Assembly (NCBI RefSeq): GCF_900163835.1
Contig: NZ_FUKR01000066.1
Location: 1 to 64,000 of the forward strand
Source of the DNA: Mycetocola reblochoni REB411
GTDB taxonomy: Bacteria; Actinomycetota; Actinomycetes; Actinomycetales; Microbacteriaceae
DNA: 64,000 bases
Direction: 5' to 3'
The position numbers and the translations under genes were made by a program. How positions within the stretch are numbered: position 1 is the stretch's first letter; each line of letters opens with the position of its first letter. Of the stretch, positions 1-64,000 are shown piece by piece. The notes below the pieces were generated by a model. It did no database searches and was not told the origin of the DNA. It worked only from the letters and a program-made list of their open reading frames with translations.

Positions 1-1824
1 CAGCGTCGCGGTGGTGTTCGGCAGGATCGTCGCCGCGTCATCACCCGTCGCCGGCTCGATGATGACGTTCAGCTCGCCGGAGGCGCTCAGACCGTTCTCA
101 TCGGTGACGGTGTACGGCTGGGGCGTGACCGCGCCGGTGAAGCCGTCCTCGGGGGTGAACGTCGCGACGGGCTGGCCGTCGACCAGCTCTGTCGACCAGA
201 CGCCCTCGCCGGGGACGGTCGTGCTGGTCTCGCCGTTGTCGAAGGCGACACCGGTGAGGGGGCTGTTGCCTGGCTTCGCGGTCGGCGACAGGGTCGCCTT
301 CTCGCCCTGGGCGACGGTGGCGGTGTCGTCACCGGTCGTCGGCGGCGTGTTGATGTCGACGTTGAGGGTGCTGGTGGCGGTGAGGCCGTTCTCGTCGGTG
401 ACGGTGTACGGCTGCTGCGTGACCGGACCGGTGTAGCCCTTCTCCGGGGTGAACGTCGCGACGGGCTGGCCGTCGACGAGCTCGATCGACCAGACGCCCT
501 CGCCGGGGACGGTCTTCGTCGTCTCGCCGTTGTCGAAGGTGGCGGAGGTGATCGCGCCGTTGCCGGGGGTGGTGGCGAGGCCGCTGAGCGTGGCCGTCTG
601 GTCCGGGTTGATCACGGCGGACTGCGGTCCGGTGCTCGGGCCGGAGGCGGTCGCCGTAGCGGTGCAGGCGGAGGCGCCGTTCGGCGGGGTCTGCACCGTG
701 GCGGTGAGTCCGTCGGCGGAGAGCACCGGCTCGGCGGGGCTGCCGTTGACGGTGCAGCTCCAGACCACGTCGTAGGCGGTCAGCGGGGTGCTGCCGCCGC
801 TGCGCTCGACCGTGTAGCTGATGTCCTGCGGCTCCGTCTCGGACAGGAACTGCGCCGGAGTCGAGGTGGAGGAACCGTCGTTGCTCGTGGTCGAGGTGAG
901 CTCGTTGTCGCCGTTGCGGGCGGTCACGGTGAACTCCGCGTCGGAGCCCCCGCTCTGTGCGACGTCGACGCCCGCTGTGGCGGCGCTGAACACGAGGGCG
1001 AACGCGACGCCCTGGCGGGAGCTGCCGCCGTTGTTGCGGAACGTGGAGCTGATCGTCGTGGGGGAGTCCGCCGAGACCATGAGGATGCCCCTGCGGCCGC
1101 CGATGCCGACACCGCCGGTGCAGTCCACATCGGTCGTGCCGATGCCGGTGAGGCCGCCGACGCAGGGCTCCGACCAGCCGCTCGGGGTGACGGTCTGGTA
1201 CTTGGTCAGCGGCTTGTCTGAGCTCCAGGTGAAGCCCTCGCCGTTACCGGTCGACTCCGCGTCGGTGACGACGAGCGAGTAGCCGGAGGTGACGCGGGTG
1301 TTCGTCGCGGTGTCCATCACGGTGATGTCACTCAGGCTGACGGTGTCGCGCTGCATGTTGGTGCCCTCAGCGCTGTTGTTGATCTGGTACAGCGCCGGCT
1401 TGCCTGCGGGCGAGACGTAGTACGGCTGGTCGTTCCAGGTCCCGCCGAGCAGGGACCCGCCCCAGGTCTGGAAGGCACTCGAGGCGACGCCGTTGGCGCC
1501 GTCGGTACCGGCGGAGACGGTCGCGGTCATCGTGACCTCGTACCGTCCGAGCGAGATCGTCATCTCCTGGTCGACAGGCATCGTGGAGGCCTCGACGGAC
1601 CCGAATCCGGACATGTCGATCCAGCACAGCGCCTCGGCGCTCGGGCCCCCGGTGCCGTAGGAGCAGCCGTAGGTCTGCGCTTCGGCATCCGCCTCGGCGG
1701 CCTGGCCCGCGGCGGGGACCGCGGTCAGTGCTGCGCTGGCCAGCAGCGCGGCCGACAGCACGGCGGCCGTCGTGGTCGTGCGCCGCGCCGCTTTCGCGAC
1801 GGGCGGTCGAGCGGGGACTGTCAT
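1..1824 (-). CDS. Secreted CshA-type fibril-repeat surface protein, C-terminal part outside window
   Basis: An open frame of 608 codons runs from an ATG at 1824 to the left edge without a stop. The N-terminus is a signal peptide: basic residues, then a hydrophobic Ala/Leu stretch and a likely cleavage near AAGQA-AEA (about residue 43). Residues 50-330 form a non-repetitive head of unknown fold. From about residue 395 there are repeats with the signature VPGEGVW, then DGQPVATFTPE, then QPYTVTDENGL, spaced 98 residues. This is the CshA fibril repeat, found in cell-wall adhesins of Gram-positive bacteria. An in-frame ATG at 1836 is possible, but the only SD-like AAAAGA lies directly against it, so 1824 fits better. 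An LPxTG or membrane anchor would lie to the left of the window. Adhesin function is inferred from the repeat family. Confidence 0.85.
   Translation of the reverse strand, partial: MTVPARPPVAKAARRTTTTAAVLSAALLASAALTAVPAAGQAAEADAEAQTYGCSYGTGGPSAEALCWIDMSGFGSVEASTMPVDQEMTISLGRYEVTMTATVSAGTDGANGVASSAFQTWGGSLLGGTWNDQPYYVSPAGKPALYQINNSAEGTNMQRDTVSLSDITVMDTATNTRVTSGYSLVVTDAESTGNGEGFTWSSDKPLTKYQTVTPSGWSEPCVGGLTGIGTTDVDCTGGVGIGGRRGILMVSADSPTTISSTFRNNGGSSRQGVAFALVFSAATAGVDVAQSGGSDAEFTVTARNGDNELTSTTSNDGSSTSTPAQFLSETEPQDISYTVERSGGSTPLTAYDVVWSCTVNGSPAEPVLSADGLTATVQTPPNGASACTATATASGPSTGPQSAVINPDQTATLSGLATTPGNGAITSATFDNGETTKTVPGEGVWSIELVDGQPVATFTPEKGYTGPVTQQPYTVTDENGLTATSTLNVDINTPPTTGDDTATVAQGEKATLSPTAKPGNSPLTGVAFDNGETSTTVPGEGVWSTELVDGQPVATFTPEDGFTGAVTPQPYTVTDENGLSASGELNVIIEPATGDDAATILPNTTATL
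61..560 (-). repeat. Tandem 294-bp coding repeats (CshA modules)
   Basis: Two nearly identical blocks are offset by exactly 294 bp (98 codons): the segment beginning at 92 recurs at 386, and the one beginning at 155 recurs at 449. Differences are mostly single bases. More copies may lie to the left of the window. Confidence 0.85.
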
Positions 1825-2212
1825 GAAGACTCGCATTCTTTTGTGCAGGGTTCGTGCACGGGGGGACGTGCGTCGGGTACGCGACTCGGGCACGCCTGAC
1901 CGCGCCGGCCGGTGGAGGGCGGGCGGACAGCGGGCGTCGACGGTGCGCCCCGCAAGACTATGCAGGCGCATGAGCCGTTCCGTCGTGGGTGGCGAGAACC
2001 CCACCCGGGTCGTCACCCGCCCCTTCACCCGTCAGCTCACCCGATCCGGCGGGCCGTGCCCCTCGGCCGGGGGCCGCGCCCGGTCGGTGCGAGCGGGAGG
2101 CACGACCTGTGCTGTCGGGGCATGGCGCCGTCGAGCGGCTGATCGGCGGGCACGCCGGGTGGCGGGGCCACTGTCCCGGATCCGCTACGCTCAAGACTGC
2201 GCGCACCGCAGC
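1825..2212. other. Intergenic region between surface protein and tRNA-Val
   Basis: No convincing gene is seen in this 388-bp gap. On the minus strand a TAGTCT hexamer (1955-1960) could be a -10 element for the surface protein, giving a leader of about 120 nt. A short inverted repeat GTGCA/TGCAC (about 1843-1859) lies in that leader. On the plus strand TACGCT (2186-2191) is a possible -10 for the tRNA. Confidence 0.4.
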
Positions 2213-2286
2213 GGGCCTGTAGCTCAGTTGGTTAGAGCGCCACGTTTACACCGTGGATGTCGGGGGTTCGAGTCCCTCCGGGCCCA
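2213..2286 (+). tRNA. tRNA-Val (anticodon TAC)
   Basis: The 74-nt cloverleaf has a 7-bp acceptor stem (GGGCCTG with CGGGCCC, one G-T pair), an anticodon stem CCACG/CGTGG with loop TTTACAC (anticodon TAC), a T loop TTCGAGT on a 5-bp stem, and discriminator A. The 3' CCA is not encoded; CCC follows the discriminator. The 3' half is shared with the end of the recombinase gene on the opposite strand, which marks it as the probable attachment site of the island. Confidence 0.95.
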
Positions 2287-3916
2287 CCCAGAGTGTCTTA
2301 CGGGAACACGCGACATCGGAAGATGTGGAGTGTTCCCGTTTGGCTTCCTTGCCTCCGGTCACCTCGTGAACGATCGTCGCGAATGGTTCCGCGAGTCGCG
2401 GGCGTAGTTGCTCGTCCTCGGTGATCTCCAACCGTGTGTAGAACGCCTGGTTCGCCAATCGACGGTTGCCGTCGTCGGAGTGGGCGTAGGCGTGGTGCGC
2501 GTCGGTGAGTAGTCGCAGGCTGTCGTGGAGGAATGCCCTGCCGCCGATCTGTTGCTCGTCGTGCTCGCGCAGGCGGTGCTCGATGTCGGCGAGCCCAGCA
2601 CGGATTCGGTCTTGGTGCCGCTTGAGTGTGGGCAGGTCGATGGCGTCGGCGAAATGCGCCGCCAGCAGCTTGTCACTCTCCGCCTCCAGGCGCGCCCGGT
2701 TCGTAGTGAGGTCAGCGAACTCGTGATCGCGCCCTGCGCCGCGCTCGTCGAACGCGGCGTCAACCTCGGCGGCGAGGTGCTGGTAGTCGGCTTCGCTGAT
2801 CGTGATGTTGGCGTAGGAGTCCTCGACCAGGCGCTCGGCAACCTGCACGGGCACAGCCCGTCGAGTACAGGTGGTCTTCTTCGCTGCCCGGCCTGAGCAG
2901 ACGAAGTAGGCATAGGTCGTGCCTCTTGGATTGGTCGCGAAGTCGAGCAACATCCGCGACCCGCAACTGCCGCAGTGCAGCAGGCCTTTCAGGTGGTGGG
3001 CGTGCTGGACGTGCCTGGTTGCGTACGCGTTGCGCACCTTCAACAGCGATTGCACCTGATCGAACAGGGCGGGCTCCACGATGGGCTCGTGCGCGCCAGG
3101 GTGATGTGCTCCCTTGTAGCGGATGACCCCGGCGTAGTACGGGTTCGTCAGCACACGGTATAGCGCGTTCTTCCCCAGCGGCCTGGATGGGCGCTTCGGC
3201 GACGGCACGGACACCAAGCCACGCGCGGTGAGGTCGCGCAGCAGCGCAGTCACGGAGGTCTCCCCTTCCGCGTAGCGCTCGAACGCCCAGGCGATGAGCG
3301 GTGCGCGTTCGGGATCGACCTCGACCGTGCGTATCTCGCGGCCTTGGTCGTCGGTGCGGCGGACGTTGAGGTAGCCGATGGGAGCGCGTCCTGGGGTGCC
3401 GCCCTGGGCGACCTTCTGGGTGAGGCCTTTGGTGACTTCGGTGGCGAGGTTGCGGCTGTAGAACTCGGCAATCGAGGACATGATGCCGTGGACGAGCATC
3501 CCCGAGGGCGTCTGGTCGATGGACTCGGTGGCAGAGACGAGGGTGACCCCGGCGTTGATGAGGGCTTCGTGAATCTTTACGTCGTCGGCGCGGTTGCGGG
3601 CGAGCCGGTCGAGCTTGTGAACGATGCAGAACTGCACACGGGTCGCGGCGAGGAACGCCAGCATCTCCTGTAGCCCATCACGATCTGCCGAGCGCGCCGA
3701 CTCGCCAGCGTCCACGAACTCCCGCACAATCCGCGCGCCCAGCTCGTCTGCCTTCCGCCGGTTGGCTTCACGCTGCGCGGGGATCGAGAATCCCTCGTCG
3801 GTGCCGCCACGCTCGGCCTGCTCTCGCGTCGAGACGCGGAGGTATGAGACGGCCAGCAGAACTGGTGCCTCCTCGGTGTGCTCGGACGCCGTGGCATCGA
3901 GGGCGGTGGTTCTCAT
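2246..3916 (-). CDS. Large serine recombinase / site-specific integrase
   Basis: The 556-residue protein has a resolvase catalytic domain at the N-terminus (YLRVSTREQ, nucleophile Ser29; later KLDRLARN), a Recombinase domain in the middle (GRAPIGYL, NPYYAGVIRYKG), a zinc ribbon near residues 310-360 (CGSCGSRM followed by further cysteines) and a helical C-terminal region. The start at 3916 has a strong AGGAGG six bases upstream. The last 14 residues (WVGPEGLEPPTSTV) are read from the tRNA-Val 3' half and the bases just beside it, and the TAA stop is formed by the anticodon loop. This is the usual outcome when an element has integrated in a tRNA gene. It probably catalyses integration and excision of the island. 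A small gene lies 10 bp upstream in the same direction. Confidence 0.95.
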   Translation of the reverse strand: MRTTALDATASEHTEEAPVLLAVSYLRVSTREQAERGGTDEGFSIPAQREANRRKADELGARIVREFVDAGESARSADRDGLQEMLAFLAATRVQFCIVHKLDRLARNRADDVKIHEALINAGVTLVSATESIDQTPSGMLVHGIMSSIAEFYSRNLATEVTKGLTQKVAQGGTPGRAPIGYLNVRRTDDQGREIRTVEVDPERAPLIAWAFERYAEGETSVTALLRDLTARGLVSVPSPKRPSRPLGKNALYRVLTNPYYAGVIRYKGAHHPGAHEPIVEPALFDQVQSLLKVRNAYATRHVQHAHHLKGLLHCGSCGSRMLLDFATNPRGTTYAYFVCSGRAAKKTTCTRRAVPVQVAERLVEDSYANITISEADYQHLAAEVDAAFDERGAGRDHEFADLTTNRARLEAESDKLLAAHFADAIDLPTLKRHQDRIRAGLADIEHRLREHDEQQIGGRAFLHDSLRLLTDAHHAYAHSDDGNRRLANQAFYTRLEITEDEQLRPRLAEPFATIVHEVTGGKEAKREHSTSSDVACSRKTLWVGPEGLEPPTSTV

Positions 3917-3926
3917 GATGTCCTCC

Positions 3927-4181
3927 TCATCGGAGCTCGCTTTGCCGTTGCTCTTGGCTGCGGTGTGACGGTGGTGCAAATTTTGCGCCACCGTCGAGAT
4001 GACCCGGCTGTTCTGCTCGGATGCTTTCGGGCGGGGGGAGCCCATAGGGGTCTGGCTTGCCGTCCCGCCAGGCACGGTGCCGCGCCTCGGCGATGTTCAG
4101 CACCCACTCGACCAGCTTGCTCAGGTCAGGCGTGTTTTGCCTCGTCACCCGAAGCCGTAAGCGCTGATCTTCAGTCCTCAT
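3927..4181 (-). CDS. Small conserved-looking protein upstream of recombinase
   Basis: This 84-residue frame starts at an ATG at 4181 and ends 10 bp before the recombinase start, so the two are probably cotranscribed. It contains an amphipathic segment (LVEWVLNIAEARHRAWRDG) and a Pro-rich middle. I do not recognise a domain. Its position suggests an accessory factor of the recombinase, for example a directionality factor, but this is inference only. Confidence 0.5.
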   Translation of the reverse strand: MRTEDQRLRLRVTRQNTPDLSKLVEWVLNIAEARHRAWRDGKPDPYGLPPPESIRAEQPGHLDGGAKFAPPSHRSQEQRQSELR

Positions 4182-4263
4182 GCTAGGTAGGTGCGCAGCA
4201 CTTCCCAGAACGTGAGCACCGGAGACAATTTCTGCCCTCCGCCGGGGCCCTGATCCAGATGAC

Positions 4264-4310
4264 ACGCCTCTTGCAGATCAAGGACCGGACTAGTACGTAT
4301 GGAATTGTGA
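4264..4310 (+). promoter_or_regulatory. Second copy of the tetR promoter/operator, pointing rightward
   Basis: This stretch is about 83% identical to the reverse complement of 6283-6330. It keeps TTGCAG (4271-4276), a 17-bp spacer and TACGTA (4294-4299), with ACTAGT beside the -10. It points into the 3' end of the tetR gene and has no recognisable gene directly behind it. It may be the promoter of a lost target gene. Confidence 0.5.
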
Positions 4311-4320
4311 TGAGGTCAGA

Positions 4321-4372
4321 CTACCGCTCTTCGGCGGCCTCGGGCAGAGCGAACTTCTGCAGGTGGAGCAGG
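4321..4372 (-). pseudogene. Displaced 3' end of the tetR gene
   Basis: If the insertion sequence (4373-5681) and one copy of the 10-bp duplication are removed, the tetR frame at 5682 and above continues here. It reads LQKFALPEAAEER after ...GRGLLH and stops at TAG (4321-4323). These bases are therefore the original C-terminal codons of the regulator, now cut off from the rest. Confidence 0.85.
4363..4372. repeat. Target-site duplication, left copy
   Basis: GTGGAGCAGG occurs directly outside the left end of the insertion sequence and again at 5682-5691 outside the right end, as a 10-bp direct repeat. Confidence 0.9.
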
Positions 4373-5681
4373 CAGGGCCCCGGAAAGGTCGTATCTCAGC
4401 AGGTCAGGGCGCATGTGATGGCTGCTTCGGGGTTGCGGGCGTGGTGGCGTAGGGCGGTGGCGATGCTGTCCCTGCCGGTGAGTCGCAGGATTGAGATGGC
4501 GGTGTTGCGCAGGGTTGCCATGACGTGGGGCGTGGTACCTGTGCGGATCTGGGAGCGGTCTTCGTCGTAGGTGACGTCGCGGACCCAGTGGAGCTTGTTC
4601 TCGATGGCCCAGTGGCCCTGGACCCATGCGGCCAGGTCGGCGGGCGTCGCATCGTGGTGGGCCGCAGAGGTGATCAGGTAGACCACCTCAACGGTCTTCT
4701 TCCCGAGCTTGGTGGTGGTGCGGCGCAGTTGGGCGATCTGGGCGGCACCGGTGAACTCGGGCCAGCTGGGAAGAGTCGGAACTTCGATGACCTTGATGGT
4801 GCGGGTCGCGCGTCGTCCGTGTCCATGCTGGGTCGATTGCGACCCGCGCGGCACCGACTTCCAGGGCAATGTTCTAAGGGCAGCCAGCAGCGTGGGGCGG
4901 TTGGCCTTGACGGTGAAGACGTAGTCCGCGCCGGCATCGATGATGGCCTGGGCGGTGTCGTTCTGGGGGTGCATCGCATCGAGCGTGATCACGCATCCGT
5001 GCAGGTCAGCGGCATCGAAGCCGGCGAGGAGGTCACGCACGGCGGGGATCTCGTTCGATTTCGCTGCGACTGCGTGCTGGCCCACAACCACCCCGGTGGC
5101 GTGGTCCAAGGCAGCGATCAGATGCGGTGCTGTGGAGGTGGTGGTCCTGGCGCCGCGGATGGTCTTGCCGTCGATCGCGATCACCCGGCGACCCTGGATC
5201 TGGCGGATCCGGCACCAGGTGAAGACCGCGAGCGCGGCGTCGAGAGCGGCCGCGTCGATGCGGGCGAACAGCTTGCGCATCGTGGACTCCACCGGCGCTC
5301 GATCCAGGCCGAGCCGGTCTAGGTGCACGGCATCGAGGTCGAGGGCCCACTCCCCGATCGCAGCGAACGAGCGTGCACCGGCCAGCACGGCACATACGGC
5401 GACCGCGAGCACCCCGGCCAGCGGGTACCGCACCCCGCGAGGGTCACGCGGATCGGGCACCCGCTCCAGATGCTCGGGCAGGGTCTGAGGCGTGGCGGCG
5501 ACATGGGACGACGAGGCGATCGGGGAAGATGACACGAGCGGGTGTGGTCCTTAGGCGAGATGGTCAGTGTGAGAACTTCCATCCCAGTCCCTCGGACCAC
5601 ACCCGTCACACACGCCACGCCGGTCACACCGCCACATTCCCCCAGGTCACAGACCCATCAGCCGACCTTTCCGGGGCCCTG
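4373..5681 (-). mobile_element. Complete ISAs1-family insertion sequence, 1309 bp
   Basis: The element is bounded by perfect 19-bp terminal inverted repeats (CAGGGCCCCGGAAAGGTCG at 4373-4391 and its complement at 5663-5681) and a 10-bp target duplication. It holds one transposase gene that fills most of its length. Intact ends, identical duplications and an uninterrupted transposase imply recent insertion. It has inserted into the 3' end of a tetR gene. Confidence 0.93.
4396..5535 (-). CDS. ISAs1-family DDE transposase
   Basis: The 379-residue protein begins with the ISAs1-associated N-terminal domain (LPEHLERVPDPRDPRGVRYP; LDRAPVESTMRKLFAR) and continues into an RNase H-like DDE domain. It has IAIDGKTIRG (first Asp), VITLDAMHPQ (second Asp) and VFTVKANRPTL, then the C-terminal HWAIENKLHWVRDVTYDED block with the catalytic Glu. 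Length and motif order are normal for the family and no frame disruption is seen. It should cut and join the 19-bp ends of its own element. Confidence 0.95.
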   Translation of the reverse strand: MSSSPIASSSHVAATPQTLPEHLERVPDPRDPRGVRYPLAGVLAVAVCAVLAGARSFAAIGEWALDLDAVHLDRLGLDRAPVESTMRKLFARIDAAALDAALAVFTWCRIRQIQGRRVIAIDGKTIRGARTTTSTAPHLIAALDHATGVVVGQHAVAAKSNEIPAVRDLLAGFDAADLHGCVITLDAMHPQNDTAQAIIDAGADYVFTVKANRPTLLAALRTLPWKSVPRGSQSTQHGHGRRATRTIKVIEVPTLPSWPEFTGAAQIAQLRRTTTKLGKKTVEVVYLITSAAHHDATPADLAAWVQGHWAIENKLHWVRDVTYDEDRSQIRTGTTPHVMATLRNTAISILRLTGRDSIATALRHHARNPEAAITCALTC

Positions 5682-6245
5682 GTGGAGCAGGCCCCGCCCG
5701 AGAGCCGCCGTGAACAGTTCCTCCGCGAGAGCGTCGAACTCCGGCGCAAGGAGCCGTGCTGCCGCGTCCGCAATGTCGAGGTCCGTGCCTGGCTCGTCAT
5801 CGCGCAGTCGCACGACGATCACTGCACGGATGTCATCGCACCAGTCCCGGGTCGCAGTCGCTAGCGACGGGATGGCTCCAGCGACCGCGTCGGCGAGGAG
5901 CCTGACCAGCGCCTGGCCTTCCTTGCGAGCGAACAGTCGATCCAGCGCCGCCACGATGCTCGCGCGCACCTCCTCGGGTTCGGAGTCTGAGGGTGCCGGG
6001 GCACCGTCGAGGAATGCGATCGTGCTGGCGCGCATGTGACTGATCGCATCGAGTGCGAGTCCTTCCTTCCCCTTGCCGGGGAAGTGGTGATACATGCTTC
6101 CGTGCCCGACGCCGGAGCGCTGTTGAAACATCTGTGGGCTCGTCGCCTCGAACCCCCGTTCCGCCAGCAGTGCACACGCCGCCGCGACGAGCTTCTGCTT
6201 CGAGTCATACGCCGGACGCCCCGGCCCACGCCGCATCTCCGCCAT
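5658..6245 (-). CDS. TetR-family regulator with IS-altered C-terminus
   Basis: The 195-residue protein has an N-terminal TetR helix-turn-helix (about residues 10-60: LVAAACALLAERGFEATS, HHFPGKGKEGL) and a ligand/dimer domain. The ATG at 6245 has AGGAG eight bases upstream. The last residues (QGPGKVG) come from the insertion-sequence end. The original C-terminus, LQKFALPEAAEER, lies at 4321-4372. Only 13 residues are exchanged, so the protein may still work, but this cannot be told from sequence. It is divergent from hsdR, and its promoter region (6283-6330) carries a likely autoregulatory operator. The ligand is unknown. Confidence 0.88.
   Translation of the reverse strand: MAEMRRGPGRPAYDSKQKLVAAACALLAERGFEATSPQMFQQRSGVGHGSMYHHFPGKGKEGLALDAISHMRASTIAFLDGAPAPSDSEPEEVRASIVAALDRLFARKEGQALVRLLADAVAGAIPSLATATRDWCDDIRAVIVVRLRDDEPGTDLDIADAAARLLAPEFDALAEELFTAALGRGLLHQGPGKVG
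5682..5691. repeat. Target-site duplication, right copy
   Basis: This is the second copy of GTGGAGCAGG, directly outside the right inverted repeat of the insertion sequence and inside the tetR coding frame. Confidence 0.9.
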
Positions 6246-6282
6246 CGCACTCACTCCTCGCCTCATCCCCCCAACGGGCCGG

Positions 6283-6330
6283 TCAGCAATTTCATACAGA
6301 CTAGTACGGACCTGGATCTGCAAGACGCGT
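6283..6330 (-). promoter_or_regulatory. tetR promoter with probable operator
   Basis: On the minus strand TTGCAG (6323-6318) is followed by a 17-bp spacer and TCTGTA (6300-6295), with ACTAGT next to the -10. The predicted transcript starts about 40 nt before the tetR ATG. A diverged copy exists at 4264-4310. The shared core suggests a TetR binding site, by inference from the duplication. Confidence 0.55.
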
Positions 6331-6398
6331 GAGGTGTGATTGGCAGTCGCTGTGGAGCCGGTATGTCGACTCTCCGACATCGAGGCGGGACTCACGGA

Positions 6399-6404
6399 TA
6401 GAAT
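6399..6404 (+). promoter_or_regulatory. -10 element of hsdR, leaderless type
   Basis: TAGAAT lies seven bases before the hsdR ATG at 6412 (GTG at 6409 overlaps it). No SD sequence is seen, which fits a transcript beginning at or near the start codon. Confidence 0.4.
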
Positions 6405-6411
6405 CTGCGTG

Positions 6412-9207
6412 ATGAACGAGAGTAGTGATGAGCGCCTGGCGGCGGAGCAGCGCGCGCGGGTGCTGATCGACCGTCAGCTGGTTGCGTCGGGTTGGGCGGT
6501 GCAGGATCGCAGCGTGCTCAACCTCTTCGCACCACAGCAGGGTATCGCCGTCCGCGAGGTCATCATGAAGCCTGGCCATGGGCGCGTCGACTATCTGCTG
6601 TACGTCGACAAGGCCGTCGTCGGTGTGATCGAAGCGAAGCCGATAGGAACACCGCTCTCTGGCGTCGAGTGGCAGTCCGCAATGTACGCCACTGGCCTCC
6701 CCGAGGATGTGCGCCGCAAGACGCTCGACCCTGACGGACGCCTGCCCTTCGTCTTCGAGGCGTCAGGCACCGAGACCCATTTCACGAACGGTTTTGACCC
6801 AGCACCACGCGCCCGCCGCATCTTCGCGTTTCCCAGGCCCGAGACCCTCGCCACGACTATCCGTGCCGCAACAGAGAATCCCGATCAATCTCCGACCTGG
6901 CGGGGTAAGGTGCTCAGTTTGCCTTCGCTCGACCCCGCGCCGCTGCGTCCGGCGCAGGTCGATGCAATCAACGGCATTGAACAGAGCCTCGTCGAGCAGT
7001 GCTTTGGGCGCTCGCTGGTGCAGATGGCTACTGGCGCGGGCAAGACTTACACCGCCGTCACGGAGGCATATCGACTACTCAAGTGGGGTGGCTTCCAGCG
7101 CATCCTCTTCCTCGTGGACCGCAACAACCTCGCGGATCAGACGATGGGCGAGTTCCAGAACTACCGCACGCCCGACGATGGCCGCCGCTTTACTGAGCTG
7201 TACAACGTGACGAAGCTCGCCAGGGGTGGGATGCCGGCTTCCACGAAGGTCGCGATCTCCACGATCCAGCGTGTGTTCAAGGCTATCAAGAACGAAGACG
7301 TGCCCGAAGGTGACGACCAGGGCCTCGATGAGTTTCGTCCCGACGAACCCGTGACGGTCAGTTACAACCCCGACTTGCCGCCAGAGACCTTCGACCTCGT
7401 GATTGTCGATGAAGCACACCGTTCGATCTACGGCGTCTGGCGCGGGGTGCTCGAATACTTCGACGCTCACATCGTCGGGCTCACAGCCACACCGGGGAAG
7501 CAGACCTTCGGCTTCTTCCAGCAGAATCTCGTCTCGGAGTACACCTATCCGCAATCCGTTGCCGACGGCGTGAACGTCGACTTCGACATCTTCCGTATCA
7601 AGACCGAGATCACCGCGAACGGTTCCACCATCGCGGCCGGCACCTACGTGCCGACAGTGGATCGCAGCACCCGCGAGCAGAAGCTGATCCGGCTCGACAC
7701 CGATCTCGACTACACACCCGGCCAGCTCGATCGGGCGGTGACTTCGAAGCATCAGATCCGGCTCGTGCTGGAGACCTTCCGCGACCGGCTTTTCACCGAG
7801 ATCTTCCCCGGACGCCACACCGTGCCGAAGACACTCATCTTCGCCAAAGACGACAACCATGCCGAGGAGATCGTGCAGACCGTACGCGAAGTGTTCGGCA
7901 AGGGAAACGACTTCGCTGCGAAGATCACCTACTCCGCGAAAGACCCGAAGGGGCATCTGAAGGCGTTCCGCACCAATCCTGCAATGCGCATCGCGGTGAC
8001 CGTCGACATGATCGCCACCGGCACCGACGTCAAGCCGCTGGAATGCGTCATGTTCATGCGCGACGTGCGTAGCGGTCAGTACTACGAGCAGATGAAGGGC
8101 CGCGGTGCTCGAACCATCGCACCGGCCGACCTCAAAGCTGTCACCGACGACGCCGATGCGAAGACACGATTCGTGATCGTGGATGCCATCGGTGTGACCG
8201 AACACGACTTCGTCGAACCGCCCCTGAACCGCGAGAAAGCGATCAGCCTGAAGAAGCTGCTCGACAAAGCAGCGGCGCTCACCCTCACCGAAGACGAGGT
8301 CGCCACTCTGGCCAGCCGGCTGGCGGCTCTTGATCGACAGCTCACTCCCGCCGAACGCACCGAACTCGACGAAGTTGCAGCGCTGCAGGATGCAACAGCG
8401 TCGATGCATGCAATCGTGCGGGCGCTTGTGGATGCGGTCGATCCCGAGATCCAAGCCACCGCCGTTGCTGCAGAAACCGATCGCGCTCCCGCAGACGTAG
8501 TGCAAGACCTCCTCGACACGGCCGTTGAACCTCTGGCTGCCAACCCCGGGCTTCGGACGAGGATCATCGAGTTGCGCCGCGCGAAGGACCAGGTGATCGA
8601 CGAGGTGAGCCGCGACGAGGTGCTCGAAGCGTACGGTGTCGTGGACCCCGACAAGGCGAAGCACACGATCGAGTCGTGGCGGGGGTACCTCGCCGAGCAC
8701 CGCAGCGAGATCAGCGCGATCGAGCTAATGTTCGAGGCAAAGGGGCGAGGCATCCGCTTCGACCAGATCCAGGAACTCGCCGACCGGATCGCACGGCCAC
8801 CGCACAACTGGACCGTCGACCTCATCTGGAACTCATACCTTTCCATCGGCATCGAGTATCGAGGTCACACCGAGACCCGCAACCGGCACGCGGCAACCGA
8901 CCTGATCTCCTTGCTGAGGCTTGAGGCCGGAGTCGACAACGCACTCGTGCCCTACTCCGATCAAGTCGAAGCTCGCTACGCGAACTGGCTTCTTCGCCAG
9001 GAGCAGGCCGGAGCCACGTTCACCGAGACTCAGCGGTGGTGGCTGGACCGAATGATGCGGATCATCGCGTCCTCAGCGGGCATCGACGCCGACGACCTCG
9101 ACAACGCACCCTTCGACGAGCGCGGCGGCATCGACGGCGCCCTCCGCGACCTCGGAGACAACGCAGGCGACCTCATCGAAGAACTCAACCGGGAGCTCGC
9201 CGCGTGA
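6412..9207 (+). CDS. hsdR: Type I restriction endonuclease subunit R (EcoEI-like HsdR)
   Basis: This is the 931-residue motor and nuclease subunit. The N-terminal PD-(D/E)xK nuclease has Asp60 and Glu74-x-Lys76 (GRVDYLLYV, VIEAKP). The SF2 helicase has Walker A MATGAGKT (about 205-212), DEAH box VDEAHRS (about 332-338), LTATPGK, GTDVKPLECVMF (about 537) and motif VI QMKGRGAR (about 560). The C-terminal region resembles the EcoEI R C-terminal domain. With HsdS and HsdM it should translocate and cut DNA lacking the self methylation pattern. It is the first gene of the hsd cluster and overlaps hsdS by GTGA. An upstream ATG-rich region is non-coding, so 6412 is preferred. Confidence 0.95.
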   Translation: MNESSDERLAAEQRARVLIDRQLVASGWAVQDRSVLNLFAPQQGIAVREVIMKPGHGRVDYLLYVDKAVVGVIEAKPIGTPLSGVEWQSAMYATGLPEDVRRKTLDPDGRLPFVFEASGTETHFTNGFDPAPRARRIFAFPRPETLATTIRAATENPDQSPTWRGKVLSLPSLDPAPLRPAQVDAINGIEQSLVEQCFGRSLVQMATGAGKTYTAVTEAYRLLKWGGFQRILFLVDRNNLADQTMGEFQNYRTPDDGRRFTELYNVTKLARGGMPASTKVAISTIQRVFKAIKNEDVPEGDDQGLDEFRPDEPVTVSYNPDLPPETFDLVIVDEAHRSIYGVWRGVLEYFDAHIVGLTATPGKQTFGFFQQNLVSEYTYPQSVADGVNVDFDIFRIKTEITANGSTIAAGTYVPTVDRSTREQKLIRLDTDLDYTPGQLDRAVTSKHQIRLVLETFRDRLFTEIFPGRHTVPKTLIFAKDDNHAEEIVQTVREVFGKGNDFAAKITYSAKDPKGHLKAFRTNPAMRIAVTVDMIATGTDVKPLECVMFMRDVRSGQYYEQMKGRGARTIAPADLKAVTDDADAKTRFVIVDAIGVTEHDFVEPPLNREKAISLKKLLDKAAALTLTEDEVATLASRLAALDRQLTPAERTELDEVAALQDATASMHAIVRALVDAVDPEIQATAVAAETDRAPADVVQDLLDTAVEPLAANPGLRTRIIELRRAKDQVIDEVSRDEVLEAYGVVDPDKAKHTIESWRGYLAEHRSEISAIELMFEAKGRGIRFDQIQELADRIARPPHNWTVDLIWNSYLSIGIEYRGHTETRNRHAATDLISLLRLEAGVDNALVPYSDQVEARYANWLLRQEQAGATFTETQRWWLDRMMRIIASSAGIDADDLDNAPFDERGGIDGALRDLGDNAGDLIEELNRELAA

Positions 9208-10439
9208 CGTGGGAGAGGGCGACGCTCGGTGACGTCTGCCTCAAAGTGGTGAAGCGCGACCCGGTAGCGACAGGTAGAGCGCGTATCAGATACATCGATA
9301 TCGGAGGCATCGATGGGACACTCCATCGCCTCGGTGACGTTCCGGAGATTGACTCCGTCGGTGCACCGAGCCGATGCCGCCAAATCGTGGCTGCTGGGGA
9401 CACTGTTTTTGCGACGGTTCGCCCTTACTTGGAGAAGATTGCGTACGTCGACGGACCGCTCGACGGAGAGTTTGCTTCTACCGGTTTCTCAGTGCTGCGA
9501 CCTGGGCCTCGGCTTGAGCCCAAGTTCTTGTACTACTTCACGATCTCGCAAGAGATGTTCGACCAGGTGCTTCCGTACCAGAAGGGTGTGAGTTACCCCG
9601 CTGTTCTCGATCGTGAGGTGCGCTCGGTCTCGATGCCGGTGCCTCCGCTGGAGGAGCAGCGCCGGATCGTCGCGACCCTCGAAGACCACCTCTCCCGCCT
9701 CGACGCCGCCGATTCGCAACTTGACGCCGCGGCAAGGAGGACATCGGCTCTCAGTGCCCATGTGCTGGCCCACGCGTTGGCAGATGCAACCTGCGATGAG
9801 CTCCCGTTGACAAGTCTGCTCGGCCGCGATCTCGCCAATGGGCGCTCGGTGAAGACACGCAAAGGCGGATTTCCGGTACTTCGACTTACGGCACTCAACG
9901 ACGGCATGGTCGATCTTCGAGAGCGCAAGCCGGGCGCGTGGACAGCGGACGAAGCGGAGCGATTCCTTGTACATCAAGGTGACTTTCTCATCTCGCGGGG
10001 AAACGGAAGTCTGCATCTGGTAGGTCGAGGTGGGCTCGTCGCGGAGGACCCCGATCCTGTCGCTTTCCCAGATACGTTGATACGAGCGCGCCCGCGTGCT
10101 GACCTACTCGACGCGGGATTTCTCGCGCTTGTGTGGAACTCGACGAGCGTCCGTCGCCAGATCGAGCAAGTGGCCAAGACAACTGCCGGAATCTATAAGG
10201 TCAACCAGAGAGATCTGGGTCGCGTCGTCGTCCCGGTTCCGTCATTGCCGGATCAGCGCCGTATCTTTGCCGAGGTCGCAGCGAGACGCGAGACTCTCGG
10301 ACGGCTCACACAGGCTACGGGTGCTGCACGTGAACGCTCCAGTGCCCTCCGCCGCTCCCTCCTCGGGGCAGCCTTCTCGGGCCGCCTCACGGGAGCCTCG
10401 TCGGAAATGTCAGTGGTCGAGGGGAGGATTGAGACATGA
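9204..10439 (+). CDS. hsdS: Type I restriction specificity subunit S
   Basis: The 411-residue protein has the two-half layout of HsdS. Target recognition domain 1 (about residues 1-145) is followed by the conserved repeat PPLEEQRRIVATLEDHL and a helix. Domain 2 (about 190-345) is followed by PSLPDQRRIFAEVAARR and a second helix. The two halves should each read one part of a split DNA target. The GTG start overlaps the hsdR stop (GTGA) and the stop overlaps the next ATG (ATGA), so hsdR, hsdS and the next gene form one translationally coupled unit. The recognised sequence cannot be predicted here. Confidence 0.93.
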   Translation: MTWERATLGDVCLKVVKRDPVATGRARIRYIDIGGIDGTLHRLGDVPEIDSVGAPSRCRQIVAAGDTVFATVRPYLEKIAYVDGPLDGEFASTGFSVLRPGPRLEPKFLYYFTISQEMFDQVLPYQKGVSYPAVLDREVRSVSMPVPPLEEQRRIVATLEDHLSRLDAADSQLDAAARRTSALSAHVLAHALADATCDELPLTSLLGRDLANGRSVKTRKGGFPVLRLTALNDGMVDLRERKPGAWTADEAERFLVHQGDFLISRGNGSLHLVGRGGLVAEDPDPVAFPDTLIRARPRADLLDAGFLALVWNSTSVRRQIEQVAKTTAGIYKVNQRDLGRVVVPVPSLPDQRRIFAEVAARRETLGRLTQATGAARERSSALRRSLLGAAFSGRLTGASSEMSVVEGRIET

Positions 10440-11338
10440 ACGGTAAGCAGGTCAAGCTCTTCCTCGTGGACGGCACTCCCGGCGGTTTGACAACGGCGGA
10501 GATCACGAACTGGACGGGCAGCGTGCTCTCTGCGCGCCGTTCTGACCTTGCGGAGCTACTGCGTCGTGAGGAAGCCGAGCGCACCGGCGCCTACTTGCTG
10601 CTGGGTGAGGACGAAGACGCTGTTGGTGACACCCGCTGCTACGTCGGCGAGGCCGATGTCGTGGCAACACGGCTCCGTGCTCATGCTAAAGAGAAGTCGT
10701 TCTGGAGCCAGGCGGTGCTCATCACCTCGAAGGACACGAACCTCACGAAATCGCACGTGCGCTACCTGGAGTCGCGCCTGATCGAACTCGCCCAGCAGGC
10801 CGGGCGAGTCACGCTGGAGAACGGGACGGCTCCGCCGCGGCCCAGGCTGCCCGAGGCCGACGTGTCAGACATGGAGTACTTCCTCGGCGAGCTGCAGATT
10901 GTGCTTCCTGTGCTCGGAGTCAACGCCATCCGGGTGCGCGCGGCGAGGTCGCAAACTGTCGTCTCCTCACCCGCAGAGTCTCCGGTGTTCACACTGACGA
11001 ACAAGCACAGAACCGTTGACGCGCGCGCACAGCAGATCGACGGTGAGTTCATCATGCTTAGTGGCTCCGTCGTTGTCCCAACTTGGCACGGCGTGGGTAA
11101 CGCGCGCAGTACCCAGAAGGCCTACGCGAACTACCGCGCACAGCATGAGGGCCTGGTTGCCGATGGCTCCATCGTGGTCGAGAGTGGGACGGCCCGAACA
11201 ACCCGTGACATCGTCTTCGGCTCACCCTCGACAGCGGGGGCGGTCGCACTCGGCCGCTCGTGCAACGGGCGCGTCGAGTGGGTGGGCCCCGAGGGCTCGT
11301 TCGGTGCGTGGGAGAGCCGCGGGGTCGAGGATGACTGA
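10436..11338 (+). CDS. GIY-YIG nuclease-domain protein with DUF4357-like C-terminus
   Basis: The 300-residue protein has a GIY-YIG-type core at about residues 50-122: GAYLLLG (51-57) for GIY, CYVG (68-71) for YIG, arginines at 79-81 and the catalytic-type Glu in LESRLIELAQ (112). The C-terminal third (TRDIVFGSPSTAGAVALGRS and beyond) resembles DUF4357, which is often paired with this fold. The start overlaps hsdS (ATGA). A nuclease inside an R-M operon may add a second cleavage activity or repair role. Neither is proven by sequence. Confidence 0.85.
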   Translation: MNGKQVKLFLVDGTPGGLTTAEITNWTGSVLSARRSDLAELLRREEAERTGAYLLLGEDEDAVGDTRCYVGEADVVATRLRAHAKEKSFWSQAVLITSKDTNLTKSHVRYLESRLIELAQQAGRVTLENGTAPPRPRLPEADVSDMEYFLGELQIVLPVLGVNAIRVRAARSQTVVSSPAESPVFTLTNKHRTVDARAQQIDGEFIMLSGSVVVPTWHGVGNARSTQKAYANYRAQHEGLVADGSIVVESGTARTTRDIVFGSPSTAGAVALGRSCNGRVEWVGPEGSFGAWESRGVEDD

Positions 11339-11350
11339 AGCTCGCAGCAC

Positions 11351-11380
11351 TTGGCCTACGGCCAGGAGTGGGGTTACACT
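11351..11380 (+). promoter_or_regulatory. Possible internal promoter before the Abi gene
   Basis: TTGGCC (11351-11356), an 18-bp spacer and TACACT (11375-11380) precede the Abi gene. The transcript would contain a hairpin (CAGCCC 11394-11399 with GGGCTG 11417-11422, and CCAG/CTGG inside) just before the start codon. Confidence 0.4.
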
Positions 11381-11446
11381 TGAGTCAACAGTTCAGCCCG
11401 CCCAGTCTTCTGGTGTGGGCTGGATCTCTTGTCAGGGATCGCTCGG

Positions 11447-12412
11447 GTGACGCGCCCTGTCAAGCCATACGGCTCGCTCGATGAGCACCTTGCCAAGCTG
11501 GAGCAGCGCGGCATGGCGCTCGACCCTGTGTTCGCAGCGCAGTGGCTTGGGAGCGTCGGCTACTACCGGCTGAGCGGCTACTGGTATCCGTATCGGGTCC
11601 TGAAGGGTAACCAGCGTGGGGACTCGTTCGAGCCCGGCACGTCCTTTACTGATGTGGTGGCTCTGTATGAGTTCGACCGCAAGCTCCGCACGCTCGTCCA
11701 TGACGGCGTGGAGCGGGTCGAGGTGATGCTCCGCGCACAGCTCAACGAGACGGTCGGCGCGTATGGCGCTTTGGCGTACCTCGACAGAGCGCACTTTCGC
11801 CCCACGTTCGATCACGCATCCTGGTTGACCACCGCACAGAGGCGCATCGACCGTTCGCGCCGCCGCAACGATGCTGTGCGACATCACGATGAGCACTACG
11901 GTGGGCAGTTGCCGATCTGGGTACTGTCGGAGGTGCTCGACTTCGCGGACGTATCCCGCCTCTATGAGGGATTGCCTGCGAGAGTGCAATGGGAGATTGC
12001 CGAGCGGCTTGGTGTGGAGATCGACCTCGGAGCATTGCGCAAGAGTCAGGCGGATCGAGCGAAGAAGAACCATCCGCTCGTGCGATGGTTTGAGCAGCTA
12101 GCGATCGTACGCAACACGAGTGCTCACCATGCGCGACTGTGGAACAGGTCCTTCACCCCGGTCGGCACTGCTGCTATGAGGACGATTCCAGAACTTGTCA
12201 ATCTCCCGGAGGGGCAGAGCGAGCGACTCTACGGCGCGCTGTGTGTGATGGGTCTTCTGCTCGATGCGGCCTCACCGGGAACAACCTGGCGTGGCAAGGT
12301 CCGCGATCTCGTCGAAACTTCGTTCATGGAGATTCATGCTCGCCGGGTCGAGGAGATGGGATTCCCCGAGATGTGGCGCAATGATCCGTTCTGGTCGAGG
12401 AGGCCGCAATGA
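11447..12412 (+). CDS. Abi_2-family (AbiD/AbiF-like) abortive infection protein with HEPN motif
   Basis: The 321-residue protein matches the Abi_2 family: PVKPYGSLDEHLAKLEQRG and a VGYYRLSGYWYPYR block near the start, LYEFDRKLRTLVHDGVERVE in the middle, and RNTSAHHARLWNR at about 222-234, which supplies the R-x4-6-H motif of HEPN ribonucleases. Family members stop phage growth, presumably by RNA cleavage that arrests the cell. The GTG at 11447 is chosen for the AGGGA nine bases upstream; a TTG at 11429 is possible. Its stop overlaps the hsdM ATG (ATGA), so Abi and the methylase are cotranslated. This recalls anticodon nucleases embedded in type I loci. Confidence 0.9.
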   Translation: MTRPVKPYGSLDEHLAKLEQRGMALDPVFAAQWLGSVGYYRLSGYWYPYRVLKGNQRGDSFEPGTSFTDVVALYEFDRKLRTLVHDGVERVEVMLRAQLNETVGAYGALAYLDRAHFRPTFDHASWLTTAQRRIDRSRRRNDAVRHHDEHYGGQLPIWVLSEVLDFADVSRLYEGLPARVQWEIAERLGVEIDLGALRKSQADRAKKNHPLVRWFEQLAIVRNTSAHHARLWNRSFTPVGTAAMRTIPELVNLPEGQSERLYGALCVMGLLLDAASPGTTWRGKVRDLVETSFMEIHARRVEEMGFPEMWRNDPFWSRRPQ

Positions 12413-13887
12413 CTGATTCTCGGCGTTTGGTCGACAAGCTCGACTCGTTCCGTAACCTCCTCCGTGACGACGGGGTGGGGGTGCTCGACTACATTGAGCA
12501 GCTCACCTATCTGCTATTCCTCAAGATGGCGCACGAACGCGCGACGAGAAAACTGAAGCCGCAGCAGATTGTGCCGCAGGAATACTCATGGCAGCGTCTG
12601 CTCGACGCCGAAGGTGCGGCGCTCGAAGCCGAGTATGCGCGAATCCTCGTGGGGCTGGCCGGGCAGCCCGGCACTCTCGGAGTCATCTTCCGCAAGGCTC
12701 AGAACCGGATCCAGGACCCGGCGAAACTCAAGCGTCTCATCGTTGACCTGATCGACAAAGAGCAGTGGTCGGCCTCCGGAACCGATATTAAGGGTGACGC
12801 CTACGAGCAGCTACTCGCAAAGGGTGCGTCCGACAAGGGATCGGGTGCTGGTCAGTACTTCACCCCGCGCGATCTGATTCAGGCAATCGTCGACGTGATC
12901 CAGCCGACGGCCGATGACTCCGTGATCGACCCCGCGTGCGGTACGGGTGGGTTCCTCCTCGTCGCCCACGATTATGCATCGAGCCACGCAGAGCGGCTGA
13001 CGCCGATCCAACGCGACCGGCTGCGCGATCACTTCGCTCACGGCACGGAACTCGTGGACGGTACCGCACGGCTAGCCGCGATGAATCTCCTGCTTCACGG
13101 CATCGGCACTCCCGACGGCGACTCGCTGATCGACGTGCGCGATGCGCTCATCGCCGATCCCGGAGAGCGCTACAGCGTCGTGCTCTCCAACCCCCCGTTC
13201 GGAAGGAAGTCGTCGATGACGATGGTCGGTGCCGATGGCCGCGAGTCGAAGGAAGACACCGAGATCGAGCGGGCCGACTTCGTCACCACTACCTCGAACA
13301 AGCAGCTCAACTTCCTGCAGCACATCATGACGATCCTCGACATCAACGGTCGTGCGGCCGTTGTGCTGCCCGACAACGTGCTCTTCGAAGGTGGAGCGGG
13401 CGAAGTGCTGCGACGCAAGCTCCTCAATGACTTCGACTTGCACACCATCCTCCGTCTCCCGACCGGAATCTTCTACGCCCAAGGTGTCAAGGCGAACGTG
13501 CTGTTCTTCGACAAGAAGCCCGCGAGTGAGACTCCCTGGACTCGGAAGCTCTGGGTGTACGACCTGCGCACGAACCAGCACTTCACTCTCAAGCAGAACC
13601 CGCTGCGCAGAGCCCATCTGAACGAGTTCGTCGAGTCGTACCTGGCAGGCTCATCACGCGACGCGCGCCTGGAATCAGAACGCTGGAAGTCGTTCGAGTA
13701 CGACGAGCTGATCGCCCGCGACAAGGTCAACCTCGACATCACCTGGCTGCGCGATGACTCCCTCGACGACCTCGACTCGCTGCCCGCACCCGACGTCATC
13801 GCCCGCGAAATCGTTGAAGACCTCACGGCTGCTCTCGCCGAGTTCGAGGCAGTCGCCGCCGCGCTGGAAACCTCCTCCGCTGATTAG
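12409..13887 (+). CDS. hsdM: Type I DNA adenine methyltransferase subunit M
   Basis: The 492-residue protein has the HsdM N-terminal helical domain (about 1-140: FRNLLRDDGVGVLDYIEQLTYLLF), then an N6-adenine methylase fold. Motif I is DPACGTGGFL (about 174-183) and motif IV is NPPF (261-264). It uses S-adenosylmethionine to protect host DNA and pairs with HsdS. It is the last gene of the locus, behind Abi, which differs from the common M-S-R or R-M-S order. Confidence 0.95.
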   Translation: MTDSRRLVDKLDSFRNLLRDDGVGVLDYIEQLTYLLFLKMAHERATRKLKPQQIVPQEYSWQRLLDAEGAALEAEYARILVGLAGQPGTLGVIFRKAQNRIQDPAKLKRLIVDLIDKEQWSASGTDIKGDAYEQLLAKGASDKGSGAGQYFTPRDLIQAIVDVIQPTADDSVIDPACGTGGFLLVAHDYASSHAERLTPIQRDRLRDHFAHGTELVDGTARLAAMNLLLHGIGTPDGDSLIDVRDALIADPGERYSVVLSNPPFGRKSSMTMVGADGRESKEDTEIERADFVTTTSNKQLNFLQHIMTILDINGRAAVVLPDNVLFEGGAGEVLRRKLLNDFDLHTILRLPTGIFYAQGVKANVLFFDKKPASETPWTRKLWVYDLRTNQHFTLKQNPLRRAHLNEFVESYLAGSSRDARLESERWKSFEYDELIARDKVNLDITWLRDDSLDDLDSLPAPDVIAREIVEDLTAALAEFEAVAAALETSSAD

Positions 13888-13968
13888 TTAGGCCAACACA
13901 GGGTTTGATCGAGGAGGCTAAGCAAGGGAACCACGAAGGCAGTTGACTTACTGCTTCCGCTGCGCGGG

Positions 13969-14835
13969 CTATTGAAGGTTCAGGAAGTCTGCCTTGAACG
14001 CGTTGATGAAGTACCCGTACTCGTCGAAGTCGAGGGCTAGCGGTCTCATGAGATTGAAAAGTTCAGCCCCGGTTCCCTGGAGCCGAAGCTGTGACGGATT
14101 GATGTCCGCAACGCCAAGTATGTAGCTCGCGCCAGAGTCTGCCACCAGATCGAGTTTGACCAGTTGATAGAGCTCAAAGAGAACGCCAACCTGGAGCGGA
14201 TCGAGAGTTTCCTGACCTCGGAAGTCTCTTGTTCTCACCGTGTTTGACAGCTCACCACTGCCAATGATGAAGATGCCAGTGAGCTGCCTGTAGGTCAGCG
14301 ACTCCATGAGCGACAATATGTAGTTTGCGTGTCCAGAATCAAGATCAGTCCGGAATACCACATTGGTGTAGAAGTTCGCGAGAAGCGCCACCTTGCGCTC
14401 CTCAAAGGCCTTCCGCGCCGCGAGAAAAGTTCCTTCGAGTAGCTCATCTGCCTCGGAGCGAAGCTTCTTCGCTTTCTTTCGCTCGCGCGGCCTGAAGAAG
14501 GACTCCGATCGCAGCTGCTCGCCCCCGTTCAGTCGTTGCACAATCTGGTTCTGAGCGAGCACATACAACGAGCCCATGCGGTCCTGCTCAGTCTGTGCCG
14601 TGAATCGCGCCGCTACATCACCTGCGACGGTCTTCATGCCATCCTGCAGCAGTGCACCTGCCGCAGCTCCAGCAACTGCTCCGGGAGGGCCAGCTACGGC
14701 CGTGCCGAGGGCCGCTCCCGCAGCTATTCCGAGCGCACCGGCACCCGACGTGATCATCCTCGTCAGAGCGTCGTCTGCGCCACCGTTCTCGTGCATCCCT
14801 GTCCTTATCGTGCTGTCGTCGTTGTGCTCAACCAC
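13969..14835 (-). CDS. Unknown protein with glycine-zipper membrane-like segment
   Basis: The 288-residue protein is not recognised. Residues about 26-75 are a Gly/Ala-rich hydrophobic run (GAGALGIAAGAALGTAVAG and more) like a glycine zipper or paired membrane helices. A basic stretch follows (RPRERKKAKKLRSEADELL), then a helical region with LLANFYTNVVF and ANYILSLMESLTYRQL. It converges on hsdM with an 81-bp gap and reads on the opposite strand. The setting in a defence locus makes a membrane effector possible, but I see no proof. ATG at 14796 is an alternative start. Confidence 0.75.
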   Translation of the reverse strand: MVEHNDDSTIRTGMHENGGADDALTRMITSGAGALGIAAGAALGTAVAGPPGAVAGAAAGALLQDGMKTVAGDVAARFTAQTEQDRMGSLYVLAQNQIVQRLNGGEQLRSESFFRPRERKKAKKLRSEADELLEGTFLAARKAFEERKVALLANFYTNVVFRTDLDSGHANYILSLMESLTYRQLTGIFIIGSGELSNTVRTRDFRGQETLDPLQVGVLFELYQLVKLDLVADSGASYILGVADINPSQLRLQGTGAELFNLMRPLALDFDEYGYFINAFKADFLNLQ

Positions 14836-14989
14836 CGCGATCTCAGCGAAGCCCGCATCGGGGCGGCGCGACTTTCCATACCCGACGAGCCGATGGTCGA
14901 CCTGCCGGGGCTGACGCTTCGCGTGTCGAATCTACAGGCGACGAAGCTTCAGAGCTTGGTGACGCTCCGACGGCGCAGCCTTTGGGCAC

Positions 14990-15310
14990 TCACCTGCGGG
15001 TCCTTACCCACACGGTGCCGCGATGGACGCCGAACTGGCGGGCGAGGGCAGTCACACTTACGCCTTGCTTGCGGGCCGTTCGCATAGCGTCCACTTCGCT
15101 GTCCGTGAGTCGTGTTCGAGGTCGTTTCTTTGGTTTCGCCGACGCCCCGATCAGAGCGTCGTCAACCTCACCGTCGGACCTCGCATCGTCGCAACTCCCT
15201 TGATTCCAGGCGGAAACCAGCCTCTCAACCCGTGGTCGCCTGTTCCCGCAGTGCTCAATTGCTTCCACAGATGCGCCGGAAGGCACCTGAGGCTGCGCGG
15301 CTGTCCGCAC
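14990..15310 (-). CDS. Orphan resolvase-type helix-turn-helix protein
   Basis: The C-terminal 45 residues (TRLTDSEVDAMRTARKQG, then VTALARQFGVHRGTVW) match the DNA-binding helix-turn-helix at the end of small serine recombinases. The first 60 residues show no catalytic domain. A GTG at 15310 gives 106 residues; the true start is uncertain. It may be a remnant of a recombinase or a small island-encoded DNA-binding protein. It is the last island-like gene before ordinary chromosomal genes. Confidence 0.5.
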   Translation of the reverse strand: MRTAAQPQVPSGASVEAIEHCGNRRPRVERLVSAWNQGSCDDARSDGEVDDALIGASAKPKKRPRTRLTDSEVDAMRTARKQGVSVTALARQFGVHRGTVWVRTRR

Positions 15311-15509
15311 GCCTCCACGCGGATGGCGCGACCGCGGCAAGCGGTCAGGCGTCGGAGTCCGGATCCTGAGCCGAGCGCGGACCGGGACAGAGACCGCACC
15401 TGGGGCGTCCACGGGTGGCCCGGTTCGGAGGGTGCCGTGCCGGCCGACCAGGAGAACCGGGAGCGGAGAAGCGGTACACCCGCGCCGTCGCTGGTGTCGC
15501 ACCGTCCGG

Positions 15510-16247
15510 TCAGCCCAGCTGATCGGCGGGGCGGAGCAGAACCTCGTTGATCGCCAGGTGGCGGGGCCGCGCGAGCACGAAGGCGATGACCTCGGCGACG
15601 TCTTCGGGGGTGACCGTCGCCACGTCGTAGCCCTTCTGCACGGCTTCCCTGGTCGCCTCATCGGTGATGTGGCTGGGCAGCTCCGTGTCGACGACGCCCG
15701 GCTCGATGAGCGTCACCCGCACGTCGGGCAGCAGCTCCTGTCGCAGGGACTCCGACCAGCCGTTGATGCCCCACTTCGTTGCCGCATAGACACCGTTGGT
15801 GGCGCGGGCGGTGCGGCCGGCGACGGAGGAGATGTTGATCAGGTCCCCGCCACTCCCGCTCGTGAGCTGGTCGAGAAAAACCTCAGTGGCCGTGATCGCA
15901 CCTAGCAGGTTCGCCTCGACCATGGTCCGGTAGTCGTCCCGCCGCTTCGAGGAGAACGGCCCGAGCAGCATGACCCCGGCGTTGTTCATCAGCACGTCGG
16001 CCCCGCCGAGCTCGTCCTGGACGCGTCGGGCCGCGGCGACGAGCTGGTCGCGGTCGGTCACGTCGGCGCGGATCGCGATCGACCCGTTGCCGAGCTCCCG
16101 AGCGAGGGCTTCGATGCGATCGATCCGACGCGCCAGGAGCGCGACCGTGTACCCGACGGCGGCGAGGGCACGCGCGGTCGCGGCGCCGATTCCGGAGGAT
16201 GCTCCGGTGACGACCGCGACGCGGCCGGGGATCGGGGGTGTGCTCAT
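15510..16247 (-). CDS. Short-chain dehydrogenase/reductase
   Basis: The 245-residue protein is a classical SDR. It has the Rossmann glycine motif TGASSGIG (about 16-23), NNAGVM, catalytic Ser in NISSVAG and YAATK with the catalytic Tyr and Lys. It should use NAD(P)(H) on an alcohol or ketone; the substrate is not evident. The start ATG at 16247 is the only one that precedes the Rossmann strand closely (MSTPPIPGRVAVVTG). It diverges from the XRE regulator at 16539, which is a likely regulator of it. Confidence 0.9.
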   Translation of the reverse strand: MSTPPIPGRVAVVTGASSGIGAATARALAAVGYTVALLARRIDRIEALARELGNGSIAIRADVTDRDQLVAAARRVQDELGGADVLMNNAGVMLLGPFSSKRRDDYRTMVEANLLGAITATEVFLDQLTSGSGGDLINISSVAGRTARATNGVYAATKWGINGWSESLRQELLPDVRVTLIEPGVVDTELPSHITDEATREAVQKGYDVATVTPEDVAEVIAFVLARPRHLAINEVLLRPADQLG

Positions 16248-16525
16248 GAACGATTCTCCTGACGTCGTCTGCTCCTGGCTGAAGCAGTGCTGGACGGACC
16301 GTGGCGGGCCGTCTCTCGACCACCAGCACACCACCGGACGCCGGAGTGAGGGAGGAACCAGCGGTTGGTGGGTGAGGACCCCGGCTGTCAGGTCTCAACC
16401 GAATGCGAGAGGAGCCGGTCTCGGTCTCCGCGCGGTCGGCCGGAGACGCATGTCTCTGCCGTCGCACGGACGGACCCATCGGAGCCGGGTGCTGATAGTT
16501 CCGCCCTGTCCGCAACCGCTCGGGT

Positions 16526-16531
16526 TAGCGT
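16526..16531 (+). promoter_or_regulatory. -10 element of the XRE regulator gene, leaderless type
   Basis: TAGCGT lies seven bases before the ATG at 16539. No SD is present, so transcription probably starts at the codon. Confidence 0.35.
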
Positions 16532-16538
16532 TGATGCC

Positions 16539-17411
16539 ATGGATCACGGAGCGGAGGTGACGGAGTTTCTGCGCTCGCGCAGGGACCGGATGTCGCCGGA
16601 GAACGCGGGCCTCATCGGCGGCGGACGTCGCCGCGTGCCCGGGCTGCGGCGTGAAGAGGTCGCCATGCTCACCGGCATCAGCGTCGAGTACTACGCCCGC
16701 ATGGAACGGGGGGATCTCCGCGGCGTCTCGCCCGAGGTCCTGGACTCCCTGGCGCGGGCGCTGCACCTCGACGAGGCTGAGTACGATCACCTCAGCGATC
16801 TCGCGCGGGCCGCCGGGCCGCCGCCGCCACGGCGCCGCAACTCTCGGGCTGCGATGCCGCTGACGAAGCCGGAACTGCAGCGGTTTCTGGACGCGGTGAC
16901 GGGCGCCCCGGTGTGGGTGCGCGACCGGCGGTTGGACGTCGTCGTCGCCAACGCTCTGGGCCGCGCGCTCTACGCACCGCTGCTCGACGATCCGACCGCC
17001 CAGGGCAACACCGCACGGTTCATGTTTCTGAACCCCGCGGCGCAGACTTTCTTCCCCGACTGGGAGCGCAACGCTGACGACGTCGTCGCGACACTGCGCA
17101 GCTATGCCGGCCACGACCCGCACGACACGGCCCTGACCGGGCTGATCGATGAACTCCTGACCCGAAGCGACACGTTCCGTCGCCGCTGGTCCGAGCACAA
17201 CGTGCGTCATCACCGCACCGGTGTGAAGCGCATCCACCACCCTGTTGTGGGGAAGCTCGAGTTGTCTTATCAGGCGATGGGCCTTCCCGTGAACCCTGAG
17301 TGGTTCATGTTCGCCTACACGGCGGAGGCGGGAAGCCTCACCGAGGAGCGGATGAGGCTCCTGGGCAGTCTCGCCGCCGCGGACAGCGGCGCGCCGGCCG
17401 GGGACAACTGA
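16539..17411 (+). CDS. XRE-family regulator with MmyB-like ligand domain
   Basis: The 290-residue protein has an N-terminal helix-turn-helix (about 5-75; RVPGLRREEVAMLTGISVEYY, RMERGDLRGVSPEVLDSLARAL) and a C-terminal MmyB-like domain (about 105-280; VWVRDRRLDVVVANALGRAL, NPAAQTFFPDWERNADDVV, ending HPVVGKLELSYQ). In actinobacteria such proteins usually control a neighbouring oxidoreductase. Here an SDR is divergent and an aldo-keto reductase follows 62 bp downstream, so either or both may be targets. The effector is unknown. Confidence 0.92.
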   Translation: MDHGAEVTEFLRSRRDRMSPENAGLIGGGRRRVPGLRREEVAMLTGISVEYYARMERGDLRGVSPEVLDSLARALHLDEAEYDHLSDLARAAGPPPPRRRNSRAAMPLTKPELQRFLDAVTGAPVWVRDRRLDVVVANALGRALYAPLLDDPTAQGNTARFMFLNPAAQTFFPDWERNADDVVATLRSYAGHDPHDTALTGLIDELLTRSDTFRRRWSEHNVRHHRTGVKRIHHPVVGKLELSYQAMGLPVNPEWFMFAYTAEAGSLTEERMRLLGSLAAADSGAPAGDN

Positions 17412-17461
17412 GCCGGCCAGGGGTGTACTGGCAGTTCCTTCCGTGCCACGGGGCGCGCGCT

Positions 17462-17467
17462 TACCGT
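17462..17467 (+). promoter_or_regulatory. -10 element of the aldo-keto reductase gene, leaderless type
   Basis: TACCGT is followed by six bases and the ATG at 17474; no SD is seen. Confidence 0.35.
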
Positions 17468-17473
17468 GAAGCC

Positions 17474-18355
17474 ATGACCATGAACATCACTCTGAACAAC
17501 GGCGTCGAGATGCCTGCCCTGGGCTTCGGCGTCTTCCAGACTCCGCCCGAGGCGACCGCCTCCTCCGTGACCGAGGCGCTCACGGTCGGCTACCGCCTGA
17601 TCGACACCGCCGCGTCATACCTCAACGAGCGCGAGGTCGGCGACGGCATCACGCAGTCCGGTCTGGACCGCTCCGAGGTCTTCATCGAGACGAAGCTGTG
17701 GATCTCCGACTACGGCTACGAGGAGGCCCTGCACGCCTTCGAGAAGTCCGCCGGCAAGCTCGGGGTCGAGCAGATCGACCTGCTCCTGCTTCATCAGCCG
17801 CTGACGACCGCCTTCGAGAGGACGGTCGGTGCCTACACGGCGCTGGAGAAGCTCCTGGCCGACGGGAAGGTCCGCGCGATCGGCGTCAGCAACTTCATGC
17901 CCGAGATGCTGTCCGAGCTGCTGAGGCAGACCAGCGTGGTCCCCGCCGTCAACCAGGTCGAGGTCCACCCCTACTTCACTCAGCCCGAGGTGCAGCGGGT
18001 GAACGCCGAGCACGGCATCCTCACCCAGGCCTGGTCGCCGATGGGCGGTATCACCAGCTACCGCGGCGACTCCAGCCGTTCCACGTTCACCGACCCCGTC
18101 ATCGGTGCGATCGCGACCGCGCACGGTAAGAGCCCCGCGCAGGTCATGCTGCGCTGGCACCTGCAGGAAGGCCGATCGGCGATCCCCAAGTCCGTCAAGC
18201 CCGAGCGCATCGCCGCGAACGTCGACGTGTTCGACTTCGAGCTCACCGGCGACGAGCTGGCGGCGATCGACGGCCTGGACACCGGCGTGCGTGGCGGCCC
18301 GGACCCTGCTTCGGTGACCCTGGACGGCTTCCACCGCGACATCCCCGAGGCGTAG
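17474..18355 (+). CDS. Aldo/keto reductase (diketogluconate-reductase type)
   Basis: The 293-residue TIM-barrel reductase has the family signatures LIDTAASYLNEREVG (catalytic Asp and Tyr), VFIETKLW (catalytic Lys), LLLLHQPL (His) and the C-terminal NADPH site IPKSVKPERIAANVDVFDF. It should reduce aldehydes or ketones with NADPH. It lies directly behind the XRE regulator and is read in the same direction. Confidence 0.94.
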   Translation: MTMNITLNNGVEMPALGFGVFQTPPEATASSVTEALTVGYRLIDTAASYLNEREVGDGITQSGLDRSEVFIETKLWISDYGYEEALHAFEKSAGKLGVEQIDLLLLHQPLTTAFERTVGAYTALEKLLADGKVRAIGVSNFMPEMLSELLRQTSVVPAVNQVEVHPYFTQPEVQRVNAEHGILTQAWSPMGGITSYRGDSSRSTFTDPVIGAIATAHGKSPAQVMLRWHLQEGRSAIPKSVKPERIAANVDVFDFELTGDELAAIDGLDTGVRGGPDPASVTLDGFHRDIPEA

Positions 18356-18388
18356 ACGCCGGGCCCGCACCCGACGGTGTCGGCGCCG

Positions 18389-19306
18389 CTACCGCTCGGT
18401 GCTGCGGCGACGCGGCGTGAGCTGACCGGCGAGCATGGCGGCGAGGGCCGCGGCGAAGCCGAGCAGCTGGACGGGGGAGAGCGCCTCCCCCGCCAGCAGG
18501 GCTCCGAGGGCGGCGGCGACCAGCGGCGACAGCAGTCCGAGCAGAGCGGTCGAGGTGACGGGCAGCCGTCCGATCCCCGCGAACCAGACGGTGTAGCTGA
18601 GCAGTCCGCCGACGAGGCCGAGCCACAGGTATCCCGCGACGGCGGCACCGTCGATCCCCGAGGGGACGCCGTCGATCAGCAACGCCGGAACGAGCAGGAC
18701 CAGCCCCGCCGCGGTCAGCTGCCAGCCGGCGACGGCCATCGGCCCGACACCCTCGGGGCGCCCCCACTTCTTCGCAAGCACGACGCCGACGCCCATGGAC
18801 AGCGCCCCGCCGAGCCCGGCGAGGATGCCCACGGCGTCGAAGCCCGCCCCCGGCCCGATGACGACGAGTGCCACGCCCACGAGCCCCACCAGTCCCCAGC
18901 TGACCCGCCAGGCGGACAGGCGCTCGCGCAGCACGATGACGGCGAGCACCGCCACGGCGATGGGCTGTGCGGCGCCGAGCGTCGCGGCGACGCCGCCGGG
19001 CAGGTGCTGCGCGGACAGGAACAGCAGGGGGAAGAACGCGCCCATGTTGAGGATGCCGAGCACGAGACTGCGCCACCACCACGAGCCGCTCGGCAGCCGC
19101 CGCGACAGGGCGAGCGCGATGAGGCCGGCGGGCAGGGACCGCATCAGGGCGGCGACGAGCGGATGGCCGGCGGGGAGCAGCTCGGTCGTCACGATGTAGG
19201 TGGTCCCCCAGACGGCGGGGGCCAGCGCGGTGAGGGCGGTCCAGCCCCGGCGACCGAGCCCGCGCTGGGCCGACGGCGAGGGCGAGGGGGCGATGGTGTT
19301 CGTCAT
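18389..19306 (-). CDS. EamA/DMT-family transporter
   Basis: The 305-residue membrane protein has ten predicted helices arranged as two EamA repeats; the first begins TALAPAVWGTTYIVTTELLP and the second near AVAGYLWLGLVGG. The family exports amino acids, metabolites or drugs across the cytoplasmic membrane. The start at 19306 is preferred over upstream codons because it leaves a 76-bp intergenic region holding an inverted repeat shared with the divergent LysR gene, which probably controls it. Confidence 0.92.
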   Translation of the reverse strand: MTNTIAPSPSPSAQRGLGRRGWTALTALAPAVWGTTYIVTTELLPAGHPLVAALMRSLPAGLIALALSRRLPSGSWWWRSLVLGILNMGAFFPLLFLSAQHLPGGVAATLGAAQPIAVAVLAVIVLRERLSAWRVSWGLVGLVGVALVVIGPGAGFDAVGILAGLGGALSMGVGVVLAKKWGRPEGVGPMAVAGWQLTAAGLVLLVPALLIDGVPSGIDGAAVAGYLWLGLVGGLLSYTVWFAGIGRLPVTSTALLGLLSPLVAAALGALLAGEALSPVQLLGFAAALAAMLAGQLTPRRRSTER

Positions 19307-19352
19307 GTCCCCATCGTCGAGCGCCGAACACTGATGCGTCCAAGACATGGTT

Positions 19353-19369
19353 GTCATGGCAAGCATGAC
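19353..19369. promoter_or_regulatory. Candidate LysR operator
   Basis: GTCATG-GCAAG-CATGAC is a perfect 6-5-6 inverted repeat in the gap between the EamA and LysR genes. It overlaps a second repeat, GACA-TGGT-TGTC (19344-19355). The position fits a shared operator for autoregulation and control of the transporter. Confidence 0.5.
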
Positions 19370-19382
19370 GCAGCATCATGAA

Positions 19383-20270
19383 ATGGTGGACTTGCAGCAA
19401 TTGAGGTACGTCGTCGCCGTCGCTGAGGAGCGCAGCTTCACCCGGGCGGCCGAGCGCTGTTTCGTCGTCCAGTCCGCCCTCAGCCACCGCGTCAAGGCGC
19501 TCGAGTCGGAGCTCGGCCTGACGCTGTTCGCGCGGTCAAGCCGCCGGGTCGAGCCGACGCCGGCCGGCGACGCCTTCGTCGCACAGGCCAGGGCCAGTCT
19601 GGCCGCGGCCGACCGCGCGGTTCGCGACGCCTCGGCGGCGGACGGACGGGTGACGGGGACGCTGACGCTCGGGGTGATCCCGACCCTGACGGGGCTCGAC
19701 CTGGCCGAACTGCTCGGTCGCTTCCGCGCAGCCCACCCGGGCGTGCGTCTGATCGTCCGGGTGGGCGGGAGCGACGAGTTCGTCGCGGCGATCGCCTCGG
19801 GGACGATGGACGTCGCCCTGCTCGGGCTGCCGTCGTCGGCGGGGGCGCCGCCCGTCGCGCACAGGGAGCTGTCGCGGGACCGGCTGTCCGCGGTGCTGCC
19901 CTCCGACCATCGGCTGGCGGCGCGCAAACGCCTGCGCCTCGCCGAGCTTGTCGACGAGGACTTCGTTGACTTCCCCCAGGGCACGCCGGGGCGCGAGCAG
20001 ACCGACAGGGCGTTCGCCGACGCGGGGCTGAGCCGCGCGGTGCCGTTCGAGGTGATGAGCGTCGAGCTGATGCGTGACCTGATCGCCAGGGGACTGGCGG
20101 TGGGGATGCTGTCGCCCGGGGCCGGAGGGGTCCCCGCGGCGGGCGCGACCGACGAGGCCGTCGTGGCGCTGCCCGTGCTCGGCGGTCCGACGCGCGTGGA
20201 GTACCTCGCGTGGGACGGGTTCAACCCCTCGCCGGCCGCCCGGGCCTTTCTCGAGCTGCCGGCGGTCTGA
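19383..20270 (+). CDS. LysR-family transcriptional regulator
   Basis: The 295-residue protein has the LysR helix-turn-helix at the N-terminus (LQQLRYVVAVAEERSFTRAA, SALSHRVKALESELG) and a periplasmic-binding-like effector domain from about residue 90 (LGVIPTLTGLDLAELLGRF). ATG at 19383 places MVDLQQLRY at the start, which is the family norm. It is divergent from the EamA gene, so it probably regulates that transporter. Confidence 0.93.
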   Translation: MVDLQQLRYVVAVAEERSFTRAAERCFVVQSALSHRVKALESELGLTLFARSSRRVEPTPAGDAFVAQARASLAAADRAVRDASAADGRVTGTLTLGVIPTLTGLDLAELLGRFRAAHPGVRLIVRVGGSDEFVAAIASGTMDVALLGLPSSAGAPPVAHRELSRDRLSAVLPSDHRLAARKRLRLAELVDEDFVDFPQGTPGREQTDRAFADAGLSRAVPFEVMSVELMRDLIARGLAVGMLSPGAGGVPAAGATDEAVVALPVLGGPTRVEYLAWDGFNPSPAARAFLELPAV

Positions 20271-20364
20271 CGGCGGCGACAGGTGCTGTCCCGGGGCGCG
20301 TCGCCGTCCTGACCGCACGCCGCGCGGTCGGGCCGACGGCGTCGGGGGAAGCCGAGCCGACCGC

Positions 20365-22125
20365 TCACCCCTCAGACCAGGCGACCTTGCCGTGCGGCGG
20401 CGCAGTGAGGTGGAGCCGCGTCCCCGTCCACCGGTCTCGCAGCCACCGGTCGTGGGAGGCGACGACGACCGCTCCCGGGTAGTCGCCGATCGCCGCCTCC
20501 AGCTCGGTGACGAGAGCGAGCGACAGGTGGTTGGTCGGCTCATCCAGCAGCAGCACGTCCGGCGGGTCCGCAAGCAGCACGGCCAGCGCGACCCGGCGAC
20601 GCTGCCCGACGCTGAGAGCGCTGAGGGCGCGATTGAGGTCGCGGTGCGCGATCAGCCCGAATGTCTCGATCGGGGTCCGCTCGGCACGGTGGACGTCGAC
20701 GAGGTCGGCATAGCACTCGCGCACCGTCCGGCCGGGGCCCCGGCGTCGAGGGTCCGGCAGGGCGGTGTCCTGGGTGAGCTCGGCGATCCGTGCACGGGGG
20801 CCAGCGAGCCGGGTGCCGCCGTCGGGGGTGATCCGTGCGGCGAGCACACCGATGAGGGTTGACTTCCCCGACCCGTTCGCTCCCGTGATGAGGAGCCGGT
20901 CCTCTCGCCGCAGCGCCAGGCTGGTCGGGCTGAGCCGTTCCGGGACGGTGATGTTCGTGACCGCGATGAGGGGACCCTCGTCGTGCCCGTCCCGCGGGGT
21001 CCCCGCGGCGGTCAGGCCACGGAACCGGAGTGGCTCGGGCGGTCGGCCCAGCCGGCTGCGTTCGAGCGCGTCGAGCCGGGAGCGCGCCTCCGTCAGCCGC
21101 CGCGAGACGACCCTGGCGTTGCGGTCGGCGTAGAACTTCGCGGCCGCCCTGGTCTCCGTCCTCGGCCGCCAGTCGCTGTGCCCGACCTGGCTGCTCGCAC
21201 CGACGGCCGCACGGAGCCGGGTGAGCTCGTCCTGCTCTTCCTCGTAGCGGCGCTCCCACCGCCGACGTGCCGCGTGCCGCGCGTCCAGGTACTCGCCGAA
21301 GCCGCCGGTGAAGCGGGTCACGCCGATCCCCGTCCCGTCGCCGTCGCCGATCAGACCCTCGCTGTCGGCGTGGGGGGCGGGGGAGGGGTCCAGGTCGATC
21401 AGGGAGGTCGCCGCCTGCTCCAGGAATGCCCGGTCGTGACTGGCCATGAGCACCGGGCCGGGCCAGGACTGCAGCACGCCGACCAGGTGGGCGGTCGCGT
21501 CCTCGTCGAGGTGGTTCGTCGGCTCGTCGAGCAGCAGCACGTCCGGCCCGCTCAGCAGCAGCCAGGCCAGGGACAGCCGTGCCCGCTGCCCGCCCGAGAG
21601 CTCCGCCGTGGCCCTGCTGCGCTCGAGCGCAGCGAGCCCGAGCCCCGCCAGCGTCCGATCTCGCCTGGCGTCGATTCCCCACACGTCCAGACGCTCCGCC
21701 GTCGCCAGCGCGTCCGAGTAGCGCTCGAGGGTGCGAGGGTCCTCCGGCCGCTCGGCCAGCTCCGCAGCCAGGAGGGCGACGCGGTCGGCCGCCGCCCTGC
21801 CCGGTTCGACCGCGCGCTCAACGGCATCGCCGACGGTCTCCTCCGCGGAGAAGGGCGGCTCCTGGCGCAGGAGCCCGATGCTCGCTCGCGGTGTTCCCGG
21901 CGCGGTGGCGGTGACCCGTCCCGTGTCGGGGGGACGGAGCCCGGCGATGATCGACAGCAGTGTGGACTTGCCGGAGCCGTTCTCGCCGATCAGGCCGACA
22001 CGGTCGACGGGGGACAGGACGAGACTCACGTCCGTGAGCACACGGCGGTCGGCGGAGGAGCAACCGACCCCGTCGACGACAAGCTGGGCGCCCGGACGGG
22101 ACGGCGGAAGTGGGTGTGGTGACAT
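20365..22125 (-). CDS. ABC-F family ATPase (ribosome-associated)
   Basis: The 586-residue soluble protein has two ABC domains and no membrane segment. Domain 1 has GENGSGKSTLL (about 49), LSGGQRARLSLAW and LLLDEPTNHLD; domain 2 has GANGSGKSTLIG, LSVGQRRRVALA and LLLDEPTNHLS. A charged linker (ERRYEEEQDELTRLRAAVG) joins them. ABC-F proteins act on ribosomes, some giving resistance to macrolide, lincosamide or similar drugs. Resistance is a possibility rather than a call. The start at 22125 is chosen since the upstream codons read through low-complexity sequence. Confidence 0.92.
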   Translation of the reverse strand: MSPHPLPPSRPGAQLVVDGVGCSSADRRVLTDVSLVLSPVDRVGLIGENGSGKSTLLSIIAGLRPPDTGRVTATAPGTPRASIGLLRQEPPFSAEETVGDAVERAVEPGRAAADRVALLAAELAERPEDPRTLERYSDALATAERLDVWGIDARRDRTLAGLGLAALERSRATAELSGGQRARLSLAWLLLSGPDVLLLDEPTNHLDEDATAHLVGVLQSWPGPVLMASHDRAFLEQAATSLIDLDPSPAPHADSEGLIGDGDGTGIGVTRFTGGFGEYLDARHAARRRWERRYEEEQDELTRLRAAVGASSQVGHSDWRPRTETRAAAKFYADRNARVVSRRLTEARSRLDALERSRLGRPPEPLRFRGLTAAGTPRDGHDEGPLIAVTNITVPERLSPTSLALRREDRLLITGANGSGKSTLIGVLAARITPDGGTRLAGPRARIAELTQDTALPDPRRRGPGRTVRECYADLVDVHRAERTPIETFGLIAHRDLNRALSALSVGQRRRVALAVLLADPPDVLLLDEPTNHLSLALVTELEAAIGDYPGAVVVASHDRWLRDRWTGTRLHLTAPPHGKVAWSEG

Positions 22126-22229
22126 GGATGATCCTGGCTCGCAGCTGTGCCTGCCGGGCGGGGCCTCGGACGCAGGGCATGGCGGCACTCAGATGATCAC
22201 GACACGAGCCTACCAGCGGGCGGGGCGGC

Positions 22230-23120
22230 TCAGAAGCGGTCGATGATGATCCTGGTCATCGACAGCAGCGTGTTGTGGGCGTCCGGACGCGTCATCAGCT
22301 CGGCCATGTCCGCGGGGACGATCTGCCAGCTCACGCCGAAGCGGTCGGTGCACCAGCCGCAGGCCTCGTCCTCGGGAACGTGGGACAGCGCGTTCCAGTA
22401 GCGGTCGATCTCGTCCTGGTCGCTGCAGTGGACGACGAGGGAGACACCGGGGGTGAAGTCGAACGGCTGCGGCGTCCCCGCGTCCATCGCAGCGAACCAC
22501 CGGCCCGCGAGCAGGGCGTCGGCGAACATCACCGACCCCGCGGCCGCCCGGCCGCTTCGCTCCGGGTAGCGCACGAGCGTTCCCTGGCGCGAGTCGGGGA
22601 ACAGGCCGAGATAGTGGGTGAGCGCATCCTCTGCGCTGCCCGTCCGGTCGTTGCCGAACATGAGCGAGGGGACGATCATCGGCCGGGGCTCGCCGGCAGG
22701 GTCGGTCAGCATCAGCTGCCAGCTGACCCCGTACCGGTCCTGGACCCAGCCGTACCGCCGGCTGAACGGATATTCTCTGAGTGGCATGAGCGCGGAGCCG
22801 CCGTCGAGGAGCGCCTGCCACATCCGGTCGAGGCCCGCCTCCGCATCGTCGTGGACCGAGGGATCCCAGTTGACGATGAAGCTGATGGCGGGGGTCGGGG
22901 CGAACTCGTCGCCCGCGTTGATGGCGGTGAACGGCAGCCCGGCCAGCTCCATGTCCACCGTGAGCACCTGACCGGCGAACGAGCGCTGGAAATCGGGCAG
23001 ACCCTCGGAGGGGTAGAACGTGGTCGCCGTCACCGCGGAGTCGGGGAAGACCGAGGTGTAGAACGCAGCGGCCTCCGCGGCCGTTCGGGTGAACCAGATG
23101 CTCGGGGTGATGTCGGTCAT
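22230..23120 (-). CDS. Two-domain VOC protein, PhnB-like
   Basis: The 296-residue protein has two tandem PhnB-like (3-dmu-9_3-mt) domains. The first starts ITPSIWFTRTAAEAAAFYTSVF and ends with YGVSWQLMLTDP; the second has PSLMFGNDRTGSAEDALTHY and ends FGVSWQIVPADM. The fold belongs to the glyoxalase/bleomycin-resistance superfamily. The exact reaction is unknown, and proteins of this type are often annotated, without proof, as methyltransferases. Confidence 0.9.
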   Translation of the reverse strand: MTDITPSIWFTRTAAEAAAFYTSVFPDSAVTATTFYPSEGLPDFQRSFAGQVLTVDMELAGLPFTAINAGDEFAPTPAISFIVNWDPSVHDDAEAGLDRMWQALLDGGSALMPLREYPFSRRYGWVQDRYGVSWQLMLTDPAGEPRPMIVPSLMFGNDRTGSAEDALTHYLGLFPDSRQGTLVRYPERSGRAAAGSVMFADALLAGRWFAAMDAGTPQPFDFTPGVSLVVHCSDQDEIDRYWNALSHVPEDEACGWCTDRFGVSWQIVPADMAELMTRPDAHNTLLSMTRIIIDRF

Positions 23121-23276
23121 GGCCCTGCTCCTTCCCGGCCGCGTCGTCGCGGGTCGTGACTGGATCATCCCACCGCGTCTCCCGCGGCGATAGACCGGCG
23201 GGACAATCCGCGCGATGTTTGCTTGACTTGTCCTCAGCCGACGCCATCCCTGTCGGCCGGAGAGGACACACACCCC

Positions 23277-23765
23277 GTGAACGAGCAGATCGATATCCCG
23301 AGCGACAACGACCCCGGCAGGGGCGACGACGGAATGGTGTTCCGTTCGCGTCGCTGGGTGCGCCCGGAGGACCTCAACGCCAACGGCACCCTCTTCGGCG
23401 GCAGCCTGCTCCGCTGGATCGACGAGGAGGCGGCGATCTACGCGATCCTGCAGATGGGGAACTCGCGGGCGGTCACCAAGTACATCTCGGAGATCAACTT
23501 CGTCAGCTCGGCGCAGCAGGGCGACCTCATCGAGATGGGTCTGCGGGCGACGGCGTTCGGCCGCACCTCCCTGACGATGCGCGCCGAGGTGCGCAACATG
23601 ATCACGCGGCGGTCCATCCTCACGATCGAGAAGATCGTGTTCGTCAACATCGGCGACGACGGGCGCCCGACGCCGCACGGCTTCACGGAGATCACCTACA
23701 GCCGCGACCGCATCCCTACCTCCGCGGAGATGCGCAAGGCCTACGTCCCGCCGACCGGCCGCTGA
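23277..23765 (+). CDS. Acyl-CoA thioesterase, hotdog fold (YciA/BACH type)
   Basis: The 162-residue protein contains the hotdog signature RPEDLNANGTLFGGSLLRWIDEEAA, with the Asn and Asp expected in the active site, and ends with ITYSRDRIPTSAEMRK. It should hydrolyse acyl-CoA thioesters. The GTG start at 23277 has GGAGAGG about 11 bases upstream. It faces an SDR on the opposite strand, 22 bp apart. Confidence 0.9.
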   Translation: MNEQIDIPSDNDPGRGDDGMVFRSRRWVRPEDLNANGTLFGGSLLRWIDEEAAIYAILQMGNSRAVTKYISEINFVSSAQQGDLIEMGLRATAFGRTSLTMRAEVRNMITRRSILTIEKIVFVNIGDDGRPTPHGFTEITYSRDRIPTSAEMRKAYVPPTGR

Positions 23766-23787
23766 CACCCGTCCGCTCCTCGACCGC

Positions 23788-24504
23788 TCAGAGCCGGACG
23801 AGCTCCTGCCTCGGCCGCACGGCGACGTCGGTGATCTGCGTGTCGGGGCCCTGGTCGACGACGAACCGGACGGCGCGCGCGACCGACTCAGGCCGGATGT
23901 AGCGCTCGGGCTCGGGCGTTCCACCCGACGCCTCCACCCCGGAACGCAGCAGGGGGGTGTCGGTCTGGCCGGGGGCGACGGTGACCACGCGGACACGGTC
24001 GGGCTCGACCTCGATGCGCAGGGAGTCGGCGAGCCCGCGCAGGCCGTGCTTCGCCGCCGCGTAGACGGCGCTGCCGGGGACCGGCCGCGTTCCCGCCCCC
24101 GAGCCGATGAAGACGATGTCGCCCTGCGCGGCGGTGACCGCCGGCAGCAGCAGCCGGGTCAGCTCCGCCGGGGCGATGAGGTCGACGACGAGGTGTTCGC
24201 GCCAGTCCTGCACGCTCGCGGAGCCGACGGCCCGGCCGGTCGCGATCGCCGCGGCGTGGACGAGGACGTCGAGACGCTCGATCCCGAGCGGCGCGATCGC
24301 GACGGCGAAGCCCTCCGGATCGCTCAGGTCCAGGCGGAGCGCCGTGACGCCGTCCCTCGACGCCCAGGCGGCGAGCGCCGGCTCGTTCCGGCCGACGACG
24401 ACGAGATCGTGTGTGGACGCCAGTTCCTCGGCGATGGCGGCGCCGATCCCGCTCGTGGCACCCGTGACGAGGGCGAGGGGGCGTGCTGCGGAGGCGGCGG
24501 TCAT
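23788..24504 (-). CDS. Short-chain dehydrogenase/reductase
   Basis: The 238-residue SDR has TGATSGIG near residue 15, a probable Ser in FIGSGAG, and YAAAK with the catalytic Tyr and Lys. NADP preference is suggested by the Arg in VVGRNEPAL after the second strand. The substrate is unknown. It diverges from the transporter operon that begins at 24741, with 236 bp between in which I see no clear riboswitch. Confidence 0.9.
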   Translation of the reverse strand: MTAASAARPLALVTGATSGIGAAIAEELASTHDLVVVGRNEPALAAWASRDGVTALRLDLSDPEGFAVAIAPLGIERLDVLVHAAAIATGRAVGSASVQDWREHLVVDLIAPAELTRLLLPAVTAAQGDIVFIGSGAGTRPVPGSAVYAAAKHGLRGLADSLRIEVEPDRVRVVTVAPGQTDTPLLRSGVEASGGTPEPERYIRPESVARAVRFVVDQGPDTQITDVAVRPRQELVRL

Positions 24505-24740
24505 GGTTCTCCATCCGGATGGTCTCGGGGTCGCCCCGACCGGTCGGGACGACCGCGTCGGACGTCTCCATTGTGGCCGGGGCCGGGACAGTGCCGGGAC
24601 AGGGCGGCCGTTTGTGACGCCAGGTTGAGCCCCGGTTCGACACCCCGGCGCGCACGCCGGTATTCCTGGGGGAGTCCCCGCCGATCGCCGCGCGGGCCCC
24701 GCCGCCGTCCACCCACGGACGCACCACCACTGGAGAGACC

Positions 24741-26393
24741 ATGAGCCGGATCACTCGACCACTCGGAGCAACCGCCGCCGTCATCGCGGCATCCCTGGTC
24801 CTCATGGGGTGCTCGAGTGCCGAGCCGAGCGGGGAGGGTGCGGCCGCGGGGGAGCCCGTCGTCGGAGGAACGCTGCAGTACCTGGAGCACCAGGCGCACA
24901 CGAGCCTGTATCCGCCGGCCGGCGGCTTCTACCCCAACGGCGGCATCCTCAACAACATCACCGACCGCCTCGTCTACCAGAACCCCGAGACCCTCGAGTT
25001 CGAGCCGTGGCTCGCCGAGAGCTGGGAGAGCAACGACGACGCGACCGAGTACACCTTCCACCTCCGCGACGACGTCACCTTCTCCGACGGGACGCCGCTG
25101 GACGCCCAGGTCGTCGCCGACAACTTCGACCTCTACGGCCTCGGCGACCAGGACAGGGCGCTGACGGTGTCGGAGGCCATCAACAACTACGACTCGAGCG
25201 AGGTCGTCGACGACTCGACCGTCGTGTTCCGCTTCTCCGCGCCGTCGCCGGGCTTCCTCCAGGCCACGTCGACCATCAACTCGGGCATCGTGGCCGAGTC
25301 GACCCTGGAGCTCGACCTCGAGGGCTACGGCCCCGGCAACTCGGACGCCGTCGTCGGCACCGGCCCCTTCACCGTCGGCGACGAGGAGATCGGCGCCTCG
25401 CTCACGCTCGACGCGCGTGAGGACTACGCCTGGGCTCCCGAGAGCTGGGACAACCAGGGGCGCCCCTACGTGGACGCGGTGCAGATCACGGTCACGCCGG
25501 AGGACAGCGTCAGGGTGGGCGCGCTTCTGGCGGGTCAGGCGGACGTCATCCGCTACGTCGAGGCCCAGGACGAGCCGCAGCTCGCGGTCGACGGCTTCAG
25601 CATCTACGCACCGCAGACGAACGGTGTCAACAACTCGCTGAGCCTGCGCTTCCGCAACCCGCTGCTCGAGGACATCCGCGTCCGTCAGGCGCTGCTGGCC
25701 GGGATCGACCGCCAGGAGGTCGTCGACACGATCTACACGGACAACTACCCGCTGGCGACCTCGGTGCTCAGCTCCACCGCGCTGGGCTACCTCGACGAGT
25801 CCGACGCCCTCGGCTTCGATCCCGAGCGGGCCGAGGAGCTGCTCGACGAGGCGGGCTGGACGGTCGGGTCCGACGGCATCAGGGAGAAGGACGGCGAGCG
25901 CCTCACCCTCGTGGTGAACGAGGCGGCACCGCAGCCGCGCTCCTTCGAGGCACTGACCCTCATCAGCCAGCAGCTGGCGAAGGTCGGCGTCGACCTGCAG
26001 ATCCTCAAGGCGGACGCCGGCAGCTACGCCGAGGCGATCCTCGACGCGGACCAGGTCCAGCTCTACCACTCGATGGTCGGCCGCGCGGACCTCGACGTCA
26101 TCAAGAGCCAGTACTACTCCAGCAACCGCAACACGCTGCTGAACTGGGACTCCTCCGACGACAGCATCGGCGACGCCAAGCTCGAGGAGCTGCTGGAGGC
26201 CGTGTCCACCGAGGCCGACCCCGACAAGCGCGTCGAGGCGTCGCAGGCCGTGCAGCGCTACCTCATCGAGCAGGCGTACGTGATCCCGCTGTTCGAGGAG
26301 CCCCAGGTGTACGGCGCGAGCGACGCCGTCCACGGTCTCGGCTTCGAGTCCGTCGCCCGTCCGAGCTTCGCCCAGACCTGGGTCCAGCGCTAG
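24741..26393 (+). CDS. Solute-binding lipoprotein of family-5 ABC transporter (KPN_01854-like)
   Basis: The 550-residue protein has a lipoprotein signal: basic start, hydrophobic stretch and lipobox VLMGC with Cys23. The family-5 (oligopeptide/nickel type) signature is present, with EPWLAESWESN and DDVTFSDGTPLDAQVVADNF. It should catch a peptide-like or related solute outside the membrane. It is the first gene of a seven-gene operon; the order with the luciferase-like monooxygenase and CMD proteins matches, from memory, the KPN_01854/KPN_01858 neighbourhood class. Confidence 0.93.
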   Translation: MSRITRPLGATAAVIAASLVLMGCSSAEPSGEGAAAGEPVVGGTLQYLEHQAHTSLYPPAGGFYPNGGILNNITDRLVYQNPETLEFEPWLAESWESNDDATEYTFHLRDDVTFSDGTPLDAQVVADNFDLYGLGDQDRALTVSEAINNYDSSEVVDDSTVVFRFSAPSPGFLQATSTINSGIVAESTLELDLEGYGPGNSDAVVGTGPFTVGDEEIGASLTLDAREDYAWAPESWDNQGRPYVDAVQITVTPEDSVRVGALLAGQADVIRYVEAQDEPQLAVDGFSIYAPQTNGVNNSLSLRFRNPLLEDIRVRQALLAGIDRQEVVDTIYTDNYPLATSVLSSTALGYLDESDALGFDPERAEELLDEAGWTVGSDGIREKDGERLTLVVNEAAPQPRSFEALTLISQQLAKVGVDLQILKADAGSYAEAILDADQVQLYHSMVGRADLDVIKSQYYSSNRNTLLNWDSSDDSIGDAKLEELLEAVSTEADPDKRVEASQAVQRYLIEQAYVIPLFEEPQVYGASDAVHGLGFESVARPSFAQTWVQR

Positions 26394-26454
26394 CGTCCTC
26401 CGCGTGGCGGCCATCGTGCCGCCACGCGGGGGCCTCGCAGAGAGGCACCACACC

Positions 26455-27408
26455 GTGAGATACGTCCTCGGCCGCGTCGCCCAGGCCGCGCTCGTGCTGC
26501 TCATCGCCTTCACGGCGGCCTTCGTGCTGCTGCAGGCGATGCCGGGCGACGCGATCATGATCAAGTTCCAGAACCCCGAGCTGGGGCTCTCGCCGGAGCA
26601 GATCGCCCGCATCAGGGAGAGCTACGGGGCGGACGTGCCGCTCGTCGCGCAGTACGGCCACACGCTGCTCGGCTTCCTCGGCGGTGACTTCGGGTACTCC
26701 GTCGTCAGCGGCACTCCGGTGTCACGGCTGATCGCCGACGCGCTGCCGAACACCCTCGTGCTCGCGCTGAGCGGTTTCGTCCTCGCCGTCGTGGTGGCGG
26801 TCGCGCTCGCGGTCACGGCCACGCTCAGCCGCTTCGCCTGGCTGGGCACAGCGCTGCGAGCCCTGCCGTCGCTGTTCGTCTCGGTGCCGGTGTTCTGGTT
26901 GGGGATCATGCTCGTGCAGCTGTTCTCGTTCCAGCTTGGCCTGGTCTCGGTGATCAACCCCGGCCCGATCGAGGGCCTGATCCTTCCCGTCCTGACCCTC
27001 GCCGTGCCGATCTCGGCACCGCTCGCGCAGATCCTGCTCCGCAGCTTCGACGAGATCGGTGCGCAGCCCTTTGTCGCCGTCGTCAGGGCGAGGGGCGCCG
27101 GCGCGGGGTGGGTCCTGGGCCGCAATGTGCTGCGCAACGCCCTGCTGCCCACCCTCACCATGGCCGGGCTGCTCTTCGGCGAGCTGATCGGCGGCGCGGT
27201 GGTGACCGAGACGGTGTTCGGTCGAGCGGGCATCGGCCGCATCACCGAGCAGGCGGTCAGCCAGCAGGACACGCCCGTGCTGCAGGCCGTCGTGCTGCTG
27301 TCGGCGCTCGTGTTCGTGGTCATCAACCTGGTCGTCGACCTGCTGTACCCGGTCCTCGACCCCCGACTGCGCTCCACCGTGCGGGGCCGGAAGGCGGTGA
27401 GCGCATGA
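26455..27408 (+). CDS. ABC transporter permease, DppB type
   Basis: The 317-residue permease has six predicted helices. The N-terminal stretch is LGRVAQAALVLLIAFTAAFVL and the conserved block RARGAGAGWVLGRNVLRNA contacts the ATPase. The GTG at 26455 is chosen for its position after AGAGGC and because the first helix then follows directly. The stop overlaps the next ATG (ATGA). It pairs with the DppC-type protein to form the channel. Confidence 0.92.
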   Translation: MRYVLGRVAQAALVLLIAFTAAFVLLQAMPGDAIMIKFQNPELGLSPEQIARIRESYGADVPLVAQYGHTLLGFLGGDFGYSVVSGTPVSRLIADALPNTLVLALSGFVLAVVVAVALAVTATLSRFAWLGTALRALPSLFVSVPVFWLGIMLVQLFSFQLGLVSVINPGPIEGLILPVLTLAVPISAPLAQILLRSFDEIGAQPFVAVVRARGAGAGWVLGRNVLRNALLPTLTMAGLLFGELIGGAVVTETVFGRAGIGRITEQAVSQQDTPVLQAVVLLSALVFVVINLVVDLLYPVLDPRLRSTVRGRKAVSA

Positions 27409-28307
27409 GCGCGCCGACCGAGCAGAGCATCGTCGCCGGCGGGACGGAGGCGTCCCCCTCCGGGGGTGCGCGCTTCGCGCCGCGGGCGAGGACACGTGCG
27501 GAGCGCCGACGCCGTGTCCGGCCGACCGTGCTGCTGTCCTGGATCGTCATCGCCGTCGCGGTCGCCTGGGCGATCGCGCCCGGGGTGTTCGCCCCGGCGG
27601 ACCCGGTCGCGGGCAACGCGGCCGATGCCTTGCAGGCACCCGGCGCGGCCCACTGGTTCGGCACCGATGCGACCGGCCGCGACATGTACTCCCGCGTCGT
27701 GCACGGTGCGATCCACTCGCTGTCCGGTGCGCTGATCGCCGTGAGCGTCGGGCTCGTCGTCGGCACGGTGCTCGGCGTCGTCGCCGGGGCCGTCGACGGC
27801 GTCGTCTCCGAGGCGATCATGCGCCTGGTCGACGTCCTGCTGGCGATCCCGCAGCTGCTGCTGATGCTCTCGATCATCATCATCCTCGGGTTCGGCACGG
27901 CGCAGGCGGCGGTCGCGGTCGGGATCACGAGCATCGCGGCGTTCGCCCGGCTCGCGCGCTCGGAGGTCGTCAGGGTGCGGCGCAGCGACTACGTCGAGGC
28001 GGCCTACGCCAGCGGAGGACGTCGCGTCGCGGTGCTCGTCCGGCACGTGCTGCCCAACTCGCTGACCGCCGTCGTCGCCCTGGCCGCGCTGCAGTTCGGG
28101 ACGGCGATCCTGCTGATCTCCACGCTCGGCTTCCTCGGCTACGGAGCGCCGCCGCCGACGCCGGAGTGGGGCCTGATGATCGCGGAGGGACGGAACTACG
28201 TAGCCACCTCGTGGTGGCTGACCACGCTGCCCGGCCTCGTGGTCGTCGCCGTCGTCATCAGCGCCAACCGGATCAGCTCGGCACTCAACGACAGGGACAG
28301 ACGATGA
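27405..28307 (+). CDS. ABC transporter permease, DppC type
   Basis: The 300-residue permease has an N-terminal cytoplasmic tail, one early helix (LLSWIVIAVAVAWAIAPGVF), the typical HWFGTDATGRDMYSRVVHG motif and a five-helix domain with the EAAYASGGRRVAVLVRHVL coupling loop. It overlaps its neighbours on both sides by ATGA. Confidence 0.93.
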   Translation: MSAPTEQSIVAGGTEASPSGGARFAPRARTRAERRRRVRPTVLLSWIVIAVAVAWAIAPGVFAPADPVAGNAADALQAPGAAHWFGTDATGRDMYSRVVHGAIHSLSGALIAVSVGLVVGTVLGVVAGAVDGVVSEAIMRLVDVLLAIPQLLLMLSIIIILGFGTAQAAVAVGITSIAAFARLARSEVVRVRRSDYVEAAYASGGRRVAVLVRHVLPNSLTAVVALAALQFGTAILLISTLGFLGYGAPPPTPEWGLMIAEGRNYVATSWWLTTLPGLVVVAVVISANRISSALNDRDRR

Positions 28308-29956
28308 CCGCGTACGACAGCGTCCTCACGGTGCGCGACCTCTCCGTCGCCTACACGGTCGGACGGAACAGCCTGGAGGTGCTCCGCGGCGTGGACCTCG
28401 AGCTCGGCAGGGGGGAGGTCCTCGCCGTCGTGGGCGAGTCCGGCTCGGGCAAGACCACGACGGCGCAGGCGGTCACCGGTCTGCTCGCCGCCAACGGCCG
28501 CGTCACCGGCGGCACGGTGCACCTCGGCGACACCGACATCACCGGCTGGTCCGACCGTCGCATGCGCGCGGTCAGGGGTGCCCGGATCGGGTGGATCCCC
28601 CAGGACCCGGTGACCTCGCTGAACCCGGTGAAGCGGATCGGAGACACGGTCGCCGAGGCGCTGCTCATCCACCGCTGGAAGGATGCGGCGGCGCGGTCGC
28701 GGCGTGTGATCGACCTGCTGGAGCGTGTCGGCATCCCGGAGCCGGCGCGGCGTGCGCGTCAGTTCCCGCACGAGCTCTCCGGCGGCATGAGGCAACGCGT
28801 CCTCATCGCCGCGGCGATCGCGCTCGAGCCGGAGCTGCTCATCGCCGACGAGGCCACGAGCGCGCTCGACGTGACCGTGCAGCGCACGATCCTCGACCTC
28901 ATCGACGACCTGCGCCGCGAGAACGGGACGAGTGTTCTGATGATCACGCACGACCTCGCCGTCGCCGCGGACAGGGCGGACCGGCTGCTCGTCCTCAAGG
29001 ACGGCCGGGTGCGCGAGGCCGGCGCGACCGACGCCCTGCTCGCCGCCCCGTCGGACGACTACACCCGGCGGCTCCTCGCCGACGCCCCCTCGCTCGGCGA
29101 CGTCACGGTCAGGACAGTCCCCGACGCGGCCCGCACGGCCCCTCCCGTTCTGGAGATCGCCGGGCTGGTGAAGGAGTTCCCCGTCGGTCGCGGCGAGGTG
29201 TTCCGCGCGGTCGATGACGTCTCCCTCCGCATCGCGCCCGGCACCACGCACGCGATCGTCGGTGAGTCCGGATCGGGCAAGACCACAACGGCGCGCATCG
29301 TGCTCGGCTTCACCGCGCCCGACGCCGGCACCGTCCGCCTGTCCGGCACCGACATCACCGGCCTCGGCCGCGAGGAGATGCGCGTGCAGCGTCGCCGGGT
29401 GCAGATGGTCTACCAGAACCCCTTCGCCTCCCTCGACCCGCGGCAGACGGTCGAGCAGATCGTCGCGGAGCCGCTGCGCAACTTCCGGCTGGGTGCCGCC
29501 CCGGCCCGGCGGGCGCGAGCAGCGGAGCTCGTCGAGCAAGTGGCACTGCCGTCGAGCGTCCTCGGCCGGCGTCCGAGCGAGCTGTCCGGCGGCCAGCGCC
29601 AGCGGGTGGCGATCGCGCGGGCCCTGGTTCTCGACCCGGAGCTTGTCGTCCTCGACGAGGCCGTCTCCGCGCTCGACGTGACGGTGCAGGCGCAGCTCCT
29701 CGAGCTGCTGCAGCGGTTGCAGGATGAGCGCGGCGTCAGCTACCTGTTCATCTCTCACGACCTCGCCGTGGTCAGGCGGATCTCCCACGAGGTCAGCGTC
29801 ATGCGGCGGGGACGGATCGTCGAGCAGGGGCCCGTGTCGGACGTGTTCGACTCGCCCGCCGACGCGTACACCCGCTCCCTGCTCGACGCCATCCCCGGCC
29901 GCCGTCCGCACGGCCGGGCGACACCGACCGCCCCGGCGGAAAGGACCACCCCGTGA
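28304..29956 (+). CDS. Fused double ATPase of the ABC transporter (DppD-DppF type)
   Basis: The 550-residue protein joins two nucleotide-binding domains in one chain. Each has a Walker A (GESGSGKTTTAQ near 45; GESGSGKTTTAR near 320), signature (LSGGMRQRV; LSGGQRQRV) and Walker B (LLIADEATSALD; LVVLDEAVSALD). It drives uptake through the two permeases. The fusion is a common variant of separate DppD and DppF. The stop overlaps the next GTG (GTGA). Confidence 0.94.
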   Translation: MTAYDSVLTVRDLSVAYTVGRNSLEVLRGVDLELGRGEVLAVVGESGSGKTTTAQAVTGLLAANGRVTGGTVHLGDTDITGWSDRRMRAVRGARIGWIPQDPVTSLNPVKRIGDTVAEALLIHRWKDAAARSRRVIDLLERVGIPEPARRARQFPHELSGGMRQRVLIAAAIALEPELLIADEATSALDVTVQRTILDLIDDLRRENGTSVLMITHDLAVAADRADRLLVLKDGRVREAGATDALLAAPSDDYTRRLLADAPSLGDVTVRTVPDAARTAPPVLEIAGLVKEFPVGRGEVFRAVDDVSLRIAPGTTHAIVGESGSGKTTTARIVLGFTAPDAGTVRLSGTDITGLGREEMRVQRRRVQMVYQNPFASLDPRQTVEQIVAEPLRNFRLGAAPARRARAAELVEQVALPSSVLGRRPSELSGGQRQRVAIARALVLDPELVVLDEAVSALDVTVQAQLLELLQRLQDERGVSYLFISHDLAVVRRISHEVSVMRRGRIVEQGPVSDVFDSPADAYTRSLLDAIPGRRPHGRATPTAPAERTTP

Positions 29957-30972
29957 CCCGACCACAGCTCGCCTTCTTCACCCGACTGCTCGACGACGTC
30001 CCCGCGGCGGAGCGCTACCGCCTCGCCACCGAGCAGATCCGGCACGCCGAGGGCCTCGGCTTCGACAGCGCCTGGGTCGCCCAGCACCACTTCCACGAGC
30101 GGGAGGGCGGACTGCCCTCCCCGCTGGTGTTCCTCGCCGCCGTCGCGGCCGCGACCTCGCGCATCCGGCTCGGGACCGGAATCATCACCCTCGGCATGGA
30201 GGACCCGGTGCGCGTCGCCGAGGACGCCGCCGTCGCCGACCTGATCAGCGGGGGCCGCCTTGAGCTCGGCCTCGGCACCGGGGGGACGCCGAGCTCCTTC
30301 GGGGCGTTCGGCGCGAGCTTCGCCGAGCGGCGCGAGCTGTTCGACCGCAAGCTCGCCGTCCTCGACGCCGCCCTCGGCGGGGACGACCTCGGCGACGGCA
30401 ACCGGCTCTACCCCGCAGCCGGCTCGCTCGCCCGGCGGATCTGGTTCGCGACGTTCAGCGCGCCGCTCGCCGTGCGCGCCGGGCAGCAGAGCCGTGGTCT
30501 GCAGCTCTCACGGACGCAGCCGCGGCCGGACGGCGCGCGGGAGGCACCGCTCTGGGGCGTGCAGAACCCGCTCATCGACGCCTACCTCGACGCGCTTCCG
30601 ACGGGGGCGACGCCGCGGATCAGCGTGGCGAGGACGCTGTTCATCAGCGACGACCCCGCAGGCGCCAGGCGTCTGGCGGTGGCCGCGTACCGCTCGCAGC
30701 CGATCGTCGCCGCGACCATCGGCACCGACGGGACCGAGCTGGACGACGACGAGCTGCTCGCCCGCCTCGACGTCCACGTCGGCGGCGTCGACGAGGTCAC
30801 CGAGTCCCTCGCCGCGGACACCGCGCTGGCCCGGGCGACGCAGGTGTCCTTCCAGGTCCACTCGATCGACCCCCCGCACGAGCTCATCCTGCGCTCGACC
30901 GAGCTGCTGGCCACCGTCGTGGCCCCGCGGCTGGGCTGGGGAACGACGACGCAGAGAAAGGAACAGCCATGA
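29953..30972 (+). CDS. FMN-dependent luciferase-like monooxygenase (KPN_01858-like)
   Basis: The 339-residue protein is of the LLM class (bacterial luciferase fold): FDSAWVAQHHFHEREGGLPS and IRLGTGIITLGMEDPVRVAEDAAVADLIS. Such enzymes use reduced FMN and O2; no flavin reductase is in this operon. Placement between a peptide-type transporter and two CMD-fold proteins fits the KPN_01858 subgroup. The compound oxidised is unknown. Confidence 0.9.
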   Translation: MTRPQLAFFTRLLDDVPAAERYRLATEQIRHAEGLGFDSAWVAQHHFHEREGGLPSPLVFLAAVAAATSRIRLGTGIITLGMEDPVRVAEDAAVADLISGGRLELGLGTGGTPSSFGAFGASFAERRELFDRKLAVLDAALGGDDLGDGNRLYPAAGSLARRIWFATFSAPLAVRAGQQSRGLQLSRTQPRPDGAREAPLWGVQNPLIDAYLDALPTGATPRISVARTLFISDDPAGARRLAVAAYRSQPIVAATIGTDGTELDDDELLARLDVHVGGVDEVTESLAADTALARATQVSFQVHSIDPPHELILRSTELLATVVAPRLGWGTTTQRKEQP

Positions 30973-31577
30973 GTGACATCGACGTGATCGACGAGATCCT
31001 CGCCATCGCGCCGGGGGACAGGCTCGACGCCGTCCGCTCCGTCCGGCCCCAGGCGAGGGAGAACGCCCAGCGCAGCTATGAGGCGCTCTTCGAACCGGTC
31101 GCGATCGGCGGGGTGTCCCTCGCGGACCGCGCCGTCGTCGCCGCGTTCACCTCCGCCCTGCTGAGGGAGAGCGATCTGGCGGAGTTCTACCGGGCCGCGG
31201 CCGTGGACCACGGCGCCGCGGACCTGCTCGCCGCGCTCGACGCGGCCGTCGCCGAGTCCGCCGTCGTCGGCCCCTACGGCGCGTACCGGGAGTCCGGCCT
31301 CGCCGCGGAGTCGACGGGGGGACTGCGCTGGCAGCCGGGCCCGGAGCTGGAGTCGGTCCTCGGTGTCCGTCTGGCGCGGATCCTGGCTCACGCCCACCTG
31401 CTCGTGTTTCGTCCGCGCGAGGCCAGCGCCGCGGCCCTGCACAGCCTGCTGGACGCCGGGTGGAGCACCACCGACGTGGTGACGCTGTCGCAGCTGGTCG
31501 CCTTCGTCAACTTCCAGGCACGGGTCGTCATCGGGCTCCGTGCGCTTCAGCGGGACATCGAGAAGGAGCAGCGATGA
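30969..31577 (+). CDS. CMD-domain protein, Avi_7170-like
   Basis: The 202-residue all-helical protein fits the carboxymuconolactone-decarboxylase-like CMD group found next to KPN_01858-type monooxygenases. It starts IDEILAIAPGDRLDAVRSVRPQ and carries LLDAGWSTTDVVTLSQLVAFVNFQARVV. It lacks a CxxC pair in that region, so a redox role like that of AhpD is doubtful for this subunit. It overlaps both neighbours by ATGA. Confidence 0.8.
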   Translation: MSDIDVIDEILAIAPGDRLDAVRSVRPQARENAQRSYEALFEPVAIGGVSLADRAVVAAFTSALLRESDLAEFYRAAAVDHGAADLLAALDAAVAESAVVGPYGAYRESGLAAESTGGLRWQPGPELESVLGVRLARILAHAHLLVFRPREASAAALHSLLDAGWSTTDVVTLSQLVAFVNFQARVVIGLRALQRDIEKEQR

Positions 31578-32185
31578 GCGAGACCACCATCGAGCGGGAC
31601 GACGTCGTCGCCCCCGAGCGGTTCACCCAGGAGTCCCTCGGATGGGTGCCCTGGCTCCAGCCGCTGCCGAAAGCGGACTTCACCGATCGCCACTGGGACG
31701 GCGTCGTCGACCGTCAGCGCGCCGACATGCCGTACTTCGCGCTGCTCGCGCGGGACCCCGAGATCCTCAGAGCTCGCACCCTCACGGACAACGACATCTT
31801 CTACAACACCGACGGCGGTGCGCCGAGGGCGGAGCGGGAGCTCGCGGCGGCCGCGACATCGCGCCTGAACGGCTGCGTGTTCTGCGCCTCGGTGCACTCG
31901 CGCTTCGCCTCCGAGCAGTCCGGTCGCAGCGAGGAGGTGCAACGGCTGCTCGACGAGGGCGTCGAGGCGCCGCTTGAGCCGCGCTGGCGTGCCGTCGTCG
32001 ACGCGTCCGTCGCTCTGACGCGGGTGCCTTCGGCGTTCGGCACGGACGACATCGCCTCGCTCCGCGCCCAGGGACTCGGTGACGAGGAGATCTCCGACGT
32101 CATCCACGGTGCCGCCTTCTTCAACTGGGCGAACCGCCTGATGCTCTCGCTCGGCGAGCCCGAGGTCCCCGCGCGCCGGCGGTGA
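31574..32185 (+). CDS. Alkylhydroperoxidase-domain protein, Avi_7169-like
   Basis: The 203-residue protein carries the AhpD-like redox site NGCVFCASVHSRF (Cys-x2-Cys-x3-His) and the following helix DEEISDVIHGAAFFNWANRLMLSL. It probably partners the preceding CMD protein. The N-terminal part (YFALLARDPEILRARTLTDN) is typical of the Avi_7169 subgroup. It ends the operon. Confidence 0.85.
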   Translation: MSETTIERDDVVAPERFTQESLGWVPWLQPLPKADFTDRHWDGVVDRQRADMPYFALLARDPEILRARTLTDNDIFYNTDGGAPRAERELAAAATSRLNGCVFCASVHSRFASEQSGRSEEVQRLLDEGVEAPLEPRWRAVVDASVALTRVPSAFGTDDIASLRAQGLGDEEISDVIHGAAFFNWANRLMLSLGEPEVPARRR

Positions 32186-32289
32186 GTGCGGAGGGGCGCC
32201 GACAGCGACGGGACGCGGTCGGCGGGGGGCGGCGGCCGCCCGAGGCGTCCAGGCCGTCGCCGCCGTCGCCCCTCCCCGCCGCGAGGCCG

Positions 32290-32295
32290 TAGGCT
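32290..32295 (+). promoter_or_regulatory. -10 element of the Nif3-like gene, leaderless type
   Basis: TAGGCT is followed by exactly six bases and the GTG at 32302. Confidence 0.4.
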
Positions 32296-32301
32296 GGAGC
32301 G

Positions 32302-33114
32302 GTGACCACCCTCGACGAGATCATCACCGGCATCGACCGGATCTGGCCCTTCTCCGGCCAGGAGTCCTGGGACGCCAGCGGTCTCGTCTGCGGCAACCGA
32401 GCGACGACCATCCGTCGGATCCTGCTCGCCGTCGACCCTGTCGCCGCCGTGGTGTCCGAGGCCGAGGAACTCGACGTCGACCTCGTCATCACCCATCACC
32501 CCCTCCTGCTCCGCGGCGTCACGAGCGTCGCGGAGGACGGGTACAAGGGTGCGCTGATCGCGCGCCTCATCCGCGCCGACTGTGCCCTGCTGAGCTGCCA
32601 CACGAACGCGGACGTCGTCGTCGGCGGCGTGTCTGCCGTCATCGCGGATGCCCTCGTGCTGCGTGACGTCAGCCCCCTGTCCGCCCGCCCCGACGGGGCG
32701 ACGGGGATCGGCCGGGTCGGCGATCTGCCCGCGTCGACGTCACTGCGCGAGTTCGCGGAGCGGTGCGCCGCGCTGTTCCCTGACACCGCGCAGGGGCTGC
32801 GCGTGGCCGGGGACCCGGAACAGACCGTGTCTCGCGTCGCGCTCTGCGGAGGGGCGGGTGACTCGCTGCTCGGCGACGCCCGCGCAGCGGGAGCCGACGT
32901 GTACGTCACCAGCGACCTCCGCCACCACCCGGCGTCCGAGTTCAGGGAGCAGTCCCTCCTCGGCGACGGGGCCGCCCTCGTGGACGTGTCGCATTGGGCG
33001 GCCGAGTCGCTCTGGCTCGACACCGCCGCGCTGCAGCTGGCCGAGCTCGTCCCCGACGCCGAGATCACCGTCAGCCGACGTCGCACGGACCCCTTCGACT
33101 TCGTCGTCCACTGA
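32302..33114 (+). CDS. Nif3-like dinuclear metal centre protein
   Basis: The 270-residue protein matches the NIF3/YbgI family: QESWDASGLVCGN at the start, LVITHHPLLLRG with the metal-binding histidines, SCHTNADVVVGGVS, and the C-terminal DVYVTSDLRHHPASEF and DVSHWAAES. Members form hexamers with two metal ions per site; the cellular role is not settled. It is followed by a zinc-ribbon protein in the same direction, a pairing common in actinobacteria. Confidence 0.93.
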   Translation: MTTLDEIITGIDRIWPFSGQESWDASGLVCGNRATTIRRILLAVDPVAAVVSEAEELDVDLVITHHPLLLRGVTSVAEDGYKGALIARLIRADCALLSCHTNADVVVGGVSAVIADALVLRDVSPLSARPDGATGIGRVGDLPASTSLREFAERCAALFPDTAQGLRVAGDPEQTVSRVALCGGAGDSLLGDARAAGADVYVTSDLRHHPASEFREQSLLGDGAALVDVSHWAAESLWLDTAALQLAELVPDAEITVSRRRTDPFDFVVH

Positions 33115-33152
33115 CCCGTCACCCCTCGCCCTCCCCGTATGAAGGACACCGC

Positions 33153-33890
33153 GTGAAAGCCACCGTCACCGAACAGAAGCGACTGCTCGACCTGCAGCAG
33201 ATCGACAACGCCCTCAACACCCTCCGGCATCGCGCGCGCTCGCTCCCTCAGGACGCCCACATCCGAACGCTCACAGCCGAGCGGGACGGACACCGGATCG
33301 AGCTGGCCCGCCATGTCGGCGCGCAGGAGGACATCGCCAGCGAGCAGGCCAAGCTCGAGGCGGACAGCGCGATGGTCGAGCAGCGGCTCGACCGCGACCG
33401 CACACGTCTCGCCGCGGGCGGCTCCGCCAAGGACGCGCAGGCGCTCGAAGCGGAGATCCAGTCGCTCGTGGCCCGCAGGGGCGTGCTCGACGAGGTCCTG
33501 CTCGAGGTGATGGAACGTGCCGAGGCGGCCGAGGCGCGCGTGACCGAGGCCCGCGACGTCGACGGGCGCCTCGGTGAGGAGCTGACCAGGGCTGCGGCGG
33601 AGCGCGAGGCGGAGCTGGACAGGCTGAACGCCGAGACGGCCTCGAACCTCGGTCAGCGGCAGGCCCTCGCCGACCTCGTCGACGCCGACCTCCTCGCGCT
33701 GTACGAGCAGCGCCGCGCCCGCGGCGGCATCGGGGCGGCCCTGCTGCGCCAGCGCGCCTGCGGCGGCTGCACGATCACGCTGACGGGGGCGGACCTCGAG
33801 GAGGTCAGGCGCGCCCCGGCCGACGAGGTCGTCCAGTGCCCCGAGTGCTCGTGCATCCTCGTGCGCACCGAGGAGTCGGGCATCTGGTGA
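33153..33890 (+). CDS. Coiled-coil zinc-ribbon protein (DUF164/CT398-like)
   Basis: The 245-residue protein is a long helical hairpin (about residues 8-180, rich in Glu, Arg and Ala) followed by a C4 zinc ribbon: ACGGC and, 25-30 residues later, CPEC. GTG at 33153 is chosen because it starts KATVTEQKRLLDLQQIDNAL, the family's usual N-terminus. It is proposed to bind nucleic acid in other bacteria, but the function is unknown. Confidence 0.9.
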   Translation: MKATVTEQKRLLDLQQIDNALNTLRHRARSLPQDAHIRTLTAERDGHRIELARHVGAQEDIASEQAKLEADSAMVEQRLDRDRTRLAAGGSAKDAQALEAEIQSLVARRGVLDEVLLEVMERAEAAEARVTEARDVDGRLGEELTRAAAEREAELDRLNAETASNLGQRQALADLVDADLLALYEQRRARGGIGAALLRQRACGGCTITLTGADLEEVRRAPADEVVQCPECSCILVRTEESGIW

Positions 33891-33904
33891 CCCCGGTCGC
33901 GGGC

Positions 33905-33910
33905 TAGACT
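33905..33910 (+). promoter_or_regulatory. -10 element of rnpB
   Basis: TAGACT lies seven bases before the inferred 5' end of the RNase P RNA and just behind the preceding stop codon. Confidence 0.5.
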
Positions 33911-33917
33911 GGGAGGC

Positions 33918-34275
<358 letters not shown>

Positions 34276-34278
34276 CGC

Positions 34279-34322
34279 ACACGGCGGCGGCCGCATCCAC
34301 CCGGATGCGGCCGCCGCCGTGT
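34279..34322. terminator. Hairpin terminator behind rnpB
   Basis: A 20-bp perfect stem with a 4-nt loop (34279-34298 with 34303-34322) lies between rnpB and the ppgK end. It can serve both strands. Confidence 0.85.
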
Positions 34323-34344
34323 CGTGTCTCCGCGTGCGTCCCGC

Positions 34345-35127
34345 TCAGCCGAGCGGGGGAGGGCTCGTCACGACGTGCGAGCCGACGGACGCCGCGCCGA
34401 GGATCCCCGCGTTGTTGCGGAACGTGGCCGGAACGATCGGAGCGGTCAGCGACAGCAGCGGGAGGAAGCTCTCGTGGTGCTTGGACACGCCGCCGCCGAC
34501 GACGATCAGGTCGGGAGAGAACAGCATCTCCAGCGTCGAGTAGTAGCGCTGCAGCCGCTGCGCCCACTCCGCCCAGTCCAGCCCCTCCCGCTCCTTCGCC
34601 GAGTAGGCCGCGGCCTGTTCGGCGTCGCCGCCGTCGATCTCCAGGTGACCGAGCTCCGTGTTGGGCACCAGCACGCCGTTGATGAGCAGCGCGGAGCCGA
34701 TCCCGGTGCCGAGGGTGGTGACGATCGTGACCCCTGCGGTCCCTCCGGCGGCGCCGTAGCTCAGCTCGGCGACCCCGGCGGCGTCGGCGTCGTTGAGGAT
34801 CGCGATCGGCCGGCCGAGGCGTCTCTCGAACAGCGACTGCGCGTCGAGGCCGATCCACTCGTCGGACACGTTCGCCGCCGACATCGTGCGGCCCGCCCTG
34901 ACGACGGCGGGGAAGCACACCCCGACGGAGTGGTCGCCCGCGGGCAGGCTGTCGACGATCGAGGCGACGACCTCGGCGATGTCGTCGGGGTGCCCGCCCT
35001 GCGGGGTGGGCAGCTTGACCCGGTCGCTGAGGAGTTCGCCGTGGACGACGTCGACGAGCGCGCCCTTGATGCCCGTCCCGCCGATGTCGATGCCGATGGC
35101 GGGGGCCTGCGTGCGTGCCTGTGCCAC
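34345..35127 (-). CDS. ppgK: Polyphosphate glucokinase (ROK family)
   Basis: The 260-residue kinase has the phosphate-binding loop GIDIGGTGIKGALVD near the N-terminus, LNDADAAGVAELSYG with the catalytic Asp, and TLGTGIGSALLINGVLVPN. Ending in LIVVGGGVSKHHESF, it matches the actinobacterial polyphosphate/ATP glucokinases, which phosphorylate glucose. GTG at 35127 has GGGAG nine bases upstream. It follows map by 5 bp, so the two form an operon. Confidence 0.93.
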   Translation of the reverse strand: MAQARTQAPAIGIDIGGTGIKGALVDVVHGELLSDRVKLPTPQGGHPDDIAEVVASIVDSLPAGDHSVGVCFPAVVRAGRTMSAANVSDEWIGLDAQSLFERRLGRPIAILNDADAAGVAELSYGAAGGTAGVTIVTTLGTGIGSALLINGVLVPNTELGHLEIDGGDAEQAAAYSAKEREGLDWAEWAQRLQRYYSTLEMLFSPDLIVVGGGVSKHHESFLPLLSLTAPIVPATFRNNAGILGAASVGSHVVTSPPPLG

Positions 35128-35132
35128 CTCGA

Positions 35133-36014
35133 TCAGCTCCCGACCGGGGTGGGAAGGGTGAGGATGTCCGCGCCGGTGTCGGTGACCACCAGGGTGTGCT
35201 CGAACTGGGCGGTGAGCGAGCGGTCCTTGGTGGTGACGGTCCAGTCGTCGGCCCACATGTCCCACTCGTGGGTGCCGAGCGTCAGCATCGGCTCAATCGT
35301 GAAGACCATGCCGGGGACCATCACGTCGCTGTACGCCGGCGCCGAGTCGTAGTGGGGGATGATGAGGCCCGAGTGGAAGGCCTCGCCCACCCCGTGACCG
35401 GTGAAGTCGCGGACGACGCCGTAGCCGAAGCGACGCGCGTAGGACTCGATGGTCCGGCCGATGACGTTGACCTCCCGGCCGGGGGCGACGGCCTTGATGC
35501 CGCGAAGCAGTGCCTGCTCGGTGCGGTTCACCAGGTCGAGCGTCTCCTGCGGCGCATCGCCGACGACGAAGGTGCGGTTGGAGTCGCCGTGCACGCCGTC
35601 GAGGTAGGCGGTGATGTCGATGTTGACGATGTCGCCGTCCTCGAGCACGGTGTCGTCCGGGATGCCGTGGCAGACGACCTCGTTGACGGAGGAGCAGATC
35701 GACTTCGGGTACCCCCGGTAGCCGAGCGTCGAGGGGTACGCGCCGTGCTCAACGACAAAGGCGTGGCCGATGGCGTCGAGCTCGTCGGTCGTGACGCCCG
35801 GCCGGACGTTCTCGCCGACGAGGGCGATCGCGTCGGCCGCGATCCGACCTGCCCGGCGGATCGCCTCGATGCGCTCCGCGGAGTAGACGTTGGAGCCGGT
35901 GTACGGAGCCGGGGCCGCCTTTCCGACGTACTCGGGTCGGACGATGCTCGGCGGGACGACGCGCAGCGGACCGACACGACCGGGTGTGAGGTGGCCGAGG
36001 GTATCTTTGGGCAT
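35133..36014 (-). CDS. map: Type I methionine aminopeptidase
   Basis: The 293-residue enzyme removes the initiator Met from new proteins. It has the metal-binding set [20 protein letters not shown] (two Asp), [13 protein letters not shown] (His), FTIEPML (Glu) and FEHTLVV (Glu). The N-terminal extension (about 40 residues) is normal for actinobacterial MapA-type proteins. It is the first gene of map-ppgK and has a leaderless-type promoter. Confidence 0.96.
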
Positions 36015-36020
36015 GACAGC

Positions 36021-36026
36021 AGACTA
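36021..36026 (-). promoter_or_regulatory. -10 element of map, leaderless type
   Basis: On the minus strand TAGTCT is followed by six bases (GCTGTC) and the map ATG at 36014. Confidence 0.45.
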
Positions 36027-36047
36027 ATCGACCCGAGAGGAGCCGCT

Positions 36048-36242
36048 GTGACCGCAGACGGAGAATACTCGTACTGGTACAACCTCACGTCCGGAGAGGT
36101 GGAGTACGGCCTCGTCTCGCCCGCCGTCGACCGTGCCGGGCCCTTCGCGACGCGCGAGGAGGCGGCCAGGGCGCCGGAGACCCTCGCCGAGAACTCGCGG
36201 CGCTGGGCGGAGGAGGACGCGAAGGAGTCCGGCGAGGACTGA
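36048..36242 (+). CDS. Small SPOR-domain-like protein
   Basis: The 64-residue acidic protein begins TADGEYSYWYNLTSGEVEYG and has RAGPFATREEAARAPETL, resembling short proteins annotated as SPOR-domain-containing in Microbacteriaceae. A GAGAGGAG SD precedes the GTG by six to seven bases. It is divergent from map. The role is unknown. Confidence 0.75.
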   Translation: MTADGEYSYWYNLTSGEVEYGLVSPAVDRAGPFATREEAARAPETLAENSRRWAEEDAKESGED

Positions 36243-36255
36243 AGCCGCGACTCGA

Positions 36256-36288
36256 CGCCCCCGCACGCCGATACGGCGTGCGGGGGCG
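36256..36288 (+). terminator. Hairpin terminator between SPOR-like gene and glnA2
   Basis: A 15-bp perfect GC-rich stem with a 3-nt ATA loop (36256-36270 with 36274-36288) lies directly behind the small gene. Confidence 0.75.
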
Positions 36289-36330
36289 CTAATCTGGGTG
36301 GACGTAGCGTCGGCAAGTGAGGAGAACTGA

Positions 36331-37668
36331 ATGGACAAGCAGCGCGACTTCGTGCTCCGCACCATCGAGGAGCGCGAGGTGAAGTTCATCCGCCTGTGGT
36401 TCACCGACGTCGTCGGCACGCTGAAGTCCGTTGCCATCGCCCCCGCTGAGGTGGAGGGCGCCTTCGCCGAGGGCCTCGGCTTCGACGGCTCGGCCATCGA
36501 GGGGATGACGCGGCGCTACGAGTCCGATCTGCTCGCCGTCCCCGACCCCAGCACCTTCCAGCTGCTGCCGTGGCGGGGCGACGTGCACCCGACAGCCCGC
36601 ATGTTCTGCGACGTCACCACGCCCGACGGCGAGCCGGCGATGTCCGACCCGCGGAACGTGCTCAAGCGCACGCTCGCGAAGGCCGCGTCCCAGGGCTACT
36701 CGTTCTACACCCATCCGGAGATCGAGTTCTACCTGTTGAAGTCGGCGGAGTTCGGCGATGCGGGTCCGGTCCCCGTCGACTCGGCCGGCTACTTCGACAA
36801 CGTCCCGGGCGGAACGGCGCACGACTTCCGGCGCAGCTCCGTGCGGATGCTGGAGGACCTCGGCATCTCCGTCGAGTTCAGCCACCACGAGGCGGGCCCC
36901 GGCCAGAACGAGATCGACCTCCGCTATGCCGACGCGCTCACCACGGCCGACAACATCATGACGTTCCGCACCGTCATCAAGGAGGTCGCGATCGAGCAGG
37001 GCGTCTACGCGACGTTCATGCCGAAGCCGCTCACCGATCAGCCCGGCTCGGGCATGCACACGCACCTGTCGCTGTTCGAGGGCGACACGAACGCCTTCTA
37101 CGAGGCGGGGGCCGAATACCAGCTCTCGCAGACCGGCCGGCAGTTCATCGCCGGGCTGCTCCGCCACGCGCACGAGATCGCCGCGGTGACCAACCAGTTC
37201 GTCAACTCCTACAAGCGCCTCTGGGGCGACGACGAGGCGCCCAGCTACGTGACCTGGGGCCACAACAACCGCTCCGCGCTCGTCCGCGTCCCCCTCTACA
37301 AGCCGGACAAGGGCGGCAGCGCCCGCGTCGAGTACCGTGCCATCGACTCCGCCGCGAACCCGTACCTGGCGTACGCATTGCTGCTCGCGGCCGGCCTCAA
37401 GGGCATCGAGGAGGGCTACGAGCTGCCCCCTGAGGCGGAGAACAACGTCTGGGAGCTCTCCGACGCCGAGCGCAGGGCGCTGGGCTACTCGCCGCTTCCC
37501 GCGAGCCTCGACCACGCGCTGGAGTACATGGAGTCCTCCGAGCTCGTCGCCGAGACGCTGGGGGAGCAGGTGTTCTCCTACGTCCTGGCCAACAAGCGCA
37601 GGGAGTGGCGCGAGTACCGCAGCCAGGTCACCCGCTACGAGCTGACGCAGAACCTCGGCATCCTCTAG
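36331..37668 (+). CDS. glnA2: Glutamine synthetase, GlnA2 type
   Basis: The 445-residue enzyme has the glutamine synthetase beta-grasp domain (LWFTDVVGTLKSVAI, GLGFDGSAIEG) and the catalytic domain (FYTHPEIEFYLL, PGQNEIDLRYA, KPLTDQPGSGMHTHLSLF, NNRSALVRVP). Size and place before glnE match GlnA2 of mycobacteria. At the position of the adenylylated Tyr it has Trp374 (NVWELSDAE), so GlnE should not control it. The ATG at 36331 follows an AGGAG site. The GlnA2 branch may serve special amines or cell-wall glutamine; this is unproven here. Confidence 0.94.
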   Translation: MDKQRDFVLRTIEEREVKFIRLWFTDVVGTLKSVAIAPAEVEGAFAEGLGFDGSAIEGMTRRYESDLLAVPDPSTFQLLPWRGDVHPTARMFCDVTTPDGEPAMSDPRNVLKRTLAKAASQGYSFYTHPEIEFYLLKSAEFGDAGPVPVDSAGYFDNVPGGTAHDFRRSSVRMLEDLGISVEFSHHEAGPGQNEIDLRYADALTTADNIMTFRTVIKEVAIEQGVYATFMPKPLTDQPGSGMHTHLSLFEGDTNAFYEAGAEYQLSQTGRQFIAGLLRHAHEIAAVTNQFVNSYKRLWGDDEAPSYVTWGHNNRSALVRVPLYKPDKGGSARVEYRAIDSAANPYLAYALLLAAGLKGIEEGYELPPEAENNVWELSDAERRALGYSPLPASLDHALEYMESSELVAETLGEQVFSYVLANKRREWREYRSQVTRYELTQNLGIL

Positions 37669-37671
37669 ACG

Positions 37672-40600
37672 ATGGCCCGTGATCCCGGGGTCCTCTCGGC
37701 CCTCGCCCGCTCGGGCTTCGCCTCGCTGAGCGCCTCCCGGCTCCGGCTCGAGGAGCTGAGGGACTGCGGCGTCGACGTGACGGAGTGGCTCGCCGACTTC
37801 CGCGCGGCCGCCGACCCGGACCAGGCTCTCGTGTGCCTGGCCGACCTGGCGTCGCGCGTCCCCGAGCACCTGGAGCCCGTCCTCGGCGACGAGCAGTGGC
37901 GAACGAACCTGCTCACCGTGCTCGGTGCCTCGCAGGGGCTGGGGGAGTTCCTCCTCCGACACCCCGACGAGCTCGCCGTGCTGCGCCGCACACCGGCGGT
38001 GCTTCCCTCCGCGGCGGCGATGACCTCGGCACTGGTCGACGCGGTGACGCTCGCGATCGACTCCGGCGACGACGCGGACGCGGACCGGATCGCGCTCGCC
38101 CTCCGCGTCGCGTACCGGCGTCAGCTCGCGCGGATCGCGGTGCACGACCTGAGGGCGCCAGAGCCGACGGCGGTCTTCGAAGAGGTGTCCGCCGCGCTGT
38201 CCGATCTGGCCGGTGCAGCGCTGGAGGGTGCACTCCTGGCCGCCAGGGCGATCATGGGCGCACACGGACCGTTCTCGGCGGACCAGGTCGCCGCCACCCG
38301 GCTCGCGATCATCGGAATGGGCAAGGCCGGTGCCCGCGAGCTGAACTACGTCAGCGATGTGGACGTCATCTACGTCGCCGAGTCCGCCGATGAGGAGCTC
38401 GTGTCCTCGGGCAGGGCCGTCGAGATCGGCACCCGGCTCGCGATGACGCTGATGCGCGTGATCAGCGAGACGGGCGTCGAGCCGGCGCTGTGGGAGGTCG
38501 ACCCGAACCTCCGGCCGGAGGGCAAGCAGGGCGCGCTCGTACGCACGCTCAGCTCCCACCTGGCGTACTACGAGCGCTGGGCCAAGGGCTGGGAGTTCCA
38601 GGCACTCATCAAGGCACGGCCACTGGCCGGCGACGGCGCGCTCGGCGAGGACTACGTCGCCGGCGTCGCCCCCTCGGTCTGGTCGAGCGCGGGCAGGGAG
38701 AACTTCGTCGAGCAGGCGCAGCACATGCGCGAGCGCGTCGCCGAGCACATCCCCGCCGATCAGCTCCACTACGAGATCAAGCTCGGACCGGGGGGACTCA
38801 GGGACGTCGAGTTCACGGTCCAGCTCCTGCAGCTGGTCCACGGCCAGACGGATCCCTCGGTGCGGCTGCGCGGAACGCTCGAGACCCTCGACGCGCTTGC
38901 GCGCGGCAGCTACATCGGCCGGGAGGAGGCGACGGCCTTCGCCGCCCACTACCGCTTCCTCCGCGTCATCGAGCACCGGCTTCAGCTGCAGCGGCTGCGA
39001 CGCACCCACCTCATGCCCAGGGACGAGGACGAGCTGCGCGTGCTCGCCCGCTCCACCCGGCTCGCCCCGACCGCGCAGGCGCTGGTGACGCGCTGGGAGT
39101 CGACGAAGGGTGAGGTCAGGAAGCTGCACCTGCGCTTGTTCTACCGTCCGCTGCTGTCCGCCGTGGCCGCGCTCAGGGAGGACGAGGTCAGGCTCACCAC
39201 CCCGCAGGCCGAGGGGCGGCTCGCGGCGATCGGCTTCCGCGACCCCGAGGGGGCGCTCAACCACATCAGGGCGCTGTCGTCAGGGGTGTCCCGGAGGGCG
39301 ACCATCCAGCGGACCCTGCTGCCGGTGATGCTCCGCTGGTTCGCGGAGGGAGCGGACCCGGACTACGGCCTGCTCGCGTTCCGGCGGCTGAGCGACAAGC
39401 TCGGCGGGACCCACTGGTACCTGCGGATGCTGCGCGACTCGTCCGGTGCCGCCGAGCGGCTCACCCACGCTCTGTCGACCTCGCGCTTCATCGGCGAGCT
39501 CCTCGACGTCGTCCCCGAGTCGGCGGCCTGGCTGGAGAGCAACAAGCAGCTCGAGGTCCGCCCGGCGGCCGCGCTGCGCTCGGAGGCGGCCGCGCTCGCG
39601 TTCCGGCACAGCGCCCTCGCCGACGCGGCGAAGGCGGTGCAGCGTCTGCGCCGGCGCGAGGTGCTGCGCATGGCGCTGGCCTCGGTCAGCTCCGTCCTCG
39701 ACGTCCGCGAGGTCGCGCGGGGCCTGACGGAGATCACCGAGGTCACGCTCTCCGTCCTGCTCGAGCGGATCAGGGCCGAGCTCGGAGCCGCCGAGGACGT
39801 GCTCGAGTTCGCCATCATCGGCATGGGCAGACTGGGGGGAGCGGAGACCGGCTTCGGCTCCGACGCCGACGTCCTGTACGTCTACCGTGCCGTCGACGAG
39901 GAGGTCGACGCCGGCGCGCTGGCCAGGCGCATCGTCACGGAGCTGCAGAACAGCGTGCAGGACCCACGGCTGCCCTTCGACCTGGACGCGGACCTGCGCC
40001 CCGAGGGCAAGAACGGCCCGCTGGCGCGCTCCCTGGAGGGCTACGCGAGCTACTACCGCCGCTGGTCGCTCACCTGGGAGGCCCAGGCGCTGCTGCGGGC
40101 GCGCGGCATCGCCGGGGACGAGAGCCTCATCGCCGACTTCGAGTCGCTGGCCGACACGGTGCGATACCCGGAGGCGATCGCCGAGAAGGACGTCAGGGAG
40201 GTCAAGCGGATCAAGGCGCGCGTCGAGAGCGAGCGCATGCCTCAGGGCGCCGACCCGCGTCGTCAGCTGAAGCTCGGCCGCGGTTCGCTGAGCGACGTGG
40301 AGTGGTTCGTCCAGCTCGTGCAGCTGCAGCACGCCCACGCGGTGCCCGAGCTGCGGACGACGAGCACGCTCGCTGCGCTCGATGCGGCGGCGGAGCACGG
40401 CCTGATCGCGGAGGACGACGCGGTCCTGCTCCGCGAGGCGTGGCTGCTGGCGTCGCGGCTGCGCTCGGCGAACATGCTGTGGCTGAACCGGGCGAGCGAC
40501 GTGCTGCCCTCCGACCGCGTCGCACTCGACGGCATCGCCCGCATCCTGGACTTCCCGCCGCGCTCCGCGAGCGTGCTGGAGGAGGAGTACCTCGCGGTGA

Positions 40601-40692
40601 CCCGGCGCGCCAGGCAGGTGTTCGAGGCCGGGTTCTACGGCGAACCGGTCAGCGAGAACCGGGGCGGCGCCCGGCGCATGTACGGCGGCTAG
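37672..40692 (+). CDS. glnE: Bifunctional glutamine synthetase adenylyltransferase/deadenylase
   Basis: The 1006-residue protein has two nucleotidyltransferase domains. The N-terminal deadenylylase-type domain carries GMGKAGARELNYVSDVDVIYV (near 220-235), each part matching the G-x-G and SD-x-D motifs. The C-terminal adenylylase-type domain carries GMGRLGGAETGFGSDADVLYV (near 718-735). Both keep the metal-binding aspartates. It starts 3 bp behind glnA2, so they are cotranscribed. Its target is GlnA1 (Tyr402), encoded convergently. Confidence 0.95.
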   Translation: MARDPGVLSALARSGFASLSASRLRLEELRDCGVDVTEWLADFRAAADPDQALVCLADLASRVPEHLEPVLGDEQWRTNLLTVLGASQGLGEFLLRHPDELAVLRRTPAVLPSAAAMTSALVDAVTLAIDSGDDADADRIALALRVAYRRQLARIAVHDLRAPEPTAVFEEVSAALSDLAGAALEGALLAARAIMGAHGPFSADQVAATRLAIIGMGKAGARELNYVSDVDVIYVAESADEELVSSGRAVEIGTRLAMTLMRVISETGVEPALWEVDPNLRPEGKQGALVRTLSSHLAYYERWAKGWEFQALIKARPLAGDGALGEDYVAGVAPSVWSSAGRENFVEQAQHMRERVAEHIPADQLHYEIKLGPGGLRDVEFTVQLLQLVHGQTDPSVRLRGTLETLDALARGSYIGREEATAFAAHYRFLRVIEHRLQLQRLRRTHLMPRDEDELRVLARSTRLAPTAQALVTRWESTKGEVRKLHLRLFYRPLLSAVAALREDEVRLTTPQAEGRLAAIGFRDPEGALNHIRALSSGVSRRATIQRTLLPVMLRWFAEGADPDYGLLAFRRLSDKLGGTHWYLRMLRDSSGAAERLTHALSTSRFIGELLDVVPESAAWLESNKQLEVRPAAALRSEAAALAFRHSALADAAKAVQRLRRREVLRMALASVSSVLDVREVARGLTEITEVTLSVLLERIRAELGAAEDVLEFAIIGMGRLGGAETGFGSDADVLYVYRAVDEEVDAGALARRIVTELQNSVQDPRLPFDLDADLRPEGKNGPLARSLEGYASYYRRWSLTWEAQALLRARGIAGDESLIADFESLADTVRYPEAIAEKDVREVKRIKARVESERMPQGADPRRQLKLGRGSLSDVEWFVQLVQLQHAHAVPELRTTSTLAALDAAAEHGLIAEDDAVLLREAWLLASRLRSANMLWLNRASDVLPSDRVALDGIARILDFPPRSASVLEEEYLAVTRRARQVFEAGFYGEPVSENRGGARRMYGG

Positions 40693-40765
40693 CGGCCGCG
40701 GTGGTTCGACCGGTCGGGGGCTCGCCCCTGGCAGTGCCCCTCACACGTGCGGGAGGCACACGGTT

Positions 40766-40800
40766 GCGGGCCCGCCCAGCGTGAGCTGGTGCGGGCCCGC
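40766..40800. terminator. Bidirectional terminator between glnE and glnA1
   Basis: A 10-bp GCGGGCCCGC stem (40766-40775 with 40791-40800) is extended by CCAGC/GCTGG around a GTGA loop. Confidence 0.8.
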
Positions 40801-40831
40801 AGCGTCCGGCTGGACGCGGTGATCGGTCGGA

Positions 40832-42256
40832 TCAGACGCCGTAGTACAGCTCGAACTCGAAGGGGTGCGGGCGCTGCGCCAGCGGCAGGATCTCGTTCTC
40901 GCGCTTATAGCTGACCCAGGTGTCGATGAGCTCCTGGGTGAACACGTTGCCCTCGAGCAGGAACTCGTGGTCGGCCTCGAGCGCCTGCAGCGCCTCCTCG
41001 AGGGTGCCGGGAACCTGGGGAATGCCCTTGGCCTCCTCGGGCGGCAGCTCGTAGAGGTCCTTGTCGACCGGCTCGTGCGGCTCGATGCGGTTCTTGATGC
41101 CGTCGAGGCCGGCCATCAGCTGCGCGGCGAAGGCGAGGTAGGGGTTACCGGAGGCGTCGGGCGCGCGGAACTCGATGCGCTTGGCCTTCGGGTTGGTGCC
41201 GGTGATCGGGATGCGGATCGCCGCGGAGCGGTTTCCGGCCGAGTACACCAGGTTGACCGGCGCCTCGAAGCCCTTCACCAGACGGTGGTAGGAGTTGATC
41301 GTCGGGTTCGTGAACGCGAGCACCGCGGGGGCGTGCTTGAGCAGGCCACCGATGTACCAGCGGGCGACGTCGGAGAGGCCGCCGTAGCCGTTCTCGTCGT
41401 AGAACAGCGGCTTGCCGTCGTTCCAGAGCGACTGGTGGGTGTGCATGCCCGAGCCGTTGTCACCGAACAGCGGCTTCGGCATGAAGGTGGCCGTCTTGCC
41501 CCACTGCTCCGCGGTGTTCTTGACGATGTACTTGAACTTGAGGATGTCGTCGGCCGAGTGGACCATCGTGTCGAAGCGGTAGTTGATCTCCGCCTGGCCG
41601 CCGGAGCCGACCTCGTGGTGTGCACGCTCCAGGATGAGGCCCGCGTCGATCAGCTTGAGGCTGATGTCGTCGCGGAGGTCCGCCTGCTTGTCGACGGGGC
41701 TGACGGGGAAGTAGCCGCCCTTGTAGGGGGTCTTGTTGCCGAGGTTGCCGCCGACCTCCTCGCGGCCGGTGTTCCACGCGCCCTCCTCGGAGTCGACGAT
41801 GTGGAACGACTGGTTCTGGGTCACCGAGTAGCGGACGTCGTCGAAGACGTAGAACTCCGCCTCGGGGGCGAAGAAGGCGGTGTCGGCGATGCCGGTGGAG
41901 GCGAGGTACTTCTCGGCCTTCTTGGCGACCTGGCGCGGGTCCTTGGAGTAGATCTCCCCGTTGCGCGGGTTGTAGATATCGAAGATGATGACCAGCGTGC
42001 GCTCGGCGCGGAAGGGGTCGACGTAGGCGGTGCTGACGTCGGGGATCAGCTGCATGTCCGACTCGTGGATGTTCGCGAAGCCCCGGATCGACGAACCGTC
42101 GAAGAGCTGGCCGACGGTGAAGAACTCCTCGTCGACCGTGGAGGCGGGGATGTTGAAGTGCTGCTGAACACCGGGGAGGTCCGTGAAGCGGATGTCGACG
42201 AACTTGACGTCCGTCTCCTTGATGAACGCGAGCACCTCTGACGAATCACTGAACAT
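40832..42256 (-). CDS. glnA: Type I glutamine synthetase GlnA1
   Basis: The 474-residue enzyme makes glutamine from glutamate, ammonia and ATP. It has [56 protein letters not shown] and NRSAAIRIP. The adenylylation site is DLYELPPEE with Tyr402, so GlnE can control it. A GlnR-type operator lies about 75-110 bp upstream. Length is normal for the main ammonia-assimilating form. Confidence 0.96.
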
Positions 42257-42329
42257 GTGACGGGCTCCAATGCGGGGTTGGTACGGGTGGGCGCTGAGTT
42301 GCTACCGAACTCGAGCGTAGGGGGCCGGG

Positions 42330-42367
42330 ATTACCCGACCGTGACACCATTGTTTCACGCGTGTTAC
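42330..42367 (-). promoter_or_regulatory. GlnR box upstream of glnA1
   Basis: On the minus strand the order is GTAAC-N6-GAAAC-N6-GTCAC-N6-GTAAT, which agrees with the actinobacterial GlnR box (gTnAC-N6-GaAAC repeated). The spacing of six bases is exact at all three gaps. GlnR is the nitrogen response regulator; the site suggests nitrogen control of glnA1 and possibly of the divergent RDD gene. Confidence 0.75.
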
Positions 42368-42382
42368 AGCTCCGCGGGTCGG

Positions 42383-42388
42383 TAGACT
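42383..42388 (+). promoter_or_regulatory. -10 element of the RDD gene, leaderless type
   Basis: TAGACT is followed by six bases and the GTG at 42395. Confidence 0.45.
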
Positions 42389-42394
42389 GGCGCG

Positions 42395-42823
42395 GTGCCG
42401 AATTCGACCCAGCCCCCGCAGACCTTCGGTCAGCTTCCCCCGAGCACTTTCCCCGGTGAACGCCTCGGGCTGCCCGAGCACGGCCCCGGGAGCGTCGCGA
42501 GGGTGGGGCGCCGCTTTGCCGCCTACGGGATCGACGCGGTGCTGGCGTGGATCGTCTACTACGCCTTCTTCTACGAGAGCCCGTGGGCGTCGCTTCTCGT
42601 GTTCGCGGCGATGAACCTCGTGTTCATCCCGACGATCGGCGGCACGATCGGCCATCGCCTGATGGGCATGTTCGTCACCCCGCTCCGCGGCGGCTACGTC
42701 GGGCTTTGGCGACCGCTGGTGCGGACGGCTCTGCTGTGCCTGCTGCTGCCGGCACTCGTCTGGGACTCGGACCAGCGCGGCTTCCACGACAAGATCGCCG
42801 GCACGGTCCTTCTGCGCCGCTGA
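42395..42823 (+). CDS. RDD-family membrane protein
   Basis: The 142-residue protein has a Pro-rich N-terminal tail, then RRFAAYGIDAVLAWIVYYAF (RDD-type first helix; here the RDD triad is altered to Ile-Asp-Ala), a second helix and a third near PLVRTALLCLLLPALVW, ending DQRGFHDKIAGTVL, the typical RDD ending. The function is unknown. It is divergent from glnA1. Confidence 0.9.
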   Translation: MPNSTQPPQTFGQLPPSTFPGERLGLPEHGPGSVARVGRRFAAYGIDAVLAWIVYYAFFYESPWASLLVFAAMNLVFIPTIGGTIGHRLMGMFVTPLRGGYVGLWRPLVRTALLCLLLPALVWDSDQRGFHDKIAGTVLLRR

Positions 42824-43091
42824 CGGCGCCTTCCGGCCTTGTGCGCCGCCGACCGGTTCACCCGGCACCGTGCGCCGCCGACCGCCGACCGCCGACCGCC
42901 GTGCGCGGTAGCCTCCGCCGCTGGCTGTTGATCGCCGGCCACCCCGCCGAGCCGGGTGCGTGGGTGCCGGCGCAACAACCGCCGCGTGTCGGCGCAGCAC
43001 TGCCGGCATCAGACGACGGCGCCGTGCCCGCCCCGAGGGGTGGACACGGCACCGTGACGCCGCGGGAACGCCGCGACCTGTTATCCGCCGA
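42824..43091. other. GC-rich gap between convergent RDD and DUF4191 genes
   Basis: No gene is supported in these 268 bases. A short run of about three to four GCCGACC units lies at 42876-42900, and GCGCCGCCGACCG occurs twice (near 42843 and 42873). Several short inverted repeats could end transcription. Confidence 0.4.
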
Positions 43092-43808
43092 TCAGCGGCC
43101 GCGCTGTGGCCTGACCCTGTTCGGGTCCACGCCCTTGGGGATCGGCAGCTGCGTTCCGCCGAGCGACGAGAGCCTGTTGACGACGGCGAGCATCTCCGGC
43201 TTGGTCAGCTGCTTCTTGATCGACTTGATTCGCTTGGGGAGCCTGTGCAGCTCGACGGCGTCCTCGTCCGGTCCGACGTTGATCACCTCGACGGGGACGT
43301 TCGGCAGGATGCGCGCCAGCTTGCGCTTCTCCTCGGTCACGCTCCGCGACGTCCGCGAGCGCGGGCCCTCGGCCACGAGCACGACTCCGCCACGGCCGAC
43401 CGCGCGGTAGAGCGCGTCCTGCGTCTTCGGGTTGACGTGGACGGGCATCTCGCTTCCCCGCCAGCCGCGCGGGAGCGAGCCGCGGAACACGGCGCCGACG
43501 GCTCCGGGCTGGCCCTCGATCTGTCCGTAGGCCGCGCGTTCGGCCCGACGGCCGAGGATGATCATCGACACGAGCACGGCGAGCAGGACACCGCTCACGA
43601 TCCACAGGATCGTCCCGATGACGTTCCCGCGTGACAACCAGAGCGACAGTCCGACAGCGGCACCGATCGAGAGCGCGGCGCCGAGCACCATCCACCACAC
43701 CACGGCGGGGTCATGACGGCGGGTCATGCTGAAGACCTGCCTCATCTGGGCGATACGACCCGGCTCTTTCTGGGCTTTGGGGGTCTTCGTGGTGTCCTTG
43801 CGTGCCAT
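43092..43808 (-). CDS. DUF4191 membrane protein
   Basis: The 238-residue protein has a basic N-terminus (MARKDTTKTPKAQKEPGRI), two adjacent membrane helices (VVWWMVLGAALSIGAAVGLS; TILWIVSGVLLAVLVSMIIL) and a soluble domain (RGWRGSEMPVHVNPKTQDAL). DUF4191 proteins sit beside glnA and lipA genes in many actinobacteria. The function is unknown. It is divergent from the kinase-like gene. Confidence 0.92.
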   Translation of the reverse strand: MARKDTTKTPKAQKEPGRIAQMRQVFSMTRRHDPAVVWWMVLGAALSIGAAVGLSLWLSRGNVIGTILWIVSGVLLAVLVSMIILGRRAERAAYGQIEGQPGAVGAVFRGSLPRGWRGSEMPVHVNPKTQDALYRAVGRGGVVLVAEGPRSRTSRSVTEEKRKLARILPNVPVEVINVGPDEDAVELHRLPKRIKSIKKQLTKPEMLAVVNRLSSLGGTQLPIPKGVDPNRVRPQRGR

Positions 43809-43991
43809 GGCTAAAAGGATACCGTGACGCGAAGCGTCTTCGGGACACGGGGCGAGCGTCTCGCGCGGGAGCCCGTCCCGGCCGCTGTGCAGGACGGGAA
43901 CCTCGCCCTGCACAGCCCGCGACGACGGCGATGTCCAGCCGGATCGCGACTCTCGGCGACTGAGCGCGTCCGAGGTGCGACCATCCACGTC

Positions 43992-45179
43992 ATGACACGT
44001 CCTTCCGTCACCGAACGGCTCATGAACTACCGACTGCTCCGCGTGCTCGCCTCTACCGCGGATGGAGCGGTCTATGCCGCCAGCAGCGAGGACGGCGACG
44101 TCGCGATCCGGGTCGGCGCACCGGAGGCGAGCATGCGGCTCCTCTCCCGGATGGCGGCGTGCGGTGACGATGCGTACCCTGTGCTCGATCTCGGCAGCAC
44201 GGCGGACGGCGCGATCGCCATCGTGATGCCGGTGTGCAGGCAGACACTCCAGGATGCGTACCAGACCGGCGATCGCCGCGCCGTCATCGAGGGGATGGCT
44301 GCGCTCTGCCGGGCGCTGCTCTCCCTTCACGGGGCCGGCCTCGCCCACGGCAGGCTGCGGGCCCGCCACATGCACCGTCACGACGGTGGCTGGGCGCTGA
44401 CGGGCTGGCGGGATGAAACGGCCGGGGCGGCCAGCGCCGTGCCGGCTCCTCGTGCCGCGACGGCTGCTGACGACGTCGCCGCCCTGGACCAGATCTATGA
44501 GCGCCTTCGCGAAGGTCTCGCCTCACCTGACCCCGTCCGGAGTCCAGGTGGGGAGCACCGGGGACGGACGGGAGCGCCGCACGATGAGTGGCTGATCCCG
44601 GAGGCCACTCCCGTCGCGCTCCCTCCTGACGAGCGCCTCGCCCGGGATGCGGCGCACTGGGATCGTCTCTCCCTCGCACACGCGGTTGGTCGGCAGCCAG
44701 GGGGTGTCCCGCCCCGCGGCGGGCGAGGACACCGTTCGAGGGTCCGTGCCGACATCGGGGCGCAGCGCAGGCCGGAGCCAGTGCTCACCCCGCCGGCCGA
44801 GCCTCTCGCGATGTCTGTGCGGTCGTCGGAACGGGCGCAGCATCCCGACGGTACGTTTCGCCGGGTGCCGCGAGCGGACGAACACCCGTGGCCTGGTGTG
44901 CCGATGACCTCGGACGACGCCCCCAGGGCGTGGGCAGGCACGGCGAGACGGCGTCGCTCCGGCGGTGCAGGGGAACGGCGCGTCGGCCGAGCGCGACTTG
45001 GCGCAGCACGGAGGCGTGCGGGCAGCGACGGTACAGGGGTCGACAGCGCGGAGAGAGACGATGCGGGCACAACGCGTTCGCGGACGGGCGTCCTGTCAGG
45101 GCCGCGTGTGCTCTTCGCAGCCGCGGCGACGGCCGGTGGCCTGGCGGTCGTCGTGTCGGTCGCCACCGGTGTGCTGTGA
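43992..45179 (+). CDS. Degenerate kinase-like protein with C-terminal membrane anchor
   Basis: The 395-residue protein starts like a Ser/Thr kinase: YRLLRVLASTADGAVYAAS for the glycine loop and VAIRV where VAIK is expected. ALLSLHGAGLAHGRLRARHM takes the place of the catalytic HRD loop, and GWALTGW takes the place of DFG. So the Lys and both catalytic Asp are missing. After about residue 160 the sequence is Arg/Pro/Ala-rich and probably disordered. One membrane helix ends the chain (VLFAAAATAGGLAVVVSVA). It is probably a pseudokinase or a protein of unknown role. The start is uncertain (ATG at 44022 is possible). Confidence 0.7.
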   Translation: MTRPSVTERLMNYRLLRVLASTADGAVYAASSEDGDVAIRVGAPEASMRLLSRMAACGDDAYPVLDLGSTADGAIAIVMPVCRQTLQDAYQTGDRRAVIEGMAALCRALLSLHGAGLAHGRLRARHMHRHDGGWALTGWRDETAGAASAVPAPRAATAADDVAALDQIYERLREGLASPDPVRSPGGEHRGRTGAPHDEWLIPEATPVALPPDERLARDAAHWDRLSLAHAVGRQPGGVPPRGGRGHRSRVRADIGAQRRPEPVLTPPAEPLAMSVRSSERAQHPDGTFRRVPRADEHPWPGVPMTSDDAPRAWAGTARRRRSGGAGERRVGRARLGAARRRAGSDGTGVDSAERDDAGTTRSRTGVLSGPRVLFAAAATAGGLAVVVSVATGVL

Positions 45180-45206
45180 CGCGACCTCGCCGACCCGGAC
45201 GGAGAA

Positions 45207-45248
45207 AGACGCGCGGTGCGTATCGTTCCCGATACGCACCGCGCGTCT
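45207..45248. terminator. Bidirectional terminator between kinase-like gene and sucB
   Basis: A 19-bp perfect stem with a TTCC loop (45207-45225 with 45230-45248) lies between the convergent genes. Confidence 0.9.
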
Positions 45249-45265
45249 GCAGCGCTCAGCCGTCG

Positions 45266-46693
45266 TCAGATGCCCAGAACCGAGCGGAAGTCTCCCGACT
45301 CGAGGCGGTTCTTCACCGCGACGAGGAAGCGGGCGGCGTCCGCGCCATCGATGATCCGGTGGTCGTACGACAGGGCGAGGAACACGGTCGAACGAATCGC
45401 GATCGCCTCGCCCTCCGGCGTCTTCACGACCGCCGGCTTCTTCGACACGATGCCGGTGCCGAGGATGGCGCTCTGCGGGAGGAAGACGACGGGCGTGTCG
45501 AACAAGGCGCCCCGCGAGCCGGTGTTGGTCAGGGTGAACGTCCCGCCGGCGAGCTCGTCGGGCTTCAGCTGGTTGTCCCTGGTACGCGTGGCCAGGTCGG
45601 CGATCTGACCGGCCAGTCCCGCGACGTCCAGATCACCGGCGTTGCGGACCACAGGCGTGAGCAGGCCGCGTTCCGTATCCACGGCGATGGAGATGTTCTC
45701 CGACTCCGGGTAGACGATGGTGTCGTCCTCGACCGTGGCGTTGATGATCGGGTACGCCTTCAGCGCCTCCGTCGCGGCGAACGCGAAGAACGGCAGGAAC
45801 GACAGCTTGTTACCGGTCTTGGCGAGGAACTCGTCCTTGACCTGCGCGCGCAGCGCCGCGACCTTCGTCACGTCGACCTCGACGACGGAGGTCAGCTGAG
45901 CCGTGTTCTGCAGCGACTCGACCGCGCGCTCGGCGACGACCTTGCGGAGCCGCGACATCTTCTTGGACGTGCCGCGAAGCTCGGACACCGGCTCGGGAAC
46001 GAAGCCGGCCGACGCGGTCGCCGGAGCCGAGGAGCCAGCCGCGGCGGGAGCCTTCGCGGACGCGGCCTGGAGGACGTCCTCCTTGCGGATGCGTCCGCCG
46101 ACACCGGTGCCGGTGACGGTCGAGAGGTCCACGCCCTCCTTCGCGGCCAGCCGACGCACGAGCGGCGTCACGTAGCCGCTGCCGCCGACGAGGGAGTCAT
46201 CGGACGAGGCGGGCGCGGCAGGGGCCGCAGGAGCGGCGGGGCTCGCAGGAGCAGCGGGCGCCGCAGGCGCCGCGGCCGGAGCCGCGGGGGCCGGTGCCGC
46301 TGCAGGAACGGGCTCGGGCATGGACTCGGCCTTCGGCGCGTCGTCCTCGGTCTCGGCGACCTGCTCCGCTGCGGCCTCCTCCTCGTCGGTCGGGGCACTC
46401 GGCGCCTCGTCCTGCGTGGCGGGCGCGGGCTCGGCGTCGCCCCCGGAGGTGCCGGAGCCGTCGCCGACGCGAGCGAGAGGGGCGCCGACCTCGACGGTCT
46501 CGTCCTCCTCGACCAGGATCTCCTCCAGAACACCCGCGATGGGGGAGGGGATCTCGGTGTCGACCTTGTCGGTGGAGACCTCGAGCAGCGGCTCGTCCAC
46601 CTCGACCCTGTCGCCGACGTTCTTCAACCAACGGGTCACCGTGCCCTCGGTCACGCTCTCACCGAGAGCGGGGAGGTTGACGGACTCGCTCAT
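45266..46693 (-). CDS. sucB: Dihydrolipoamide acyltransferase (2-oxo acid dehydrogenase E2)
   Basis: The 475-residue protein has one lipoyl domain ([10 protein letters not shown] with lipoyl Lys43), an Ala/Pro/Glu-rich linker to about 185, a subunit-binding domain ([28 protein letters not shown]) and the acyltransferase domain ending with [11 protein letters not shown] (catalytic His445). It is the E2 of a 2-oxo acid dehydrogenase complex, and 2-oxoglutarate dehydrogenase is the common assignment. It follows lpdA in the same direction, which supplies E3. Confidence 0.93.
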
Positions 46694-46742
46694 GACGTTG
46701 TCTCCTTCGAAAACTGTGTGGGTTCGTTCAGTTCGGGGGCCA

Positions 46743-48116
46743 TCACAGTGTGTGCAGCGGCTTCCCGGCCAGGTAGAGGAATGCCTCACCCAGAGCCTCG
46801 TTCTGAGTCGGGTGGGCGTGGATGAGGGGGGCGAGGTCTTCGGGGTACGCCTCCCAGTTGACGGCGAGCTGACCCTCGTTGATGAGCTCGCCGACGCGGT
46901 CGCCGATCATGTGCACGCCGATGACGGGGCCATCGACCTCGCGGATCACCTTGACGATGCCCGAGGTGCCGATGATCTCGCTCTTGCCGTTGCCGGCCAG
47001 GTTGTACTCGTAGGCGCTGATCTTGTCGGCGCCGTACTGCTCGGCCGCTGCGGCCTCCGTGAGCCCGATCGAGGCGATCTCCGGCTGGGAGTAGGTGACC
47101 TTGGGGATGTTGACGTCCGGGATGACGACGGGGTTGAGACCCGCGATCTCCTCGGCGACGAAGATGCCCTGCTGGAATCCCCTGTGCGCGAGCTGCAGGC
47201 CGGGAACGATGTCGCCGACCGCGTAGACGCCCGGCACCGAGGTCTGCAGACGCTCGTCCGTGATGACGAAGCCGCGATCCACGGTCACACCGGCGTCCTC
47301 GAAGCCCAGGCCCGCGGTCGAGGGGCCACGCCCCACCGCGACGAGCAGAACGTCGGCGCTGATGACGTCGCCGTTCTCGAGCGTGACCTCGACGCCCTCG
47401 TCGTCCTGGTCCACGCTCTGGAACCGGGTGCCGATCCTGAAGTCGATGCCGCGCTTGCGGAACTGCCGCTCGAGGTTCTTCGAGATGGCCTCGTCTTCAT
47501 TGGGGGCCAGGTGGGGCAGCCCCTCGATGATGGTGACCTCGGCGCCGAAGGAGCGCCACACGCTCGCGAACTCGACGCCGATGACGCCGCCGCCGAGGAT
47601 GGCGACCCGCTCCGGCACGTAGTCCAGGCCGAGCGCCTGCTCGCTGGTGATAACCCGTCCGCCGATCTCGAGACCGGGCAGGCTCCGGCTGTACGAGCCG
47701 GTGGCGAGGATGATCGTGTCGCCGACGATTGTGTCGTCCCCGACCTGGACGCTGGTCGGGGACGCCAGCCGCCCCTCGCCCTCGATCACGGTGATTTTGC
47801 GCGCCTTGATCAGGCCCTGGAGCCCCTTGTACTTCTTGGCGACGATGCCCTCGCGGTAGGCCGTGACGCCCGCGATGTCGATCCCGCCGAACTCGGCGAC
47901 GATGCCGTACTGCGCCGACTCCTTCGTCACGTCCGCGACCTCGGCGGCGTGAAGCAGCGCCTTCGTCGGGATGCAGCCCCGATGCAGGCAGGTGCCGCCC
48001 AGCTTGTCCTTCTCGATCAGCGCGACGCTGAAGCCCAGCTCGGTGGCTCGCAACGCTGCGGCATATCCGCCGCTGCCTCCACCGAGGACGACGACGTCAA
48101 ACTTCTGCTCCGACAC
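46743..48116 (-). CDS. lpdA: Dihydrolipoamide dehydrogenase (E3)
   Basis: The 457-residue flavoprotein has the FAD motif [13 protein letters not shown], the redox disulfide [13 protein letters not shown] (Cys43, Cys48), an NAD-binding site [14 protein letters not shown], and the catalytic His in [14 protein letters not shown] near the end. GTG at 48116 has AGGGAGA upstream. It reoxidises the lipoyl group of the E2 encoded next to it. Confidence 0.95.
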
Positions 48117-48208
48117 TCGGAATCTCCCTTGTGCATCTGGTTGGTGCGTGGTGCCGTGGCGTCTGGTGGGCGGCACGACAGTGGGTTACGGTTTCCCGCT
48201 CGACCTTA

Positions 48209-49657
48209 CTACGGAGTGGCCAGTTCCTCGGCGAGCCCGAGCAGGGTCCTGAGCGAGAACGCGGTCGCGCCCTTGCCGGTGAAGCCGTGCGGCGCGTCGG
48301 GGTTGTCGCCGGGGCCGGCGATGTCCAGGTGGGCCCACGGAATCCGCTCGTCGCCGCCGTCGACCGTCCCGACGAACTCGCGGAGGAACAGGCCCGCGGT
48401 CAGGGTCCCGCCGTAGCCGCCGATCTTCGCGTTGATGAGGTCGGCGACGTTCGACTTCAGCACCTCGCGGAGCTCCTCGGGGAAGGGCATCGCCCACATG
48501 GGCTCGTCCGCGGTGCCCGCGAGGTCGAGAATGCGCTGGCCGAGCGCCGAGTCGCCCATGACGGCCGCGGTCCGCCGGCCGAGCGCGACCAGGGCTGCAC
48601 CGGTGAGGGTGGCCACGTCGACGATCGCGTCGGGGTGCTCCTCCGAGGCCATGACGAGACCGTCGGCGAGCACGAGGCGTCCCTCGGCGTCGGTATTGGT
48701 GACCTCGACCGTCGTGCCGTTCTTCATCGTGAGCACGTCATCTGGCCGGATGGCGGTCCCTGAGGGCATGTTCTCGGCGACGCACAGCCAGGCGGTGATG
48801 CGGGTCGCCACGCCCAGCCTGGCGGCGGCGACGAGGGTGCCGAGCACCGTCGCCGCGCCGGCCATGTCGTACTTCATTCCCGTCATCGAGGTCGCGGGCT
48901 TGAGGGAGAGGCCGCCGGTGTCGAAGGTGATGCCCTTGCCGACGAGGGCGAGGTGGGCCTGGGCGCCCGCGGGGGAGTAGCTCAGCTTCACCAGACGCGG
49001 GGGTCGCGAGGACCCCTGGCCGACGCCGGTGATCCCGCCGAAGCCGCCGTCGGCGAGCTCCTTCTCGTCCCAGACCGTCACCTCGACGGGTAGCTCGGCC
49101 ACGGCGTCGATGGCGCGGGCGGCGAGCTCGGCCGGCGGCAGGTCACGCCCGGGGGTGTTGGCGAGGTCCTTGACCAGCGCGACCGAGTCGGCGACCGCCA
49201 GGACCCGCTCGACTGTGGTTGCCGCGTCGTCATCCGTGGTGTGCAGCACGATCGGCGGCACGGTCGTCGCGGTGCTGAGCGTCCCGCGGTAGGTGCGGAA
49301 GCGGTAGGAGCCCAGGGCCGCGCCCTCCGCGGCGGCCGCGAGCAGGCCCGCGGGCACGACGATGCGGTAGCTGTTCTCGCCCTCGGCCTTGAGCACGGCT
49401 GAGCCGACCGCCCGGCGCACGCTGCGCTCGGTGAGCTCGGAGCCGACGCCGACCAGCTCGATCCTCCTGCCGTCCAGGACGATGACGCCGTGCTGCTCGG
49501 CCGTGCCGGTGAAGCCGAGGGCCGACAGCGTCGGCTGGTCGACCGCGTCGCTGCCGATGACGACGGGGGCGTCGCCGGACCGGACCAGGAGCAGGATGGT
49601 GCCCTCGTCGGTGCGGAGGGCGTCGTCGGATGTGAAGGTGAGGGAGCTGGTTGCCAT
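48209..49657 (-). CDS. pepA: Leucyl aminopeptidase (M17)
   Basis: The 482-residue enzyme has the M17 catalytic motifs GKGITFDTGGLSLKP (Lys and Asp), MKYDMAGAA (Asp) and NTDAEGRLVLADGL (Asp, Glu and Arg). It removes N-terminal residues from peptides using two metal ions. The N-terminal 170 residues form the less conserved macro-like domain. It reads in the same direction as lpdA and sucB. Confidence 0.95.
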   Translation of the reverse strand: MATSSLTFTSDDALRTDEGTILLLVRSGDAPVVIGSDAVDQPTLSALGFTGTAEQHGVIVLDGRRIELVGVGSELTERSVRRAVGSAVLKAEGENSYRIVVPAGLLAAAAEGAALGSYRFRTYRGTLSTATTVPPIVLHTTDDDAATTVERVLAVADSVALVKDLANTPGRDLPPAELAARAIDAVAELPVEVTVWDEKELADGGFGGITGVGQGSSRPPRLVKLSYSPAGAQAHLALVGKGITFDTGGLSLKPATSMTGMKYDMAGAATVLGTLVAAARLGVATRITAWLCVAENMPSGTAIRPDDVLTMKNGTTVEVTNTDAEGRLVLADGLVMASEEHPDAIVDVATLTGAALVALGRRTAAVMGDSALGQRILDLAGTADEPMWAMPFPEELREVLKSNVADLINAKIGGYGGTLTAGLFLREFVGTVDGGDERIPWAHLDIAGPGDNPDAPHGFTGKGATAFSLRTLLGLAEELATP

Positions 49658-49735
49658 GCCTCCATGCTAGGCGGCGGGCCCGGCCTGTTCGCTCACGGCG
49701 CGCGGCGTGGGGCAGCGCTCGCGCGCGTGCGCGCC

Positions 49736-49741
49736 TAGGCT
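49736..49741 (+). promoter_or_regulatory. -10 element of the PAC2 gene, leaderless type
   Basis: TAGGCT is followed by six bases and the ATG at 49748. Confidence 0.45.
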
Positions 49742-49747
49742 TGAAGG

Positions 49748-50671
49748 ATGCCTCACGCTGACATCTACTCGTTGACCCCCCTCGCCGACGAGGTCCCCTC
49801 CGGCTTGCCGCTGGTCATGGCGATGACGGGCTTCGCGGATGCGGGGACGACCTCGGGTCAGCTGATCGAGTTCATCAGGGGGGACCGGCAGTCCCGAACG
49901 GTCGCGGCGTTCGACAACGACACCTTCCTCGACTACCGCGCGCGTCGTCCCTCCGTTCTCTTCGACCAGGACGACTTCCGCGACTACACGGCCCCGCGCC
50001 TGGAGCTCGCCCTCGCCGACGACGAGATGGGACAGCCGTTCCTCGCGCTCATCGGCTACGAGCCCGACCTGGCCTGGGAGGCGTTCACCGACGCGGTGAT
50101 GGACCTCGTCGAGCGCTTCCGCGTCTCGGGGGCGAGCTGGGTGCAGGGGGTGCCGATGCCGGTGCCGCACACCAGGGCGCTGGGGGTGGTCGTCACCGGC
50201 ACGCGTGGCGAGCTGGTGGATCGGCTGAGCGCCTGGCGGACGACGATGCGCGTTCAGGCGACGCCCCTGCACCGGCTTCACGGTGCGATCCGCGACACCG
50301 GCAGGCCGGTCAGCGGGTTCGCGGTCCTCGTCCCGCACTACCTCGCCGAGACGGAGTATCCCGAGGCACTGGTCACCGCGATCGACGGGCTCGGCGCGGC
50401 CGAGGGGCTCATCCTCCCGACGGACACCCTGCGCGACGCGGGACGCCGGTTCGTCTCCAAGGTCCAGGAGCAGATCGACGGCAACGACGAGCTGCAGCGG
50501 TTGATCGCGACGCTCGAGGAGCGGTACGACAGCGAGCTCGGCGACGCCACGGCCCGGTCGCCGCTCACCGACGGCGCGGGCGAGCTCCCCAGCGCGGACG
50601 AGATCGCCGCCGAGCTCGAACGCTTCCTCAGCGGACGCGGCGACGAGCAGGGAGGGCGGGGCCTCGCCTGA
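49748..50671 (+). CDS. PAC2-family protein
   Basis: The 307-residue protein has the PAC2 (proteasome assembly chaperone) fold signatures LVMAMTGFADAGTTSGQLIE near the N-terminus and YLAETEYPEALVTAIDGL later, with an acidic C-terminal tail. Actinobacterial members have been linked to proteasome biology, but the role is not proven. It diverges from pepA. Confidence 0.9.
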   Translation: MPHADIYSLTPLADEVPSGLPLVMAMTGFADAGTTSGQLIEFIRGDRQSRTVAAFDNDTFLDYRARRPSVLFDQDDFRDYTAPRLELALADDEMGQPFLALIGYEPDLAWEAFTDAVMDLVERFRVSGASWVQGVPMPVPHTRALGVVVTGTRGELVDRLSAWRTTMRVQATPLHRLHGAIRDTGRPVSGFAVLVPHYLAETEYPEALVTAIDGLGAAEGLILPTDTLRDAGRRFVSKVQEQIDGNDELQRLIATLEERYDSELGDATARSPLTDGAGELPSADEIAAELERFLSGRGDEQGGRGLA

Positions 50672-50678
50672 TCACCAC

Positions 50679-50684
50679 TAGGCT
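50679..50684 (+). promoter_or_regulatory. -10 element of the MFS gene, leaderless type
   Basis: TAGGCT is followed by six bases and the GTG at 50691, 7 bp behind the PAC2 stop. Confidence 0.4.
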
Positions 50685-50690
50685 GAGGGG

Positions 50691-51992
50691 GTGAATTCGC
50701 GCCGTTCCTGGGTTGTCTACGGGGTCGCCGTCGTCGTCTACGTCGTCGCGGTGCTGCAGCGCTCCTCGCTCGGTGTCGCGGGGGTCGACGCCCTCGACCG
50801 TTTCGGTGTCACCGCCGCGGCCATGTCGTCGCTCGCCGTCATGCAGCTCGTGGTGTACGCCGGGATGCAGATCCCCGTCGGGGTGCTGATCGACCGCTTC
50901 GGCCCGCGCCGGCTCATCATCGCCGGGATGCTCTTCCTCACGGTCGGGCAGACGATCCTGGCGTTGAGCCCACACTTCTCTCTCGCGGTCACCGGCCGTG
51001 TACTGGTCGGAGCGGGCGACGCGACGATCTTCGTCTCCGTCATGCGCCTGACCACCTCGTGGTTCAGCGGGCCGATCGTCCCGCAGCTGTCCCAGTGGAT
51101 CGGCAACCTCGGCCAGATCGGCCAGATCCTCTCCGCCGTTCCGTTCGCCTGGCTCCTTCACATGAGCGGCTGGACCACCGCCTTTCTGAGCGCCGCCTCG
51201 CTCGCGGGGATCGCCCTCGTGCTCGCGATCGTGCTCGTGCACGACCGCCCCCGTTCGGCCCCGCGTCCGCCGGCGGCCCCCAGCTGGGGAGCCACGCTCA
51301 CGGAGGTGCGCGGGAGCTTCGCGCGGCCGGGGACCCAGCTCGGGTTCTGGTCGCACTTCTCGACCCAGTCGAGCGGTACGGTGTTCAGCCTGCTGTGGGG
51401 ATACCCGTTCATGGTCTTCGGACTGGGCTGGGAACCGTCCCGTGCCGCGGCCATGCTGCTCTTCGTTGTGCTGACCGGCGTCGTGGCCGGCCCGGTCCTC
51501 GGTCTGCTGAGCGCGCGCTTCCCCTACCGCAGGTCCAACCTGGTGATCGCCGTCGTCTGCGCCATCCTCGGCACCTGGGCCCTCGTGCTCGCCTGGCCCG
51601 GCACCCCGCCGGACTGGCTGGTCATCGTGCTTCTGCTCGTCCTCGGCGTCGGCGGACCCGGCTCCCTGATCAGCTTCGACTTCGCCCGAACGGCGAACCC
51701 TCCGCACATCCTCGGCGCGGCGAACGGCGTGGTCAACGTGGGCGGGTTCCTCGCCAGCTTCGTGATGATGTTCCTCGTGGGCGCCGTGCTCGACCTCGCA
51801 TCCGGTGGCAGCGGCGTTTACGGCCTCGACGCCTTCCGGGTGGCCTTCCTCGTCCAGTTCCCCGTCATCGGGACGGGCCTGCTGATGGTCATGCTCACCC
51901 GTCGCCGTTCGCGGGCGACGCTGAGGGAGTCGGAAGGAATAGACGTCGGCCCGCTCTGGGTTGCACTGATGGAGAGATGGCGCGGACGCTGA
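50691..51992 (+). CDS. MFS transporter
   Basis: The 433-residue membrane protein has twelve predicted helices and the MFS loop motif GVLIDRFGPRRLIIAG between helices 2 and 3. The first helix is WVVYGVAVVVYVVAVLQRSS, typical of NarK/sugar-phosphate-like MFS proteins. The transported compound is unknown. Confidence 0.9.
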   Translation: MNSRRSWVVYGVAVVVYVVAVLQRSSLGVAGVDALDRFGVTAAAMSSLAVMQLVVYAGMQIPVGVLIDRFGPRRLIIAGMLFLTVGQTILALSPHFSLAVTGRVLVGAGDATIFVSVMRLTTSWFSGPIVPQLSQWIGNLGQIGQILSAVPFAWLLHMSGWTTAFLSAASLAGIALVLAIVLVHDRPRSAPRPPAAPSWGATLTEVRGSFARPGTQLGFWSHFSTQSSGTVFSLLWGYPFMVFGLGWEPSRAAAMLLFVVLTGVVAGPVLGLLSARFPYRRSNLVIAVVCAILGTWALVLAWPGTPPDWLVIVLLLVLGVGGPGSLISFDFARTANPPHILGAANGVVNVGGFLASFVMMFLVGAVLDLASGGSGVYGLDAFRVAFLVQFPVIGTGLLMVMLTRRRSRATLRESEGIDVGPLWVALMERWRGR

Positions 51993-52042
51993 GCCGGGGC
52001 GCTCGGCCGTGGTCGGCCCCCATCGGCATCCGTGCAATACTT

Positions 52043-52129
52043 GTCTCTTAGAGACCCGGTCTGTCCCACGCATCGTCGTGCGGACTTGACAAGGGTCTTA
52101 GCACTGTCAAAAAACGATCGCGCGATCGT
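52043..52129. promoter_or_regulatory. Leader region of the principal sigma factor gene
   Basis: It contains an inverted repeat GTCTC-TTA-GAGAC (52043-52055), a consensus -35-like TTGACA (52086-52091) without a clear -10, and a perfect 16-bp palindrome ACGATCGCGCGATCGT (52114-52129) 32 bp before the ATG. These could be operator or RNA hairpin sites. Confidence 0.4.
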
Positions 52130-52160
52130 CGATGACATGTCCGTGACGAGAGGGGTTTGC

Positions 52161-53606
52161 ATGGCCGCCAAGACGAAGGCGAAAGCCGACGAGCCGGAGG
52201 TGACCGCCGGAGCAGCTGCGGAGAGCGCCGAGGCCGCCCCCGCGAAGAAGGCACCGGCCAAGCGGGCCGCACCGCGAAAGGCCGCGAGCACGTCCACGGC
52301 AAAGGCGGCGAGCACGGCGAAGACGGCCGCTGCGAAGACGACCGCGGCGAAGACGGCCGCGGCAAAGGCGTCGTCGGAGGGCGAGGACGCTGAGAAGCCC
52401 GCCCCGACGAAGCGGACCGCAGCCAAGAAGCCGGCGGCGAAGACCACCGCCGCGAAGGCGAAGACCGCCGCCGCGAAGGCGAAGACCGCCGCCGCGAAGC
52501 GCGCCTCCGCCACGAGCGCGACGTCCACGGACGCCGAGCGAGAGGTGACGGAGGAGCTCGACGGCGCCGACGACGTCGAACACGGCGAGGCCCCCGCGGT
52601 TGCCGCGGCGAACGCCGCACTGCTCAAGCAGGGCGCGATGGTCATCTCATCGTCCGACGACGACGAGGTGCCGGTGTACTCCACCACCATCACGGGCGCG
52701 ACCGCCGACCCGGTGAAGGACTACCTCAAGCAGATCGGAAAGGTCGCCCTGCTGAACGCGGCCGAAGAGGTCGAGCTCGCGATGCGCATCGAGGCCGGCC
52801 TGTTCGCGGAGGACAAGCTCGCCAACACCCCCGACATCGACAAGAAGCTCAAGCGAGAGCTGCAGTGGGTCGCCCGCGACGGCCAGCGGGCCAAGAGCCA
52901 TCTGCTCGGTGCCAACCTGCGTCTCGTCGTCAGCCTCGCCAAGCGCTACACCGGCCGAGGCATGCAGTTCCTCGACCTCATCCAGGAGGGCAACCTCGGT
53001 CTGATCCGTGCGGTCGAGAAGTTCGACTACACCAAGGGCTTCAAGTTCTCCACCTATGCAACCTGGTGGATCCGGCAGGCGATCACGCGTGCGATGGCCG
53101 ACCAGGCCCGCACCATCCGCATCCCCGTCCACATGGTCGAGGTGATCAACAAGCTCGCGCGCGTCCAGCGGCAGATGCTGCAGGACCTCGGCCGCGAGCC
53201 CACGCCGGAAGAGCTCAGCCGCGAGCTCGACATGACGCCGGAGAAGGTCGTGGAGGTGCAGAAATACGGCAGGGAGCCGATCTCGCTGCACACGCCCCTC
53301 GGCGAGGACGGCGACAGCGAGTTCGGTGACCTCATCGAGGACACTGAGGCCGTCGTCCCCGCGGACGCGGTCGGCTTCACGATGCTGCAGAAGCAGCTCG
53401 AGAGCCTGCTCGATTCCCTGTCGGAGCGCGAGGCGGGCGTCATCCGCATGCGATTCGGCCTCGGCGACGGAATGCCGAAGACCCTCGACCAGATCGGCGA
53501 CACCTTCGGGGTCACCCGCGAGCGCATCCGCCAGATCGAGTCGAAGACGATGGCGAAGCTGCGCCACCCGTCGCGCTCGCAGTCGCTGAGGGACTACCTT
53601 GACTAA
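52161..53606 (+). CDS. sigA: Principal RNA polymerase sigma factor (SigA/HrdB/RpoD)
   Basis: The 481-residue protein is the housekeeping sigma factor. The first 130 residues are Lys/Ala-rich with a 21-bp repeat coding AKAKTAA. Region 1.2 is [16 protein letters not shown], region 2 is [20 protein letters not shown] and [20 protein letters not shown], region 3 starts [19 protein letters not shown] and region 4.2 is [23 protein letters not shown] at 52161 has GAGAGGGG six bases upstream; ATG at 52137 lacks this. murT overlaps its end. Confidence 0.96.
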
Positions 53607-54891
53607 GCCGGGTGCCGCCTTCGTCCTCCCCGTCCTCGCCGGGCGGGCAGCCCGCTTCGCGACCCGCCTCCGCGGCGGAGGGAGCGCGTTCCCCGGCCTC
53701 GTCGCGCAGAAGATGAACCGCGACTTCGTCGGCGACGTGACCGAGAAGCTCCCGTACGGTTCGATCGTCATCCTGGGCTCCAACGGCAAGTCGACGACGA
53801 CGAACATCATCACCGGCATCGTTCGCGCCCACGGCCTGCGGGTGTTCAGCAACCCGTCGGGGGCGAACATGCCCCAGGGGATCGCCTCCGCCGTCCTGGC
53901 CGACGTGTCGCTGACGGGAAAGCTCGACGCCGACATCGCGATCCTCGAGGTCGACGAGGCGTACGGCGTCGAGATCTGCCGCCAGCTGCGTCCGCAGTCC
54001 GCGGTCATCCTCAACCTCCTCGTCGACCAGATCTACCGCTTCGGCGAGCCGGACAAGGTGGCGCAGATGTTCCGCGACATCGCCGGCGAGGTCTCCGAGT
54101 ACATCGCACTCAACCGCGACGACAACTTCCTCGGCCACCTCGGCACCGAGCTCGAGGCGGAAGGCCGGCTGGACGTCGAGTACTTCGGCGTCACCGACGA
54201 GGTGCAGGCCAGCGCCCCGCACGGTCAGGTGTCGGCACGGGACTTCTCTGGCAAGGAGCAGGTCACCGGCCGTGCGGCCAGGGCAGAGGTGGTCGGCGTC
54301 GACCGGAACATCGCGACGATCGCCTTCGGCGGGGTCGAGCACCGGATCGTCATGCCGTCGCGTGGGATCCACTACGCGGTCGACATCGCCGCGGCACTCT
54401 CCGTCGCGGCCAACGCACTCGGCGACCGGTTCTCGATCGAGACGGCGGTCGAGGCCGTGCAGTCGACGAAGACCGTCTACGGCAGGGGGGAGATCCTCAC
54501 CGTCGGCGACGTCGAGATCGAGATCCTCATGCTGAAGAATCTCGCCAGCCTGCAGCTCAACCTTGACTACCTGGATCGCACCCCCGACTCGGTGCTGTTC
54601 GCCTACGACGAGTCCAGCAAGGACCCGTCCTGGCTGTACGCGGCCGACTTCTCGAAGATCGGCCACGTCGACGTGATCTCCGGACCCAAGGGTCCCTTCG
54701 TCGCCCTGCGGCTCGCCTACGAGGGCAAGGACTTCGGGACGATCATCCCCGACGTCACCGAGGCCGTGCAGGCGATGCTCGACCGGCCCCGTCCGGCCAG
54801 TGGACGGCACACCTTCTTCCTCGACTACGACCAGATGCTGATCACCAGGAAGTACCTCGGCTACAAGGACCTGGAGGCCGGTTCCGCATGA
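53599..54891 (+). CDS. murT: MurT-like Mur ligase domain protein
   Basis: The 430-residue protein has a Mur-ligase ATP-binding domain ([10 protein letters not shown], Lys64; [22 protein letters not shown]) and a C-terminal DUF1727 domain ([15 protein letters not shown]). With GatD, MurT normally amidates the D-Glu alpha-carboxyl of lipid II. Here the four-Cys zinc ribbon of typical MurT is absent (the protein has one Cys), and the usual LLKNPAG motif reads LKNLASL. The start is a TTG that overlaps the sigA stop by 8 bp; no better start is seen. It is coupled to gatD by ATGA. Confidence 0.88.
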
Positions 54892-55625
54892 GCATCCACA
54901 TCATCGAGCTCTACCCCGAGACGCTCTCGCTGAACGGCGATGTCGGCAACCGGACCGCGCTCGCCCACCGGGCGCGGCTGGCGGGACTCGACGTGATCGA
55001 GTCGAGCTACCGCGTCGCGGACGACGTTCCCGGCGACGACGTCGACATCATCCTGATCGGCTCCGGCACCTCCTCCGCCGTGCACCAGATCGCGCCCGAC
55101 CTCGACCGGATCGCATCCTGGCTGCGGGAGCGCGTCGCGGACGGCGCCGTGCTGGTGGCCGCCGGAGCCGGCTTCTCCCTGATGACGCGGTCGGTCCGCT
55201 ACGCGACCGATGACACCATCACGGGAGTCGGCGTGTTCGCCGCCGACACAGACGCCTCGGCTCCGCGGATCATCACGGAGGGCTTCGCCGTCGAGACGGC
55301 GCTCGGCCTCGTCGTCGGGACCGAGAACCACACCACGGTGGTCACGCGAGACGCCGGACAGGACCCCTTCGGCTCGGTCAGGTACGGCACGGGCAACGGT
55401 GACGGCACCGAGGGGGCGGTCGTCGCCAACGCGATCGGCACCCACTGCCACGGCCCCCTGCTGCCGATGAACCCCGCCGTCACGGACGACCTGCTCCGCC
55501 GGGTCGCCGAGCGGGCCGGTCTGATCTACGAGACGACGGCCGCGCACAGGGACCTCGACGAGGTGACCCGGCAGACGCGCGCGATCCTGCTGAGCAAGTC
55601 CGGGATCACCGACACCTGGTCCTGA
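54888..55625 (+). CDS. gatD: GatD-like glutamine amidotransferase without catalytic Cys
   Basis: The 245-residue protein aligns with GatD over its length: YPETLSLNGDVGNRTALAHR, ILIGSGTSSA, VVGTENHTT and GTHCHGPLLPMNP with His188. Where GatD has the nucleophile in ICGGYQ, this protein reads VAAGAGFS, with Ala92 in place of Cys. The only Cys, in THCHGP, is beside the His and not at the nucleophile elbow. It is therefore unlikely to release ammonia from glutamine in the usual way. It is coupled to murT. Confidence 0.88.
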   Translation: MSIHIIELYPETLSLNGDVGNRTALAHRARLAGLDVIESSYRVADDVPGDDVDIILIGSGTSSAVHQIAPDLDRIASWLRERVADGAVLVAAGAGFSLMTRSVRYATDDTITGVGVFAADTDASAPRIITEGFAVETALGLVVGTENHTTVVTRDAGQDPFGSVRYGTGNGDGTEGAVVANAIGTHCHGPLLPMNPAVTDDLLRRVAERAGLIYETTAAHRDLDEVTRQTRAILLSKSGITDTWS

Positions 55626-55656
55626 CGCGGTCACCCGACGGACACGTCGGCACGAC

Positions 55657-55690
55657 GAGGGGCAGGGACGAAAACGTCCCTGCCCCTCGA
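55657..55690. terminator. Bidirectional terminator between gatD and DUF7455 gene
   Basis: A perfect 15-bp stem with an AAAA loop (55657-55671 with 55676-55690) lies between convergent genes. Confidence 0.9.
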
Positions 55691-55713
55691 CTCGCTTCCG
55701 GCGTCGGTCGCGG

Positions 55714-55941
55714 CTAAGCGCTCACGCCCGAGTGCAGCTTCTCGCTCTCGTCGTGCCACGAGGTGGCGACCGTCGCGAGCTTCTCCTCGTACTTCTTGCC
55801 GTGGTGGGCGCAGAACAGCAGCTCACCCGTGGGCAGCTCCACGCGGATGTAGGCCTGTGCGCCGCAGCTGTCGCACCGGTCGGCGGCGGTCAGCTGGTAC
55901 GAAGCGGTCTGCGTGCCGGATTCACTCACGAGCTGTGACAT
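55714..55941 (-). CDS. Small zinc-binding DUF7455 protein
   Basis: The 75-residue protein has CDSCGAQA and LLFCAHHGKKY, which would hold one metal ion with Cys/His ligands. It resembles DUF7455 proteins found next to sigA in actinobacteria. The function is unknown. Confidence 0.85.
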   Translation of the reverse strand: MSQLVSESGTQTASYQLTAADRCDSCGAQAYIRVELPTGELLFCAHHGKKYEEKLATVATSWHDESEKLHSGVSA

Positions 55942-56108
55942 GTGACGGCCCTCCTAACTGTGGTCCCGAATCGTCCCGGGTACACCCATGTAAGCACGCC
56001 GGGCCGTGAAATCCTTCCCCGGGTCGGCGCGTTTCGCTCAGCGCGAAGGCACCCCGGGCGGTCGCCGCGGTCCGGGGGTGTCGAGCCGGTCGACGGCCGG
56101 GGCCCGAA

Positions 56109-56114
56109 TAGACT
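56109..56114 (+). promoter_or_regulatory. -10 element of parE, leaderless type
   Basis: TAGACT is followed by eight bases and the GTG at 56123. Confidence 0.4.
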
Positions 56115-56122
56115 GGTCGATC

Positions 56123-58198
56123 GTGAGCTCTGACTATTCCGCCCAGCACCTCTCCGTCCTCGAGGGGCTCGACGCCGTCCGCAAACGGCCGGGCATGTAC
56201 ATCGGGACCACGGACTCCCGCGGGCTCATGCACTGCCTCTGGGAGATCATCGACAACTCCGTCGACGAGGCCCTCGCGGGTCACGGCGACCGCATCGACG
56301 TGACCCTGCACGCGGACGGGAGCGTCGAGGTCGGCGACCACGGCCGCGGCATCCCCGTCGACATCGAGCCGAAGACGGGACTCAGCGGCGTCGAGGTCGT
56401 CTTCACCAAGCTCCACGCGGGAGGGAAGTTCGGCGGCGGGTCCTACGCCGCGTCTGGCGGCCTCCACGGCGTGGGCGCCTCCGTCGTGAACGCGCTCTCC
56501 TCCCGACTCGACGTCGAGGTCGACCGGCAGGGCGTGACCTGGGCGATGTCGTTCCATCGCGGCACCCCCGGCGTCTTCGACGACAGCGCGGGCATCGGAC
56601 CCGACGCGCCCTTCACCCCGGACCCGCAGGGGGCCCTCCGTCGCGTCGGCAAGGTGAAACGCGGCGTCACCGGGACGCGCACCCGCTACTGGGCGGACAC
56701 GCAGATCTTCGCCGCCAGCGCGAGCTTCAGCGCCGACGACCTCGTCACGCGTGCACGGCAAACGGCTTTCCTCGTGCCCGGACTCGCCATCACGATCGCG
56801 GACGCCCGGGGCGAGGAGCCCGTCACGACGTCGTTCAGCTATGAGGGCGGCATCTCCGAGTTCGTGGACTTCCTCGCGGCCGACAGCGCCGTCACCGACA
56901 CCTGGCGGCTGCAGGGCAGCGGCGAGTACACCGAGACCGTCCCCGTCCTCAACGACGCGGGCGCGATGGTCCCCACCGAGCTGACGCGTCGCTGCGAGGT
57001 CGACGTGGCACTGCGCTGGGGGACGGGCTATGAGACCGTCACCCGCTCCTTCGTCAACATCATCGCCACGCCGAAGGGCGGCACGCACCAGGCCGGCTTC
57101 GAGCAGGCGCTGCTGCGCACGCTCCGCCAGCAGGTCGAGCAGAATGCGCGCAAGCTCAAGGCGGGAACCGACAAGCTCGACAAGGACGATGTGCTCGCCG
57201 GCCTGACCGCCGTGCTGACCGTCCGCATCCCCGAGCCGCAGTTCGAGGGGCAGACGAAGGAGGTCCTCGGCACGGGGCCGGTGAGGGCGATCGTCGCGAA
57301 CGTCGTCTCGACGGCCCTCAAGGAGCGCTTCGCCTCGACCAAGCGCGACGACAAGGCACAGACAGCGCAGTTGCTGGAGAAGGTCGTGTCCGAGATGAAG
57401 TCGCGCATCTCGGCGAGGACCCACAAGGAGACGCAGCGCCGCAAGAACGCGCTGGAGAGCTCCAGCCTTCCGGCGAAGCTCGTCGACTGCCGCTCGACGG
57501 ACGTCGCCCAGAGCGAGCTGTTCATCGTCGAGGGCGACTCCGCCCTGGGCACCGCGAAGCTGGCCAGGGACTCCACCTACCAGGCCCTGCTGCCGATCAG
57601 AGGCAAGATCCTCAACGTGCAGAAGTCCTCCGTGTCGGACATGCTCTCCAACGCCGAGTGCGCGGCGATCATCCAGGTCGTCGGGGCGGGCTCGGGGCGG
57701 TCGTTCGAGCTCGAGGCCGCGCGCTACGGCAAGGTCATCCTGATGAGCGACGCCGACGTCGACGGTGCGCACATCCGGACGCTGCTGCTGACGCTCTTCT
57801 TCCGGTACATGCGTCCGATGATCGAGGACGGGCGGGTCTACGCCGCCGTCCCGCCCCTGCACCGGGTCGTCGTGATCAACCCCGGGTCCAAGCCGAACGA
57901 GACCCTCTACACCTACTCCGAGACGGAGCTGCAGAACGTCCTCACCGCGCTGACGAAGTCGAAGCGCCGCTACCAGGAGCCGATCCAGCGGTACAAGGGC
58001 CTCGGCGAGATGGACGCCGACCAGCTTGCGGAGACGACGATGGACCGGGCTCACCGGACGCTGCGTCGCGTCCGGATCGAGGACGCGGAGGCCGCGGGAC
58101 GCGTCTTCGAACTGCTCATGGGCAACGACGTGGCGCCCCGCAAGGAGTTCATCGTCGACGGCTCGGATCGCTTCAACCGCGCGCGAATCGACGTCTGA
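56123..58198 (+). CDS. parE: Type IIA topoisomerase subunit B, ParE-type
   Basis: The 691-residue protein has the GHKL ATPase (EIIDNSVDEALAG, GRGIPVDIEPKTG, GLHGVGASVVNALS), a transducer domain, and the TOPRIM domain (LFIVEGDSALGTAK, MSDADVDGAHIRTLL). It pairs with the convergent ParC. The gene next to sigA, away from recF/gyrB, is the usual place of the second (topo IV-type) B subunit in actinobacteria. I cannot exclude a gyrB by sequence alone. Confidence 0.92.
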   Translation: MSSDYSAQHLSVLEGLDAVRKRPGMYIGTTDSRGLMHCLWEIIDNSVDEALAGHGDRIDVTLHADGSVEVGDHGRGIPVDIEPKTGLSGVEVVFTKLHAGGKFGGGSYAASGGLHGVGASVVNALSSRLDVEVDRQGVTWAMSFHRGTPGVFDDSAGIGPDAPFTPDPQGALRRVGKVKRGVTGTRTRYWADTQIFAASASFSADDLVTRARQTAFLVPGLAITIADARGEEPVTTSFSYEGGISEFVDFLAADSAVTDTWRLQGSGEYTETVPVLNDAGAMVPTELTRRCEVDVALRWGTGYETVTRSFVNIIATPKGGTHQAGFEQALLRTLRQQVEQNARKLKAGTDKLDKDDVLAGLTAVLTVRIPEPQFEGQTKEVLGTGPVRAIVANVVSTALKERFASTKRDDKAQTAQLLEKVVSEMKSRISARTHKETQRRKNALESSSLPAKLVDCRSTDVAQSELFIVEGDSALGTAKLARDSTYQALLPIRGKILNVQKSSVSDMLSNAECAAIIQVVGAGSGRSFELEAARYGKVILMSDADVDGAHIRTLLLTLFFRYMRPMIEDGRVYAAVPPLHRVVVINPGSKPNETLYTYSETELQNVLTALTKSKRRYQEPIQRYKGLGEMDADQLAETTMDRAHRTLRRVRIEDAEAAGRVFELLMGNDVAPRKEFIVDGSDRFNRARIDV

Positions 58199-58209
58199 GC
58201 CGGGCACGG

Positions 58210-58250
58210 GCCCGCCGTCGCCCCTCGCCGTCTCATGACGGTCGGCGGGC
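58210..58250. terminator. Probable terminator between parE and parC
   Basis: GCCCGCCG (58210-58217) can pair with CGGCGGGC (58243-58250), with an inner CCGTC-TCAT-GACGG hairpin, between the convergent genes. Confidence 0.5.
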
Positions 58251-58280
58251 GCCAGCGCGGCGGTCAGCCGCCCGGCCGGA

Positions 58281-60746
58281 TCAGCGGATCGGCGCCCCCA
58301 GCACGGAGACCTGTGCGGCGAGGAGCGTGCCGGAGCCGTCCCGTCGCGCGCCCGGATCGGGCAGTGCCCTGACCGATCCGTCGCCACCGAGCGCGTGCGC
58401 GGGCGCCGGACCCGCCCAGGCGAGCACGAGCCCGTCCTCTCCCTTGAGCAACCGCTGCGAGCGCACCCCCGCGGTGGCCCGTCCCTTGGCGGGGAACTCC
58501 TCGAAGGAAGTGATCTTGGCGCTGCCGGGATCGGTCCCCGGTAGCATCTGCGAACTGGCCGCCACCGTCACGACGACCGCGTCCGCGGCCTCCGCGGCAC
58601 GCACGACTCCGAAGAACAGCACCGAGGCGCCGGCTGCCAGCTTGATGCCCGCCATGCCGCCCGCCGTCCGGCCCTGAGGGCGCACCGACGCCGCCGAGAA
58701 TCGAAGGGTCTGCGCGTCGCTCGTGATGAAGACCAGCTCGTCCTCGTCCGCGGCCGGCGCAGCCCCGACCACACGGTCTCCCTGCTTGAGGCTGACCGCC
58801 TCGAAGTCGGGCTTGGTGGGCCAGTCTCCCGGCGCGAGCCGCTTGACCACTCCCTGCTCCGTCCCGAGTGCGACGGGGGTGTCGCCCGCCGCGCTCAGCA
58901 AGGCGACCACGCGTTCCCCCTGGGTAAAGCCGCCGATGTAGTCGGCGAGGACCGCACCGGCTCCGAGCTGGATCGAGCTCGGCGGCACGGATGGCAGGTC
59001 GACGGGGGTGAAGCGGACGATGCGCCCGGCACTCGTGAGCGCGCCGAGCTCGCTGCGGGAGGTCGTGTCGACCGCCGCGCGCACGGCGTCGTGGGCTGCG
59101 CGCCGCCGCGGGACGACGAGACCCTGTTCGCCCTCGGCGGGAATGTCGACCCTCACCGCACGTCCCGTCGCCGACAGGTAGACCCGGCAGGGCACGTCGG
59201 CGACCTCGAGCACGGGACCCTTCCGCCGCGACGACGACGCGATACTCGCCGGTGCGTCGGTGAGCAGGGTCCGCCTCGGCGTGCCGAAACGCTCCGCGAC
59301 GTCGTCGAGCTCGTCCGCCACGAGCCCCCTGATCAGGCCGGCGTCGGCCAGTAGCGCGCGCAGCCTGCTGATCTCCGCCTGCAGCTCGTCGCGCTCGGCC
59401 TCGAGCTCCATGCGGCTGAACTTGGTGAGGCGACGCAGGCGCAGCTCGAGGATGTACTCGGCCTGCCGCTCGGACAGGTCGAAGACCTCCATCAGCCGTC
59501 GGCGTGCGCTCTCGGAGTCGTCGCTGCTCCGGATCACCTGGATGACCTCGTCGATGTCGACGATGGCGATGAGCAGTCCCTCGACCAGGTGCAGGCGTTC
59601 GAGGCGCCGGTCGAGACGGAACTGCGACCTCCGTCGTACGACGGACAACCGGTGCGCGACGTAGACCTCGAGCATCTCCCTCAGGCCGAGCGTGCGCGGG
59701 CCGCCCTCGACCAGCGCGACGTTGTTCATGCTGAACGAGTCCTCGAGCGGCGTGTAGCGGTAGAGCTGCTCGAGCACGGCCTCGGGGCTGAAGCCTGTCT
59801 TGATTCCGATCTGCAGGCGCAGGCCGTTGGTACGGTCGGTCAGGTCGTTGACGTCGGAGATCCCGCTGAGCTTCTTCGCCTGGACGCCGTCCTTGATCTT
59901 CTCGATCACCTTCTCCGGGCCGACCAGGTAGGGCAGTTCCGTGACGACGAGGCCGGTCTTGCGCGCCGTGAGCGGCTCGATGCTGACCTTGGCCCTGGTC
60001 TTGAAGGCTCCGCGTCCGGTCCGGTAGGCGTCCTTGATGCCCTCCCGTCCGACGATGGTGCCGCCGGAGGGCAGGTCGGGGCCGGGGACGAAGGCCATCA
60101 GGTCATCGAGGCTGGCGTCGGGGTTGAGCAGGAGGTGCTTGGCGGCACCGACCACCTCGACGAGGTTGTGCGGAGCCATGTTGGTGGCCATGCCGACGGC
60201 GATCCCGCTCGCGCCGTTCACCAGCAGGTTGGGGAACGCGGCCGGGAGGACCTCCGGCTGCTGGAACTGGTTGTCGTAGTTGGGGACGAAGTCGACGACG
60301 TCCTCGTCCAGGTCCGCCGTCAGGGCGAGGGCGGCCGCGTCGAGCCTGGCCTCGGTGTACCGCGAGGCGGCGGGGCCGTCGTCGAGGGAACCGAAGTTGC
60401 CGTGGCCGTCGACGAGGGGGACCCGAAGCGTGAAGGGCTGCGCCAACCGCACGAGGGCGTCGTAGATGGCGCTGTCGCCGTGCGGGTGCAGCTTGCCCAT
60501 CACCTCGCCGACGACCCGCGCGGACTTCACGTGGCCGCGGTCGGGTCGCAGCCCCATCTCCGTCATCTGGAACAGGATGCGCCGCTGGACCGGTTTGAGG
60601 CCGTCGCGCGCGTCGGGCAGGGCGCGCGAGTAGATGACGGAGTAGGCGTACTCGAGGAACGAGCCCTCCATCTCCGAGGCGACGTCGATGTCCTCGATGC
60701 GCTCGCCCGTGGGCGGCGTGGACGGGGGCGTGGGTGTGCTGCTCAT
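58281..60746 (-). CDS. parC: Type IIA topoisomerase subunit A, ParC-type
   Basis: The 821-residue protein has the winged-helix domain with [10 protein letters not shown] (quinolone-determining Ser92 and Asp96, both the sensitive type), the active-site Tyr130 in ASRYTEARL, a coiled region, and a C-terminal beta-propeller from about 500 ([12 protein letters not shown], repeated blades). It cuts and rejoins DNA with ParE. Confidence 0.93.
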
Positions 60747-60815
60747 GAATCGTTCCTGCTGTGCGATGAGCGCCCGAGGGGCGACGGCGGCGCGCCCTGT
60801 GGGAGACTGGCGCAG

Positions 60816-61964
60816 ATGTCCTCCATGCTACCGACGGCGCGTCCTGCTGCCCGGAACCTTGCCGATGTTCTGCCCGATTGCCTCGAACTGCTGACGACCG
60901 CGCACGGTCCGGCCGGCGTCGACCACATCATCGTCGTCCTCGTCGACGGGCTGGGGGCACAGAACCTCTCGTCCCGTCGGGGGCACGCCCGGACGCTGAC
61001 GGCGCTGCGGTCCACCACGATCGCCTCCGTGTTCCCGTCGACCACCGCGGCGGCGCTCACCAGTCTGGCCACGGGGACCCTGCCGGGCCGGCACGGCATC
61101 GTGGGCTACGCCGCCAGGGACCTGGCCTCCGGCAGGGTCGTCAACCAGATCTCCGGCTGGGACGAGCTCGTGGACTCCGACGGCTGGCAGCGCGAGACCA
61201 CTGTGTTCCAGCGGGCCGTCGCCGCGGACGTCGCCCCGGTGGCAATCGGACCCGCGTCGTTCGCACGGAGCGGCTTCACCCGTCACGTGCTCAGCGGGGC
61301 GGAGTATCGGGCGGCGGACAGCCTCTCCGACCGTGTGGACGCCGCCGTCGCCGCGACGCGACGCGCACCCCGGACGCTCAGCTACCTGTACGTCCCCGAG
61401 CTGGACAAGGCCGGCCACCGTTTCGGATCGGAGTCGCCCGAGTGGACGGCAGCGCTCGAGCAGCTCGACCAGGCCTTCCGGCGGCTGCTCGGCTCGCTTC
61501 CCAAGCGCACCGGCGTGCTGGTCACGGCCGACCACGGCATGGTCGACGTGCCGGCGCATCGTCAGCTGCTCTTCGGCGACGATCCGGCGCTGATGACACC
61601 GGTCGTCGCCGTGGGCGGTGAGCCGCGCATGCTGCACCTCTACGGCGACGGGGACATGACCGGTGACGACCGCGAGGCGCTGGCCGCGGTCTGGCGTGAC
61701 GCCGAGGGGGAACGGTCGTGGGTGCTGAGCCGCGAGGACGCGATCATGATGGGACTCTTCGGGGACGTCGACGAGGAGGTCGTGCCGCGCATCGGCGACG
61801 TCCTGGTCGCGGCCAGGGCCCGCGTGGCCTACTACGACGGACGGCTGGGCGCGGGGGATCCCGCGCGCCGGATGGTCGGGCAGCATGGATCGATGACGGA
61901 CGAGGAGACGCGCATCCCCCTGCTCGCCGCCGGGGCGTTCGCCGACGGGGGAGTGTTCGACTAG
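60816..61964 (+). CDS. Alkaline phosphatase superfamily phosphodiesterase
   Basis: The 382-residue protein has [14 protein letters not shown] with the metal-binding Asp, [15 protein letters not shown] with the Thr nucleophile and [10 protein letters not shown] with Asp and His, the layout of nucleotide pyrophosphatase/phosphodiesterases (type I). It has no signal peptide. Substrate unknown. ATG at 60816 is preceded by GAGACT and seven bases, close to the leaderless pattern; ATG at 60825 is possible. Confidence 0.9.
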
Positions 61965-62006
61965 TCCTCGATTCGCCGCGGAGGCCGCGCCGCCGAGGGC
62001 CGTCGG

Positions 62007-62975
62007 TTAGTCCTCGTCGGGCTTCGCGCCGAAGACGATCTCGTCCCAGGACGGCAGCGCCGCACGCCCCTTCTTCGGGGTGCGGGGCCGTGACGAGGAC
62101 GGGGTGTCCGCCGCCGGCGCGGACGGAAGCGGAGCGGGGGGCTCGGTCGGCCCCTCGGCGGGAGCCGTGTCCTGCTCGGGCTGGGGGGCGGCCTCGCGCT
62201 CGCCCCGTCGGCGTCGCAACGCCTCGAGCAGATCGGCCGTCTGGTCATGCGGCGACTCGTGGCCGTCGTCCCCGCGGTTCATCGCCGCACGCGCCGCCTT
62301 GGGCAGCCGGGGCTGCACCGGGGGAGCGGGCGGCTCCTCCTCCACGAAGGCCTCGGGAGCGAAGGACTCGGTCTCGGCTGCCTCCGTACTGACGGCCCGA
62401 AGTCGCGGGATCATGGTCGACGGCCCACCGCCGGGACGCGACAGCAGCGCCGCCTGATCGTTGATGGGGGTGAGCGCGTGTCGCTTCGCGTCGAAGGCCC
62501 AGCGCGCGTCATGGTCGACGCCCCCGGCCGTGAAGGTGAGCTTGATCCGCCACCCCTCCTCGGGATCCTTCCAGGAGGCCCAGTGCTCATCGACGGCGTC
62601 GAGGCTGTCGATCCGGTGCCGGACCGCGGAGCCGAACGTCGCGTCGGCGTCCTCCGGCAGTTCCTCGGCGAGGACGGGAACGCTGAGCGCCGACGATACG
62701 GTGTGCTCGAGTTCGGCGAGCACGGGGCCTTCGAAGCGCTCGATCGTCTCGAGCGACGCACCGGTGAGCTCGGCGACGTCGCCGGCGCTCAGCCCGGCCC
62801 TGAGCTGGGACTGGATCTCCTTCGGGCTGACGCGCGGCCCGTGGTCGGTCCGGCTGCGAACGCGTCGCACGTGGGAGTGCAGAACCTCGTCGATCGGGAG
62901 ACGGAAACGCTCTCCGGTCCGGGACTCCAGGACGAGGAAGCCGTCCTCCACCCCCGTGACAGTCACATCGTTCAT
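62007..62975 (-). CDS. sepH: Cell-division protein SepH (DUF3071)
   Basis: The 322-residue protein has the DUF3071 N-terminal domain with a helix-turn-helix-like part (SPKEIQSQLRAGLSAGDVAELTG) and a Pro/Glu-rich C-terminal tail that ends GRAALPSWDEIVFG. In streptomycetes SepH helps FtsZ assemble at division sites. The ATG at 62975 has GGAGGG upstream. It is divergent from the DUF4193 gene, as in many actinobacteria. Confidence 0.94.
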   Translation of the reverse strand: MNDVTVTGVEDGFLVLESRTGERFRLPIDEVLHSHVRRVRSRTDHGPRVSPKEIQSQLRAGLSAGDVAELTGASLETIERFEGPVLAELEHTVSSALSVPVLAEELPEDADATFGSAVRHRIDSLDAVDEHWASWKDPEEGWRIKLTFTAGGVDHDARWAFDAKRHALTPINDQAALLSRPGGGPSTMIPRLRAVSTEAAETESFAPEAFVEEEPPAPPVQPRLPKAARAAMNRGDDGHESPHDQTADLLEALRRRRGEREAAPQPEQDTAPAEGPTEPPAPLPSAPAADTPSSSRPRTPKKGRAALPSWDEIVFGAKPDED

Positions 62976-63201
62976 CACTTCGCCCTCCGGGTCGATATCC
63001 GTGTCTCCGATCGTGCCACGAGGGCGCCGAATCGCAGGGACATCCGGGGCGCGCCGCCTGTGTCGTCGACCGGAATACCGGGGCATCGACGGCCGTTGTC
63101 ACCCCCGTCGGTCACCTCGGCACGGCGAGTTTGCTATTCGGCAACCCGTAGTGCAAACTGTGCCCGCCGAATGTGTCACCCCCGATGAGAAGTGGATAAG
63201 A

Positions 63202-63495
63202 ATGGCAACGGATTACGACGCCCCGCGAAAGACCGAGGACGATTCCGAATCGATCGAGGCCCTCAAGGAGCGCGTTCCCGACAAGCTGTCGGGGAATGTC
63301 GATGTCGAGGATGCGGACAACCCCTCGGGGTTCGAGCTTCCCGGTGCCGACCTTTCCGACGTCGAGCTCGATGTCGTCGTCCTCCCGCCGCAGGCTGACG
63401 AGTTCACCTGCGTGAGCTGCTTCCTCGTGAAGCACCGCTCCCAGATCGATCACCAGAGCAAGCTCGGGCCGATCTGCGTGGAGTGCGCCGCATAG
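63202..63495 (+). CDS. DUF4193 protein
   Basis: The 97-residue acidic protein has a variable N-terminus and, near the end, FTCVSCFLVKHRSQ and GPICVECAA, two Cys-x2-Cys pairs likely to bind zinc. DUF4193 is actinobacteria-specific and lies next to sepH/dut genes. No function is assigned. Confidence 0.94.
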   Translation: MATDYDAPRKTEDDSESIEALKERVPDKLSGNVDVEDADNPSGFELPGADLSDVELDVVVLPPQADEFTCVSCFLVKHRSQIDHQSKLGPICVECAA

Positions 63496-63524
63496 CGACC
63501 GCGCGCCGCTGAGGCAACCCGATA

Positions 63525-63562
63525 CCGCGGGCGGGACGATCCTATGATCGTCCCGCCCGCGG
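63525..63562. terminator. Bidirectional terminator between DUF4193 and DUF3093 genes
   Basis: A 16-bp perfect stem with a 6-nt loop (63525-63540 with 63547-63562) lies between the convergent genes. Confidence 0.85.
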
Positions 63563-63682
63563 TGTGTTCGCCGGGGCGGACGACGCCCCTGGTGCCCCCG
63601 ACTCCGGCACGCGTGGTCCCCGCCCCGCGCTGGCCGTCGGCCGACGATCAGGACGAGGGCGGCCGCGCCCCGCCGTCACGTC

Positions 63683-64000
63683 TCAGCGCTGCGCCGACTT
63701 CTCCGCGAGGATGGCGTCGCGCAGCTGTTCGGGATGCCGCGACGACACCAGCCAGTACGGCACCGGGTCGTGCGGGTCAACGATCTCGACGCGCACAACC
63801 GGTTTCACCCAGCCCCGCAGGACGATCCACGCGCGGGCGTCGAGGCGCGTCCGCGTCTGGGCGATCGCCGCATCGCCCCTGAAGCCGTCCACCTCGCCCA
63901 CGTGGGCGACCGCGATCCGCGCGGCGCCGGCCCTCAGCTCCCCGTCTCCGACCCGGACGATCGGCGAGCCGAGCACGAGCGCCACCACGCAGGCGATGAA
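63683..64000 (-). CDS. DUF3093 membrane protein, N-terminus outside window
   Basis: Only the C-terminal 105 codons are seen; the frame stays open to the right edge. It keeps the end of a membrane helix (FIACVVALVLG), then a soluble domain with RAWIVLRGWVKPVVRVEIVDP and WLVSSRHPEQLRDAI, the DUF3093 signature. Function unknown. Confidence 0.88.
   Translation of the reverse strand, partial: FIACVVALVLGSPIVRVGDGELRAGAARIAVAHVGEVDGFRGDAAIAQTRTRLDARAWIVLRGWVKPVVRVEIVDPHDPVPYWLVSSRHPEQLRDAILAEKSAQR

What the first reader, a model, noticed from the sequence alone, without database searches (positions are those of the whole stretch)
6412..13887. Type I R-M operon with embedded HEPN Abi and GIY-YIG nuclease
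The order is hsdR-hsdS-GIY-YIG-Abi-hsdM. The overlaps GTGA, ATGA and ATGA join R to S to the nuclease, and Abi to M. An RNase-type Abi inside an R-M locus resembles the PrrC arrangement, where an anticodon nuclease is held silent by the R-M complex and released when a phage inhibits it. Here Abi and M are cotranslated, so the methylase subunit may be the brake. Together they could form a two-layer defence: DNA cleavage first, then dormancy.
Basis: partly seen in the sequence, partly recalled or inferred. Interest (0 to 1): 0.65.

Follow-up and report, generated by a model that had tools for sequence, protein, structure and literature searches.

The report
RNA-braked toxin inside restriction operon
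A bacterial DNA-cutting defence operon carries a built-in RNA-cutting toxin, and comparison with relatives suggests that the toxin is held silent by its own small RNA just upstream, not by the defence proteins around it.

Summary
The genes are as described: hsdR-hsdS-GIY-Abi-hsdM with GTGA/ATGA/ATGA junctions. The order recurs in four other genomes. It holds a ~44-nt hairpin RNA (11387-11430) behind a TANNNT box. This is the most conserved 40-nt stretch of the GIY-Abi region, shows compensatory changes, and also precedes plasmid Abi genes with no R-M gene found beside them. In 296 genomes its only matches above 50 bits outside the window, two, lie directly upstream of Abi genes. Abi is a homologue of PbAbiF, solved as an RNA-bound dimer. 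Leucobacter zeae keeps RNA and Abi though no HsdM was found in its genome. So Abi is most likely an AbiF-type toxin with its own RNA antitoxin, carried in an R-M operon; HsdM as brake is poorly supported. The S-M slot holds other toxin genes in sister operons (PIN, AbiE, Fic/DOC). Transcription and antitoxin activity are inferred, not shown. Rfam does not match this RNA.

The parts
6412..9207 (+). hsdR, type I restriction subunit (EcoEI_R_C)
9204..10439 (+). hsdS, specificity subunit; GTGA overlap with hsdR
10436..11338 (+). GIY-YIG-type nuclease with C-terminal DUF4357 (PADLOC candidate PDC-S14); ATGA overlap with hsdS; Y53, Y69, E112 invariant and R79 nearly so in 11 aligned homologues (one of them a fragment)
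11351..11380 (+). inferred promoter TTGGCC-N18-TACACT; a TANNNT box lies 15-21 nt before the hairpin in 42 of 45 Abi loci
   Evidence: the E. coli-consensus scan found no promoter
11387..11430 (+). small hairpin RNA (15-pair stem with one bulge at 11391-11425, then CTCTTG; CTCTTTT in the relatives); proposed RNA antitoxin and attenuator of Abi
11447..12412 (+). abi, AbiF/AbiD-type HEPN toxin, 321 aa, R222-x4-H227; GTG start revised from 11429
12409..13887 (+). hsdM, methylase subunit; ATGA overlap with abi

Best explanation
The locus is a type I R-M operon with a self-contained AbiF-type RNA-toxin module (small RNA + HEPN RNase) inserted between the GIY-YIG gene and hsdM. Mechanism: a promoter in the GIY-Abi gap makes a ~44-nt hairpin RNA that mostly ends at its U-rich tract. 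The RNA binds Abi dimers and blocks the HEPN site; occasional read-through makes Abi, and with it the overlapping hsdM. When a phage stops transcription or destroys RNA, or when the operon is lost, the RNA falls and Abi cleaves RNA and stops growth. Shown by sequence and comparison: gene order, RNA conservation and covariation, position of the -10 box, AbiF homology and fold, persistence where no HsdM is found. Inferred: transcription, binding, neutralisation, trigger, target.
For: Abi matches the PbAbiF-ncRNA structure 8VZ6: phmmer E 9e-36, the only hit at E<=10; Foldseek E 1.2e-15, TM 0.79/0.84, the only PDB match at E<=0.001 (model pLDDT 89). The RNA is the most conserved 40-nt window of the GIY-Abi region (0.88 invariant columns versus a mean of 0.52 in 4 loci), while synonymous sites of Abi are near saturation (dS 2.1 and 2.4 between the window and L061/L062). 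Structure: 98.3% of cells paired, 3 pairs with two-sided change, covariation score reached by 0/500 shuffles; similar with two members found by the genome scan; RNAalifold gives the same 15 pairs unprompted. The same RNA precedes plasmid Abi genes of Rhodococcus and Mycolicibacterium, beside which tblastn finds no HsdR or HsdM. Scan of 296 genomes: the two matches above 50 bits outside the window (64 and 57 bits) both lie just upstream of Abi genes. Hairpin + U-run upstream of Abi in 45 of 52 loci versus 24 of 169 control genes; TANNNT 15-21 nt before the hairpin in 42 of 45, against 1-5 of 45 in each of ten other 7-nt bins and a mean of 5.3 in shuffles. L. zeae keeps RNA + Abi without HsdR or HsdM beside it and with no HsdM match found in its genome. 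In G442 a transposase gene pair splits hsdR while Abi and M stay open.
Against: Nothing shows that this RNA is made or binds Abi. It lacks the canonical abiF motif (no Rfam match), and L061/L063 carry in addition an abiF-like element (L061: 28.8 bits, below the 37-bit cut-off; L063 by eye) that the window clade lacks, so the conserved hairpin could be only a leader or terminator. The E. coli-type promoter scan found nothing, and terminator-like sites were no more frequent than in shuffles (4 against a mean of 4.4). Two of the five covariation measures are reached by many shuffles: pairs with two-sided change 47/500 and 144/500, further pair types 483/500 and 499/500. R1 is only one of several hairpin types upstream of Abi genes, and it matches weakly at places without Abi. 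Some R-M link is not excluded: the Abi-hsdM overlap is conserved.
Confidence: 0.74

Rival explanations
1. PrrC-like guard: HsdM or the whole R-M complex holds Abi silent, and phage anti-restriction releases it.
For: Conserved position and 4-nt or 8-nt overlap of Abi with hsdM in all five operons with this order; published proposal for R-M-embedded HEPN proteins (PMC3710099, passages).
Against: L. zeae: open Abi, no HsdM match found in the genome. Close Abi relatives with the same RNA lie on plasmids with no HsdM or HsdR found beside them. Sister operons have M without Abi: 5 with S directly next to M and 1 with GIY only. No ABC-ATPase.
Confidence: 0.1
2. The hairpin is only a 5' leader or terminator that limits abi-hsdM expression (as reported for the structured 5'UTR of L. 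lactis AbiD1), not an antitoxin that binds the protein.
For: It sits directly before the ribosome site and ends in a U-rich tract. PMC12373285 (passages) reports a structured, phage-activated 5'UTR for AbiD1 and premature termination for RCd22.
Against: The near-invariant sequence, beyond pairing, suggests recognition; in the two characterised AbiF systems described there the upstream RNA binds the protein and neutralises it (PMC12373285, PMC12737573, passages).
Confidence: 0.14
3. Abi is an inert remnant.
For: None found beyond its patchy distribution.
Against: dN/dS 0.09-0.14 in the 8 of 10 pairs of Abi genes for which dS could be computed; R222, N223, H227, H228 invariant in 10 sequences.
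Confidence: 0.02

Closest known systems
AbiF-RNA toxin-antitoxin systems (PbAbiF/AbiFr; AbiF-Cd/RCd22 of C. difficile phages)
   Same: Abi_2 HEPN protein with R-x4-H; structured RNA upstream with promoter and terminator, then ribosome site and toxin gene; PbAbiF fold (PMC12373285, PMC12737573, passages).
   Different: The RNA differs from Rfam abiF (RF03085) and is not matched by it; the module sits inside a type I R-M operon and overlaps hsdM.
PrrC-EcoprrI
   Same: HEPN RNase gene embedded in a type I R-M operon (PMC3710099, PMC12707154, passages).
   Different: No ABC-ATPase; an RNA element accompanies Abi; Abi persists where no HsdM is found.
Lactococcal AbiD1
   Same: Same protein group; structured RNA ahead of the gene (PMC12373285, passages).
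   Different: There a phage protein activates translation; here neither trigger nor target is known.
PADLOC PDC-S14 (GIY-YIG/DUF4357 candidate)
   Same: The window protein is a member (E 1.7e-117); relatives also lie near other HsdM-type methylases.
   Different: Function unknown; the plasmid Abi loci L141-L146 have no GIY match.

Membership tests
AbiF/AbiD (Abi_2) toxin | Abi_2 domain | tested here: met
   Pfam Abi_2 161 bits, cut-off 25.6; PADLOC AbiD E 7e-59
AbiF/AbiD (Abi_2) toxin | HEPN R-x4-6-H site | tested here: met
   R222/H227 invariant in A1 (10 sequences) and, numbered 221/226, in A5 (24 sequences)
AbiF/AbiD (Abi_2) toxin | fold of PbAbiF | tested here: met
   8VZ6 TM 0.79/0.84, E 1.2e-15
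AbiF/AbiD (Abi_2) toxin | toxic RNase activity | not testable with these tools
   needs an expression assay
AbiF RNA toxin-antitoxin (type III-like) | structured RNA element directly upstream, with -10 box and U-rich end | tested here: met
   comparative evidence only; transcription itself not tested
AbiF RNA toxin-antitoxin (type III-like) | RNA binds and neutralises the toxin | not testable with these tools
   needs trans rescue and co-purification
Rfam abiF RNA (RF03085) | match to the covariance model | tested here: not met
   no match at E<=10 in the gap or in the own genome (150 of 891 candidates scored); so the window RNA is not filed under RF03085
Type I R-M system | HsdR, HsdS, HsdM together | tested here: met
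Type I R-M system | restriction and modification activity | not testable with these tools
   needs methylome and plating assays
PrrC guard system | ABC-ATPase joined to HEPN | tested here: not met
   only Abi_2 found
PrrC guard system | RNase held latent by Hsd subunits | tested here: inconclusive
   no direct test; L. zeae keeps Abi with no HsdM found, which speaks against it

The most novel reading that the evidence does not exclude
The hsdS-hsdM junction of this type I R-M family is a docking slot for complete toxin modules of unrelated kinds, each with its own brake. In the AbiF version the brake is an unannotated RNA whose promoter and attenuator also drive hsdM, so that methylase supply and toxin supply are one switch: losing or silencing the operon frees the toxin, and the 'missing antitoxins' of R-M-embedded toxins are, at least in part, RNAs.
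Probability: 0.3. Interest if true: 0.78.

Novelty: new variant of a known kind. Interest (0 to 1): 0.6.

Why it matters
Makarova 2012 noted that immunity loci carry toxins but do not appear to encode typical antitoxins, and raised the possibility that the immunity proteins themselves restrain them, as in PrrC (PMC3506569, abstract passage). Here the brake is most likely a small RNA that protein annotation cannot see, which makes that open question directly testable. It also gives an RNA class that Rfam does not match (R1) and whose strong matches mark Abi genes, and a slot in a type I R-M family that holds several different toxin types.

Tried and rejected
Rfam on the gap gave nothing, and no abiF RNA was found elsewhere in the own genome (only 150 of 891 candidates were scored), so a canonical antitoxin in trans is not supported. 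The idea that the window clade had simply lost its antitoxin (it lacks the abiF-like stretch of L061/L063) was dropped once the shared hairpin was seen before Abi in all six operon-type loci and before three plasmid Abi genes. A PrrC-like brake by HsdM was weighed through natural losses and set aside as the leading view. Rfam on 20 of the 56 viral-contig Abi loci gave no abiF match at the gathering score, so a canonical abiF RNA is not general upstream of Abi genes. The E. coli-consensus promoter scan was empty. The GIY protein could not be folded (4 sequences, pLDDT 34.5), and phmmer found no convincing PDB relative. No attR repeat of 16 nt or more to the tRNA-Val end was found in the window. 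R1 also gives weak matches away from Abi: none of the 12 weaker loci fetched (L226-L237, 26-37 bits) had an Abi match, two more were not fetched, and window 40769-40797 matches at 20.7 bits. In the 296-genome scan only 19 candidates per genome were scored, under stricter filters. Control genes are mechanical ORFs, not curated genes. The 52 Abi loci include near-duplicates (for example L142/L204, L144/L205); one further locus (L100) gave no usable Abi start and was dropped.
Full report
WHAT IS THERE. hsdR carries ResIII and EcoEI_R_C, hsdM N6_Mtase and HsdM_N, hsdS Methylase_S. The third gene matches DUF4357 in Pfam and PADLOC PDC-S14 (E 1.7e-117). Pfam reports no GIY-YIG domain in it, but an orthologue on a Streptomyces plasmid is annotated as GIY-YIG, and Y53, Y69 and E112 are invariant, R79 nearly so, in 11 aligned homologues (that these are the residues of GIY-YIG nucleases is from recall). 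The fourth gene is Abi_2. Its start is better placed at GTG 11447, because L035 and L062 have no start codon at the position of 11429. This leaves 108 nt between GIY and Abi.

THE ORDER ELSEWHERE. R-S-GIY-Abi-M recurs in L037 (Propionicimonas MAG), L036/L063 (Homoserinimonas; two copies of what looks like the same contig), L061 (G442; same place as L024) and L062 (G776). In L061 a transposase gene pair (Pfam HTH_Tnp_1 and rve) splits hsdR after about residue 51, while Abi and M are open. In L035 (Leucobacter zeae) only the end of hsdS, GIY, the RNA and Abi remain: a recombinase remnant abuts hsdS, and no hsdM match follows Abi in the 10 kb held. A search of that genome for HsdM at E<=1e-5 found nothing (7 candidates scored), although the same query rang in other genomes. 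Its Abi is open and keeps the Abi_2 domain.

THE RNA. Aligning the gaps of the relatives shows one stretch that barely changes, GTTCAGCCCGCCCAG..CTGGTGTGGGCTGGATCTCTT, just ahead of the ribosome site. Across GIY and Abi of 4 loci it is the best-conserved 40-nt window (0.88 versus a mean of 0.52), while Abi synonymous sites are near saturation (dS 2.1 and 2.4 between the window and L061/L062; dN/dS 0.09 and 0.12). It folds into a 15-pair hairpin with one bulge. Plasmid Abi genes 43-50% identical to the window's, from Rhodococcus fascians, Mycolicibacterium and another Rhodococcus, have the same RNA with changed but still pairing bases; no R-M gene is among their listed neighbours within 6 kb, and tblastn with the window's HsdR and HsdM finds nothing there. 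On 9 sequences (8 distinct), 98.3% of cells pair, three pairs show two-sided change, and no shuffle of 500 reaches the covariation score; the counts of such pairs and of pair types are reached by 47 and 483 of 500 shuffles. A wider alignment of 12 sequences pairs in 99.2% of outer-stem cells. RNAalifold finds the same 15 pairs unprompted. A covariance model (R1) searched in 61 loci found, besides the training loci and a copy of one of them, seven matches at E<=1: six lie upstream of Abi genes and one, partial, at window 40769-40797; most other Abi loci in that search gave no match, since they carry other hairpin types. A scan of 296 class-level genomes gave 17 genomes with matches at E<=0.001. 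The window itself (71 bits), G1038 (64) and G1040 (57) stand out; the last two lie directly upstream of Abi genes 52% and 40% identical to the window's. The 12 weaker loci that were fetched (26-37 bits) have no Abi match, and two were not fetched. Adding the two finds keeps the covariation. In the own genome the next-best R1 match has 23 bits.

A GENERAL LAYOUT. A hairpin followed by a U-run lies within 100 nt of Abi in 45 of 52, and in 24 of 169 controls; mean folding z is -2.05 against -0.23 (Mann-Whitney p 9.5e-15; loci are not all independent). Of the 7 misses, L094 is the place where Rfam abiF scores 47 bits (L016); L089-L093 share by eye another element, CCCxxCACGC .. GAACCxGGCxGGGTC (the first copy in L093 differs a little); L096 shows nothing. 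In 42 of the 45 a TANNNT box lies 15-21 nt before the stem; other 7-nt bins of the same 90 nt hold 1-5 of 45, and mononucleotide shuffles give a mean of 5.3. RF03085 reaches the gathering score in one of 17 loci tested and lies below it upstream of Abi in five more. L061 carries, besides the conserved hairpin, an abiF-like element about 50 nt further upstream (28.8 bits, below cut-off), and L063 does so by eye.

THE PROTEIN. phmmer against the PDB gives one hit at E<=10, 8VZ6 PbAbiF, E 9e-36. The AlphaFold2 model (24 sequences, pLDDT 89) matches only 8VZ6 at E<=0.001 (TM 0.79/0.84). The phage search lists C. difficile phage phiC2 AbiF as a homologue at 26% identity. PMC12373285 (passages) reports for AbiF-Cd a SigA promoter, an RNA (RCd22) ending at a terminator, then ribosome site and abiF; toxicity in C. 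difficile and E. coli; neutralisation in cis and trans by direct binding; and R202/H207 matching R210/H215 of PbAbiF. PMC12737573 (passages) summarises AbiFr as the antitoxin of AbiF. The primary Cell 2025 paper did not appear in my searches and was not read.

THE SLOT. I examined 24 loci with an HsdM of this family. They were found partly through Abi, GIY or plasmid searches, so proportions are biased. In 18 the S-M interval is resolved: GIY+RNA+Abi in 5 (window, L037, L061, L062, L063); GIY fragment + PIN in L077; GIY alone in L147; nothing in L129, L130, L133, L136, L140; a DUF2283-like ORF (below cut-off) in L131; AbiEi/AbiEii plus a third gene in L132; an AAA ATPase in L134; DUF4258 + MqsA-like (the latter below cut-off) in L135; an unknown 290-aa protein (and a 145-aa ORF) in L137; a RhuM/Fic-DOC protein in L222 (HsdS in L129, L130, L132, L134, L137 and L140 confirmed by Pfam). 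Two are partial: L128 has a PIN gene directly before M but no R or S match in 13 kb, and L223 has an hsdR-hsdS fusion remnant, then sce7726/sce7725/RES before M. L138, L139, L220 and L221 are unresolved. So 9 of 18 resolved slots hold a known or likely toxin gene, and both partial ones do (that DUF4258 and RES act as toxins is recalled).

INTERPRETATION. The simplest reading is an AbiF-type toxin with its own RNA, carried as cargo in the operon. HsdM is unlikely to be the brake. Because the hairpin ends in a U-rich tract and abi overlaps hsdM, the same promoter and attenuator may also set the supply of HsdM; this is inference. A dual arrangement, RNA brake plus sensing of R-M failure, is not excluded.

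NOVELTY. Abi2/AbiF/AbiD proteins in R-M operons, and the idea that R-M subunits restrain HEPN RNases, are in print (PMC3710099, passages). Makarova 2012 stated that immunity loci do not appear to encode typical antitoxins (PMC3506569, passage). My searches for AbiF RNA, for Abi_2 with R-M operons, and for toxin modules in type I R-M operons (searches list only part of their finds) show no paper whose title or shown abstract describes an RNA antitoxin in an R-M operon; most subscription papers are not held. I rate it a new variant of a known kind.

Noticed in passing
window 2213-4075: tRNA-Val overlapped by the 3' end of a serine recombinase gene on the other strand; L037 has a like pair (tRNA 634-706; recombinase 81% identical), so the R-M island probably moves as an integrative element between families. 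No attR repeat of 16 nt or more found in the window.
   Followed up: partly
window 4396-5535: ISAs1-family transposase between the recombinase and the R-M operon.
   Followed up: no
L061:9241-9276 and, by eye, the same stretch in L063: An abiF-like RNA (L061: Rfam 28.8 bits, below cut-off) about 50 nt upstream of the conserved hairpin: two different RNAs before one Abi gene.
   Followed up: partly
L093, upstream of Abi: Two tandem copies of another hairpin type (CCCCGCACGC..AGCGGGG and ..GGCGGGG), each followed by T-rich sequence, before one Abi gene (by eye).
   Followed up: no
L077:7937-8978 (- strand) and L128:7403-8697: A PIN gene directly before hsdM; its likely partner shares the C-terminal tail ...GIEL.DEEF..F..AVRG, which in L077 is joined to the first half of the GIY protein.
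   Followed up: partly
L222:2821-3822 (-), L223:5247-8172, L132:4679-8136: RhuM/Fic-DOC, sce7726-sce7725-RES and AbiE genes just upstream of hsdM in related operons; in L223 hsdR and hsdS are fused remnants.
   Followed up: partly
window 13969-14835 (-): A gene convergent to hsdM with only a weak match to the PdsO model (30.9 bits, cut-off 152); function unknown.
   Followed up: no
window 33919-34278: RNase P RNA, class A.
   Followed up: no
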